Shown here in pieces: positions 1 to 64,000 of a DNA stretch of 64,000 bases. The stretch comes from Tetraselmis striata (taxonomy: Eukaryota > Chlorophyta > Chlorodendrophyceae > Chlorodendrales > Chlorodendraceae): positions 21,062-85,061 of the forward strand of contig VCJN01003400.1 in NCBI GenBank assembly GCA_006384855.1. The letters run 5' to 3'. The notes under the pieces were generated by a model that saw nothing but the letters and a program-made list of their open reading frames with translations, did not search any database and had not been told where the DNA came from. Numbering within the stretch: the stretch's first letter is position 1; each line of letters begins with the position of its first letter. A program made the translations under genes and the position numbers.

Positions 1-2488
1 ACCGGGGCCGGAACTTCCTCGGCTGTTGGGCGCATCGCAGAGAGCTTGGCGACTGGCGACTGGTCGGGGCAGGTTGTTTGGGTCCCTGGACTCCCGCTTG
101 ATGGTGCGGCATGGTTGCGTGCCCCGCATGGAGCTTGGCGCGGTGGTGCTAGAGCTGTGGGAGCTGGGCGCTTGGTAGCCGGGGCGTCTGAATTATTTTC
201 CGGTCCCGGCGCGCGTCGCTTGTGATCTCTGGGGGTTGGGTCTAAGTCCGGCTGATCATCTGGCTGCGTGGATGGTTTTCCACAGCCTGATGGACAGGTT
301 CACGTCACATCCGTCTCTGCAGAATTCGCACCGCTCCTGCGTTGTGAGGAAATCGGTGTTGTGGGGGTGAGCTCTCTTGGTTGAGTTGACATGCCGCATC
401 ATTTGGCGTGCGTGTTGTAACTCTTGGGAAACCCCATTGATGGCTCGATCTGTTGAGCTAGCGTTTCCGTTGGTATCCATGCTCCGCCCGGCTGGTCTCG
501 TGTGAGAACTACGCCCAAGCCGTGTCTCCCTCGCACGTGGTGGTGACGCTTGAAAGCGTATGAATATTTGGAGCGCATGTACTTGGGCGACATTTTCACG
601 GGACTGACCAGGGTGTTATGCCGGTAGCGCGGCGTGATGTGCCATGATTCCAGTGCATGTAGCTTGTAGTTTGGCGGCAGACAATCCTGAAGGGATATCA
701 TCATCGGCGTCGGAGTCCGGTCCCGAATAGAGTTGCACTGGTTGTTGAGCTCATCCTTCTTCCCACGTTGGAAAAAATCATTGTTTTGCGGTAGGCGCTC
801 GAACCCGCCATCGCCGCGACTAGTTGCACTGGGTCGCCGAGCATGTGTGTGGATTGACTCTAGAATGAGCGGCCGAGTATATCTCGGAAATGGGCGACGT
901 CTCCATTATCCACGCGAATGGCGCGTCGCTAGGCTTTGTGGGTTTCCATCCCGCCGATGTGTAAGCGTTGCGGATTGCACGCATGACCACCATCATATTG
1001 AACACTATACCCTCGGTGTTAGTTAATTGCCGGGACGGGCACGGGACGCTTGAGCCCCGCCAAAGACTGCTCGACGCCCTCCATCCGGGAAGCAATTCCT
1101 TGCACCAACTCCATTACTGCCGACAGTGACGCTCCCTCCCGCTCCACGGCAGTGACACCATGATACGGTTCTCCCGCCGCTGAGGGTGGCTGCATGATGC
1201 TGCAGCTGTTACTGATGTTGTCTGTTCGTAGACGTGGAGGGTTCTCCCGGGGCTGACGGCATATGTTGCGGGTCGCGGAAGAAAGACTCGTGCACCGGCG
1301 GCCGTAACACGGACTTCGGCCCCACTGACTCGTTGTCGTCGTTCAGCTCGCGACCGAGTAGGAGGCCCAACTCTAGGCTTGTGTCGTCGCACACCGAGCA
1401 CACGTTATTGTATTGAATGATGTCCGTGAGTATGAACTCTTTGAGCATTTGAATGCACGATTTGACAACACCCGTGGTGCAGTACTCGCAACGCACCACC
1501 TCCTCCGGGAAATCAATCTGACTCAATGTGCTCATCTACCGGACAGTGTCTTGCCAGAGATGTATGCAGCATATCGCAACCAGTCGATGCGGAGCCCGGC
1601 CGTCCACGTCCTTCGCAAGAATATGTATGTAGACCGTGGGCCTTGTGGTTGCCGCAGTGTGGAGCGTTACCCGACGGGGTGTGTGGGCAACGCTTGCCAC
1701 CCTTGTGCGGTGCGCCGCACCGAGCTGGCGGCAGGCCGTTGCCCGAGATACGAACTAATAGGCTGTCGTAAAACGCTGCGTAGCATGTTTGGTCGGCTGA
1801 GTTCAGCGCCATCAACTGTTCTCGGCCTGAACGATGACGTGCCAGCATGGTCAGCTCCTTGCCGACGCCGTCCTCGTTGTTCACAAACGTGTCCTTGTGT
1901 ACTTCGGCAACGCTTATTAGCAGACGACGCAACCAATCAATCGCAGGATGTCCGTCCTTTCCCACACGACTACGCGGCTCAGCCACCGACGTTGCTGGGG
2001 TTCCGAGGTGAGCGTCTCCCTCGGCCTCTGTCGGGCGACTCGGGCTGCTTGGGAGCCATGACGCGGTCGGCTAGGGGTGAGGTATGCAAGAGCGGCGGGT
2101 AGAGACGAGACGCGGTGGTCTTGTCTGAGCGATTCAAAAGCCGAAACTGAGCCGGATCTTGCAGCCTTCCTTTCTATTTGCAATGGGATATATATAGCCG
2201 AGGCTCCAGCGACCCCCGCGGCCCACACGCCCTGGCCTAGTGTCGCTTGATCTTCCTCTTCCGTCCTTCCTGCAGTTGCCCCTTGGAGGGCAACGCTTCT
2301 TCAGCTGGTTCAGCTCTCGCGCAGCAGCTGTCGGGAGGCGTTCCCATAATCAGTCAAATTATTCGTAACGCCGCCTGCTAAACGGAGAGCGCGAAACGCG
2401 CGCGGCCGTGCCGCCCCTTCCTTTTGGGGAACACAATTTCGCCGCCACTGCCACCAGCACAGCTCCGAAGTCGGCGAATAAATAGACC
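1..2488 (-). mobile_element. Mobile-element remnant, copy 1 (unresolved class)
   Basis: Degraded element read on the minus strand, broken, and continuing past the left window edge. From its right end it shows a non-coding leader, then a region encoding a zinc-binding protein. That protein has a Cys-Gly-Ala-Pro-His-Lys-Gly-Gly-Lys-Arg-Cys segment followed by a Cys-x2-His pair, like the CxxxTKxGxxC fingers seen in many element and viral proteins, and then a CEYCTTG segment. Below about 1,100 come blocks such as MVVMRAIRNAYTSAGW and LTRDQPGGAW, which recur on the minus strand at 55.9-57.0 kb. The upstream half recurs at 8.56-9.32 kb and, inverted, at 20.7-28.9 kb. No reverse transcriptase or transposase is recognised in this piece, so the class is left open. 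Confidence 0.6.
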
Positions 2489-2658
2489 TTTTTTCCCGCC
2501 CCCGGGACAGGACTGCCGCCCACAGTAGTACTTTACCTTCGCCGCCCGACTCCGTGTAACCACACCCGTCACTGGGTGGCGCTGACGGGAAACCAACAGC
2601 AGCTGTAGTCTGGCCCCTCTCTGTATTGGATAGTGCGCCGCTGAAGATTGCCCACCGG

Positions 2659-3004
2659 ATGTCGGCCTCAGCCAGGGAGTCGCAGCTCCGGGCAGTGCGG
2701 GAGGCGGTGGGGGGGCGTGACAGGCGGTGGGTGGTGGAGCACGTCGACGTCCGCTGCGACGGCTGCGAGGCGGACCCCATCGTCGGCGACAGGCAAGCAG
2801 GACCACCGCGACCTCCCCTCCCACCCCCACCCCCACACACACGCACTCACCCACCCACCCACCCTCCCATGCTTTTCCCTGGGCACTCTCACCGCTGACA
2901 TGGCCACCGGATGGCTGGGCACCTAACGATGACATAAGCGCTTCGTCGTTCCGCGGCGGTTCATTCGCTAACCATGGTTATTTACTATTTATTACTTATA
3001 CCCC

Positions 3005-3035
<31 letters not shown>

Positions 3036-3383
3036 CACCACACAGACAGCCACTTCCTGGCAGTGCCGCCTCTTGCTTCCAACTGCCCAGATGTCCCCTC
3101 CGAGCACTGCTGCCTACCTGCGAGCACACACATACTCGCCCTCACTCGCACTCGCATTGCACGTCCGGTGTCACCATGGCTGGCAGCAGCCCGACAGGGG
3201 GGGGGGGGGGGGCGGAGCTGCGGCCCCACCACTCCTCACCGAATCGCTGCCGCGTGGGTGACATCCTCCCACCTGTCGTTCACCTGGGGAAGGAAAAGCG
3301 GGGGGGGAGGCAGTCGGCAATGGAGAGCGGGCAGTTGACGAAAGAGCACAAGTGTGGGCCGGAACAACCACCACCACCGCTTT

Positions 3384-3414
<31 letters not shown>

Positions 3415-6327
3415 ACCCCCCACCCCTTCCGCGTGTTTGGCAGGTTCAAGTGCAGCGTGTGCGCGGACCGCGACCTCTGCTCCACTTGCCTGCGCGGGCT
3501 GGTGAAGGCGAGGGTGCGGCGCTCACAGCAGCAGCAGGTTCGGGTGTCCCCCCCCCCCTGTCCCCCTGTCCCCTGCATGCGCTGCTCAGCTTGGCCGCCC
3601 CACTCGACGCACTCACCCGACCCGGCCCGCCATCCGTGTGCGGCCTGCAGGATGGGGGCCCAGATCCGTACGTGGAGCTGGAGCAGGCGGTGCCCTGCCT
3701 GGACCCGCGCCACAGGCACGCAGGCTGTGCCGCCCCCCATGCGTATGTGCGTGAGCATGTGTTTGCGAGGGAGAGGGGGCGCTGGGGGGATGGGGGGGGG
3801 GGGGGGGGGGGGCTGGCGGTGACCAATGTTCACTCGTGCTCACCAATAGCAGTATGTCCCCCACCCCCTCACACCCCTTTCCACTTGTCGCCTTGGCCTG
3901 GCGGCTGCCTGCTGGGTGGGTTGGCAGGTTTGCAAGGATGGCGGGGCCAGAGCGCGCCGTCCGACTGACAGGCAATGCTGCCAGCGGCGCGCTGGCGGCG
4001 CTGCGCGACTTCCTGGCGACCTTCCCGCCCTCACACGCCTCGTGCGCCGACCTCGCCTGGCTCGCTGTCGACCGTGACGAGCGCGCAGGCCAGGCAACCC
4101 CCCCTCCCCTCCCCTCCCCCCTCCGCCCAAGGCAAACCCCCGGGCACAGCGCCCTGCAATCCCAGCGGCAGCTCTCAATCCCCCCCCCCCCCCCTGCCCG
4201 CCCTTGTGGCAAAACTCAAACGTGCAGGTGGACGAGTTGGACCGCAACTCACGCAAGCCACTGCAGGCACGGGCTCCCTCCCCCCCCCCCCCCCCCCCTC
4301 CCTTGCCTTGCCCGCGTGCTGGATCTGGCAATGAGTGCGACCGGGGTGTGGGTGAGAGTGTGGGTGGGGGCAGGGAGGGAGGCGGGCCATGACATGTGAC
4401 ATGTGGCGGAAAAGAACAACTGTGACATCACCGGAAACCTCCCCCCCCCCCCCCCCCCCCCCCCGGCTCCACCTGCGTGCGCCCTGTTTTCGCGTTGCCT
4501 GACCTCGTGACATCCGCCGTGCACCCCGTGCAGCGACGAGTGGACAGGCTGCTACGCGCGTGGGAGTCCCTGCTGGAGGATGGCAGCGCCGCCATCACTG
4601 CAGAGAAGCTGGACCGCCTCGCCGCCGCGCACGGCGTGCTCAGGCAAGAACCCCCCCCCCCCCCCCCCCCCCCCCTTTACACCACCGCACTTGCCCTCAC
4701 ACCACAACCTCTACCCTCCCCCCCCCCCTTTACCGCGCTCTTACCACCTTGCACTCAACACCACCTCCAATCCCCCCCCCTTCCCCCCCCCCCCCCCCCC
4801 CCCGCCTCTCCCCAAAGCCCGGCAGCTCAGGCGCGTGCATGCCGCGCAGGGGCAAGTGGATGGCGTTCCCACGCCTTGCGGAGGTGGACGCCTGCTGGGC
4901 CGCCGTCGCCGAGGTACGAGATATCCCGCTCTCACCTCCTTCACCCCCCCGTCACACATCCCTCCCCGGGGCCTGCAACCGGCACAGGCATTGGTCTCTC
5001 AAGCACTGCCGCTGCGAGGTCCCCCCCCCCCCCCCCCCCCCCCCGTGCTTGGCAGTGGAACGGATGCTGCTGCCAGGTGAGAGGTGGGCGCTGAGGCGAT
5101 GCCTTGCTGCGCTGCAGGGGGTGGTGGGCGGGCGGCTGGGCCCGACCGCCAAGGTGAGACAGATGGACAGACGACTCGCCCGGCCGCTTGCCATGTGGGT
5201 GCGCCCAGAGTAGGGGGCTGAGCCGCCGCCGGTGTGCCACAGGTCAGCAGCGTCAGCCCGCTGAAGGACAACCACGTACTGCTGGTCACGGTTGCGGTGC
5301 GTCGCGCCCCCCCCACCAATACGCTGGAACAGCCACGCTGCTGGCTGGTTCCGCCACCACTGCCAGTGGTCACCTCTGACAACCCCCCCCCCCCCGGGCC
5401 CCCCCTGGTCCATCTCCCTTCCTAACCCTCGCGCGGCGCAGAACTACCAGGACCAGGCGGAGGTACAGCGCGTGGAGGAGGCACTGCGTGCCGCCCTGGG
5501 TGCGCCGCCTCCGCGGGCTACCCGCACAAAGCTCTGCCAGCGACTGAGGTTGCGGTGAAGGGTTTACAGAAATGCGCGTCTGCGCCGTCGCTTGCGCCGC
5601 GTTGCGCCTGTTTTGCGGGACCCGCTGTACTGCATTAATAGGGAATCACCGCACAATGGCTGCCATCGCCCTCACTAATCACAGCTCGAACGCCCACATC
5701 CACTGGGTATGGGGTCAGCACGCCGCCGCGGAGTCGCAAAGGGTGGAGGTGCTGGGAGCCCCTCGCCCTCGCCCCAGATACGATTGATCAACAGAGGCGA
5801 GTCCGGACCACATCGTGAGCACCGCGGGCAGCATGCTGGCGAACCAGGCAGGCAGAGGCAGGGGCAATTCGTTGTTGTTGGGGAGAGGGGGTGATTGAGG
5901 CACTTTGCCGGCCTCGCCGCCGCTCGCATTTGGCCAAGGTACACCCTGTCCCGCTCCTAGATCGCGGTGACGGGGGTCATGTGTGTACACACCCTCTCAC
6001 ACCGCTGACCAACGTCCCTGATGGACGCCGGCAACCTCCTGCGTCTGGCGAGACGCCCTCGTCAATGTTGCTCGTGCATGTCCGTTGCCGTCGGGAAGGG
6101 GCCGTTTGGCACAGGCAGTAGGAAGCCCCCCCCCCCCCCCCCCCGGCTTGACTTTCCCCCGTCCCCTTGACGGCCCGCGCACAGGCGGCCTGATGGCGGA
6201 CGCGCGCCTGCTGCTCAAGCCTGACATCTACTCCATCCTGGCCATCAACGCCCGGAACGAGTGGGGCCTGCGCCCCACGGTGCGCGTCGCCAGCTTGCGG
6301 GCGCCGCCGCCCGGCGAGGCGCCCTGA
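2659..6327 (+). CDS. ZZ zinc finger + UPF0696 (C11orf68/Bles03-like) protein, copy 1
   Basis: Eleven exons: 2659-2792, 3444-3537, 3651-3742, 3928-4093, 4228-4266, 4534-4643, 4850-4913, 5118-5153, 5243-5296, 5442-5499, 6185-6327. They sum to 990 nt (329 residues) with every phase matching. Residues about 25-75 form a ZZ-type finger, with CDGC joined across intron 1 to FKCSVCADRDLCSTC; the C-terminal His pair may be RHRH in exon 3. Residues about 115-325 follow human C11orf68 in order: FLATFPPS, LAWLAVD, AHGVLRGKWMAF, LGPTAKVSSVSP, LLLKPDIYSILAINARNEW. The human protein lacks the zinc finger. Biochemical function is unknown for the family; the ZZ finger suggests protein binding. Introns 1, 4, 5 and 6 have GC donors. 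I chose the first ATG that keeps the finger complete. It is convergent with the BBS9 exons downstream. Confidence 0.85.
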
Positions 6328-6805
6328 CAGCAGCGGCGCCGACATTGCGCCACGCTCACGGACGAACCCCCCCCCCCCCCCCCCCCCTCGGACCCAGCCG
6401 AAAGAGGTGGGGCTCGGGGCTCGACTCGAGCGCGTTGAGGGTGAAAGGCTGCAGGGACACACCGGTGGGAACTCCATGGGTCGGCGTTGCACAGCCGCCA
6501 TGGGCATGGCCTGCCGCCACTCGGCGCTCCCAACGGCATTGGCCCTTCGCCCCCAGCTGGGGGTGGTGGGCCAAGTCGCCGCGGTTCAAGAATCGTATCA
6601 ACGGCATGCCGGGGGACGTAATACCCTCCTTCAGCGTCACGCTTTGGGCACCCGAGACCATCTGCGCCGCCCTCGCCCTTGTCGAGCTCTCGTTGCAAGG
6701 GGCGCCCCGGGATGAGGCCGCCGGCTGCCTTGTGGAGTGCTTACTTACAGAGCCCAGTGCCTCCGCGGGGGGGGGGGGGGGGGGGGGGGGACCGCGGCGG
6801 TCTAG
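6328..6805. other. Convergent intergenic stretch, unit 1
   Basis: The gap between the ZZ-UPF0696 stop and the stop of the duplicated BBS9 exons. It holds a poly-C run, a poly-G run and a TTACA at 6745-6749 (TGTAA on the minus strand), a plausible poly(A) signal for the BBS9-side transcript. No gene is seen. Confidence 0.5.
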
Positions 6806-8511
6806 CTACGCGGCGAGCTGGCCGCCCTTGGAGAGGCGCTCCAGCACGAGGCCGATGTGCTTCCTCAGGCGGCTCGTGTCCGCCATCTGCGCCACTGGCG
6901 CCGGCTGCGCCGCCGACTCCTTGGCGGAGCGCGCCAGGCAGCTGCGCAGCAGCTGCGTCATCGCCGACTCGGTGGCCTCCTCCCAGCCGTGGAACTCGAT
7001 CTGCGCCCGCCGGGGACGGGGGGGGGGGGGGGTGGCGGCTGAGCCCAGGCAGAGCCATTGCGGAGCAGCGACAGGGGCGCCCAGACATGTCCACTGCAGA
7101 GGTACCGTGTTCGTTTTGTTGCGACTGTCTGCTCTCTCTGTACGCGTATGTAAAATCTATTGGAGACGGCGCGCGGGATGCCCTGGGGCGCAGCCTCCCC
7201 TCGCATGGGCAGACGAGCGGAGCCCCTCCCTCAGACCCTCACCCCCCCCCCCCCCCCCCCACCATCTCTTGTTTCTCTGGCACGGGGCTCTGGTGTGCGC
7301 AGCGCATGTTAGGGTTTCTGCATCTTAAGGGTTTCGTGATTTTGTGAGTGAACGTGTTCCCAGTGGGGAACGGGGCAACCGGCATGGTGTGTATTTGTTG
7401 GGCGCTCGCGCGGGGAAAGGGGCGGGGGGGGGGGGGGGGGGCTTGGAGGGCTTCCGGGCCCGACCTCAGCGTCCTGCCCGTTGGGCACCACGACGGTGTC
7501 CTCCACCACGGGGCTCAGGTGCGCGCGCAGCACCGCGTCCGCCTCCGCGTCCAGCTGGAAGCAGAAGCGTATCAGGAGCAGCAGCAGCTGCGTGGCGCCC
7601 GACAGCGCCGCCGCCGCCGCCTCTAGCACCGCCTGCGCCGCAGCGGGAGGGGCGCGCCAAGCATGCGGTGAGAAGTCCAGGGGGTGGGTAGGTGCGCTGC
7701 GCGCTGTCACCGCGCCCTCCGCCATTCTGCGAGAAGATGTTTGCCGGAGTGCGTGCCATCGGCATGAAAAGCGGCCCAATCACCCCCCGGCACCGTTCCA
7801 TGCGTATGAGTTTCACTTTTAACTGCGCCATCCGTGTTGTACACGAGGACTGCCCTCGTAGTGTGCACGCTATAAGTGCGCACTCCCACATACCCGGCCT
7901 CACGCAGGCGCCATCCATACACGACAGCGAGGCGGGCGCCAATGGGCTGTGTCGCACGAGCCCAGCTGACGCCCCCAGGGGTCCCCAACACTCTAGGTGC
8001 CATGCCGAGTTCTTGCATACCCAAGGGCGCGCCCAGTCGAGCATGGGAGCCTGCCTGCGCGGACCGACCTTATTGCGACTTTTCCAACCTGTCAGGACTT
8101 TTGTGGGATGCTGTATGAGTGTGCAGTAGGCGGGATTATATCGAAAGTGTGCACAATACAGCAGCCCGCAAAAGTCCCTACAGCTTGGAAAAGTCGCAAT
8201 AAGGTCCGCGCAGGCAGGTTCCCATGCTTGTTCACAGTTCCTGTTTTTTTTTTTTTTTTTTTGGGGGGGGGGGGGGGGGGGGAGGGGACCTGCTGCTGGT
8301 CCCACACGTCCGCCAGCTGCAGGATGTCGTTGTACGTGGCCTCCATCAGCGCGTCCATGTTGCCCAGCGGCGCGGGGTTGCGGTCTTTGAAACGCACAAG
8401 TAGCCGCTTCTGGATGCTGCGGAACTCTGCGGCGCGGTTGCTCAGCTGCCGCCGGGTGGCCAGCACCTCCCCCCGCGCCGCAAAGTGCGCGTCGATCACC
8501 GCCCAGTAGTC
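6806..8511 (-). pseudogene. Stranded duplicate of the last three BBS9 exons
   Basis: Minus-strand exons at 8511-8290, 7632-7465 and 7000-6806, equal in length (222, 168 and 195 nt) and nearly identical to exons 14-16 of the intact BBS9 gene at 13.7-15.4 kb. They encode the C-terminal helical part, with the QKRLLVRFKDRNPAPL and ERLSKGGQL blocks, and end in the same stop. The upstream 13 exons are absent because the duplication breakpoint falls in intron 13, so the piece has no start or promoter of its own. It is still open in frame, so it may be expressed from a cryptic promoter, but the simplest reading is a truncated by-product. One codon differs visibly: Glu here, Asp in the intact copy (GEVLATRRQ versus GDVLATRRQ). 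Confidence 0.85.
8041..8227. repeat. Foldback (MITE-like) element in the duplicated BBS9 intron 14
   Basis: Two arms of about 75 bp in inverted orientation, starting gcatgggarcctgcctgc and separated by about 38 nt, roughly 90% matched to each other. It lies inside an intron, encodes nothing, and has no clear target duplication. The same element is present in unit 2. Confidence 0.75.
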
Positions 8512-8560
8512 CTGCCGGCCCAGATTAGGCGCCAGATTAGTCCTGCCGGCCCAGATTAGG
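8507..8560. repeat. Junction repeat of the tandem duplication
   Basis: A 23-bp segment containing cctgccggcccagattagg occurs at 8507-8529 and again at 8538-8560, where unit 2 begins. It is a templated or microhomology footprint at the breakpoint. Confidence 0.85.
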
Positions 8561-9320
8561 CCGTTGCCCGAGATACGAACTAATAGGCTGTCGTAAAACG
8601 CTGCGTAGCATGTTTGGTCGGCTGAGTTCAGCGCCATCAACTGTTCTCGGCCTGAACGATGACGTGCCAGCATGGTCAGCTCCTTGCCGACGCCGTCCTC
8701 GTTGTTCACAAACGTGTCCTTGTGTACTTCGGCAACGCTTATTAGCAGACGACGCAACCAATCAATCGCAGGATGTCCGTCCTTTCCCACACGACTACGC
8801 GGCTCAGCCACCGACGTTGCTGGGTTCCGAGGTGAGCGTCTCCCTCGGCCTCTGTCGGGCGACTCGGGCTGCTTGGGAGCCGTGACGCGGTCGGCTAGGG
8901 GTGAGGTATGCAAGAGCGGCGGGTAGAGACGAGACGCGGTGGTCTTGTCTGAGCGATTCAAAAGCCGAAACTGAGCCGGATCTTGCAGCCTTCCTTTCTA
9001 TTTGCAGTGGGATATATATTATATATAGCCGAGGCTCCAACGACCCCCGCGGCCCACACGCCCTGGCCTAGTGTCGCTTGATCTTCCTCTTCCGTCCTTC
9101 CTGCAGTTGCCCCTTGGAGGGCAACGCTTCTTCAGCTGGTTCAGCTCTCGCGCAGCAGCTGTCGGGAGGCGTTCCCATAATCAGTCAAATTATTCGTAAC
9201 GCCGCCTGCTAAACGGAGAGCGCGAAACGCGCGCGGCCGTGCCGCCCCTTCCTTTTGGGGAACACAATTTCGCCGCCACTGCCACCAGCACAGCTCCGAA
9301 GTCGGCGAATAAATAGACCT
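8561..9320 (-). mobile_element. Mobile-element remnant, copy 2 (truncated)
   Basis: Leader and beginning of the coding part of the same element as at 1-2,488, brought here by the tandem duplication and cut at the duplication junction. Broken and incomplete. It should have the same age as the duplication rather than mark a separate insertion. Confidence 0.75.
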
Positions 9321-9492
9321 TTTTTCCCGCCCCCGGGACAGGACTGCCGCCCACAGTAGTACTTTACCTTCGCCGCCCGACTCCGTGTAACCACACCCGT
9401 CACTGGGTCGCGCTGACGGGAAACCAACAGCAGCTGTAGTGTGGCCCCTCTCTGTATTGGATAGTGCGCCGCTGAATAAGACTGCCCACCGG

Positions 9493-12400
9493 ATGTCGGC
9501 CTCAGCCAGGGAGTCGCAGTTCCGGGCAGTGCGGGAGGCGGTGGGGGGGCGTGACAGGCGGTGGGTGGTGGAGCACGTCGACGTCCGCTGCGACGGCTGC
9601 GAGGCGGACCCCATCGTCGGCGACAGGCAAGCAGGACCACCGCGACCTCCCCTCCAACCCCCACCCCCACACACACGCACTCACCCACCCACCCTCCCAT
9701 GCTTTTTCCCTGGGCACCCTCACCGCTGACATGGGCACCGGCTGGCTGGGCACCCAACGATGACATAAGCGCTTCGTCGTTCCGCGGCGGTTCATTCGCT
9801 AACCATAGTTATTTACTATTTATTACTTTTAACCCCCCCCCCCCCCCCCAACCACCACCACCACAGAGACAGCCACTTCCTGGCAGTGCCGCCTCTTGCT
9901 TCCAACTGCCCAGATCTCCCCTCCGAGCATTGCTGCCTGCTGCGAGCACACACATACCTGCCCGCACTCGCCCTCACTCGCACTCGCATTGCACGTCCGG
10001 TGTCACCACGGCTGGCAGCAGCCCGACAGGGGGGGGGGGGGGGGGGCGGAGCTGCGGCCCCACCACTCCTCACCGAATCGCTGCCGCGTGGGTAACATCC
10101 TCCCACCTGTCGTTCACCTGGGGAAGGAAAAGCGGGGGGGGGGGGGGGGAGGCAGTCGGCAATGGAGAGCGGACAGTTGACGAAAGAGCACAAGTGTGGG
10201 CCGGAACAACCACCACCACCGCTTTACACCCCCCCCCCCCACACCCCTTCCGCGTGTTTGGCAGGTTCAAGTGCAGCGTGTGCGCGGACCGCGACCTCTG
10301 CTCCACTTGCCTGCGCGGGCTGGTGAAGGCGAGGGTGCGGCGCTCACAGCAGCAGCAGGTTCGGGTGTCCCCCCCCCCCCCCTCCCCCCAACCGGGGGTG
10401 CTTACCCCCCCCCCCCCACCCCACCCTCCCCGCCCCCCCCCCCCCCCCTCTCTCCCCCTCTTCCCTGCATGCGCTGCTCAGCTTGGCCGCCCCACTCGAC
10501 GCACTCACCCGACCCGGCCCGCCATCCGTGTGCGGCCTGCAGGATGGGGGCCCAGATCCGTACGTGGAGCTGGAGCAGGCGGTGCCCTGCCTGGACCCGC
10601 GCCACAGGCACGCAGGCTGTGCCGCCCCCCATGCGTATGTGCGTGAGTATGTGTTTGCGGGGGAGAGGAGGAGCCCCCGGGGGGGGAGGGGGGGGGGGGG
10701 GGGGAGTGGCGGTGACAAATGTTTACCCATGCTCACCAATAGCAGCATGTCCCCCACCCCCTCACACCCCTTTCCACTTGTCGCCTTGGCCTGGCGGCTG
10801 CCTGCTGGGTGGGTTGGCAGGTTTGCAAGGATGGCGGGGCCAGAGCGCGCCGTCCGACTGACGGGCAATGCTGCCAGCGGCGCGCCGGCGGCGCTGCGCG
10901 ACTTCCTGGCGACCTTCCCGCCCTCACACGCCTCGTGCGCCGACCTCGCCTGGCTCGCCGTCGACCGTGACGAGCGCGCAGGCCAGGCAACCCCCCCCCC
11001 CCCCCCCCCCCCTCCCCTCCCCCCTCCCCCAAGGCAAACCCCCGGGCACAGCGCCCTGCACTCCCAGTGGCAGCTCTTTACCCCCCCCCCCCCCCCCCCC
11101 CCCACCCCCCCACCTTGCCCGCCCTTGTGGCAAAACTCACATGCGCAGGTGGACGAGTTGGACCGCAACTCACGCAAGCCGCTGCAGGCACGGGCTGCCT
11201 CCCCCCCCCCCCCCTCCCCCACCCCACCTTTGCCTTGCCCGCGTGCTGGATCTGGCAATGAGTGCGACCGGGGTGTGGGTGAGAGTGTGGGTGGGGGCAG
11301 GGAGGGAGGGGGGCCATGACATGTGACATGTGGCGGCGAAGAACAACTGTGACATCACCGGAAATCTCCGCCCCCCCCCCCCCCCCCCCCCCGGCTCCAC
11401 CTGCGTGCGCCCTGTTTAAGCGTTGCCTGACCTCGTGACATCCGCCGTGCACCCCGTGCAGCGACGAGTGGACAGGCTGCTACGCGCGTGGGAGTCCCTG
11501 CTGGAGGATGGCAGCGCCGCCATCACTGCAGAGAAGCTGGACCGCCTCGCCGCCGCGCACGGCGTGCTCAGGCAAGAACCCCTCCCCCCCTTTACACCAC
11601 CGCACTTGCCCTCACACCACAACCTCTACCCTCCCCCCCCCCCTTTACCGCGCTCTTACCACCTTGCACTCAACACCACCTCCAATCCCCCCCCCCCCCC
11701 CTCCGCCTCTCCCCAAAGCCCGGCAGCTCAGGCGCGTGCATGCCGCGCAGGGGCAAGTGGATGGCGTTCCCACGCCTTGCGGAGGTGGACGCCTGCTGGG
11801 CCGCCGTCGCCGAGGTACGAGATATCCCGCTCTCACCTCCTTCACCCCCCCGTCACACACATCCCTCCCCGGGGCCTGCAACCGGCACAGGCATTGGTCT
11901 CTCAAGCACTGCCGCTGCGAGGTCCCCCCCCCCCCCCCCCCCCCCCCCCTGCTTGGCAGTGGGACGGATGCTGCTGCCAGGTGAGAGGTGGGCGCTGAAG
12001 CGATGGCTTGCTGCGCTGCAGGGGGTGGTGGGCGGGCGGCTGGGCCCGACCGCCAAGGTGAGACAGATGGACAGACGACTCGCCCGGCCGCTTGCCGTGT
12101 GGGTGCGCCCAGAGTAGGGGGCTGAGCCGCCGCCGGTGTGCCACAGGTCAGCAGCGTCAGCCCGCTGAAGGACAACCACGTACTGCTGGTCACGGTTGCG
12201 GTGCGTCGCGTCCCCCCACCCAATACGCTGGAACAGCCACGCTGCTGGCTGGTTCCGCCACCACTGCCAGTGGCCACCTCTGACACCCCCCCCTCCCCCC
12301 CCCCCCCCCCCCCCGGGCCCCCCCTGGTCCATCTCCCTTCCTAACCCTCGCGCGGCGCAGAACTACCAGGACCAGGCGGAGGTGCAGCGCGTGGAGGAGG

Positions 12401-13251
12401 CACTGCGTGCCGCCCTGGGTGCGCCGGCTCCGCGGGCTACCCGCACAAAGCTCTGCCAGCGACTGAGGTTGCGGTGAAGGGTTTACAGAAATGCGCGTCT
12501 GCGCCGTCGCTTGCGCCGTGTTGCGCCTGTTTTGCGGGACCCGCTGTACTGTATTAATAGGGAATCACCGCACAATGGCTGCCATCGCCCTCACGAATCA
12601 CAGCTCGAACGCCCACATCCATTGAGTATGGGGTCAGCACGCCGCCGCAGAGGCGCAAAGGGTGGAGGTGTTGGGAGCCCCTCGCCCTCGCCCCAGACAC
12701 GATTGATCAACAGAGGCGAGTCCGGACCACATCGTGAGCGCCGCGGGCAGCATGCTGGCGAACCAGGCAGGCAGAGGCAGGGGCAATTCGTTGTTGTTGG
12801 GGAGGGGGGCTGATTGAGGCACTTTGCCGGCCTCGCCGCCGCTCGCATTTGGCCAAGGTACACCCTGTTACGCTCCTAGATTCGGTGACGGGGGTCATGT
12901 GTGTACACACCCTCTCACATCGCTGACCAACGTCCCTGATGGACGCCGGCAACCTCCTGCGTCTGGCGAGACGCCCTCGTCAATGTTGCTCGTGCATGTC
13001 CGTTGCCGTCGGGAAGGGGCCGTTTGGCACAGGCAGTAGGACCCCCCCCCCCCCCCCCCCCGCCCCCCGGCTTGACCTTCCCCCGTCCCCTTGACGGCCC
13101 GCGCACAGGCGGCCTGATGGCGGACGCGCGCCTGCTGCTCAAGCCTGACATCTACTCCATCCTGGCCATCAACGCCCGGAACGAGTGGGGCCTGCGCCCC
13201 ACGGTGCGCGTCGCCAGCTTGCGGGCGCCGCCGCCCGGCGAGGCGCCCTGA
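9493..13251 (+). CDS. ZZ zinc finger + UPF0696 (C11orf68/Bles03-like) protein, copy 2
   Basis: Paralogue made by the tandem duplication. Exons: 9493-9626, 10265-10358, 10543-10634, 10821-10986, 11149-11187, 11462-11571, 11751-11814, 12022-12057, 12147-12200, 12361-12418, 13109-13251, again 990 nt with identical phases. All splice sites are retained, including the four GC donors, so both copies look functional. Two amino-acid differences from copy 1 are visible: Phe for Leu in exon 1 (SQFRAV) and Pro for Leu in exon 4 (SGAPAAL). Three or four other exon changes are silent. Intron lengths differ chiefly in poly-C runs. Its 3' end faces BBS9. Confidence 0.85.
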
Positions 13252-13655
13252 CAGCAGCGGCGCCGACATTGCGCCACGCTCACGGACCAACCCCCCCCCC
13301 CCCCCCCCCCCCTCGGACCCAGCCGAAAGAGGTGGGGCTCGGGGCTCGACTCGAGCGCGTTGAGGGTGAAAGGCTGCAGGGACACACCGGTGGGAACTCC
13401 ATGGGTCGGCGTTGCACAGCCGCCATGGGCATGGCCTGCCGCCACTCGGCGCTCCCAACGGCATTGGCCCTTCGCCCCCAGCTGGGGGTGGTGGGCCAAG
13501 TCGCCGCGGTTCAAGAATCGTATCAACGGCATGCCGGGGGATGTAATACCCTCCTTCAGCGTCACGCTTTGGGCAGCCGAGACAATCTGTGCCGCCCTCG
13601 CCCTTGTCGAGCTCCCGTTGCACGGGATGAGGCCGCCGGCTGCCTTGTGGAGTGC

Positions 13656-13660
13656 TTACA
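13656..13660 (-). terminator. Probable poly(A) signal (TGTAA) of BBS9
   Basis: TTACA on the plus strand, TGTAA in the sense of BBS9, about 60 nt past its stop. The motif is the usual chlorophyte poly(A) signal; that it works here is inference. Confidence 0.4.
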
Positions 13661-13717
13661 CAGATTGTCCTTCACAGAGCCCAGTGCCTCCGGGGGGGGG
13701 AGACCGCGGCGGTCTAG

Positions 13718-15169
13718 CTACGCGGCGAGCTGGCCGCCCTTGGAGAGGCGCTCCAGCACGAGGCCGATGTGCTTCCTCAGGCGGCTCGTGTCCGCCATCT
13801 GCGCCACCGGCGCCGGCTGCGCCGCCGACTCCTTGGCGGAGCGCGCCAGGCAGCTGCGCAGCAGCTGCGTCATCGCCGACTCGGTGGCCTCCTCCCAGCC
13901 GTGGAACTCGATCTGCGCCCGCCGGGGACGGGGGGGGGGGGGGGGGTGGCGGCTGAGCCCAGGCAGAGCCATTGCGGAGCAGCGACAGGGGCGCCCAGAC
14001 ATGTCCACTGCAGAGGTACCGTGTTCGTTTTGTTGCGACTGTCTGCTCTCTCTGTACGCGTATGTAAAATCTATTGGAGACGGCGCGCGGGATGCCCTGG
14101 GGCGCAGCCTCCCCTCGCATGGGCAGACGAGCGGAGCCCCTCCCTCAGACCCTCACCCCCCCCCCCCCCCCCCCCACCATCTCTTGTTTCTCTGGCACGG
14201 GGCTCTGGTGTGCGCAGCGCGTGTTAGGGTTTCTGCATCTTAAGGGTTTCGTGATTTTGTGAGTGAACGTGTTCCCAGTGGGGAACGGGGCAACCGGCAT
14301 GGTGTGTATTTGTTGGGCGCTCGCGCGGGGAAAGGGGCGGGGGGGGGGGGGGGGGGGGGCTTGGAGGGCTTCCGGGCCCGACCTCAGCGTCCTGCCCGTT
14401 GGGCACCACGACGGTGTCCTCCACCACGGGGCTCAGGTGCGCGCGCAGCACCGCGTCCGCCTCCGCGTCCAGCTGGAAGCAGAAGCGTATCAGGAGCAGC
14501 AGCAGCTGCGTGGCGCCCGACAGCGCCGCCGCCGCCGCCTCTAGCACCGCCTGCGCCGCAGCGGGAGGGGCGCGCCAAGCATGCGGTGAGAAGTCCAGGG
14601 GGTGGGTAGGTGCGCTGCGCGCTGTCACCGCGCCCTCCGCCATTCTACGAGAAGATGTTTGCCGGAGTGCGTGCCATCGGCATGAAAAGCGGCCCAATCA
14701 CCCCCCGGCACCGTTCCATGCGTATGAGTTTCACTTTTAACTGCGCCATCCGTGTTGTACACGAGGACTGCCCTCGTAGTGTGCACGCTATAAGTGCGCA
14801 CTCCCACATACCCGGCCTCACGCAGGCGCCATCCATACACGACAGCGAGGCGGGCGCCAATGGGCTGTGTCGCACGAGCCCAGCCGACGCCCCCAGGGGT
14901 CCCCAACACTCTAGGTGCCATGCCGAGTTCTTGCATACCCAAGGGCGCGCCCAGTCGAGCATGGGAGCCTGCCTGCGCGGACCGACCTTATTGCGACTTT
15001 TCCAACCTGTCAGGACTTTTGTGGGATGCTGTATGAGTGTGCAGTAGGCGGGATTATATCGAAAGTGTGCACAATACAGCAGCCCGCAAAAGTCCCTACA
15101 GCTTGGAAAAGTCGCAATAAGGTCCGCGCAGGCAGGTTCCCATGCTTGTTCACAGTTCCTGTTTTTTTT

Positions 15170-15201
<32 letters not shown>

Positions 15202-18200
15202 GGGGACCTGCTGCTGGTCCCACACGTCCGCCAGCTGCAGGATGTCGTTGTACGTGGCCTCCATCAGCGCGTCCATGTTGCCCAGCGGCGCGGGGTTGCG
15301 GTCTTTGAAACGCACAAGTAGCCGCTTCTGGATGCTGCGGAACTCTGCGGCGCGGTTGCTCAGCTGCCGCCGGGTGGCCAGCACATCCCCCCGCGCCGCA
15401 AAGTGCGCGTCGATCACCGCCCAGTAGTCCTGCCGGCCCAGATTAGGCGCCAGGGAGGGCCGGCCGGGGGGGGGGGGGGGGGGGGGGGGGCGCTCTCAGC
15501 ATGGCATCCCAGGAGAGTACTGTCACCAAGCTTTGGGTTCACCAGATGTTGTTTCTAACTCCCCCGTGAAGAGTAGGGAACAACGTACTAAAATGGCAAT
15601 CCATCGAAATACACAGCAAGTATCGAGCGGGATCGCTGGCTAGATGGTGCAAACAGTTCGTTACTCTGCGTCCCGCAAACCCAATTAAATGGAGCAGTAT
15701 AGGCTCAATCGAGCAGGGTGATGCGTGGCCGCTACTATGCCCATCAGCAGATGGAGGTGCGGCGCCGTTGCACACGGAAAAGTGGGGGATGCAGGCGAGG
15801 CCGGCGACGAGTGGGGGCGCACCTGGAGGGGGAGTGCGTCGGTGTAGGTGACCGCAAAGGGGCCGCTGCCGCCGCCCGCCCCGGCCCCCGGGCCCTGCAC
15901 AGCACCGCGGCGTGAGGCCTTTCCCGGGGCGGTGGCGGAATGGCACAGAGATACGGGGCGCGCGCTCTACCTCGTAGTATGCGGCCAGTCGCCGGCACAG
16001 CTCATCCGCGACAAGCCACATCGCCTCAAACTGGTCGGACTGTAGCCGGTACCGCCCCTGGTGGGAGGATTCGGGGGGGGGGGGGGAAGGGGGGGGGGGG
16101 GGGGGGTGCGGCATGCATAGTTGCGTTGGCCGGCAGGCTCTGGCTGGATGAGAGCAGCGCGTGGGCGGGGCGGCGGACGCACCGCGTTTTTGGAAACCAA
16201 GACGGTGACGACCTCGCCCGAGCAGCACTGGAAGGAGAGTGCGTTGCCTCCTGCGCTCGTCAGTCGCGTGTTTCGTAGTAAGACGCAGATCGTAGGCCGG
16301 TGGGTGGCGCTCGACAGGGGTTGGGTGGGGGCATTCCGCAGCAGAATGGGAGAGGAGGACCCGGGGCAGGGGGGGGGGCACGCGGCCGCACCGCTGCTTC
16401 GGGCGGCCTCTGCAGCCGCGGGCGCCGTGGCGAGCACGTCGTCAAAGAGGGCGGGCATCGAGGGCGGCAGGCGATTGGTGTCCAGCGTGATCTGCGGGGG
16501 CGGAGGGGGAAGTCAAGTCACATTCGTCACCCCTCCTCCCTCCCGGAAGCAACCCCATGATGAGCGCACCACAGTCAGCTGCCGCGCGTACCTTGAAAGC
16601 CGCGTTCTTCACGGGTGGGATCGCGGTGCAGAGCAGGACCATCGGAACCTGGTGCGCGGCATGCCGGGGGAGGCTGTTAGACGTGTCGGTCTGCGGCACA
16701 TCTGTGTGTGTTGGGGGGGAAGGGGGGGGAGGGGGGGGAGGGGAGGCGCGTAAAGTGGGGCCAAAGGGACAACATGAAGGAAGGGCGGGGAATTCCGGCG
16801 TGCCTGAAAATGGCAGACCGCCACGCGCGGGTTGTTGCCGTCCTTGAGATAGGTGGCGGTGACGGTCACCGTGTTGCCCGCCGGCAGGGTGTCGCCCTCC
16901 AGCGAGACGGTCACCGGCACGATGGCGGGCGTGCGCGACCGCCCGCTCACGCTTGGCACGATGCTGTGCGACAGCTGCGCCGCCAGAGGAGATGGCGCCG
17001 ACACCTGCAGAGGAGGACAACGTGTGGTGGGGCGATCAGCCCCTGGGGGTTCAACGGGGAGGAAGTACCGAACTTTCTGTGGATAAGTATACTGAGCGCA
17101 GACCAGCGGACCATCCAGCATGGCATTCCCGTCCCCCATGGGATGGGTCTGTGCAGGGTGGGGTTGGAGGGGGGGGGGGGGGGGGGGTGCGCACCGCAAT
17201 GGCGATGTTGTCCGCGGAGCCGGTGCCGATGAAGTTGACGTAGACGCGCACGGTGACGGAGGGCGCGCCGTCGCCGCCGCCCCAGCCGCCGCTGCTATGC
17301 TGGTCCAGCACGGTCGGCACCTGCGCGCGCAGCTGCAGCCGCTCCTTGGGCTCGCTGCGCACGCTGCCCGTGGCGGAGCGGATGACAGACAGCAGGTGGC
17401 GGTGCTCCTCGTCCATCGCCACGTAGTCCAGCTCCTGCGGGTTTGGGGAACAGAGAGGCGGCTGGGTGACTGACAACCCAATATCTAGCTTGATTATACC
17501 GGTACTCTCTATATATATATAATATATATATATATCATATACCGGCAATATAACTGGTCTATATATACCGGTATAAAGTATACATCTAGGGGGTCTGCAT
17601 TTCATGCGACGCTAGAAATGGCGACTACATATACCGGTTACTGCTTTCATATTAACCGTGTGATTCTCTGCAAGAGTCACCCGTTGCCGCGTAGTCCCCG
17701 TGTAGTGCCGTGGTAACTGGGCACGGGAACCGTGCGGTCACCGGTGAATCGCAGCCCCACTGATGCACCTTTGCTACGCAGGACGTCACCCAAAGGGCTG
17801 CTACGTATTGAGTTGGGAATGCTGTACGAGGAGCTGGCTGCACATGTCCGCGCGAGCTGACGATCATAAGGCGCTTTTGCATCACGCGACAGGTGACAGC
17901 TCCACTCGAACCTGAAATACAGCGCCCTCAATATATACTTCTAGATTAGCCTTCATCTCTGGCTTCCCCGCGGCTCACGTGCAGATGCACCCGCATCTTA
18001 AATACAGGTAGGCACGCCAGAGGTGTATGTTTATCTAACACCACTTGACTTTAAAAATTTGTGAACAAATACGCGCCACTCTAGAGTGCAGAAAATTATT
18101 CTTCATTTCAAAGCATCATGAGAAATCAATGCATGGGACACCTCAAAGACAAGTTATTCCTGACCGCTATTGTGCCGTTGGCGTTAATACTCACTACTCA

Positions 18201-19963
18201 CTTCTGGCGGTTGGTGGTTGGGGGGGGGGGGGGGGGGGCACCTTGCTCTCGTTGCCCGCCGCCACATTGAGCGGCGGACTGGTACCGAGGTAGGACAGCG
18301 TCAGCGCGCCGGCGTCGCTCAGGCTGACCACCAGGCCCTGCAGCCCGCCAAAGTCGCCCACGCACAGCGCGACCGGCACGTCGTCGCAGGCGGCGCACCA
18401 CACGAGCTGCGTCTCCCGGTACACCAGGAGGTTGGCGGTGGAGGAGCCCAGGATGAGGTTCTCCAGGGGCCGGCCGCCGTCCATCTGCCGGCCGCAAGCG
18501 AGTCAGCTGCGCGCGCGCGAGATGGACAGCTTTGCCCAGCGGACAGGCAGTGGGGGGGGGAAGGTGGTGGGGGGGGGGGGGGCGGTTACCCGGCTGCCGT
18601 TGGGGTAGCTGCAGATGCAGGCGGGCGGGTAGTCCAGCCTCTTCTGCATGCGGACCTGGCCCTGCTCCGACAGGATGTAGACGTTGTGCTCCCCCAGCAC
18701 CAGGATGTCCACCTGTTTGGGGCAGGTCGAGAGGAGACGCTTAGACGGTGGGCGGCGGCCTGGGTGGGCGGGGGGGGGGGGGGGGGGGGTTCAGCAGGGG
18801 GGGTAGCCGGAGGAGCATGCGGGCCCCTGCCTGCGACGCGCTCAGCCCCTGCGAGAAGTGCATCGTCCGGATGTCCAGCACGTTCTCGCCCACGATCACG
18901 CTCCAGTCCGCCTGCGCCGAGCCACGCGTGCACCGTCAGCCCCTGCTGGGAAGCATTGCTGTGGGCAGCGGCACCGCGGGCGGGGCAAGAGGAAACGCAG
19001 CCCGGGCACACCTGCAGCTTCTTGGTCTGGGTGAGAGAGGCGGCCGGCCCGCTGGCGGGCTCGGACGGCTTTTCGCCGGAGGAGGCCGCCAGCACCTGCG
19101 AACGCCGGAGCGGTTGAGTCCAGTGCTTGCCTGCATCTACTGCGGGTCGCTCTCCCAGGATAGCCTAAAGCCCCCCCCCCCCCCCCCCCCAAGCTTCCCC
19201 GACCCCATCGGCAGAGGCGAGCAGCCGGCGGGCGCACCGAGAACTTGTAGCTCTCCAGCACCATGCCCGAGTTGGCTGTCACGAAGGAGTCAGTGTCGGG
19301 CACGTACGCGAGCGGGCCGGGGAGCAGGAAGTTAGGCAGGAAGCGCTTAAAGGAGATTGCCTCGCCCTCGAAGAAGCTCAGCTGGCCGTCCAGCGACTGC
19401 ACGCAGATGCTCTCCACGCCCTGGGCCCCACCCCCGCACCCGCTGGATCAGGAACAGTGAGGGGCGCAAAGCGTGTGCCTATGCGTGCCTGCGTGGAAAG
19501 GGCGGCCAAGAGGAAGGGGAGCTGCGCGCCCCACCTGCTTGTTGCCGAAGCTGCCGTGGCACATGTTGGCGGCGCTGTGCTCCAGGTGGTGCTCGTACAC
19601 CTTGCGCAGGTCGAAGTGCGTGGCGCCGCCGCCGCCGCCGAGGACCGCGGCAACGGTGTAGACCGCCATGCTGCGCGGGTGCAGCACCGCCAGCGTGGTG
19701 CCGGGGTGGTTGCTGGTGAAGTGGCCGGCCGCGAGCTGCAGCACCGCGCCGTCCAGCTCCACCTCCAGCATCTGGTGGTCCACCGCGTAGTCGCGCCCGG
19801 CGGGGCAAAACACGCGCAGCATGCCCTGCAGGCTGCCGGTGACCACCTTGAGCGCGCCGCTGGCCTCGTTGTCGATGTTGGCCACGCACAGGCTGCCCAT
19901 GTCAAACTCCTCGCCCGGGCAGGGCGGCGCGCGCCACCACTCGCGGCACTTGAACAGCGACAT
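13718..19963 (-). CDS. BBS9: BBS9 / PTHB1, BBSome subunit
   Basis: Sixteen exons from 19963 down: 19963-19535, 19420-19238, 19095-19012, 18911-18831, 18712-18590, 18484-18242, 17434-17195, 17004-16804, 16648-16592, 16491-16392, 16250-16183, 16057-15971, 15894-15823, 15429-15208, 14550-14383, 13912-13718. The total is 2,553 nt or 850 residues (human 887), all phases consistent. It begins MSLFKCREWW, like human MSLFKARDWW, and keeps family blocks throughout: FLPNFLLPGPLAY, DILVLGEHNVYIL, VSLSDAGALTLSYLGT, YRLQSDQFEAMWL, RRLSKGG-type ending (ERLSKGGQL). Residues 1-385 should be the beta-propeller, about 400-560 the gamma-adaptin-ear-like part, then the platform and C-terminal hairpin. BBS9 is a core subunit of the octameric BBSome that moves membrane proteins in cilia, so the host should be flagellated. 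Introns 4 and 8 have GC donors. Intron 13 holds the duplication breakpoint. Confidence 0.95.
14959..15145. repeat. Foldback (MITE-like) element in BBS9 intron 14
   Basis: Copy in unit 2 of the inverted-arm element at 8041-8227, with the same boundaries. It was therefore in the intron before the duplication. Confidence 0.75.
17490..17600. repeat. AT-rich island with accggt palindromes in BBS9 intron 6
   Basis: Intron 6 (17435-18241) is the longest in the gene. It holds a TA-rich run flanked by several copies of ataccggtat-like palindromes, out of keeping with the GC-rich surroundings. It may be a small inserted element; no termini are evident. Confidence 0.4.
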
Positions 19964-20705
19964 CGCGCCCTGCTCCCGCCTCCGCCGCTCCGCTCCACCC
20001 CGCCTACGCTGCGCCAACCGACCTCACCAACCAGGTGTGCAGTCGGGAAGATCCTGAGGTGGTCCTCCTCCCGCACGCCAGCACACCTGCACCCACCGCA
20101 TCGGCACCTCAGCCACGACCCCCCCCCCCCTCCCCTCACGACCACCGTGTGAGCGCCCAGCACGGCGCCCCTGGTGAATTCTGGCGGTCTAATGAGGCTG
20201 TCTTGCTCACTGATCGAATCCATCCCCCAGGAACAGTTGGGGCGTGGGTGACAGGAGGGCCGAACAGGCTGGCTGGCAGGCTGGTTGTGTGATGGAAAGG
20301 TGGGAGAGGGGAAAGGGGGTTGGGGGGGGGGGGGGGGGTAAATTGGGCTGAGGCTGAACCCTGAGCCCTGCACTGGCAAACACATGCGCTGGCCGGCAGC
20401 CCGCGAGCCTGGGGAGGCTGCTGGCGGGCGGCGCTCCCACTGCCCGCCCCCCCCCCCCCCCCCCCCCCCCCACCCGCCCCCCCACGACGTTGTCGGCTGC
20501 GAGCAGAAGCTGGAGAAGCGCCATGCCGCGTGGCTCGGCATCGTGGCGCTGGCGCGTGGCGCTGGGAACTGGCATCGTGCTGCAGGGTCTTACCAGGTCG
20601 CGCTGGGGCGAGCAGGGCTGCTAGAAGTGCATGTATAGCCCGCACTCAGCTGGTGCCGGGTCATGTGCTGGAGCTTGGGCGCGCATGCCGCGGCGGTCTT
20701 ACCAT
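19964..20705. other. 5' flank of BBS9
   Basis: Contains poly-C runs (20121-20130, 20450-20471) and a poly-G run near 20320. It should hold the BBS9 promoter and 5' UTR. I see no TATA box or other gene. Long proline- or glycine-rich frames here are homopolymer artefacts. Confidence 0.4.
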
Positions 20706-21941
20706 GGTCTATTTCGCCGACCTACTTCGGAGCTGTGGTGACAGTGGCGGCGAAACTGTGTTTTTGGAAGGGGCGGCACGGGCGCGCGCGTCGCGCGCTT
20801 TCCCCTTAGCAGGCGCGGCATTTTGAATATAAATTGAAATAATTATTCCACGCCTACCGACAGCTGCTGCGTCAGCTGAGCCAGCTCAGGAAGCGTTGCC
20901 CTCCAACGGGAAGCAACCGCAGGAGCGACGGGAGAGGATGACGAAGCGACACTAGGTCACTCATCAATGGTGTAGTTGGCCGCGGTGGTCGTAGGAACCT
21001 CGCCTATCCCACTACAACTAGTTAGGGGGTCTGCAAGTTCCGCTCATTTCCGGCTTTTTAATCGCTGTGATATCGACAAGACTACCGTCTCGCCTCTACC
21101 CGCTCTTGCACCATCGAACCTCTGCCCGACCGCATCATGGCACCAAGCCCAAGTCGCCCGACAGAGGCCAAGGGGGCGCTCACCTTGGAACCCCAGCAAC
21201 GCGCTGGTGGCCGAGCTGCATCGTGGGGGAAAGGACGGACATTCTACGATTGATTGGTTGCGTCGTCTGCTAAGCGTTGCCGAGGTACACACGGACATGT
21301 TTGTGAACAACGAGGACGGGGCGGCAAGGAGCTAACTATGCTGGCACGTCATCATTCGGGCCGAGAGCAGCCGCCGATGGCGATGAACTCCACCGACGAC
21401 AAGACTGACTCGCTATGCAGCAGCGTTGTACGCCGCAGCCTATTTGTGCGTATTTCGGGCAACAGCCTGCCGCCGGCTCGGTGCGGCGCACCGCAGAAGG
21501 ATGGCAAGCGTTGGCCACACACAACGTCGGGTAACGCTCTACACTACGTGTGGCAAACACAAACAAGCCCACGTTCTGTAGATTTTGGCGAAGGACGTGG
21601 ACGGCTGGGCTCCCCACCGATCGGTTCCGATTTGTTGCATCTGATGTTGCAAGACACCAGCCGAGCACATGGAGAATGTTTTTCAGGAGGAGGTGGTGCG
21701 TTGCGAGTACTGTGCCACGGGTGCTGTCAGGTCGTGCACTGAGATGCTCGATGACTACTTCATGCTCACGGATATATGCAGAACAAGAACGTGTGCTTGG
21801 TGTGCTACGAGCGACACACGCCTAGAGTGGGGCGTCTTTCTTGGTCGAGAGCTAAACGACGACAACGAGGCAGTGAAAGCGAAGTCCGTGTTGCGGCTGC
21901 CGGTGCAGAAGTATTTCTTTCGCGACCCGAAGCATATGCCG

Positions 21942-21950
21942 CCGCCAGAC
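21942..21950. repeat. Target-site duplication, left
   Basis: ccgccagac, repeated exactly at 28494-28502 outside the other end of the transposon. Confidence 0.75.
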
Positions 21951-22035
21951 GAGAAAAGCGCAATATACTAGCGTAAACGGTAGAGGCCACTATACTTCAC
22001 TTTTGACTCACTGAAAATGGGACAATTTACTAGCT
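21951..22035. repeat. Terminal inverted repeat, left
   Basis: From 21965 onward (tactagcgtaaacggtagag and on) 71 bp match the inverted right end with a single mismatch; the outer 14-17 bp match less well. An atgggacaa motif occurs within each repeat. Confidence 0.85.
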
Positions 22036-22479
22036 CACCCGCCAAACAATGTACTACAGACATACATATACAGCGCAAAGTACTGTACTCGCCGTCGCCG
22101 CCGCCATCCCTTATCCCGCCCACTCGAGTGGAGGGGGGGCTGCGCAGTACTACTAGTCGCTACTAGTATACCTTTCCACCACCGCCAAGGCTGCCCAGAA
22201 CCCAAACCGGGCCGTGGCAGACAGTTAGCGACAATTCATAGGTAAGGATCCCACGCGACACAGGCATGCAGGGTCTTAACTTACACAAAAAGGCGCGAAC
22301 GCCCGGATCCGTGACATGAACGGACTCCGCCTACCTTCGACGTAGGTCTGCACGGCTGGTGAGTAGGCAGCTATAGAGACTTGCAGCTCGCGCTATCGGT
22401 TACTGCCATGCAGGCTGGGGTAGGTCCCATCGCGATGGAGGTGCCTAGCAACCCCCCCCCCCCCCCCTCCCCCCGCTTC

Positions 22480-25358
22480 CCCCCCGCACGCGGCCACCCT
22501 CTCGAGAGTCTGCCAGCCGGTCCGCCCGACCCGCTCGACCGAGGGCTTCGTCTGCTCGACGTGCCCCCATCCAACGCTCTCGTCGCGTGGCGGCCCTTGC
22601 CGTTGGACCTAGCCGGGCCGATACGCAGTCAGTGGCGGGTCAGGGGCAGGGCCCGCCAGCGGCAGACATGTCGCCGAGCTTGGCTGTCGCTGGCGATGCG
22701 GGCGAGGGCTGGCCTACGCATAGCGATAGCCAGGCTGGGGAGAGCGGCGGGCAGGGAGCCGGCGCGTCGGCAGCCACACCCTGTGGACTTGCGCTCGCAT
22801 TAGGCGGGGGTGGGGGCGTGCCGGATGCCAGCGGCTCGGAGGCTGGTAAAGGCGCGACAACCACCATGCTCACGGTAAGAGCTGTGGAATAGGCGGGATG
22901 GAGGGCGGGGGGCGGGGGGGGGGGGGGGGGGGGGGGGTTGTGGCCGTGCTGTGATGTAATGCTGTGGTAGTGTGGTGCACCTTTGCATTTTTATACGGCT
23001 TGCTAATTATGTCGCCATTACACGTTCGACTGACAGCCCCCGACTCCAAAAACTAGCACGAGCAACGCACTCCCTGCCCCCGCTGCCGACGAGTTGCAGC
23101 CGGCCTCAAAAGAAGCAACGCCAGTCGCCAAGGTGGGCGGCCTTGCTGCGATGTAAGGTTGCTGTCCTGGGCTTCTGTTGTTTCCGGCTTGCTAGTTATG
23201 TCGCCATCGCGCGTTCGACCCACAGCCCCCGATTGCAAAGCACGAGCGACGCACCCCCTTGCCTTGCTGCCGACGAGTCGCAGCCGGCCTCAAATGAAGC
23301 GACGCCAGTCGCCACGGTGGGCGGCCTTGCTTCGATGTAAGGCTATGCTAGGCTGTTTTAGTTTTCGACTGTCTAATTATGTCGCCATCGCACGTTCCAC
23401 CCACAGCCCCCGAGTGCAAAACGTGGCACAAGCGACGCACCCCCTTCGCCTTGCTGCCGACGAGTCGCCGCCGGCTCGCATGCGCCACCAGTCGCAAGGG
23501 TGGGCGGCTTTGCTGCGATATAAGGTTAAGCTAGGCTTTTGCAGTTTCCGGCTTGCTAATTATTATGCCGCCATCGCACGTTCCACCGATAGCCCCCGAG
23601 TCCCAAACCTTGCACGAGCGACGCATCCCCTCGCCCGATGCTGACGAGTCGCAGCCGGCTTCAACCGAGGCGACGCACGTCGCCAAGGCGGGCGGCCTTG
23701 CTGCGACATAATGATGTTATCCACATTTGCATTTTTATGGCTTGCTAAATATGTCGCCATCGCGCGTTCGATCCCCCCCCCCCCCCCCCCCCCCGACTGC
23801 TAGTTGCACGAGCGACGCACCCCCTCGCCTTGCTGTCGGCGAGTCGCAACCGGCCTCAAAAGAAGCGACGCCAGTCGCAAGGTGGGCGGCCTTGCTGCGA
23901 TGTAAGGCTATGTTGAATTTTTTTAGTTTCCGACTTGCTGATTATGTAGACGCCATCGCACATTCGACCCATGCCTCCCGACTGCAAAATCTGGCACCAG
24001 CGACGCACCCGCTGCCCCCGCTGCAAAAGGCTTGAACGACCCTCACGGTTTGCTCACAGTTGCGGCAATCCTTTGGTGACGCCTGTGCAGGCCGGGAGAA
24101 GCAAAAAGGGGGAAAAGGCAAGGGCAAACGCGGGCAGGGTGGTGCTGGCTCCAAGCGCGGCCGTGAGGAGCGATCCCGCCGCCGATTATTGCCACTCCCG
24201 TCACTTCCTCTTCACCCACCTCCCCCGGAGCACCGCACAAGTCCGTCCCATCCGCTGCAGTCAAGCCGCCGCGCTCCTGGTCCATCGTTCCCCAGGACGT
24301 GAGGAAGAGGGCGGAGCGCAGGATCGCCAGGATCTACTATGGGGTGGGCACCGCTGAAGTGGTGCCGGGCGCAGCGGAGCCTGAGACCCTGGTGATGTAT
24401 GCAAAAGTGCCCGCCATAGATAAAGGTGGCTGCACTGCCGGCACCTTCTGGACTCGTCGCAGTCGCAGGAAACGTTGTCGCCCGCAGAAACGCACTTCAG
24501 TCGACACCAAACTCTGTGGACGGCTTGCAAGAAGCGACAAGGTTGGGGCAGCAATCCTCGCCTGCTGTTGGTATACGCGACAATGCGCGCCTGGGTGACC
24601 TGGTACTCGGAGTGGCAGTCGTGTTGTATGGTAGTCGTGTTGACGCACCCCCTCGCGTGCCTGCTGCCGAGCCGCAGCCCGCCTCGACAAGGGCGACGCG
24701 AGTCGTCAAGGTGGGTTGGCCCCGTTGCACGTGTTGCCATTGCGCACCTATTACTTTTACGGCTCGCTAATAGAGTCGAAATCGCACGTTGGCCCCGCAT
24801 ACCCCGAGCGCAGAGGCTTGCCCGAGCGACGCACCCCCTCGAAGCGCTGCTCCCGAGTCGCAGCCGGCCTCGACAGGGGCGCCTCATGTCGCCAATGTGG
24901 GTTGGACCCGCTGCACCTTTGTTGCCGTTGCGCACTTGTTACTTTTACGGCATGCTAATTGAGTCGCCATCGCACGTTGGCCCCCGCAGACTCCAAGCGC
25001 AAAAGCTGGCCCGAGCGACGAACCCCCTCGCGGCGCTGCTCCTAACCCGCATGCCAAACGCTCTCGTCGCGTGGCGGCCCTGGCCATTGGACCTCGCTGG
25101 GCCGATACGCAGTCAGTGGCGGGTCAGGGGCAGGGCCCGCCCGCGGCACACATGTCGCCGAGTTTGGCGGCTGCCGCTGGCGATGCGGCCGAGGGCTTGC
25201 CTACGCCTAGCGATAGCCACGCGGGGGAGAGCGGCGGGCAGGGAGCCGGCGCGTCGGCAGCCACACTCTCTGGACTGGCGCTAGCATTAGGCGGTGGTGA
25301 GGGCGTGCCGGATGCCAGCGGCTCGGAGGCTAACGGCGTGACAACCACCATGCTCATT
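22480..25358 (+). CDS. Gene-like multi-exon region inside the transposon (unknown product)
   Basis: Not recognised. The best exon is 24990-25358: AG before it, GT after it, 369 nt open in phase 0, encoding an Ala/Gly/Ser-rich stretch with a basic AKRSRR patch. A near copy ends at the donor 22874/22875, 2,484 bp upstream. It is followed in phase by a 96-nt exon (23037-23132) giving a 32-residue Pro/Ala-rich segment ending KEATPVAK. Between them an open block (about 24170-24415) contains RSWSIVPQDVRKRAERRIA and YYGVGTAEVV, then a GT donor, and another open block ends near 24,711. Some downstream exon-like units do not keep frame, so a complete translatable transcript is doubtful. It could be a captured host gene fragment that has since been amplified. 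Confidence 0.3.
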
Positions 25359-27640
25359 GTAAGAGATGCGGAAAAGGCGGGATGGAGGGCATGGTGGAGA
25401 GGGGGGGGGGGGGGGGGGCTGGCCGTGCTGCGATATAATGTTGTGGTGCACCTTTGTATTTTTATACGGCTTGCTAATTATGTCGCCATTACACGTTCGA
25501 CTGACAGCCCCCGACTCCAAAAACTAGCACGAGCAAAAGCACTCCCTGCCCCAGCTGCCGACGAGTTGCAGCCGGCCTTAATAGAAGCAACGCCAGTCGC
25601 CAAGGTGGGCGGCCGTGCTGCGATGTAAGGTTATCATGGGCTTCAGTTGTTTTCGGCTTGCTAATTATGTCGCCATCGCACGTTCGACCCAACAGCCCCC
25701 AATTGCAAAAGCTGGCACGAGCGACGCACCCCCTTGCCTTGCTGCCGACGAGTCGCAGCCGGCCTCAAATGAAGCGACGCAATTCGCCAAGGTGGACGGC
25801 CTTGCTGTGACGTAAGGCTATGGGTTATGGGCTCATGTAGTTTCCGGCTTGCTAATTATTATGCCGCCATCGCACGTTCCACCCACAGCCACCGAGCGAC
25901 GCACCCCCTCGCCTTGCTACCGACGAGTCGCAGCCGGCTTGCAAGAGGCGCCGCGAGTCGCCAAGGTGGGCGGCCTTTCTGCGAGGTAAGGCTATGCTGG
26001 GCTGTTTCAGTTTTCGGCTTGCTAATTATAATGTCGCCATCGCACATTCGACCCACAGCCCCGAGTGCAAAAGCTTGCACAAGCGACGCATCTCCTCGCC
26101 CCCGCCAACGAGTCGCAGCCGCCCTCAAAAGAAGCGACACACGTCGCCAAGGTGGTCGGCCTTGTTGCGACATAATGTTGTTGTCCACCTTTGCATTTTT
26201 ATGGCTTGCTACTTATGTCGCCATCGCACGTTCAACCCACAGCCCCCGAGCGACGCACCCCCTCGCCTTGCTGCCGACGAGTCGCAGCCAGCCTCAAATG
26301 AAGCGACGCCGGTCGCCAAGGTGGACGGCCTTGCTGTGATGTAAGGCTATGGGTTATGGGCTCATGTAGTTTCCGGCTTGCTAATTATTATGCCGCCATC
26401 GCACGTTCCACCCACAGCCACCGAGCGACGCACCCCCTCGCCTTGCTGCCGACGAGTCGCAGCCACCGGCGCCGGGAGTCGCCAAGGTGGGTGACCTTAC
26501 TGCGATGATGTAAGGCTATGCTAGGTTGTTTCGTTAGTTTCCGGCTTGCTAATTATGTCGCCATCGCACGTTCGTCCGACAGCCCCCGAGTGCGTCGCTC
26601 GTCGCTGGTGCTGGCACGAGCGACGCACCACCTCGCCTTGCTACCGACGAGTCGCAGCCGGCTTGCAAGAGGCGCCGCGAGTCGCCAAGGTGGGCGGCCT
26701 TTCTGCGAGGTAAGGCTATGCTGGGCTGTTTCAGTTTTCGGCTTGGTAATGATAATGTCGCCATCGCACATTCGACCCACAGCCCCGAGTGCAAAAGCTT
26801 GCACAAGCGACGCATCTCCTCGCCCCCGCCAACGAGTCGCAGCCGCCCTCAAAAGAAGCGACGCACGTCGCCAAGGTGGTCGGCCTTGCTGCGACATAAT
26901 GTAGTTGTCCACCTTTGCATTTTTATGGCTTGCTACTTACGTCACCATCGCACGTTCGACCCACAGCCCCCGAGCGACGCACCCCCTCGCCTTGCTGCCG
27001 ACGAGTCGCAGCCGGCTCGCAAGAGGCGCCGGGAGTCGCCAAGGTGGGTGACCTTACTGCGATGCTGTAAGGCTATGCTAGGTTGTTTTAGTTAGTTTCC
27101 GACTTGCTAATTATGTCGCCATCGCACGTTCGTCCGACAGCCCCCGAGTGCAAAAGCTGGCACGAGCGACGCACCACCTCGCCTTGCTACCGACGAGTCG
27201 CAGCCGGCTTGCAAGAGGCGCCGCGAGTCGCCAAGGTGGGCGGCCTTTCTGCGAGGTAAGGCTATGCTGGGCTGTTTCAGTTTTCGGCTTGCTAATTATA
27301 ATGTCGCCATCGCACATTCGACCCACAGCCCCGGAGTGCAAAAGCTGGCACAAGAGACGCATCTCCTCGCCCGCCGCCAACGAGTCGCAGCCGCCCTCAA
27401 AAGAAGCGACACACGTCGCCAAGGTGGTCGGCCTTGCTGCGACATAATGTTGTTGTCCACCTTTACATTTTTATGGCTTGCTACTTATGTCGCCATTGCG
27501 CGTTCAACCTACCCACATCCCCCCGACTGCTAGCTGCACGAGCGACGTACCCCCTCGCCTTGCTGCCGCATAGTCGCAACCGGCCTCAAAAGAAGCGACG
27601 CCAGTCGCAAGGTGGGCGGCCTTGCTGCAATGTATCCGTT
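22960..27640 (+). repeat. Tandem array of about 20 exon-intron-like units (about 185 bp each)
   Basis: Each unit holds a block of about 91-97 nt lying between a cacag acceptor and a caag/gtgggcgg donor, followed by about 90 nt with a ttgctaattatg branch-site-like motif. Branch-like motifs fall near 23000, 23191, 23369, 23552, 23733, 23934, 24764, 24951, 25470, 25658, 25848, 26020, 26204, 26379, 26545, 26738, 26928, 27101, 27290 and 27478, so spacing is 166-201 bp within each block. The full-length exon block is 96 nt and open (DESQPASKEATPVAK type), but several units are 91, 92, 95 or 97 nt and would shift frame. Sub-blocks near 25.8-26.2, 26.6-26.9 and 27.1-27.5 kb are closer to each other, showing higher-order duplication. 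Confidence 0.8.
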
Positions 27641-27700
27641 GGTTCGACCGCAGGTGACTGCTACCTGCACGCGGAAATTATTTGACGAGGGGCAGCATAC

Positions 27701-28192
27701 CTTTGTAGCCGCCGAGGCATACAAAAATCGCCATTTAGTAGGGAGGCCTGAGATCACCGACTTGACCGCTTTGTAGTCGGCATATTCAGTGTGGCCGTCT
27801 TCGGCAGGAAGCCAGTGACTACCGATATGGTGTAGTTGTACCTCATCCTCAGCCGGGGTGGGCCGTGGGGCGCCTGCAACTGCCGTGTCGGAACGCCTAG
27901 CGCTGCCTTGCATGCCGGGGCTGCCTGCGGCACCCTCTTTAGACGCCACTACTTCGGCCAAAGACGCAGTGGGGCGCTGGGCACCCCCCCTTAACGACTC
28001 TTCCAAGGTCGCAACATCACGCAAGGCTGCCCCACGCGAGGAGACGGGCCGGCCAACGGCAGACCCGATACAACTTGTTGCCATCTCGAGAAGAACTTCC
28101 CTACTCATCATTCCCTCATGATCTTGAATGAGTTCCCGCACCTCCCCGAGTGCGGCGCGAAGTTCGTGTATAGCCCGCAAGGGGGAACCCAT
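27701..28192 (-). CDS. Open first exon near the transposon's right end (unknown)
   Basis: Minus strand, ATG at 28192, 492 nt open in phase 0 to AAG followed by gtatgc, a plausible donor. The 164 residues begin MGSPLRAIHELRAALGEVRE, a helical stretch that could be a coiled coil, then Ala/Ser-rich linker, then HHIGSHWLPAEDGH and SGLPTKWRFLYASAATK. I recognise no domain. Position and direction (inward from a terminal repeat) fit a transposon-encoded gene. The next exon was not found; the array lies downstream. Confidence 0.4.
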
Positions 28193-28407
28193 ACTGACCC
28201 CGCAGCCCTACTTCCTACTTGTTTCAGCGAGAACTGTTAGGCAGGTGTGGGAAACGGAGAACTGCCCCGACTTCGCGGCAACCTACCTACCTACCTACCT
28301 TCGGAGAACCTGCCTCGACCCGCCGCCTCTGCCTCGTTCCGCCGCCACCAAGTGATCATGTACTTTGTGCCAGTACACGCGAACCCTAAAAACCTGCACA
28401 GGGTTTA

Positions 28408-28493
28408 AAGCTAGTAAATTGTCCCATTTTCAGTGAGTCATAAGTGAAGTATAGTGGCCTCTACCGTTTACGCTAGTATCTTGTCCCATTCCC
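28408..28493. repeat. Terminal inverted repeat, right
   Basis: Inverse of 21951-22035. The atgggacaa motif occurs twice here, once at the very end and once at the inner border. Confidence 0.85.
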
Positions 28494-28502
28494 CCGCCAG
28501 AC
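28494..28502. repeat. Target-site duplication, right
   Basis: Exact second copy of ccgccagac. Confidence 0.75.
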
Positions 28503-28902
28503 TACGCTCGGATGAACCGTCGACTTCTACAAACAGACAACAATAGCAGCCGCCGCAGCAAGCGCCCTTAGCGGGGGAACCGTCCCATGGTGTTGGTGTA
28601 GTGGAGCGGGAGCGAGAGGCACTGTCGGCAGTGATGGAGTTGGTGCGAGGGATCGCTTCCCGGATGGATGACGTCGAGCAATCGTTTGCTGGCCTCAAGC
28701 GTCCCGCACCCGTCACTACGGGGGGAGTACCCACCTATGAGCGCCAATTGTGCTTCACCTCCGTTGCCCTATGGCCCCCTGCGCCCGGCATCTAGGCGTC
28801 AAGTGACGTTCGGCACTGAACAAAGTTGCGCCGGCCTCCCAGCAGCCGCTCGGTCTAGGTCTTGTCTACTGTGTAGGGCTTGGGCACTCATCTTAGCCAT
28901 CC

Positions 28903-30050
28903 GTTACGGAATCGCACGAAGTCTTGAGCCGCCTCAACAGCTGTAGAGCCACGGTAAAACTTGGACTGTAGGAAGTGGGTTAATACATCGAGGTGCTTGA
29001 CGCCACGAGTAGGCTTCCACGTGCCTTCACTCGAGACGTTGTAAGCGTATTTATTGCCATTTCACTTTGAAAAGTAGTTCAGTGCCCATAGAGTTGTACG
29101 CCACACCAAGGATGTCTTCAACGTACAACTTGTGCGCGTCGAGCAGTGCAATCGGTTAAGTAGGGTTTGCAGCCAATGCTTCTGGGCCTTCGTACCATTT
29201 CTCCAACATACTTGCGCATACTACGTCGTGGATAGTAACGCTTGTCGGTAGCTTAACACGTAAGGCTACATAAGGGGACAAAGCCTCGGTAATTTGCAAA
29301 GGTCCAATGTAGCGGTCAAGTAGTTGAAGGAATTTTAGATGATGAGCCTTTAATTTAACCGTGTCGCCAACCTTGAAAAGAACCATTATCAGATTGCGAG
29401 TAGCCATAGTAGTCATACGAGATTGAGCTCCGCGTACACAATCTTATTGTGCAAAACGATGTAACTCCTGAATATAGTGTACGTGCCCGGGTAGAGTAGA
29501 ACGAGTAGGCTCGGTGTCTTGGAACATTGCCGAGATAGGAGTAATATAGGCTCGAATCCCGCCAATCTGGTCTTGAATGGGGACATATCGTCGTCGCCGT
29601 ATAGACCGACGTCGCAGCGTTGAGTGCAAACTCGCAGTTGAGAGGTGGTTTACCCAATCGTCGTGCAAGGGGTACACATGGCATCGAATCACGTGTTCAA
29701 AAGGTTTGGTCAAAAGGTTTGTTCAAATAAAGTTTGGTCCGTTTTGTCTGTCCGTCCGTTTTGGGGTGTAATTTTGGAGAGATACTCAATTTAGTATCCA
29801 AAGTACGGAACAGATTATACCAAAAATCACTCATAAACCGAGGATCGCGGTCAGAAACCAACTTTTCCGGTAGACCAAAATGACGACATACCGCGCAATG
29901 CATGATGCGCGATAATTTCTTCGCCTTCGTAACGGTCTTCGTAGTCGGCTCCACAATAACGCGTTTAGACAGCAGGCATATAACTACCACTTCAGATAGA
30001 AATAGACAAGAAGGGACCAACCACTTGAAAACATTTACAAAGCAGCCCAC
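28903..30050 (-). mobile_element. Ty3/gypsy-type LTR retrotransposon fragment
   Basis: Fossil fragment on the minus strand. 29697-30050 contains an integrase-core segment (FGLPEKLVSDRDPRF, HPKTDGQT). 29156-29416 is the integrase C-terminal part (FKVGDTVKLKA, LLDRYIGPLQITEA, VHD-type ending). 28.87-29.05 kb shows a gag-like stretch (HFLQSKFYRGSTAVEA). Polymerase parts and LTRs are missing here. The fragment is broken. Confidence 0.75.
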
Positions 30051-31385
30051 AAAAGTGTTTGCACATAGAAATCCGCGCGTATCCTCGCATTGGTGCCCAA
30101 GCTATGGGGCCACGGGGCCATGGATCCTTGTAATCCAGTGTATATGCAAGCCTCCTACGCCACGGAGGCAGCCGTTTCTCCCGATTTTCGCACTTTTAGA
30201 ATTGTTCTTCGGCAATGGTATTTTTTGCACGTGGCTAAAACCACAAGAAACGGGCGATGAATAGGGTGCAACTTGTTGGCGGCGTAGCTACCATCCGTCG
30301 CATATGTCGGCGCGCTGCCGGTGGTGGGTGGACGTATGCATGCGATGTAAGACGACTGAGCTTGAGCCCAATCCATGCACGCAACCGATGCAATGCATGG
30401 CATTTCCATGATGAGAGTGGGCCAGTAATGCCGTCATCGTGATGGGGCCAATCAACCCACGGTTTTCCAAGCTGCAAGATAAGCGCCGTTGGCCGCGCCT
30501 CGCTGGGTGAAAGTAGCATACATAAAGTGCCTTCGATTCCATAGGCGCATGTTTATACCGCCCGCACAGTAGGCTAAGCGCGGGCTGGCCCCCTCGACAA
30601 CAATTTCCCCACTGCTGTACAAGTCTGCGCGCATGTTGTGACACATGTCACCCATTATCCAAGGGGAAAAGCCAAAATGATGATGGGGTCCGCGCGACGT
30701 GGATATCTATCCAAGGGATTCTCGCGCCTGGGAGCTTGCGTGGAAGGGCACATTACATGCCCCCATCATGCGCCCACACCCACAGTGAGTGGGCTGGCTG
30801 GGATACCGGAACATGCATGGGGGTAACTTTGACAGGCCATAACATTTCGACGTTTTATTGGATTGGCTGCAAATAAATGCGTTGGTAAGCGCAAATCACG
30901 GGCTTTTTATCGCACTAATTTACAACCCAATCTGACAAAACTTCGAAATGTTATGCTGAATTAAAACGTGATTGCAATATCAATGCTTCTTGCAGGGCGA
31001 GCAGCCAGTTTGCGAATGTCGCATGCAGCCCGCTAGCTGACCATGGACTCCAAACCATGCGCCGCGCGGCATGGGAATAGGTGGCCAACACATGTATCTC
31101 GGCGACCATAGGAGAAAAACACTTCTTTATGTCCAACTGTCGGCTTGCCGTGCGCCCAAACCGTTCATAGCCCGGCCGTGCAACACTTTTGCACTGATAG
31201 TGCCGCATAACAGGCGCCACGCGCGCCGTCGCATTGGCCCTATAGCACACCATGTGCACGCTCTTTCATGGTTATCCTCGCAATGGCTGCAACGGCGTAG
31301 ACTATGCGTGGGTTTACCGACTGGAAGCGACCAAACCCAAATCACACCCATAAAAACATGCAGAGACTTTTGTTGGCTGTTGTAT
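30033..31385. repeat. Inverted-repeat-bounded segment (possible non-autonomous element)
   Basis: The ends aagcagcccacaaaagtg and cttttgttggctgttgta are partly inverted copies of each other and resemble the inner arm of the foldback elements in BBS9 intron 14 (cttttgcgggctgctgta). Between them lies AT-richer DNA with no gene. A second inverted pair (taacatttcga at about 30841 and its inverse near 30940) forms an internal hairpin. No target duplication was found. Confidence 0.3.
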
Positions 31386-31995
31386 ATCAAGACACGGTAG
31401 TCAGTTTCATACCGTATCCGCGACTCCGTATATAAACAAAACACGTATAGTTGCGATTAATCTTTTCTTATACATGTATCAGCGTAATACAGGTATAGGT
31501 CGCCACTAAAAATGTATGAATAATATGCGCTCGATGACCCGAGGCGAACTTTTTACTTTACTTTTGTCGCCAGCCAACCCGCGGAGTTCCGCCATCACCT
31601 GTCGCGCACGCGGCGGGGTTGTTGCAGCGAGTCTCTGCTTGCGTGCATGGTACCTTGGGCGGCATTCTCACTGCCGGATTGCAGACGGCCAAGTCTGATG
31701 CGTTTGCCCGTGGTCATTCCGCACCCTCTTCTGGTGCTGTTTCCACCTCGCAATCGCTGTAGGACGTTTCCCATATTTCCTTTTGGGGTATATTTATTAC
31801 ATAAGGGCTTTCACAAAAGCGCACTACAAACATAACTAACAGCAACTATGAAAGGTTGCCAGCAAAAGAGAGACACAAGCCTGAAACCAAGGTCGAGCAG
31901 GATGACAGGGAGCCAAGAACCAAGAAGGAGACAAGGGAACCACGAAGTCACTTAGCTGCCAGGAAGCAAAGGAACCCCCGCCCCGGGGTAGGCTA

Positions 31996-32610
31996 TCAGC
32001 CGCGGCGAGGACGCTTGCAGCCAATGACCCGGGTCATAGCAACACATGCCGACGAGCGACGCGACGCATGCGCAGGAGCACCATCACGTGCCGCAGGCGC
32101 GTCCGCGACCCCGCCAAGAACGTTGTCTGCATGTGCCATGTTGATGAGCAAGGAGAAACGGCGGCGCCACGCAGACAAGAGCTGGCCGATTTTTTTGCCA
32201 GTGTGTGCGTGGCTAGCTTTCGCGAGCTCCACCAAGAAAGCCTCGGCGTGCGGGGCCATCGAGCCACACTTGGAAACGGCGAAAGGAACAAAGCGAAGCA
32301 TGCCGGCGGCGTTTCGGACACCCTCGTCATACTTCTGGATTTTGTGGAGCTCTGCAGCCCGCAAAGCAGTCGTTGGATCTGAGGTTGACACGCCGAGGAT
32401 AGGGGCAATGGTGGTATCGACAGCAACCGTGTTTCCGCGGATACCGCCATACCAAAAAAGGCCAACATCGGCAGGCCGCCCGTCGCTGCCCTTCGGGAGA
32501 GAAACAAGCACCGACGGGTCCGTGAGGATCTGGACACCCACGCCCAGCGATTCCTTTCGGGGTGATTTCCTGATACGATCGCCTTTTGCAGCTAGCTCAT
32601 GTAGTCGCAA
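31996..32610 (-). mobile_element. LINE-type (non-LTR) retrotransposon ORF2 C-terminal fragment
   Basis: About 204 codons open on the minus strand with no proper ATG at the head. The order GRPADVGLFWYGG, VAVDTTIAP, HKIQKYDEGVRNAAGM, RFVPFAVSKCGSMAPHAEAF is that of the C-terminal, endonuclease-like region common in algal and plant reverse-transcriptase ORFs (RPADV, a DVTV-like strand, a K-x-Y segment, F-x-P-F/L-x-x-E/S). No reverse-transcriptase catalytic motif is in the window, so this is a 3' remnant. Confidence 0.55.
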
Positions 32611-33541
32611 ACTACATTTTTACTTTACTTTTAATATGCGCTGGTCGCGCGCCCACTCGGATAACTACCCATACGGCCAGGGGTGGTACGGCATCATCCA
32701 CAGCACCTGGACATGACGCCCCGACCGCTGGCCCAGCAGCGCTGCTGATTATTTAGCCGCTATTTTAGATCGCTCCAGGTACCCGTAAGTAAGGTACGTA
32801 GTAGCGCTACAGGCACATGTACGGTAGACGTCGTACAGGCACATGTACGGTAGAGAGTACTGGTGTCGCCCCACCCAGGGCTTTCCGTAACTGGATTGCT
32901 GCCGCCTAAACGGCCGTCATAGAGACGCTGCAAGGGTTTCACTGGTGCCAGTCCTGTCCCGGGGGCGGAAAAAAAAACAAAAGAGTACTGGTGCAGTACT
33001 CACTCATCTGCAGACTGCAGTAGTAGCTACAGTATCACTATCGCCCGCCAGTAGTCGCTACCTACTGCGCGCTGTAGTCGCCACTCGTCGTCGTCATTAG
33101 CGCGACGACAGGGCGATAATAACCGGACGAAGGATCGACAGCAGGTCAACCATCCCGCGCGACGAGCAGCAGCAGGTCCTCGTCCGCACCTTCGTGCCCC
33201 TACTCTACTCCACCGCGCGCCCGTCGTGGTTTGTCTCTTGGTCGGTGGTAGGTTGTCGAGTAACAGCCGCCCCCCCCGCGCCACTGGCGCCAACTTGCCC
33301 CCTCACTTGGGAACATCGGGCCACCAATACTCGTGCTGGCTGGGTACCGGTAGGGCGCCGGATACTGCTCCGCGCCTCCGCGGCAGCGACAGCGGCAGCC
33401 AAACAGCGCAACGCTGTGGAGGCGAGCCGCCACCTCCCCCCCCCCCTCCGCCTGCGTCAGCGACAGCCCCGCCGCCCAGCACAGCAGGTAACCTCCTGTC
33501 GGGCCTCGCCGCCGCCGCGCTTCACCAGCACAGGCGGCGCT
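32611..33541. other. Intergenic, with short repeats
   Basis: Upstream region of the next gene. A 21-bp direct repeat (tacaggcacatgtacggta core) lies at 32808-32828 and 32834-32854. agtcctgtcccgggggcg followed by an A-run at 32950-32979 looks like a SINE or LINE tail. Nothing else is identified. Confidence 0.4.
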
Positions 33542-34547
33542 ATGGGCTTGAACAGCACCATCGCGGAGCGCATTGCGCGCTTCCGCTCGGCGCCGCCCAA
33601 GTCGCGCAGCGAACGGTGCGACTACTCCCCCCTCCCCCCCACCCGCCCCCCCACCACCATGTCCATCACTGCGCTCAGCTGCTGGCTGCCTGCTGCCGCC
33701 CATCATTTTCGCGACAGGCCCTCGCTCATTTGCATCGTCACAGCTAGCCACTGTTGTTCCTGACTGATTGCTGGCACCGCCGGTACATAGGGACCGAAGC
33801 CCGGCGCGCTTCTGGTGGCAGGGGGGCTCCAGCAGCAAGGCTGCCCGAGGCGCGGCGCCGCCCAACGGGGGGCGCCGTGGGGCGGAGAACACACCCTCGC
33901 CGCCAGAGCCGGAAGCTACACAGGTATGGTTCCCTGGTAGAGGGGGGGCAGCAGGGGAAAGTATGCTCTAGGAGACAGTCGCAAGAGCGAGGGCCAGTGG
34001 CGGTGGAAGCGGTTCTGAGTGCAATGGTGGGAACGCAGCGGGCGACGCGGGGCGTGACGCCACCGATGTCAGGCGCTGCGGCAAAGCCACCCTCGCCCAT
34101 GAAGATGCAGGCGGAGGCACACCGGCGGCGGGACGCGCTGCAGGAGCTGCATCACCAGGAGCCACCCGTTATGGCACATGCCTCGCCCTCGCCGCCCCGC
34201 AGCAGCCCTGCCGCACATGCCCAAGGTGCGCCCCCCCTCCCCCCCACCCCACCACCAAGAAACTGGGCGCCCCCAGTACTGATGCTGATGCTACGGATCG
34301 AGGCCACGGCGTTGGTGTGGCGTGCTGACTGTGACCGTCACCTCGTCCTCCTCTGCTCGTTGCCGGCCAGCGGCCAGCGCTGACCCGTCTGCAGAGCTCA
34401 TGGCTCGGCTGGCGGGGGCGCATCCGAAGCTGCACTCCGCCCTGCTCAGCATGTACCCGGGAGGCCGGCTGCCGCCCTCGGCTCTAGCCAAGGTGATCAA
34501 GACCGTGGCTGAGGGAGGTCAGGGAGAAGAGGTTGCGGGGAAAACGT

Positions 34548-34578
<31 letters not shown>

Positions 34579-37500
34579 CTTGGCCGCTAGCAGAGGTTTA
34601 GCCCCGCCTGGCTGACCCGCAGGTGAAAGAGCAGCTGGGGCAGCAGGATGCCGGCGGGCCCGGACCCTCCTCAGCCTCCCCCACTCCATCGCCGCCCAGG
34701 TGAGCGCCCGCTGGTCCCCATATCTGCACGGCGCTGCGTGCTCTGTCTGGCATTACGCCATCTGGCGAGGTCGTGGGGAATGAGAGGCCTACGTTCACAT
34801 GCGCGCTGCTGCTCTCAGGGCCAGCCAGCTGCTCTCCCGCGGCGACATGAGCGTGCGGATTGACGCCGGACGGCGCATCCACGATGTGCACGGCAGCCCC
34901 GCCCTCCTCACAGGCCGCCGGCCAGGGGGTAGCCCAACGCGCGAATCACCTACCAAACCGCGCCCGCTTGAGGTAATCAACCTCCGAGAGCTCGCGCGCG
35001 CCCCACGGCTAGGAGCTGTTCCTGTGCTCACGCCGGCCCTGCGCCTGCCTGGTGCAGGACTCGATGCGCAGCAGCGGCTCGCCGCCCTTCCAGCTGTACC
35101 GCCCCTCAAGCAGACACGCAGCCACCAACGCCAGCGCCAGCGGGGGCATGCCGGCGTCACCAGCACGGCGCAGCGCCTCGGGCACAGCTGGCGGGCGTAG
35201 GTTTGCTCCCAATAGGTGGCGTCCCCGCTGTCAGACGCGCGCTCCCCTCAGCCTGGTCGCACACCCATCGCTCACTCGGCCCCGCGGTGCTGCATGGCGC
35301 AGGAGCAGCGAGGGAGGGGGCTTCCCGGGCGCGGGGCTGCTTCAGCCCCCGGAGGGCAGCTGGAGGACGGAGGGCGGCAGCATCGTGATGCCTTCTGGGG
35401 AGATCTTCTGGGAGAGCGACGCGGACCTGCAGTGCGCCCTCTCTATGCTCAGTTTGATGCTCAGTCCACGTTGGTCCCCGCGGCGCCAATACTGAGCCGC
35501 TCTGCATGGACGGTGCCGCCACAGGGCGAGGCTGTCCGCGCGCGCCCAGGAGCTCGCAGCCCAGGTCCAGGGGCAGGGGGCATCATGCCAGCAGCAGGTA
35601 CCCGCGCAGAGGCCACTCATCCCATCCCGCCCACGTGGCTCCCTGTAGACATGACTGCCATGCCTACCCATGGCACGGAAGCAGAGTTCCACCACTGCCT
35701 GAACAGGTCTCATTTCCAGGAGGAAGTTCCCCCGCCTTCGCCATCCCTCATTAACCCATGTCCAAATAGGACGGCTGGCCAGTTTCTGTCTCTGATCACA
35801 AATCTATTTAGAATGTGTTTTTATCGAAACATCTTAGCTTTGTTCTCATTATGTCCATCGGTGGATAGTTATCCTTATCACGAGCCCACTTTGGCCTATG
35901 TGCAGACACGCACAGAATTATGTCGCGTGTCAGAATATCTGTTCCGATGTTATTTCAATGACGGAACATTCGGATCACTTCTCGCAAGGCGCCTTCCGTC
36001 GTCGCCCACATCTGTCGGCGGCAATTCCGCGTACCTTCTGAGGCTCCCGCGCTGTGCCTCTTGTGCAGTTGCAGTTTGCCCCACATCACGTGCAGCCCCT
36101 GCGCTACGCTCAACAACCTGCGTCGGCAGAGTCGACGCCACTCCGCAGTGCTAGGTGGCGTTCTCTGGAATCCTCTCCCGAAGAGCCCGCCCGGCCGGCT
36201 GGTGGAGGCCCGCTGAAACAGCGCCCGCGCGCCTCCGCCGCGGAGCCTCTGCGGGGTCAGCCACCGGACGCGCCCGTGCCACAGCACAACCCGGCAGCCA
36301 CGTCCTCGCCGTCTCGACGAGGCCGTCTCGGAGAATTACATGACGATTCCTCGTCATCTGAAGAAGAAACGGATGAGCGGGGCTGCGCGCCGGGGACGGA
36401 TCGTACGCACACGAGAGCCGTTGCCTCGCCGTCAACCCAGTACAGCAGCCCGGCCTCCATCGTCGAGGAGATCCCGGCGCAGCGGGAACTTGCGCCTGAA
36501 CGACGCTCTCCGTCACTCGACCCGCCGCATAGCTCATTTGCGCAGTCAGTCAGCGACCATGCCAAGCGCAGCCCGCATCCAGCTGGGGATGAGAGGCAAG
36601 AATTCGGTGCAGCGGTGGCATCCTCGCCGGCTCGCGGAGCGCGCGATGTCGACAGTCCCGCGGAGTGGGCGAAGCCGGAAATGGCGGATGCTGATGAGCC
36701 GGTGCCTTCCCGAAGTCCCGCGAGTCGCCATAGTCCTGTCGCGTCTGCAGGGGGTGGCAGTCTCCCAGCGTCTGCTGCTTCCCCTGTGACAACCGGCAGC
36801 CCTCCCAAAGACGCGTCTCCGGCGACCGATGGCACCAATGTCGGCGAGACAGTGGTGCTAGAGTCACACGATTTTGACTTTGACGACGTGGAGGAGCTCC
36901 TGCCCGTGGAGGAGATCGGGCGGGAGGAGGCCGAGGCGGTGGGGAAAGCGATGCGCGGTGTGGTTTCGGAACATCCAGGCCCCTTCAGCCCTTCGCTGTC
37001 GGAGCCGTCGCCGCCACCCAGCGACCTGAGGCGGTTCGATGCCGGCTCGCCTTCCCGTGTCCTACCGTCGGTTCAGACGGGCCGCAACAGGGCTGATGCC
37101 GCCCTGCCGGCGGGCTGCGAGTCTCCAGACTCGCCCAACTCGCGTGCTGCGCCACCGCTCCGCGAGCTGGCGGCTCGGAAGTCCGCGCAGCTCCGCCGCT
37201 CGCTGGCGCTGCTGCCCGCGGACGAGCGCGGCGTGCTCGAATCTCAGCAAGTTGTCGACGCCATCCGTAGCCTAGATCCATCGCTAGAGCGTAGCGAGCT
37301 GAAGGCGCTGCAGGTGAGGCACTGGTGCTGCCCGAGCGACATTACGCCTATTTCCTGCATCCGAGATTGCCACACCTTGACACGGGCGTGGCATGTTGCC
37401 GGAGACCTGAGCCGGGGGATGTGGTCGAACAGCGTGGGTCACTTGACGAATAAATTCACTTTGTCGGCAAAATATGACAGGCGCGACTGGGCCCCAGGAC

Positions 37501-40010
37501 CTCGAGTCCTGCTGTCTTTCGACTCCTCAGCGAAGCTGAGCCGGGGCGCCCATCCGTCGGGTCGTCCAAGCGCGTGACAACGCCTGTCGACTCCAGGTAA
37601 CTCCCGGATACTTTATGACGACCCTCCCCCTAACTAAAGGTCAACTAACTGGAGGTCGAAAGCTGCTGACTCTGGCGCATCATTGGCAGGACGCGCGTCG
37701 AAACGCGCCCGTCTTTGTCAAGTTTCGGACAAGCCTCGACCGAGTCGGCCAAGTTGCTGGACAAAATGGCCAGCCAGGTATCCCTGTCGCGAGCGGAGGC
37801 CCGCGAGGCACAAGTAACGAAAGCCATCAAGGTCCTGCCCCCGACACGGCATCGCGCTACACTGAATCCCCGGCGCTGTATCAGCTGCGTCCCTTATGAG
37901 ACCTTCTATAGCTGACGTGTGATGGGCGCGATTCCTCGGCTGTGCCGGCTCAGGACGACCTTGCGCGGATGGACTTGCCGGCGCTTTGCGCATTCTTGGG
38001 CCTTAAGGACCCCGGAGTGATCGACCGCGACGAGCTGCCGCCCTTTCTTCGAGAAGTTTGGCTGGCCACACGGGCGTCAGACGCCGCCGAGGATGCGGGC
38101 GCGCCGAGGATTTGTGACGAGTCGGTGCCCGATAATACAATACCTCCGGAGGCGCTCTCCGAGCTTGGCGAGCAGGTGGAGCGATTGAAGGTTGTGCGAC
38201 ACCTATCGCCCGGCATTACTCGCGTTAGGCAGTGTAAGAAGTGCATTGAACTGTCCGACCTCGCTCGTCTGCGCGGGTAGCGGCTCGCCGTGCGTTGGGA
38301 TTATTTATGTTGCGGAAATTCGTTGCATTCATACTCACCAGTACCCTGTCCCTTCCGCCCCTCCATGTATACGCCGCCCTGCAGACCTTTGTTCTGCGCC
38401 AGGCACACGAGAGCCTGGACAGCCGGATGGCCGATATAGAAGCCTGTGCGAAGGCGCCGACCGCGGGGGTGCAACCGGACCACGAGGTATCTGCGCTCCT
38501 CGACGAGCGCCATGCAGGCGCATCCCCAGGCACCGCGGCCGTTCAAGATTCGCGATATTCGCCATGGCTTGACACGTCGAGCCTGGTCCGCGCGGATGTC
38601 ACGTCGGCGCACCTGCCGCGCGCGATGCAGGCCGAGAGCGGCCGGCAGAGCGCGAACGCGAGCGAGCTGGCGGGGCTGCATGCAGTGTACTCCATGGCGG
38701 AGCGACATGCGGCAGTGAGGGGCAGCCTCAGCCTGGCCGACCCATCCTCCATACTGGAGGCTGTGCAGTCGTGCACCGCCACGGTGAGTCGTGGGGTCGT
38801 CTTTAACATTGCGAGCCTTGTGTCGTTCCCCCTGTCGGTGTGATACTGCTACCCGATTGTCAGCTACCCGCCCGTTACGTGACCTTGCTACGGACCCCCT
38901 TTTGCTCGCAGATCGATGGCACTATCAGCAACTACCTGCAGCGCACGACAGACGCCGCCCCTGCGCGTGGTGGCAGGTGATTCGATCCCACCGTACATGG
39001 AGCCGGTCCCACAGCCCGTTTTACCGGCCCTGTACGGAGATGTCGGCATCTCGCGGCTGTCCATCGGGCGGCTGCAACCGACCATGCCGGGCGCGCCGGA
39101 GCTTTCTTCTTCTCTTATGTCTGTGGAGCCGCTGGTGCCGGAACAGATGCAAGTGCCTCCGGGTGCCCCCGGCTTCGACGTCGGGCCGGGCGAGTGCGGC
39201 TACCGCGGCGATGGTCTCGAGGGAGGGCGCCCAACTGGCCAGTCGGCAGATCCAAGGCCTGCCGCGGACACGCGCAGGTCGGCGTCGGTGCAGACCGAGT
39301 CGCACGCGGTCCCGGAAGACGATGGCGCACCGCGGGCTTCTCGGGGCCGAGGCCGTCGATCCGGACGGAAGAAGTACAGCCGGCGGGCCGGTACCGCTAA
39401 GTCGGAGACTGTGTTGCATTCCGAGAGGGTGCCGTCGAGGCAGCTCGGCCAAAGCCCCGCCGTCGGATATCGTCATCATCCGGAGCCGGTCGCCTCCCAG
39501 ATGGCTGATCTGCCCCCGGCCGCATACTTCGGCGATTCTGCGCCGTCGCAGCCTACCACTGCTCCGAGTAGCGCCCCCCCTGGCGGGTATTACGCCTATG
39601 CGAGCGGCCCGCCGAGCGCGTGGCACGCATCCCAGGCGCCGTCATTCGCCCCGCCGCAGCAGTACCCCGCCATGATGCCGCACGCCGCCACCACTGTCGA
39701 GACGCCGCACTACTACGGCGCGGCCGTCCAGCTGCAGCCGACCTCGCTCACTGACGACGACCCGCCGCAGAGCTATGACTGCATTTATTCCTATGGCGGG
39801 CCGCATTGGGGACCGAGCGCCCCCCTCCCCGCCGCACACGCCTGGGGCGTCGCTCCGCATTGGCAGGGCACCGCTGCCGCGAGCGGTCCGCCGCCTGCAA
39901 GCCGCGAGAGGCAGATGCCCGGCGGTGGGTCGGCCGTCGCCGGCGGATACGGGTACTCAAACGACTCGTACGATCTGCACGCCCTCGCGTCGGGCGGGCG
40001 GATGTGGTGA
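33542..40010 (+). CDS. Large disordered Pro/Ser-rich protein (unknown)
   Basis: Fifteen exons: 33542-33615, 33791-33923, 33972-34225, 34378-34492, 34623-34699, 34819-34972, 35058-35215 (or 35200), 35303-35431, 35560-35597, 36043-37313, 37541-37596, 37690-37831, 37954-38175, 38385-38783, 38952-40010. The sum is 4,281 nt, about 1,426 residues, with phases matching at all joins. The N-terminus has a compact RFRSAPPKSRSER motif and then ARFWWQ. The rest is mostly low complexity: acidic SSSSEEE near residue 480, a DFDFDDVEELLPVEE patch, short helical stretches (KLLDKMASQVSLSRAEA, LRQAHESLDSRMADIEA), and a Pro/Tyr/Gly-rich C-terminus ending GGRMW. I do not recognise it. The N-terminal motif recalls Pro/Ser-rich centrosome-type proteins, but that is a weak impression. 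All introns are GT-AG. It is convergent with the AAA ATPase gene. Confidence 0.65.
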
Positions 40011-40157
40011 ACCCCCTCGGGCTGCTCTTGGGTTGTGAGCATGTGCAACTGCAAGCCTGGGCCATCGATGTGATGATTGGCTCTCGGACAGAACGGTGAT
40101 GCATCCAGTGGGTTTGCAGCCCCTACGTCCATCTACATCAGACATTCCATATCATGC

Positions 40158-40162
40158 TGTAA
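40158..40162 (+). terminator. Probable poly(A) signal (TGTAA)
   Basis: TGTAA 148 nt past the stop of the disordered-protein gene and before the convergent AAA gene's stop. The assignment is inference from the chlorophyte consensus. Confidence 0.4.
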
Positions 40163-40302
40163 CTATATCATTTACTACATGCCTCAACCCAATCACTCAT
40201 GGAGCCGCTGTCAATGCACTCGCTGCTGTCTACCCATAGCATGGGCGCCATCTACTACACAGCTCGGTAAAGGAGCATCCGACGCGCCGCTACTACAGGC
40301 AC

Positions 40303-43300
40303 TCACATAAAGTACGAGAGCGTTGCGTTGCGCTGGCCCGACTTGTCCCCCTCCCCAAACTTGGCGCTCCACTCCCGCAGCTCCCGCATCGTGTGCCCGT
40401 CCGCGTCCACGCTGGCAGTCACCTCTGCGCGCGCCGCCACAAAATCCTCGGCGCTCAGCGGACGCAGGCGGTCCTGCGAGGAGCGCTCCGGGGCGACGCT
40501 GATCGCCAGGCAGTCCGCTAGCACCTCCGCCGCGGCGCCGTCCAGCGAGGGCGCGCCGCCGGGCGCCCCCTCCGCCGGCTGGCCGGCCCCCAGCAGGGTG
40601 GACGCGCCCCTCATGGCACCGCGAGCACGGCTGTCCTCCCTGAGCAGCTCCCGCACGGGGCGCATGCCCGCGGCGGTGGCCAGCCGGCGGAGGTCGCTCC
40701 CGCTGAAGCCGTCCGCGCCGCTGGCCACCGCCTCCAGCGACACGTCGTCCCCCAGCCGCTCGCCGCTCAGGATGGCCTGACAGCCAGAGGAGTAGTCAGC
40801 GCCGCGACGGCAGTCGGCTGGGCATCCTCAGCGCTCGGGAGCCCGCCACCGGCTGGGGGAGCTGACCAGGTCATGGTTGATGGGGCAGGCAGGAGGGGGC
40901 TCACCCGGAGGATCTCCACGCGCGCGCCTGTGTCGGGCAGGTCGCAGAAAACGCGGCGGTTGAAGCGGCGCAGCACCGCCTCGTCCAGGTCCTGCGCGGG
41001 AGGCGGCGTGAGCGCGGTGTCAGAGCTCGCGAATTACGGCCTCTTGCAGCCCGCTTTGATGGACATGGAAGCTTCAAAGCCGACAATGTGTGCCCCCATA
41101 ACGCACGTGTATGTGTCCTCAGCCAAAGGGGGGGGGGGGGGGGGGGGCAGCGTGCCTGCGGCCTGTTGGTGGCGGCCAGGACCATCACACGCGAGGCCTT
41201 GCCGGCGGAGGCGATGCCGTCCCACTGCGACATGAACTCGTTCTTCAGCTCCCGCGTCGCCTCGTGCTCCGACATGCCGCTGCGCCGGCTCAGCAGCGCG
41301 TCCACCTGGGCGGCCAAAGCGCCGGGAGGCTCTCACCGGCGCACCCAATCCACGTCCCTGCAGTCACTCCCAGCTGCGGTCCGGGACAGCCTGGGCGCTC
41401 AGTGCTCCGCTCACCTCATCCACAAACATGCAGCACGGCGACAGCTTGTGTGCGAGGTTGAAGGCGGCGCGCACAAAGCGGTTGGCGTCGCCCATCCACT
41501 TGGACACCAGCGCGCTGGGCTGCAAGGCGGAAGGAAGGATACGGAGGCCGGGGGGTGGAAGGGGGGAGAGGGATACAGTGGCGGCATAGGCTCAGCTCCC
41601 ATCAGACCGAAAGGGGAGGGGTGGGGTGTCGAGCAGAGCCTGGAGGGTGGGTAGAGGATGGAGGGGGGGGGGAGGAAGGGGGGGAGGGGGGGAGGGCGCA
41701 CCGAGAGCACGAGGAACGAGGCGCCGCACTCGGCGGCGACGGCGCGCGCCAGCATTGTCTTGCCGGTCCCGGGCGGACCAAACAGCAGCACCCCGCGGCA
41801 CGGCGCGTTGAGCAGGCGGCTGCGGAAGAAGAGGTCAGGGTGCAGCAGCGGCAGCTGCACCGCCTCCCGCAGCGCGTCCTTCGCCTTCTCCAGCGCACCC
41901 ACCTGCGCCGCCGGCCAGGGCATTGCAGTTACAATAGCCAGGCAGGTTGCTGCCTGGGCCCCAGAACTTGAGATTGAAAAGAGAGGCGTGTGCAAGACGG
42001 GGGAGGCGGTTAGTCAGCTGGCGCTGCCTGGCTACCTCGCTGAAGCCTGAGCCGGCGTCCTCGGGGAAGAGCACTTCGGGCAGAAGAGCGCGCTCGTACT
42101 GGTTGTCCGCTCTGACCTGGCAGGGCGGCGGCGATGTAAGGGCTCAGGGCTGACCTGGCAGGCGTGACGGCCCGGGCAGGTGATGAAATAGCGAAAGGGG
42201 GGAGGGGGCTGCCTGCTTGCGGAGGGAGCCGCCCAGCTTGAGCATGCCTAGCCCGTACAGCATGGCCGCGCTCCGTATGGCCAGTGGCGGGGGGTCCGCG
42301 TCGCCAGCGGGGTGGGCAGCGGAGCTCAGGGCCAGCAGTGGCGGCGCCTGAGGCTGGCCGCGGGACGCAAGGAGCTGCTGCCGCTCCAGCCCGCGGCGCA
42401 GCGGAGCCGAGGAGAGGCCTGCCGGCGGAGCGGGGGCGGAGAAAGGAGGCGCATCAGGCAAGGCGGCAGCGCAGGGCCCGGCAGGACGAGACAGGGTGGG
42501 CTGCTGCTGACAAGACAGCCGCCGTGGGGCCATGAAAGGGTAGCGGAGTGGGGGAGTGCCGGGTCGGGGTGGGCGGCGCTGTCTGCTGCCAGCCGCCAAT
42601 CAGACCAGCCGGGCCTCACTTACCGGCCAGGTCGTCCGAGCTGGCTGCCCGCCGCCGCCGCAGCCCCGTGGCACCGCCCGGCCCGCCCTCCGCCAGCTGC
42701 CGCTCCGCCACCTGTGGGTACATGCATGCCAGCGCCTTTGCCGCTGATGGCAGGGGGCGGGGCGGTGGCAGCGGCAGCGGCGGCGGCGTGCCGACGGGAT
42801 CACCCTCCTTCTCCCTACCACCAGGGGACGCGGCGGGGGGGGAGTGAGGCAGGGGGGGGGGGGGGGGGGGCGAGTTGGCGGCAGCGCAACATGCCGTTCC
42901 CCCCCCCCCACACCTCCCACACACACACGCATTCCCTCATGCACTGCACATGGCCCGCAGGATGATTGGGGCGAGCAGGCGGGGAGCGCTCACCGCAGCA
43001 GCAGCTCCATGGCGGCCGCCCACGCCAGCACCTTCTCCCACTCCGCCTCCGCCAGCGTCTACAGTGGGTCACCGTCGCACAGCAACGCCGTCACCGCCCG
43101 CGCAGTGGGAAAGGGTGGTAAGGCCCCGGGGAGCGGAGCGTGCAAGGAGAGGAAGGAGGGGGGGGGGGGGGGGGGGGATCCAGCGCACCCCCTGCCGCAG
43201 CAGCCGGTCCTCCTCCGGCACGCACAGGCAGTGCCGCTTGGCAAGGCTAGCCAGGGCGCGCCGGTTGCGCTCCGCCCGCTCGTCCTCTACGTCTGCCGCG

Positions 43301-43881
43301 ATCTGCGCGCGGTGCGCCGCGGCCTCTGGGCCCTCTGGCAGCGGCCCTAGTGGCACCTGCACCCCCCGGCCCCCATCCCGCACAAACACATAAACGCACA
43401 CCCAAAGGGCTTCAGAGGGGCCTCCATCAACGCCTGCCCCAAGCAGCTCCCCGCTCTTCGTGGGTGGGGGGCACTGAGGGACAAAGCGAGACGATAAGGG
43501 GGGGGGGGGGGGGGGGGGGTTCATCGCACCTGGATAAGGAACAGCCCGGCCAGTGTCTCGCGGCGGTTTGGCCCCAGCTCCTCCAGGCTCAGGCCCAGCT
43601 CCGCCGCTGTCGGCAGCAGCCTTGGCGCGCCATCGTCAAGGCCGTCTGGGGCCGGCTGGGCGGGCGGCTGCGCAACCCCGCGGCCTCCCTCCCCGCCTCG
43701 GCGACTGGCTGCGCCTGGCAGGAGGTGCGCACCCGCTTCGCCCAGCGCCGTGCCCGCCACCACAAGAAAGCGCCTGCCGCAACCGGCATCCGCTCCAAAT
43801 GCACCCTCGAACGCCGCCGCCTGGGCCTGCGGGAGTGGGTGTGACGATAGTCGGCCGCCCGCGAGAGAGGGGGGCTAGCTA

Positions 43882-43934
<53 letters not shown>

Positions 43935-45316
43935 TTGGGGGGGGGGGGAACGCTCACCGGCGAGCCGGCGATGAGCTGCTCCGCATTGGGCACCACCAGG
44001 ACGAGCGGGCTTCCGTGGTTCTCACTGCCAGGCAGCAATCACGCACGCTCAGCCCGGGATCAGGGGTTACCTCTCGACAGTCATGCTACAACGGGACAAA
44101 GAATTATTTTATTTTATATTTTTCTTTTTTTTTTTTTGGGGGGGGGGGGGGTGGGGGGGGGGGTGGACCAGGCGCGCCGCAGCGCCTCCCAGACAAAGGC
44201 GAGTCGTCCGCCGGAGAGGAAGAAGGAGAGGAAGAAGGGCAGCAAGCCGCCCTGCGCCCCGCCGCCTAGCAGCGCGTCCTCCTCGCTCTCCGGCGTCGTC
44301 CCCGTGGTGCAAGTGCCGGCGCCTCCCTCGCCGCCCTCGCCCAGGGAGGTGGAGGCGATGTCGCCCAGCAGGCGGCCGTCCACCACGAGCAGGTCGGCGC
44401 CCATGCGGGCCGCCAGCGCTGAGGCCACCGCCACCTGAAAGCGCTCGCTGTCACTGCCGGCCTGGGTGTGCACAGGGTGAGGGTGTCAGCTGCGCGCATG
44501 GCCCATGCAGGGAGCGGCCACCGACGTGCATGCGCATGGACAGAGGGTGCCGGGGGGGCAATGCTAAGCGTCCCCGCGATCGCATGCCACCGCAGCACCT
44601 TGAGCAGCACGTGGCCCAGGCGCGGCAGCTGCGCGGGGGGCTGTGATGCAGCCGCACGCGACAGCAGCGTGTGCGCGCCGGCGTGCAGGAGCAGCCGCTG
44701 CGCGTCCTCTGGTACGTGATAGGGCATGCCCTCGAAGGAGTCGCTCAGGCGGTGGCTCTGATGGCCAGCCCAGTGAGGGCAGGGGTCAAGCCGTCAGCCC
44801 ACTCAGCAAGGGAAAAGCGCAGCTCCCGCCACGGCTTTGCAGCGCATGCAACAAGTGTGAGTGGACTGGTGGGTGAGTCAGGGGGAGGGGTGGCAGGGGG
44901 TGTGAGAGCTCGGCCCTCACCGGCTGCACCGCCCGTGCGACAGCCTTCCGCACAGCAGCTGGCTCCATTGAGCACAGCACGGCGCGGCGAACCACAGTCA
45001 CGGCAAGCAGGGCATCCTGCAGGTCCCCGGGTCGGCAAGCATCCCCCGTGCACCACACGAACGGTCAGCTCTGTGAGTGGGCCCGGCTAGCTGCTGACGC
45101 AAAGTGTGCCGGGGTGGGCGCGGCGCCGCATGCTGTCCTCTCACTGCGGCGGTGAGGGCGCGAGAGGGCGCGGAGCGTGCGCACCTGAAGCTCCCGGAAG
45201 TAGCGCAGCAGCCACGCCAGAGCGGCTCCGAGCACCGCCCAGACGACCTCCTCCACGGTGGTAGCATCGCCCCGTTGCTCCGCCGCGTGCCCGCGGCCGG
45301 GCGGCTCGTCTGCCAT
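40303..45316 (-). CDS. Membrane-anchored AAA ATPase, plant-type (MSP1/ATAD1-related)
   Basis: Exons from 45316 down: 45316-45185, 45016-44921, 44757-44599, 44461-44169, 44024-43958, 43655-43530, 43356-43189, 43058-42994, 42711-42624, 42418-42213, 42116-42036, 41902-41702, 41519-41415, 41305-41156, 40991-40905, 40776-40303; about 830 residues. A membrane helix ([17 protein letters not shown]) lies at about residues 14-33. Walker A GPPGTGKT is near 535, Walker [13 protein letters not shown] near 592, sensor AATNRP near 640, arginine fingers in RRFNRR. The C-terminus, NATLSYFM, matches the KSLSYFM end of the large plant AAA proteins, and the N-terminal third also follows them ([42 protein letters not shown]). 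Related enzymes extract or remodel proteins at organelle membranes; the substrate here is unknown. Introns 10 and 14 have GC donors. The exon 8/9 join does not fit in phase, and the exon 6 start is my choice among alternatives. Confidence 0.85.
43888..43931. repeat. (TA)n microsatellite in AAA-gene intron 5
   Basis: About 22 TA repeats, followed by a T-run and then a poly-G run just before exon 5. Confidence 0.9.
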
Positions 45317-46461
45317 CGCGCCCGCGAGCCCGAGAACCGATATCCCACTTGTCGACGTGGACAGGGAAACCTGCAACGCGCTGGCCGTCAGAGAGGGGGG
45401 GGTGTCGTCGCAGCAGCAGCAGAAGAGCGAAGGTGGCAAACGAGCAGTAGGTGTGGGTAACGCCGCGGGGCCGAGGGGTGTGAGCTGACGACAAATCGGA
45501 GGGCGGGGCTACGGGCGGTGGGCGGCGGGCTAGTCGACTCGACGATCGCGCCATTCGCTCGCATATCCTCCGGCGCGCGCCAGCGTGATGACACGGCGAC
45601 CGCGACCGTGTCATCACTAATAAATTCTCGAGCGAATTGCTGCGGGTCGTGGTGATATTGGTTTCGGAGCACCATCTTATGGGCGCGCGACCTGCAGTCC
45701 CGCATTATGACAACGGCGCTCGACCGAACTTCCGAGCACGAGCAGCAGCACGGCGGTGTGTCACCGGCCGACGGGTGCTAGGCGGCAGCTACTGGCAAAA
45801 GGTGCTGGCGCGAGGGACAAACCGCATACCGCGGCACAAGGGCGCATGCCGCTTGATGGGCAGCAAGGGCATGGAGTTGCGCCGTTGAGCGGCCGAGCGG
45901 TCGCGCGGAGCCCGAGTGATCGCGACCCCTATCGTCAGCGCTCGGCTGAAGTGCGCGCGCACTTAACAGCCCGTCAAGAGAGGTACGGTGCACACGGCAC
46001 TATATGATGGGTAGTGCTGCGGGCAACGCTGCTCGACATCGAGATGCCATCTGCAGGAAGGGGGAGGGGGGGTGGGGGGGGGGGGGGGGTTGGTGTAGGC
46101 TGAGGCGCAGTTTCGTGGACATCATGTTGTTCTGGCGTTGATGGTTTCGGAGCAGCCGGTCGCAGCCCCGCACACTACGTTCGCGCGCTGCGCCTGCCTC
46201 CTTTGGGCGAACGCCGTATTGGCAGAGAGCGTGAATGCGTTACATTTTAATATAGAAGTGATGCGCCGCCTATGCGGCACATGCAAGAGCGCGATACCCT
46301 GCTCGTGAATAATAAGCGCACATCATCGCAGCATATCGTTCAGAGCAATACGACGCGCGTTGCGGTATATTTTACCCATCACATATTAGCACTTACAGGT
46401 CGTCGTGCTGTCAAACAGATGCATTCGCCGCGCCACCGCCGTCAGTGGCGGGGTATGCTGG

Positions 46462-46478
46462 ACACACACACACACACG

Positions 46479-46513
<35 letters not shown>
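46462..46513. repeat. Compound CA / TA / TG microsatellite
   Basis: cacacacacac, then a short ta-rich core, then tgtgtgtgtg: itself an inverted repeat that can fold. Confidence 0.9.
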
Positions 46514-48383
46514 AGTTCGCGCGACCACGCGCACGTCCTGCTGCTGCTCACTACCTGAGTGAATGAGCGGCGATGAAGCTACAGAGGCACGGACTACATG
46601 AGCATGTCGATAATATATAATGTATAGCACTTACTTGCCTCGTCAGACGATATATGCCAGCTGGCGCAAATTAACGAGTTTTACTGTATATTCATTGTAT
46701 TAGTATATATTCTGTCACACTAAACACTTCACTACATACGTAGTGAAATATGATATAGTTAAGTAGGTAGCCCGCCGATGGTCGTGCAATAGGAATTAAG
46801 GCGGGACGCAGTGTGATCACGGCTGGTTGCTGAGACCAAATGCAAATCGCGTGCTGGTGTCAATCAGACGTTCGGCGATGCCGCATTATAGTTGGCGGCC
46901 ACTAAAAACGACAGGCCTTCATGCGCATGGGAGCAGTGAATAATCACGGTGCATTTTCGTCTGCTTGCGGTGTATTGAATAGCATCAGTCAGCATAAGCA
47001 TTATTGCGCTATATTAACCATAACTAATTAAGTCCCAGCAAACGACAAGTAACTATTTTGGGCACAACAACACAGCAGGTTAATATTATTTGGGCAGTAG
47101 TGATTGCGTGGTTTTCTGCTCATCTTATATATGCATGGGAAATGCAGTAACTTAGTAATAGCCTAACAGCATTATTGGCTTCGTCCTGCAATGTTGCAGA
47201 GTTTGCAGACTAGCGCGCTCATTAAGTATAGCTCCGAAACCAAAACCGCGAATATACCACATACTGCCGTACGCAACTTACACCCATGGCTGCTGCGTCG
47301 CAGCAAGACATTGCTGCCGGCGTGGGGATGATGCTGTCTTCCACTGTGCACCGATAATCGACAGTGCGGAAAAAGCACGGGGCGGGGGCAGCGAGTTGAT
47401 GTGCTGACAATGGCAAGTAAGTTAATATATATTCCAACAATTCAAAATGGTAGCTCGGCAACGCGCTTAGCGCTTTCATGGCGTGATGGAAAAACTCGCA
47501 GGTTTCGACCAGCAAAACACAGTTGGAACTCCACTACCAGTAACCGATACCAGTGCCCCAGCACTACAATTTCGTGCTCTCAGCTGGGTCACTTACGACG
47601 ACCTATTTATATGTTTTCGTCGTCTGAACCAGGATATATAAATAACATTCTACTCACATCCTCGTAATTCCTTGCGGGCATTGATGGCGCAGTTTCCGCC
47701 GTTAAACGGGCAAGGGCAAGGGCAAGAAGGCATGCTGCCTATCGTCCCATAAGTGCACCATCTGATTATTATTGGTACCTGATGCTGGAAGTTCCGCTTG
47801 GGATGATGCGCATTGATGCAGCGCACAGTCATGCCACAACGATGTATTATACATAGCAGGGTGGCCTGCTGTATGGCGAAAGTACTTTTTATATCTTATC
47901 TGTCACACTTTCGACGGCGAGATAACAGAGGTCAGGGAGAAATAAGAAGGCAGGTAGGGGGGGGGGGGGGGGGGGGCAGAGTGCAGATGGAGAGGTACAT
48001 GTCCACATTACATGACACAAGCAGTTCATTATTACATCAGATTATCGGAATATACCGCGTAATACTGGCTCCGTGGCGCGCGTAGTATATTGATGTGCTG
48101 ATAGTCACTGTTGACAGTAGGGCAATCGATGGCCTCATTCAATGCTACATACTCACAATCGTTGTATACACCTGTATAATAAGGGACTCGAATGGCAACA
48201 CTAGTAAGCTGTAGCAGCATAGCATGAGAATACGAGAAGCAGATGAACTGGCTGCTGCTGCCGAGGGAGGACAATGCACTGTTGTAAACAATGACGACGT
48301 CACAGCATGTACTGCAATACCGGAATGATCGCAATGGACAACATAGTGAATTCCGGAAGGTAGGTGACTGCAAACCTTGATTC

Positions 48384-48388
48384 TTACA
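48384..48388 (-). terminator. Probable poly(A) signal (TGTAA) of BOP1
   Basis: TTACA on the plus strand, about 100 nt past the BOP1 stop. A second TTACA at 48475-48479 is probably too close to the stop to be used. Confidence 0.35.
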
Positions 48389-48485
48389 GGCGCGATTGGC
48401 CTCTGTTTCATCCGGACAAACTGCCAGCTTAACAAGCAGAAGCTGCCGACGCCCGTGCCTGCCTCTGCGCACCATTACAGCTGCA

Positions 48486-51400
48486 CTAGTTGCACCACAG
48501 CTTGATGGAGTGGTCCGCGCCAGCAGAGAAGAGCCATGGCTGGTTGGGGTGGAACTTGCAGTCAAGGACACCCTGTGCGGCAGCGGGGGCGCTGTTAGTG
48601 ATGTGGCTGAGCAGCGTGTCTTAGACCTTTGGACAGGTCCACTCCGTGAGCGCACCTGGAAGTCGACGACCTGGTGCCCACGCAAAATTTTGACTGGCAC
48701 AATCAGCGGGTTGGTCATCAGGTCGGAGTACACCATGCCGTGGAACACCTACATGAAGCAGGAGTCGCCCGGACGATATGTCAGCGGCATTGTACAGCTT
48801 TCACATCAGACAGCGCACTCGGAGCAGACTCGTCAGACTATATCTGCGATGGCCCCCTGTCTCGCTGACTGCGGTGTGGGCAGCCATCTGCAGGGCAAAA
48901 CAGGTGCCGGCTACTGGCGCACCTGGACAGTCCCATCATCCGAAGATGTTGCAAACAAAGGATACGAGCGGTGATAGGACACGCCACGGATAGGCTGGTT
49001 GTGGTACTTGAGCGCCCTGCGAGTTGGATCGCACATGCAGGAGTGTGCCCAGTGAACAACATAACAGGCTGGGTGCGGGCACAAAATGGAGAAACGGGCC
49101 CCGTCCCACCCCGCCCCGTCCTGGCTACAAACCGGTAGGGCTTAGTGGAGAGGTCCATGTCAAACCACATGAGGCGGTTGTCCTCGCAGCCGACGATTAG
49201 ATTATCGCCACCGGAGTGGACGTCGAGCGAGGTGATGACACCCGAGCCGCCAACGAGCTTCTTGGCAAGCGACTGCTTGGCCAGGTTGTACACGCGGACC
49301 TGCGGCGGCATGAAGGAGGGTTCCAGGAGCAGCGCAAACCAGGTCAGGGCATCGCCCGGGGAATTGGGCTCACTGGTCCCACCATTGGGCAGAGGGGGCA
49401 CTAGGCACAGGGCGGGCGGGTGGAGCGGAAAGAGACGGCGGCGCACGTGGTTGGAGGTGGCCACAAAGAAGAACGGCTTCGAGGGGTGGAACTTCACGAG
49501 CTGCACCCGGCCGCGGTTCTTCCGGAAGGGGTTCTGCGACTTGCGCTTGGACAGCTGATGCACGATGACGGCCTGCGCCACAGCAAGGCGCGTGATGTTC
49601 CGTGTCAGGATCATCGGCTGGGAGCAAGTCTTACTACTCACCCATCCCGGGCTGTCGGCCGGCTCTGGCACGCCTTCCCCCCCTTCCACCAATGCTGCCT
49701 GGCGGAATGCCTCGTATTTTTATAGTTGTACTGCCACTCGCACTATAGGTCCATTCCAACACAGGCAGAGGTTCACCTGGGTGTTTCCAGTGGGCGCCAC
49801 CGTGGCAAAGTAGTCGCCCTGTGTGTGCCACGTCACGCTCTTGACCGGAAAGTTGTGGACCAGCTCCACGCCGCCCCCCTGGTACGGCTGCCAGCGCACC
49901 AGCGGCTTGGCCTCAGCCCCCTCCGCCTCAGCGCCGCCCTCCGCCTCCTCCAGGCCCTCCAGCCCCCGGAAGCCCCCCTCCCCTAGCTCCCCGGTGCGTG
50001 TTCCTGAAGCACACAGCACAGAGCCGGCATCAGCGCCCTTCGGCTCCACCACCGCCAGCAGCCAGAGGTAATCGGTCAAAGCAGTACCTGCAGGCAGAAG
50101 GTAGACGCTGCTGCCTGCCACCGCAGATACCAGGCATTGCGCTGCGTTTGGGCACCAGGCGACGCTGGATACGGCTGCAGGCAGCTGCCACTTGGCAAAG
50201 CAGCGGCCAGTTTGCACCTGCATGCGCATCACGGGCAAGCGAGGGCAGGGCGGTCGGCCAACTTGCAGCAGGCCGGTGCTGCTTTGCGTCCACAGCACAG
50301 GAAACCGGGCGGGCGCACACCTCCCAGACACGGAGTGTGCAATCACTGGAGCCGGACACCAGCCACTGCCCCGTTGGGTCCACGCCAAGGCTGTTCACCT
50401 ACACGCCGATAGAGCACAGGTTTATACGTGGAAGGCGTGTAAGAGACCGGCAATGGTGCGGAGGAGAGGGGGGGTGTGGGAGGAGGGGGGGGGGCTACAG
50501 GCCGGCAACCTTGGCGCTGTGCCCAAGGAACTCGAGGCACATGGTCATGGGAAAGGGCTGCAGGTCCGCGGGCTTGGGAAGCTTGGGCACCAGCGACTCG
50601 GGGTCGATGTGGATGCGCTTCTTGCGAGTGCGCGGGCACAGGTACATGTCCAGGCACCGCTCGAATCGTTCCTGGATATAGTTGGCATACATCGGCACCT
50701 GCACGGCAACAGCAGACTAAGTGCTCTGGGACACCTGCCCTGTCCTCGGGATGGTCATGCAAGAAGGCACACGGATGCGGGCAGGGTACTCCGCAGCTGA
50801 ACCGTTGGGCAGCGGCTGACCTTGCGCAAGCACTCAAACTGCTGTGGCAAGAACTTCGCACGGTCCTCCTCGTCAGTCTCTTCCCATTGTTTCTTCTCCT
50901 CCTGCCAACAGCAGCAGCCCCAGCCCAATGCCGCTCAACGCATGGCGGAGGTTGCGTGGAGGAGGGGGGGGGGGGGGGGTAGAGCGTCACGAGCATGGGT
51001 GCAGAGAGGCCAATGCGGCGAGCTAATTGACCTCATTGGGCAGGTACTCCTGCGGGGGGTTGTAGCTCTGCTCGTGGCCGGGCAGCTGCGGCTTTGGCGG
51101 CGGGATGTACGACAGGCCGACGGCCGTCTTCTCCGATATCTTGTTGTCGTCCTCCCACATGAGGTACAGCGGAGGCTCCTCCTCTGCCTCCTGCTTGGTC
51201 TGCCGCTTCAACCAGCCCTTGCGCATCGCCCGCACCAGCTTCACCACCCTGCACGGGGGTTGACATGGTGGGTCTCAGTTGACGTCTCCACTCGGGGGCG
51301 GATGGGAAGGGGCATGGGTGAAGGCAGCCACTGCACCGCGCCGGCCACACCCTTACTTTTTCTCCTCCCATTTTGAGCGTACGAAGCGTCGCTTGGGCTC

Positions 51401-52755
51401 TGGGAGGTTGAGCACTGGGTGGATCTGCGTCTCGCGTGTGAAATAGTCGTTGTACTCGGGGAAGGGATCGACCTGGAGCATACGGCAGGGTTGGGGAGGG
51501 GGAATGGTTGCTCAAGGCGGGCCGGCACAGAAGATTATCGATTCACCATCTCAGGCGTGGGGTAGGGGGCGGCAGTGGAAGACACGCAAATTACCTCGAG
51601 ATGAGGAAACTTGCCCATCCGGATGCGCTGAATCATCTTGAGCTCCTCCTTGCTCAGCACGATCTAGGTGCAGGGTAGGGCAGGGCAGGGCAGGGCAGGG
51701 CAGCAGCGGTGAGGCCCAGTGTGCACTCGCTCCTGAGGAAGTGGTCGCATATGGGCAGCGCAGAGACATCCCCGCATGGCTACATCCCAAATTGAGGGGC
51801 GGCTGGTGGCGTACCTCTTCGTCATTGTACTCATCGTAAAGGGTTCGCCACGCTTTGCCGCCATCCTACAGCGACATGGGCCATTCCAGACGGATGTGTT
51901 AGGCCGTAGTTCCAACGGCGGTGCACCGCATGAGGATTGATGCACAAGTTGTGTGGGTTGGCACCTGCTTGGCCATGTGCTCCTCTAGCTTATCGCGCTG
52001 CCCCTTCTTGATCAGCTTGCCGCCCTCTCTGTCGTACCCAATGTGCTCCTCATGCTTATACCACTTCAGTGGGACATTGCCGACTGCCATCCGGCACATG
52101 CCAATGCGTCAGGTGGCGCTGGAGCTTAAAGCGTCAAAGGAGTGGGCCGTTGTGGGATGACGGAAAAGGAGTCTCGGGCAAGCGGCTGGGGTCTCACTTG
52201 TGTTGCGATTGGGGCGCTCGTCCTCCGAGGAGTCAGTGTCCTCGACATCCTCCGGCCGCTGCTCGCCCATCGCCCCTGACTGCCTGCCCTCTTCGCCCCC
52301 CTCATCCTCAGCTCCATCCGCGTCGTCAGAATCGCCATCATCATCGTCCCTGATCCATGCGAACGGACCCATAATCCCAGAGCGTACGTGAATGCGGGAT
52401 ATCTCAGGCTCGACATGCTAGTGGTGAGCACCGTTCCGATCCCCATCTAGCTGCAGGCGGTTTGGGGTGCGCTGCCTCACCTGGCGGCGCGGTAGTACTC
52501 CGCAATGGCGGCCTTCGCGTCCTCGTCCTCCGCGTCCTCGCCGCTCTCGCTGCTGCCCTCCTCCTGTTCCCCCTGCTCTTCGCTCCCCTCGCCGCTTCCC
52601 TCCGATCCCGTGTCATCTCCGCTGTCGATGTCGAAGTCGCTGGCGCCCTCCTCCTCGTCGCTCGACAGCGCCAGCTCCGCGCGCTCCTCCACCGCCGCCT
52701 CGTCCGCCTCCGCCACGGCGCGCCCGCCCACCGCGCCGCGTCTCTTGGACGCCAT
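48486..52755 (-). CDS. BOP1: BOP1, ribosome-biogenesis WD-repeat protein (PeBoW complex)
   Basis: Sixteen exons from 52755 down: 52755-52481, 52349-52198, 52083-51965, 51865-51815, 51663-51595, 51472-51357, 51248-51032, 50901-50821, 50698-50510, 50398-50321, 50217-49777, 49572-49447, 49299-49133, 49016-48923, 48748-48656, 48572-48486. The sum is 2,355 nt, 784 residues, with every phase consistent and every donor GT. After an acidic N-terminus (to about residue 140) the BOP1-specific domain follows ([37 protein letters not shown]). WD repeats run from about 415 to the end ([45 protein letters not shown], ending [14 protein letters not shown]). BOP1 acts in the nucleolus with PES1 and WDR12 in 27S/32S pre-rRNA processing and 60S assembly. 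A Gly/Glu/Ala-rich insert at about 530-555 ([18 protein letters not shown]) is longer than in animals. Confidence 0.95.
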
Positions 52756-54065
52756 CGGGCCGCCAACACAAACACGCGCCGGATACCTAGCAGATAGGAC
52801 CACAGAGGTACCTCTCTGTGATACGCGGGGGACTTTAGGGGGCGGGCCCTACGAGAGGGAGTATCCGAGGCTCAGGCGGTAGGGGATCGGTGACGACAGA
52901 AGATAGACCAGGATGTCGGCGCCGGAATACCGCCGCGCCGGCCGGCCGCCATCGGCCGCCGCACCGAACGGGCCGTCGTGCATATGGGTATGCGATATGA
53001 AGTCACTTTGCATGTCGTGGTCATTGTACTTTGCGATCCTTGTTCCCGCCCTGCGGCGGTTCCCTTTGTAATCCGAGCTTGCCCCTTCTTTGGCATGCCA
53101 CGGGCTCTTCCCTTTCCGGCCCATAAGGTTCCCGGAAACTTTTGCACTAAAATCCCGCAGCCTTCGTAGCCTCGGTTTACTGCCATGAAATCCGGATTTG
53201 GTGCCCTCCGCTGTCCGGGGTCAGGGTATGGGCAGGTGTTTGTCCGGACAGATTTCTCCTACCTAGCGGAGCCAACGTCTGGATAACCCCGTGCCACCCC
53301 CTATACTGCCGAAACCGGAGGTTTCCGTGATTCCGAACTAAATGCCATTTGTCACCGACGCTTCTGGTAGACGCCTTGCCTGCCACGAATTGCCCTTGTT
53401 TGAATGGTCTGGGTTCCCGAGACTTTCTTTGCGGACGCATTTTCTTTCGGCGCCCTTGCGTAGTTATTTGATATATAAAATCCCGAGTCCTATTTTTATC
53501 ATGGGCTGGCGGTGTTTACCCCCCCGCGGTTCCCGTCTTTGTCCCGTGGGGATCCGCATTTTTCTATTGTTAAAATTGCCAAGCTTGATTTGTTTTATTT
53601 GTCTCCCGACTTAGTTGGGGAAGAGTGGTGCACTTCCTAGGGTCGTCGACATCCTGCCCTCAACTTTTGCTTCTCGTCCGCCTAGGCTGCTGCTAAAGCC
53701 CCTAGGGCATGGTGCAGTTATCTGGCCTAATTTCTGCTACTGACGATTTGTTGCTGAAATACACATTGATCTTCCCGTTTTAAGCCCCAATTGGGTCTTT
53801 GGCCCTTTTGGTGTGTGTTTCGGCATTGATGTTGTTTGCAGTAATCTGCCCTATAGCCCAGTTGCTCGCCTTGCCTTGTGGCTGGACTTGCCGGAATATA
53901 CATGGGCGAGAGGAGGCCCTTATTTCATGTAGGGTCTGACCACATGTCATGGCCCTTTGCCGACCCTCGTTGTGTGACCATATGGTCAGGACTGGACGCA
54001 ACTACTGCGGTTGATGCAGCGCGGCGCTTTTTTGGCGCCCCAAGGCGTGAGCGTCTGGGCGCGCG
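52756..54065. other. Upstream of BOP1 and flank of the recombinase element
   Basis: BOP1's promoter should lie at the left edge. From about 53.2 kb the base composition falls and no host gene is seen. This probably includes the end of the mobile element that follows, but I could not place its terminus. Confidence 0.35.
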
Positions 54066-55294
54066 GTGTTGGCGGCCGTTCTCCGCTTTCTCAGGTGTCG
54101 GCTGCCCCCTGCTTCCGTGCATCAATATGCCCTTCGCTCGGCTGTTGCTTTGGCTTTTGCCGCGCGGGTGGCGTCGCGTTGCGAAAGACCTGTTACCACC
54201 CAGCGCCGTCGAGGGAACTATGCGCGCGAGTTCGAGACATGGGCGAGCACTACCGTGCCGCCGCGGTTGACTCCTACCCCGGAGACATGTACCGAGTGGG
54301 ATGTGCTAATCTTCTTCGATGAGTATTGGCAACGCCATTATCATGGGCGCAAGACGATGCGCGACGGGAGCCGACCTGCGTCCCCCAGTTATCTGCGGCA
54401 TGCGGTGTCGCAACTTGTGGCAGCCCTGCGTGATCTGGGTGTGCCCAAACACGCCAATCCCGTGTATGCTGTGAGCGTCATCAAGTACATGAGCGGTTAC
54501 AAACGAGACCATATTGAGCTTAGATATGTGGAGAGTGGCGCCGTGCCCTTGGACTACGCGACTTTGGCGGAGCTGGTCCAGTTCATGGACGGGCTGATCT
54601 CACGGGCCGCCACCGACCTGGTGATCGCTGCCGCGGTGCATCGCGACGTTTGCATCGTGCTATATTTGTGGGAGACCGCCGCTCGTGGTTTCGAAGCCGG
54701 TACCATGGAGCTGACAGACTTCCTGACTCGTGGTGTGGACCTGCTACCGGCATGGGATGCCATCGCTGCTAGTCGATTGACCGCAGAAGACCGTATTTCA
54801 GCGGAACCCGCTACGGCACCGAAGGGAACCTGTCCGCTCACTTCGGCGTTATAGAGCCGAAGCTGCTGTCCCCGGGCAGCGAGTCGCTTTGCCTACTCCG
54901 TCGTTTGGGCCGATATGCGACCGCCATGGCTGACGCCGGGTGGCCCTTGGTCGACTTTTCATTCCTCCCCCTGGCGGCTGGACGCCTTGCTGGATTTCGG
55001 GCCCATGGCGTGAGCAGCGCCGCGATAAACATCCGATTTAAGGGCCACTTGCGTGCTGGTATGTATAAAGGTCACGCCTTGCACGGCGGCGTGAAACGTG
55101 GCCGTTTGCAACATGATGTTGTGGTGGGAGGGGGGGGGGGGGGGAGTGTTACACAGGCCTCCCGCGGGCGCCATCGCCATGTGAGAACGACATTGGGCTA
55201 TGTACACCCCGTCCGCCATTGGGATCGGTTAGTGCAGCTGGATCTGGGCTCAGATGATGAGGCTAACTTTGATGCCGAAGATGAGTTTTTTTGA
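54066..55294 (+). mobile_element. Tyrosine recombinase of a mobile element (DIRS- or Crypton-like)
   Basis: Plus-strand protein in two consecutive open stretches, not continuous as it stands. An N-terminal SAM-like part contains TEWDVLIFFDEYWQRH. The catalytic half has ETAARGFEAG (first Arg), HALHGGVKRGRLQHD (the His/Arg box, in the HG..RRG.LQH form typical of eukaryotic element recombinases), and TLGYVHPVRHW (nucleophilic Tyr). This enzyme class inserts circular element DNA through a covalent 3'-phosphotyrosine. The neighbours on the opposite strand look like proteins of the same or a nested element. Whether it is DIRS-type or Crypton-type cannot be decided without the termini or a reverse transcriptase. 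Confidence 0.65.
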
Positions 55295-55406
55295 CGCGTT
55301 TGAATCCCTGGACCTAGCCCCATGATGCTTAGTGCGCTTTGCGCCATACAGTAATCCAGTCGCCGTTATCCCAAATGATCAGCATCGCGATAACTTCATA
55401 GTTCGG

Positions 55407-55724
55407 CTAATGCTTCAGTCCCGCCTCACGCGCCTTGCGCGGGACCCGTGAGCCTGGTCTGAACAACATTTGGGGTGTGCCCGTGACGTCCTGCTTGGGC
55501 AGTGTGAATGCGTCGCGGATTGGGAGGGCGCTGACCATGGCCCGCCACCCCGCCACCGAGTATGGGATGATGATCACCGCGTCGGCACGTTCGTCGATTA
55601 TTTTTTGGATGACGCGTGTCATGTGGGTGCACGGCCCGTTAACCCAGCAAAGCGGCTTGGGAACCGCCGCCGTGAACCACGCTTGTGTAAACCCATCGAT
55701 GCCCGATGTGCCGGGGCAGAGCAC
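55407..55724 (-). mobile_element. Element protein with a WVNPPF-like block
   Basis: About 105 open codons. The order CWVNGPCTHMTRVIQKI, ADAVIIIPYSVAGWRAM matches the region (W-x-N-P-P ... I-x-x-V-x-x-K-I ... a-x-v-i-x-P-x-w-x-x-x-W) found after RNase H in many algal and DIRS-type elements, where it is often called methyltransferase-like. It is convergent with the recombinase, about 110 bp from its end. Broken or partial. Confidence 0.4.
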
Positions 55725-55849
55725 TCATGAGAAAAAAATGCTCAGATTTGGTGGTAATCTCGTCGCCAAATACGTCCAAAATCCGTTTTTGTTGGAACGC
55801 GAGGTTTGCCACTGCCCAGCGCTGCCTGATGGTTTCGTATGCCACGAGG

Positions 55850-57445
55850 TGAGTATTATTCGCCGCCTTATCTTCCAGTTCCGAGCGGTGGACCTGTTTG
55901 TTACTCGGGTTGCCGTTCCGCCCCGACCGCCCTCCCGGGGTTGGAGCCGTGTCGGCTCGTGGGCGCGTCGCGGGAAACTTGGCGACTGGCGACTGGTTGG
56001 AGCAGGTGGTCTGGGTCCCTGGACGCCCTTCGGGTGAGTCGACCTAGTTGCGTGCCCCCCATGGGGCCTGGCATGGTGGTGCTGAGGCTGTGGGGGCTGT
56101 TCGCTTTTTAGCCGGGGCGGCTGTGTGCTCATCTAGTCCCGGTGCGCGTCGCTTTTGATCCTTGGAGGCTGGGGCCGAATCCGGGTGACCGTGCTGCTGT
56201 GACTCCCGGCTGAGGATGGTTTTCCACAGCATGATGGACAGGCTTGCGTCTCATCCGTCTCCGTATAATTTGCACCGCTCCCGCGTTGTCAGGAAATCGG
56301 TGTTAATGGAAGTGAGCTCTCCTGGCTGAGCTGAGCTGCTGCGGCATATGGCCTGCAGATTATAATTTCTGGGAAACCCCATTGATAGTTCGATCTCCTG
56401 AACTGGCGGCTCCGATGGCATCCATGCGCCGCCCGGTTGATCGCGTGTGAGAACCACCCCCACGCCATGTCCGCCCCGTTCGTGCCGATGTATGGCATTT
56501 GAAGGCATATGAATCCTTGGGGCGCATGTATTTGGGTGACACTTGCCCCGGATATTGGCCGGGTAGCGCGGCGCTACGTGCCATGGTTCCACCGTATGCA
56601 ACTTGTAGTTGGACGGCAGACAGTCTTGGAGAGATCTTGTCGTTGGAGTCGGGGTCCAGTTATGGATAGAGTTGAACTGGTCCCTCCTGCCCATGTTGGA
56701 GAATAGCATTGTTTAGCGATAAGTGCTCGATCCCGCCATTACGGCGTCCGGCTGAACTGGGTCTCCGAGCAGATGGGTGAACACTTTTTTGGCCTCAAGG
56801 ATGAGGGGGCGGGTATCCGTCTCAAAGATGGGCGACGTCTCCAATATCCACACGAACGGCGCGTCGCCGGGTGCTGCGGGTTCCCATCCCGCCGCCGTGT
56901 AGGCATTGCGGAGTGCCCTCATAACCACCATCAACTTGAACACCAGACCCGATCGTTGGCCTTTGAGCCCCAATCCGTCTCCTACCAATGACGTATCCAC
57001 GCATACATGGTATAGTTGCGGTCACCAGATTGGGTATGGACTGTTTTATATGGTTGAACACGAACTCGGCCTCGGCAACGAACTCCTTGAGGTCACCTGG
57101 GATGGTCCGCTCCCAATCGCTGAGCGCGTCGATGTCCCATTGTGAGGGGGCATCTTGCATCAGCTGTTGGAGCCGCCAGGCCGTGAGGTCCCTGGCTTTG
57201 TTGTTGATGCCGTTATATCTGTACTTTTTGGACTGTCCGCCTGCGGTATGCAGGCCGTAAATTGGCACTATGTGGCCGGCGCATATGTCGAGCACATAGA
57301 ACCCTCGTGCCTTATGCATGAACCTCTTGGGTTCTGTGACGCGACCCCACGCGGTAGATGTTTCCGGCAAGCATCCGTGTTGACTGAGTATGCGTTGCAT
57401 GACTTGATCCATGTCAATATTTGGACCTGTAAGTGTACAACACAA
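55850..57445 (-). mobile_element. Element remnant related to that at 1-1,100
   Basis: Minus-strand blocks FKLMVVMRALRNAYTAAGW, FVWILETSPI, SLQDCLPSNYKLH, VVLTRDQPGGAWMP correspond one by one to those at the left window edge; the nucleotide match is looser. Upstream lies a conserved-looking stretch with RFMHKARGFYVLDICAGH and RDLTAWRLQQLMQDAPSQW. Parts are broken. Function unknown. Confidence 0.55.
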
Positions 57446-57890
57446 GGAGTACGGAAACTTTCAGTGATCGATCCCCGTTGTGTGATCCAATAGTTCGTAC
57501 ATAGGTGACTTGCACGCACTGGTTTATTCAACGGTGGTGTGTGCGTATCCGAGCCCGTGTGTGATGTGTTAATCGTCATTTATTTGAGGCATATGTAATT
57601 TCCTCCAGAGCATTTTGTGCGTGCGTGGATTCTAGACGCTTGCAAATGGGTTTGCCTTTTTTTGGCAACAAAGCTTGTGAGCCTGATTACAACAACGTCC
57701 GCGCGCCAGAGTCTAGGCCGCTCCGCGCTGAAAATGGTGGTACTGCGAGGCTTATGATCGATCTGATTTTTTACCTGCTCAAAGTCGCAGGTTCAAACGT
57801 GAACGCTGCCCTTCCTACATTTGTGATCACATGTTGCAAGGAGAGGGCTTGGGATCTTTGAAACGTATCTGAGACTGCAAGGCTGACCGT

Positions 57891-58634
57891 CTAACGTTTC
57901 GCCCTGGCGGCACGGCGGGTCTTGATCATGGTGAGAACGTTATCCTTGTCCAGCCCCAGCTGATAGAGGAAGTTGCACTTTGAGACATGCCAAGTGCATG
58001 TGCCTGTCATGGCGGCTTCGCACATGTTCCTGGCGCACCATGCAGTCTTATTCTTCGTGGTGGCCAGTTCCCCTGTGGGCCAAAGGTCATACCGCTTGTC
58101 TTTTACGGTTCCACTGTTTGCATCTGTTACCTTTGGTGGGACGGTGGGTTTGGGCCCGCCGGACCCCTCGCCAGCCTCATAGTGGGGAGCTGCGGCCTTG
58201 GCATGGGACTGGATCTTGAGGTTCCGCGTTAAGCGCTTCCCCATGATCAAAGCAAACCGGACCACTAAGGTCTTGGCCAGATCCTTGGCCGATGCCCAGG
58301 TGAGCCCCTCATACTCGTCTACATGATCCGGGGAATAAGTCATCTTGGCGATCACCCGGGTGGCCTGCATGTTCGTTGCCACACCGCCTGTCTCCATGCC
58401 GGATACAAGATCGACCGCGCGCTTGCACAAGAGACCCAGCGCGTCCTTGATGATGGAGATCGTGTTGAAATCCAGTGGGACTTCGGAGCCCTTGACGTTG
58501 AACCGGTGCATAAACATGCGAGTCAGGGTGTCGAGCATCCGGCCGCGCTCGTACTCAACCTCGTGGTCCGCCTTTAGCGCGGGGACCACCTTGTTGTTGT
58601 CTTTGATGAGGCTGTGACCCTTCTGGATAACCAT
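57891..58634 (-). CDS. Element-associated protein with a Cys/His-rich tail (unknown)
   Basis: About 247 codons open. The middle is helical (RMLDTLTRMFMHRFNVKG, SIIKDALGLLCKRAVDL). Near the C-terminus WCARNMCEAAMTGTCTWHV has a C-x4-C-x7-C-x3-H spacing like a CCCH knuckle, followed by a basic end (KTRRAARAKR). That combination is usual in gag-like nucleic-acid-binding proteins, but I find no family match. Its start overlaps the next upstream frame, as in an element with overlapping genes or a programmed read-through. Confidence 0.4.
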   Translation of the reverse strand: MVIQKGHSLIKDNNKVVPALKADHEVEYERGRMLDTLTRMFMHRFNVKGSEVPLDFNTISIIKDALGLLCKRAVDLVSGMETGGVATNMQATRVIAKMTYSPDHVDEYEGLTWASAKDLAKTLVVRFALIMGKRLTRNLKIQSHAKAAAPHYEAGEGSGGPKPTVPPKVTDANSGTVKDKRYDLWPTGELATTKNKTAWCARNMCEAAMTGTCTWHVSKCNFLYQLGLDKDNVLTMIKTRRAARAKR

Positions 58635-58971
58635 GAGGAATTTCCATCTCAGCGACGACCGGGTTGATCAGCTCTGACTCGCAGAACGATTTGAGGAACG
58701 TAACGATATGATGGGTCTCGGCCAGCGGGTGAGACGTGGTGATCGGCCGGATCATCTTGGTGTCGTGTATCTCGACCAAGTCCGCTGTGAGGCTGGTGCG
58801 CTGGGTCGCGCGTTTTCCGTTGGTTGGATCCCTGGCGCCCTCGGCCATGTCCAGGATCTGCGTGGTGAGATTGGCCTTGCGGCCCTTGAGCTGGGTAAAT
58901 GTGATCAGTTGGGAGTCGAGCTCGATGTGGATGTTTGTCATGCGCGGCTCCATGTGCTCCAGTCGTGCCAT
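58555..58971 (-). CDS. Element-associated protein (unknown)
   Basis: ATG at 58971, about 138 codons: MARLEHMEPRMTNIHIELDS, then a coiled-coil-like stretch (TQLKGRKANLTTQILDMAE), then a basic Gln/Gly-rich tail. It overlaps the downstream frame by 80 nt. No domain is recognised. Order and strand suggest it belongs with the gag-like protein. Confidence 0.35.
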   Translation of the reverse strand: MARLEHMEPRMTNIHIELDSQLITFTQLKGRKANLTTQILDMAEGARDPTNGKRATQRTSLTADLVEIHDTKMIRPITTSHPLAETHHIVTFLKSFCESELINPVVAEMEIPHGYPEGSQPHQRQQQGGPRAKGGPRG

Positions 58972-58977
58972 GGCGCG

Positions 58978-59334
58978 CTAGCCGAGGAGGAGAGCCTCCC
59001 GCGCGGTTGACCCGTCACGGTCTGCTGCTGATATTGCGAGTTGATCCGCCTCGAGCAGATCTTTGGCGTGAGGCATCCTGCCGTGCCGCAGTTGGGTTTC
59101 GAACTCGGCTTCATCAGGCGGGGTCCCGCCGTCTGCGGCCCTGCTGACCGTATCCCCGGCGCCCTCAATCTCCTGGATGTCCTCGATCTCGTCATCGGTA
59201 TCTCCGCTGACTTCCTTACCGCCGCTGCTCTTCGGCTGGCCGGACAACGTGGTTTTGCCCTTTTTGGACTTGCTGTCTGCCTTCCGTTGGCATGGGGCGT
59301 GAACATAGCGTACGTGAGTGAGCCACTGCATCAC
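58978..59334 (-). CDS. Acidic element-associated protein (unknown)
   Basis: About 118 codons ending just ahead of the previous frame. There is a basic block (KADSKSKKGKTT), an acidic block (DTDDEIEDIQEIEG), and a C-terminus with DRDGSTAREALLLG. It may be the N-terminal region of the same polyprotein-like unit. No family match. Confidence 0.3.
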   Translation of the reverse strand: MMQWLTHVRYVHAPCQRKADSKSKKGKTTLSGQPKSSGGKEVSGDTDDEIEDIQEIEGAGDTVSRAADGGTPPDEAEFETQLRHGRMPHAKDLLEADQLAISAADRDGSTAREALLLG

Positions 59335-62090
59335 GGATCAATGTTTTTGGTTAGTATCTTGATCTTGATCTGTCTGGATAATGTGGTAGACCATGTTATT
59401 GAGTCCGAGCATTATCGCGTGTTGATAACAGTTAGCTACTGCTTTCGAGGTGCGTCTGATATCCTTGAACTTGAGTCCGTGGTATCGTGTTGTTCTCCCT
59501 TGATTGCCCTGCAAAAGACTTGTCCTTATGCGGTGGTTTATCCCCGTATCATATCCTTGTTGCTACCGGGAACATCCCGACAGTTTCCGCAACCAAACCG
59601 TTTTTTGTCGCAATCCGCGGACTTTAGGGAAAACAATAACCGGTACCAATATAGGCGCGGTTCCATGAGTTATGGTATAATACATATGCGCGTGTGTATG
59701 TACATGAGTATGTGGACATATGTGTAAGCATGTGTATGTATATGGATTCCTGTATACTGGGTGAGTATACATGTTAGTGCGTGTGCGTTAATGCGTTTAT
59801 GCAGGCATGTGGTAGTGTTTTTGTAGCCCTTTTTGGGAATGATAGCGCGGCGGCGCTGCCGTATATATCTGTATGATTTGTTGTATAATGAGTGTGCGCA
59901 ATAAGCATAGAAAATAAACAAGTAGTGTAGCGTCTTTATTGTATGTGTGTGTGTCTGTGTGTCGGGGGGAGATAATATATATAATTCTGAGAATGTGAAC
60001 ATGTGAACGAGTAAGTGCGTGTATAGCAGATCCGGATTAGGATGGCTATGCTGCGGCGTGTTGCTGGATGGATGCCGCGATCTCTCCGGTGAGCCGCTGT
60101 GGAATCTGCCGGTGCGTATGTGCACGTAGCTGCGTTCTGTCTGTGTTTTGAACTTCGAGCCGTGTGAGCCATATAGCCTGCTCAACTTTTCGAGCCTTGC
60201 TGACTGCGATTTCTGTGGCCATCCGGATCGTATGATCCAAAGAACCCGTTGCACGGCAGTCCGTGAGTCCGGGAACCATTGGACTGCTTGAGTAATCTAT
60301 TCTTTGTATCCGTCTTGGTGGTAACCTTTTGATCCTTGTTTAGAAACTTTGATCCTTTTGAACCTTGGAGCATAATATGTATGTCCCATGGTGCCTCACG
60401 ACTTGTGAGAGCCCGAGCTTGTGGATCTTTTTTTCGAGGGAACCTTTGTTTTTGTTTTTGTGTAGCCTTTTGACCTACTGGGAAACTGGCGGGCCTTGAC
60501 CCGACTTCCACTGTTCTGACTACCCCATTTGCTTACGCTCTTGGGTGTAGAGACATATATTCATATATCTCTATATATACTTGTACATATACACATATAT
60601 AGAAACCCCGCGCGTCGCGTGCGAGTTTTCGTCCGAACTGGGTTAAGCTATTGGCTGTACGGGTTGCTTTTAGACGGCCTGTCATGTCGTGGCCCGTCGG
60701 GCTCGGTTCGGTGTGCCGTCGTTACTGGTTGGGCACTTTATAGAAAATAGCGGCGCGGGCGGCGGGCGTTACGCATAGTGCCATCTCTGCGGCAACGCTC
60801 GGCGGACGTCGCCCCCCTTACGAAAACTGTACCGTTGTCGCGTGTGGGTTTCCTTCATGACCTCCCTAAGTTAATCCTCGGTACCGCGGTGATACGGGCC
60901 CGTTTGGGTGAGGTGAGCTGGTCGCCGGATCATGGCGGATGTGGGTAGCCTGAGCAATGACAGGACGGCCCCATTGGCCGTTTTCGAGTGCTAACTACCC
61001 GTGCTGTCGGTCGGTACGCAGTTCCGCTCGTCATTGCGAAAGCGTTGGGAGCACGAGCCGTGACGGAGAGCTGGAATCTACGGGGCTATGGCATGTTACG
61101 TGTACACCCGGTGTACGCCTGCGTGGACCGTGGTGGCAGAAACGGTCCTGCCCTTGGTGGATGCCTACGGCGCGGTACCCCCTCCCTTAACTGGTGTGGT
61201 TCCCATCCTCGTCGGGGCTGGTGGTCAGGTCGGCATATCTGTTGCCGCCACTCTCTTCGGCTTGGGTGGGCCCACGTCTCCAGCGGTACGAGCTCTCCCT
61301 CCGGCATGTTGTTCTCCTTTCCGGTCATCGTACTTTATAGCTGGTACCTGGAGAAAACACAAAGGCATGATATGGTGCGGCGTAGCGTGCCGTGGTAGGG
61401 GGTGGAGCTGGAGCTGGGTGTGACTTCGGACTTGTGTTTAGTTTGCCATGAGCCGCGCTACCTTTGTAGTCGGGCGCTTTTGTGTATGGTCCTTTCCGTG
61501 TCTGCTCCTCTCGTCCCCGTGCCCCTTTTCATGCGCAACGCTCCGAGCGCGTCTCCCGACAGCTCTCGTCGCCCGTCTGCTGTTTTTGAACACATGAATA
61601 TATTTGGCACGGCGACGTTTAATCTTCCACTGCATGCACGCTGCCTCACGCTTTGATCCGCGGCGATGATTACGCCACTTTCATCTTATTTAGGCAAGCG
61701 TTACAATGCACGTGCGTGCTTCACATCAAGCGCGGATATGAGGATACGTGTACCAGTAGTTTGTCCGAGTCCTGTCCTGGGGGCGAATAAAAAGGTTTGT
61801 TCGAGTATGTACCATGTATAAGTTCCCTGGCCGATCCGACAATCTGACCCGGGAACTTAGTCTGACAGAGGCGATCAATGGTAGAGCGAGTGACTACAAA
61901 TATGTAAGGCAGAAGTTATCATTCGTCAACGAAACGCGCGCGCGGGATGCGCCCATTGTAGTAACTGCGGCACCCGCCGATAAAGTCGGGCCTTTCTCCG
62001 ACGATCCAGCACCCGCAACTGACCCCAAGTTATGATTCGCAAATGAAAGGAGCAGGCGGGACACGTAATACGCGGCCCTCGAACGTGCAA
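59335..62090. other. Gene-poor stretch with GT/AT-rich low complexity
   Basis: 59.66-60.05 kb is rich in tgtgtatg-type repeats; 60.54-60.60 kb is rich in atatat. The rest shows no conserved protein block on either strand. agtcctgtcctgggggcg followed by aataaaaa at 61768-61792 repeats the motif at 32950. Nothing else can be supported. Confidence 0.4.
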
Positions 62091-62116
62091 TACGTCCGCT
62101 GCGGCCTCCTCCAGCC

Positions 62117-62560
62117 ATGCATCGTCAAAACCGTACCCAACAGCTCGGGTTTGAAGACGTGCGGGCCGGGCCGGGCGGCCTGAGCGCTGCGCAGCTGCAG
62201 CACCTGCTTCTGCTTTAAGGAATGGCCGGCCCGCCGGAAGCTAACCCCGAAGCCCCCACGGCCAGCAGACCACCGAGGTCGGGGCGTAGCCCGGAGCCCC
62301 GCGCTGTCAGCCCCACGGGTCATGTGGCCGCCCATGAGCCGAACAAAACCGCGCAAGCCCAGCCGGCCTCCCCAAGCGGCGACGGCAGCCCGCATGCCGC
62401 AAGGGCGACGCGCCCAACCCGCCTTCGCGCGCCGCATGTGTGTCTGCTAAGAGGCCGCCGCGCCCCACGCCCCTCAAGGTCCCCGGCAGCGACGCGCAGG
62501 AGCTGTGCGCCGAGGAAATAAGGCGGGCACGGGAGGGTGGGTGGGTGGAGGGGGGCGGGT
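62117..62560 (+). CDS. Possible exons of an unrecognised gene
   Basis: GC content and codon choice return to gene-like values. A short open stretch (62117-62218) encodes RAGPGGLSAAQLQHLLLL and a stop. A second, about 62344-62537, encodes a basic Pro-rich segment ending VPGSDAQELCAEEIRRARE before a gtgggt donor. No start, stop or family could be fixed; these may be unrelated exons or chance. Confidence 0.2.
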
Positions 62561-63062
62561 CATGCATGGTCGGGGCATGCTTGGGGCGATCGCCCGCCAT
62601 GGCGTCACATGGTGGCTTCTATTAGTGGAAATGCGCTCCCACAATGGAAGGGGGGTTCGGTCGCAGAAAAGAGCTCCTACAACGTTCCTCCGACAATTAC
62701 CGACGGAATGATAACGAGGAATGGCATTACCGACGAATGATAGCTTAGGGGGCGCGGCGACCGTTTTCCTACATCCGGGTAATCCGAAAGAATCCGTGCG
62801 ATTTCTACATTGTAGGAGTTCCATTGACGAATGGTAACTTCTGCCTACGGGTAAGTCGGCGGCTCGAGACCGGCCGGGCCGTGAGAGCTTGGTTGTCACT
62901 GCATTTTTCTGCCGGTGCTGTCTCAATTCGTAAGAAAGACGCAGTGATTCGGTACCGGGTAAGTCGTGACTTGAATGAGGACCTTAAAATGGGCCGACGC
63001 GCGGATTTCCAGCTCTACGTGCTCGCGCCATGGGCTTCACCTTGGATGATCTGCCCACAACT

Positions 63063-64000
63063 GTGACAGTTACAATGAATTGTAACTAGTCCTGAGCTAC
63101 CTTTGGCATAATACCAATACTAGTGTGCGCGTGCGGCGCGCACTAGTGCTGTACCTCGGGGGATATTCCATACCCGAGGCTGCTGATGATTATCAGCCAG
63201 TATTGTTATATGTATATAACATACAATGCCATACTATGACTAGGCTGACGTTAGGCCTCCCAATCGTCTCTCCAAGGTGACGCTCTTCGCAGTGAGCGTG
63301 CTGCTATAGGTCGGCATGGTCTAGCGACCAGTGCCGGCACCAACGATAGTATATATAGCAGCGGGTGGTGACAACCTTGTAACCAATTATTGTTGTATTC
63401 TCAAAACACTGTAGCCTCTCGCCTTTGCACCACCACTGCACACCACCTAAGTTGTTTGTCCTTGCAGTCTCTATCCGGCTGAGACTGCCGCGCTGGTTTC
63501 GGAGCGAGTGTTAGCTCCAGATTCTTCAAGTCTTCCACTGAAGGTCCTCCTCGTTTGTTGTATAATGAGTGACGTGATGAGGCACAAGTTTTCGCGCGCA
63601 CAACTGGCGGCTCGAGAGCGGGACGCAGATACTAAGCTACCTTTCGACTGCGGTGTCACAGCATCTGTGATTGTTACTTCAGGCACTGGAGCTGGTTCTG
63701 AGCGTGACATTATGATGACTGTTGAACCGAATCATAATAACACTGCTTTTCTGCCCTGTGGGACCTCGACGCTTATCGACCTGTCAGTTCGCGAACTCGC
63801 AGTACGTATGCTGCAAACTGAAACCGGGATCACGATGAATCCGGCTGACCTGAATCTGTTCGACTGTGTGACTATCAATGGAACCGACTGCTTTCTGTAC
63901 GAGGCTCGAGTGAACTTTTATGAGCTGAAGAATGACACTCGTTGGCCTTACCGTGCTGAGCAGCTGGTTAATGATAGTCTGATACCGTTTGTTGGACCTC
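63063..64000 (+). mobile_element. 5' end of a probable Copia-like LTR retrotransposon (cut by window edge)
   Basis: A structured non-coding block with a TATA motif (agtatatatagcagc at about 63350) is followed by tggtttcggagc at 63494-63505. That resembles the Met-tRNA primer-binding site of Copia elements. An open frame then starts with ATG at 63566 (MSDVMRHKFSRAQLAARERD) and runs open to the window end, with AT-richer codons than the host genes. The reading of LTR, primer site and gag-like start rests on order and motif only; the frame has no domain I recognise and the second LTR is out of view. What is visible is uninterrupted. Confidence 0.4.

Follow-up and report, generated by a model that had tools for sequence, protein, structure and literature searches.

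In the maize MuDR/Mu system, elements with long inverted ends and 9-bp target duplications carry two convergent genes, and non-autonomous derivatives are mobilized in trans. In the Mutator superfamily, the target-site duplication is about 9 bp, and the transposase displays a C-x2-H motif after the second D and a SWIM-type zinc finger. A Pack-MULE, by its usual criterion, has no transposase sequence inside.

The long terminal inverted repeats (TIRs) of Mutator elements carry transposase binding sites and promoters, according to the available part of PMC3310237. The accessible portion of PMC13317346 covers Pack-MULEs, the Kaonashi (KI-MULE) and VANDAL MULEs with an extra gene, and VANC, which directs hypomethylation of related elements. 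Methyltransferases of algal transposons have already been published. For example, Sola1-1_Ec32 of Ectocarpus encodes ParB and, opposite its transposase gene, an N4C/N6A methyltransferase (PMC12477816, in excerpt). Retrotransposons with cytosine methyltransferases and DIRS elements with Dam-like domains are described in PMC5890265. According to PMC12695648, expressed genes of Chlamydomonas carry 6mA, and 5mC is found on transposons only.

The element analyzed here lies at 21951..28493 (6543 bp) of a 64-kb stretch of Tetraselmis striata DNA, hereafter the window. Its ends, its copies in the genome and the transposase pieces inside it define a Mutator-like element, very probably a young, internally deleted copy that descends from a DNA transposon of the Mutator superfamily and is itself non-autonomous. 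The family resembles MuDR/Mu in its long inverted ends, 9-bp duplications, convergent frames and non-autonomous derivatives, here presumably mobilized in trans; it differs in its second strand, which has no Pfam match and, unlike mudrB, ends in a methyltransferase-like domain. With Pack-MULEs, as presented in the accessible portion of PMC13317346, the window copy shares Mutator ends enclosing a non-autonomous interior, but its traced interior consists of the family's own exons and a tandem repeat. Kaonashi and VANDAL elements in the same excerpted source are likewise MULEs bearing accessory genes; Kaonashi differs in that the 526-aa accessory frame found here has no Ulp1/C48 match. Sola1-1_Ec32, as excerpted from PMC12477816, is similarly a large algal transposon with a methyltransferase gene (here, methyltransferase-like) opposite the transposase. 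It belongs, however, to the Sola superfamily and has ParB, whereas the present family is Mutator and no ParB domain was matched in the long-copy frames scanned. The retrotransposons and DIRS elements treated in PMC5890265 are also mobile elements with a DNA methyltransferase of their own, but of other classes; here, the methyltransferase-like domain is carried by a DNA transposon and, in a second setting, forms the last part of what is probably a Gypsy-type pol.

Ends, copies and insertion sites

The left TIR (21951..22035, plus strand) has a strong core at 21961-22035, and the right TIR (28409..28493, minus strand) is its inverted match. The arms 21961-22035 and 28409-28483 are 97% complementary across 75 nt, and the outermost 10 bp pair worse (GAGAAAAGCG versus GGGAATGGGA). 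The inverted ends of about 85 bp in the original prediction are real in this sense, a 75-bp core with a weaker outer 10 bp. The 9-mer CCGCCAGAC directly abuts both element ends on the outside, at 21942..21950 and, as an exact match, at 28494..28502, which bears out the 9-bp target duplication claimed at the same time.

A search of the assembly with the conserved part of the inverted repeat had also been advised. Allowing up to 3 mismatches, a 35-base core has 371 matches in the 224-Mb assembly, 186 on one strand and 185 on the other, and the reversed core, used as control, has 0; the repeat ends are therefore not a product of chance. Among the matches listed, cores paired by eye span about 1.0 to 13.3 kb in at least 33 elements. 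Exact 9-bp duplications flank 34 of the 46 copies checked and are missing at the expected place in 12. A first set, window copy included, contributes 15 of 16. A second set of 30 other copies contributes 19, or 22 with up to 1 mismatch, a level reached by 2 of 870 mismatched left/right 9-mer pairs. If an end is allowed to move by as many as 3 bases, an exact 8–9 bp duplication appears in 5 further copies of the 30 (control, 3/870), and 6 have none even then.

Flanks shared between copies beyond the 9-bp repeat would have spoken against transposition. Flanks in the second set are unlike from copy to copy, with the exception of C167 and C207, in which the 9-mer and adjoining bases are identical and which are probably one locus assembled twice. 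Joined through a single 9-mer, the flanks of the window copy match 38 other places at 70–82% identity, and 37 of these 38 places cross the junction. The matches come from 40 scored places out of 57 candidates, the remaining two of the 40 being the flanks of the window copy itself. The element thus inserted into a member of a repeated family, other members of which lack the element at that point. In both of the alignments inspected, an 8-bp gap lies beside the 9-mer, and the matched sites are thus paralogous rather than exact empty sites.

Sixteen loci taken from the best hits comprise two that are the window itself, two of the long type and 12 of the window type. The 12 window-type loci (11 other copies) are 97.7–99.8% identical to the window element over best alignments of 1.6–2.35 kb, figures that favor young copies, since the loci were picked from best hits, and do not give the age of the whole family. 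As judged by this identity, the alignments show that a young group of window-type copies exists.

Long relatives and their convergent frames

Five long copies with the same ends carry a transposase gene that runs inward from the right end: C407, C423, C705 and C2740 (12.0–13.4 kb) and C860 (7.8 kb). One outer end of C705 is not intact, and this copy has no target duplication. In C407, three predicted exons yield a product of 1067 aa, the one spliced product scanned against Pfam. It passes PF10551 (MULE) by only 0.2 bits (27.8 bits; cut-off, 27.6) and PF00872 (Transposase_mut) at 26.4 bits (cut-off, 21). The genome also holds relatives of this transposase, some about 53% and others about 36% identical to it, and those at 53% likewise pass PF10551; none was found in viral contigs with one query at one sensitivity. 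The Mutator-like assignment originally made from the ends is supported by these matches, narrow as the first one is. Long copies such as C407 are the full, transposase-bearing relatives that had been recommended for a search, and the transposase scanned between these ends is not that of another superfamily. CYHH (at the start of exon 3), CWVH, CWIH and CDCDEFRRYRQCSH were spotted by eye in the C407 transposase; the Pfam SWIM model has no match in its spliced product. C407 and C2740, two of the five transposase-bearing copies examined, have no interruption in any of the three predicted exons up to a shared stop codon, and C860, C705 and C423 have an early stop in exon 3. In both open copies, TGTAA, the usual green-algal poly(A) signal, starts 85 nt past the stop codon.

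The 526-aa frame shares the plus strand of the long copies with a repeat array, with other frames and with one of 266 aa that contains the methyltransferase-like domain. These frames are a candidate single second gene, convergent with the transposase. The 526-aa frame has relatives at 37–38% identity that are still open; in viral contigs, one query at one sensitivity found none. Its reading as a C48/Ulp1 protease, based on an H/D/Q/C pattern seen by eye only, was dropped on three profile tests: none of 6 members matches Pfam, no copy of the frame is among 20 PF02902 matches, and hhalign against C48/Ulp1 returned a probability of 0.1.

Comparison with the distant copy C2453 gives dN/dS values of 0.11–0.16 for the transposase and 0.24–0.26 for the 526-aa frame, with synonymous sites near saturation in both cases. 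Within the core family, values against C407 are 0–0.53 for transposase exon 2 and, for the 526-aa frame, 0.44–0.73 in four copies and 0 and 0.31 in two near-identical ones. A value of 1.54 for this frame between C2453 and C491 rests on six changes. Purifying selection between lineages is indicated, with the provisos that the distant synonymous sites are near-saturated and that core-family values are higher.

The pairing of transposase and methyltransferase-like domain was counted among the best 130 transposase and the best 148 methyltransferase-like candidates, related and split copies being counted separately. A convergent methyltransferase-like match lies within 8 kb downstream, on the opposite strand, of 67 of the 130 transposase matches (1.4 expected by chance); in any other orientation within 8 kb, the count is 0 of 130. 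By contig, the linkage is found in 59 of 112 among these best candidates. The pairing recurs in all three lineages, at 28/51, 5/7 and 22/31 in a hand-picked 89 of the 130 transposase matches.

The domain has a second home. C2631, one of the weaker methyltransferase-like matches, forms the end of a long frame. In this frame, the domain comes after an integrase core (PF00665, E 3.6e-9) and a PHD finger (E 1.4e-6). In a profile comparison, the end of the frame matches the transposon-borne domain with a probability of 99.9 (E 1.1e-31). The integrase and the order of the parts suggest that the C2631 frame is probably a Gypsy-type pol. Six more methyltransferase-like matches sit in frames of more than 1000 aa.

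Is the domain an active methyltransferase? Three of nine members match phrog_799 (E 9.5e-7), and a motif I of the form D-P-x-x-G and the string V-T-S-P-W-F are invariant in nine aligned sequences, which fall into three groups of close copies. Both are also invariant in a five-sequence alignment that adds the pol-borne relative. We call the domain methyltransferase-like, an identity that rests on the one PHROG match and the motifs. Searches of phages, plasmids, viral contigs and prokaryote genomes, each with one query at one sensitivity, found no relatives. In methyltransferases of this kind, motif IV is usually [DNS]PP[YFW]; here, it is TSPW in all nine sequences. This departure, the lack of a match to the methyltransferase models of Pfam, NCBIfam and PDB, and core-family dN/dS values against C407 of only 0.61–0.90 would all suit a degenerate, non-catalytic DNA-binding domain in the long relatives. 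D-P-x-x-G and TSPWF, which vary neither among the three lineages nor in the pol-borne relative, argue the other way, as does a dN/dS of 0.18 between C155 and C626 (C2453 versus C155 gives 0.23); we regard degeneracy as a serious possibility, if not the one we would expect. A fuller proposal is that a Mutator lineage, down to 36% transposase identity, has kept a convergent, mobile-element-specific DNA amino-methyltransferase gene with the unusual motif IV TSPW, and that this gene was exchanged with Gypsy-type pol genes of the same genome. Its product would write 6mA or 4mC on the family's own copies, window-type ones included, keeping them permissive or marking them for transposition. This proposal is tentative and, taken whole, rather unlikely.

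Interior of the window copy

Comparison with the long relatives shows that the window copy keeps both ends, the predicted first exons of the transposase and of the second gene (gene B), a zinc-finger scrap and the tandem array. Gene B exon 1 is at 22570..22874 on the plus strand, the left edge being approximate, with a frame at 22587-22874 and a donor GT at 22875. The long relatives have this frame too, followed by an identical GTAAGA donor, and most of the alignment gaps are a multiple of three long. A direct duplicate of 22573-22934, that is, of this exon and its flank, is found at 25057..25418 (plus strand; 85–94% identity; families D16, D18 and D19). At the other end, the segment 27635..28493 (minus strand) is 96–97% identical to the five transposase-bearing relatives, the match ending within transposase intron 1. 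It includes transposase exon 1 (27701..28192, minus strand), 164 open codons followed by the GTATG donor that is also found in the long copies.

The C407 transposase, used as a tblastn query, matches the window twice. Residues 1–165 align at 28192-27698 (89%, E 1e-84), and residues 604–705, the zinc-finger part, align at 24707-24393 (63%, E 8e-31), where a relic of exon 3 with a SWIM-like zinc finger is found (24393..24707, minus strand). No other transposase part is seen in the window at E 1e-3, and none of the five downstream plus-strand frames of C407, which include the 526-aa frame and the methyltransferase-like one, is matched in the element or elsewhere in the 64-kb window. The original prediction had rightly noticed an inward-facing open exon, which turns out to be the family's own transposase exon 1; it was mistaken in stating that the interior is not a transposase. 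Five same-length comparisons of this exon were available for selection, with the frame-shifted C897 set aside. The pN/pS ratio is 0.98–1.43 against three long copies, with no sign of selection, and 0.74 against C75, a window-type copy. Thus, the exon is possibly a mere passenger.

Much of the remainder is a degenerate repeat with a period of about 185 bp (184–187 bp). It occupies 22996..24010 (units of about 184 bp whose edges look like splice sites) and, by repeat analysis, 24642..25042 (period 186 bp) and 25467..27634 (period about 187 bp, 11.9 copies), all on the plus strand. Parts of it match the repeats of the long copies at 70–88%. The array had been described as spliceable-looking, and its edges keep that appearance: 17 units were located by pattern, 15 with both GT and AG and two with no recognizable donor. 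No reading frame is kept, as in only 6 of the 15 measurable exons is the length a multiple of three, about 5 being expected by chance; frame-kept exons were therefore rejected. These edges, together with an identity to the long copies of only 80–88% on the left versus 96–97% over the right 859 bp, might be read as an independent lineage of window-type elements with a functional spliced repeat protein of its own. The near-chance count of divisible exons and the two units without a donor make this improbable.

The segment 24035..24405 is 98–100% alike in 40 scored genome places (of 132 candidates; one of the 40 is the window), but none of the long relatives tested has a counterpart of it. It has no traced source, and here the Pack-MULE reading of the original prediction, an interior captured from host genes and carried as cargo, could still apply in that a host parent may be hidden among the candidates not among the 40; as a reading of the whole element, it is very improbable, given that both the inward-facing exon on the right and the exon at the left end belong to the family's own genes, that parts of the array have counterparts in the long relatives, and that transposase residues 1–165 and 604–705 are present inside.

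Mobilization and meaning

As a young non-autonomous derivative, the window element would depend on transposase supplied in trans by the long relatives. The transposase would bind the shared end sequences and excise the element, and reinsertion would proceed through a 9-bp staggered cut. Both first exons may have been retained because they adjoin the ends, which would hold binding sites and promoters. The methyltransferase-like domain might modify the DNA of its own or related elements, and silencing or mobilization could be affected in consequence.

By itself, the window copy is an ordinary non-autonomous MULE. It also carries a caution, namely that an open exon within inverted repeats need not be a captured gene. 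Its parents are of wider interest: in this Mutator transposon, a methyltransferase-like partner recurs in convergent order, and its domain also ends a probable Gypsy-type pol. Among the titles and abstract openings of a partial literature, no paper was recognized that describes a methyltransferase gene on a Mutator element; Iyer and others (2011) may cover one. The family offers a testable case, apparently from an alga, of mobile DNA that would write base modifications of its own.

Duplication within the element and its surroundings

The first exon of gene B, the family's second gene, occurs twice inside the transposon. The left exon region, comprising this exon and its flank (22573–22934), is repeated at 25057–25418 with 85–94% identity, the offset between the two being 2484–2487 bp. 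Outside the element, a paralogue of its target site lies in the same window on the minus strand (1109–1386). When the element's two flanks were fused with a single 9-mer, 37 scored places crossed the resulting junction, this paralogue among them. On the right-hand side, some 1.2 kb beyond the element's end, is an integrase-core fragment (29697–30050, minus strand), its PF00665 score of 24.8 bits falling under the cut-off of 32.6.

Arrangement of other copies

End repeats are evenly spaced on contigs C142 (~4.9 kb), C770 (~8.5 kb), and C1699 (~7.4 kb); on C293, only two are present, ~4.9 kb apart. This regular spacing suggests tandem arrays of element sequence on all four contigs. The copies on C167 and C207 (L089–L092) share identical flanking 9-mers and adjoining bases, and probably represent a duplicated or haplotype contig. 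The 9-mers flanking the C2003 copy (L057/L058), CAATATAAC and GTTACATTG, do not match each other directly but are near reverse complements, as if two copies had been joined at their ends or an inversion had occurred.

Retrotransposon-like sequences

The window-type copy on C40 (L027/L028) has a Gypsy-like retrotransposon nested inside it, at element coordinates 7499–9049 and 5701–6537, both on the minus strand. By eye only, one frame of this retrotransposon reads through an INPPYDE stretch, another methyltransferase-like motif, and then a protease-like LDSGA.

On C2631, locus L134 (133000–138600) carries a pol frame (3563–5599, minus strand), probably Gypsy-type, with an integrase core and a PHD finger. 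Its C-terminal methyltransferase-like domain is the same as that found in the Mutator relatives.
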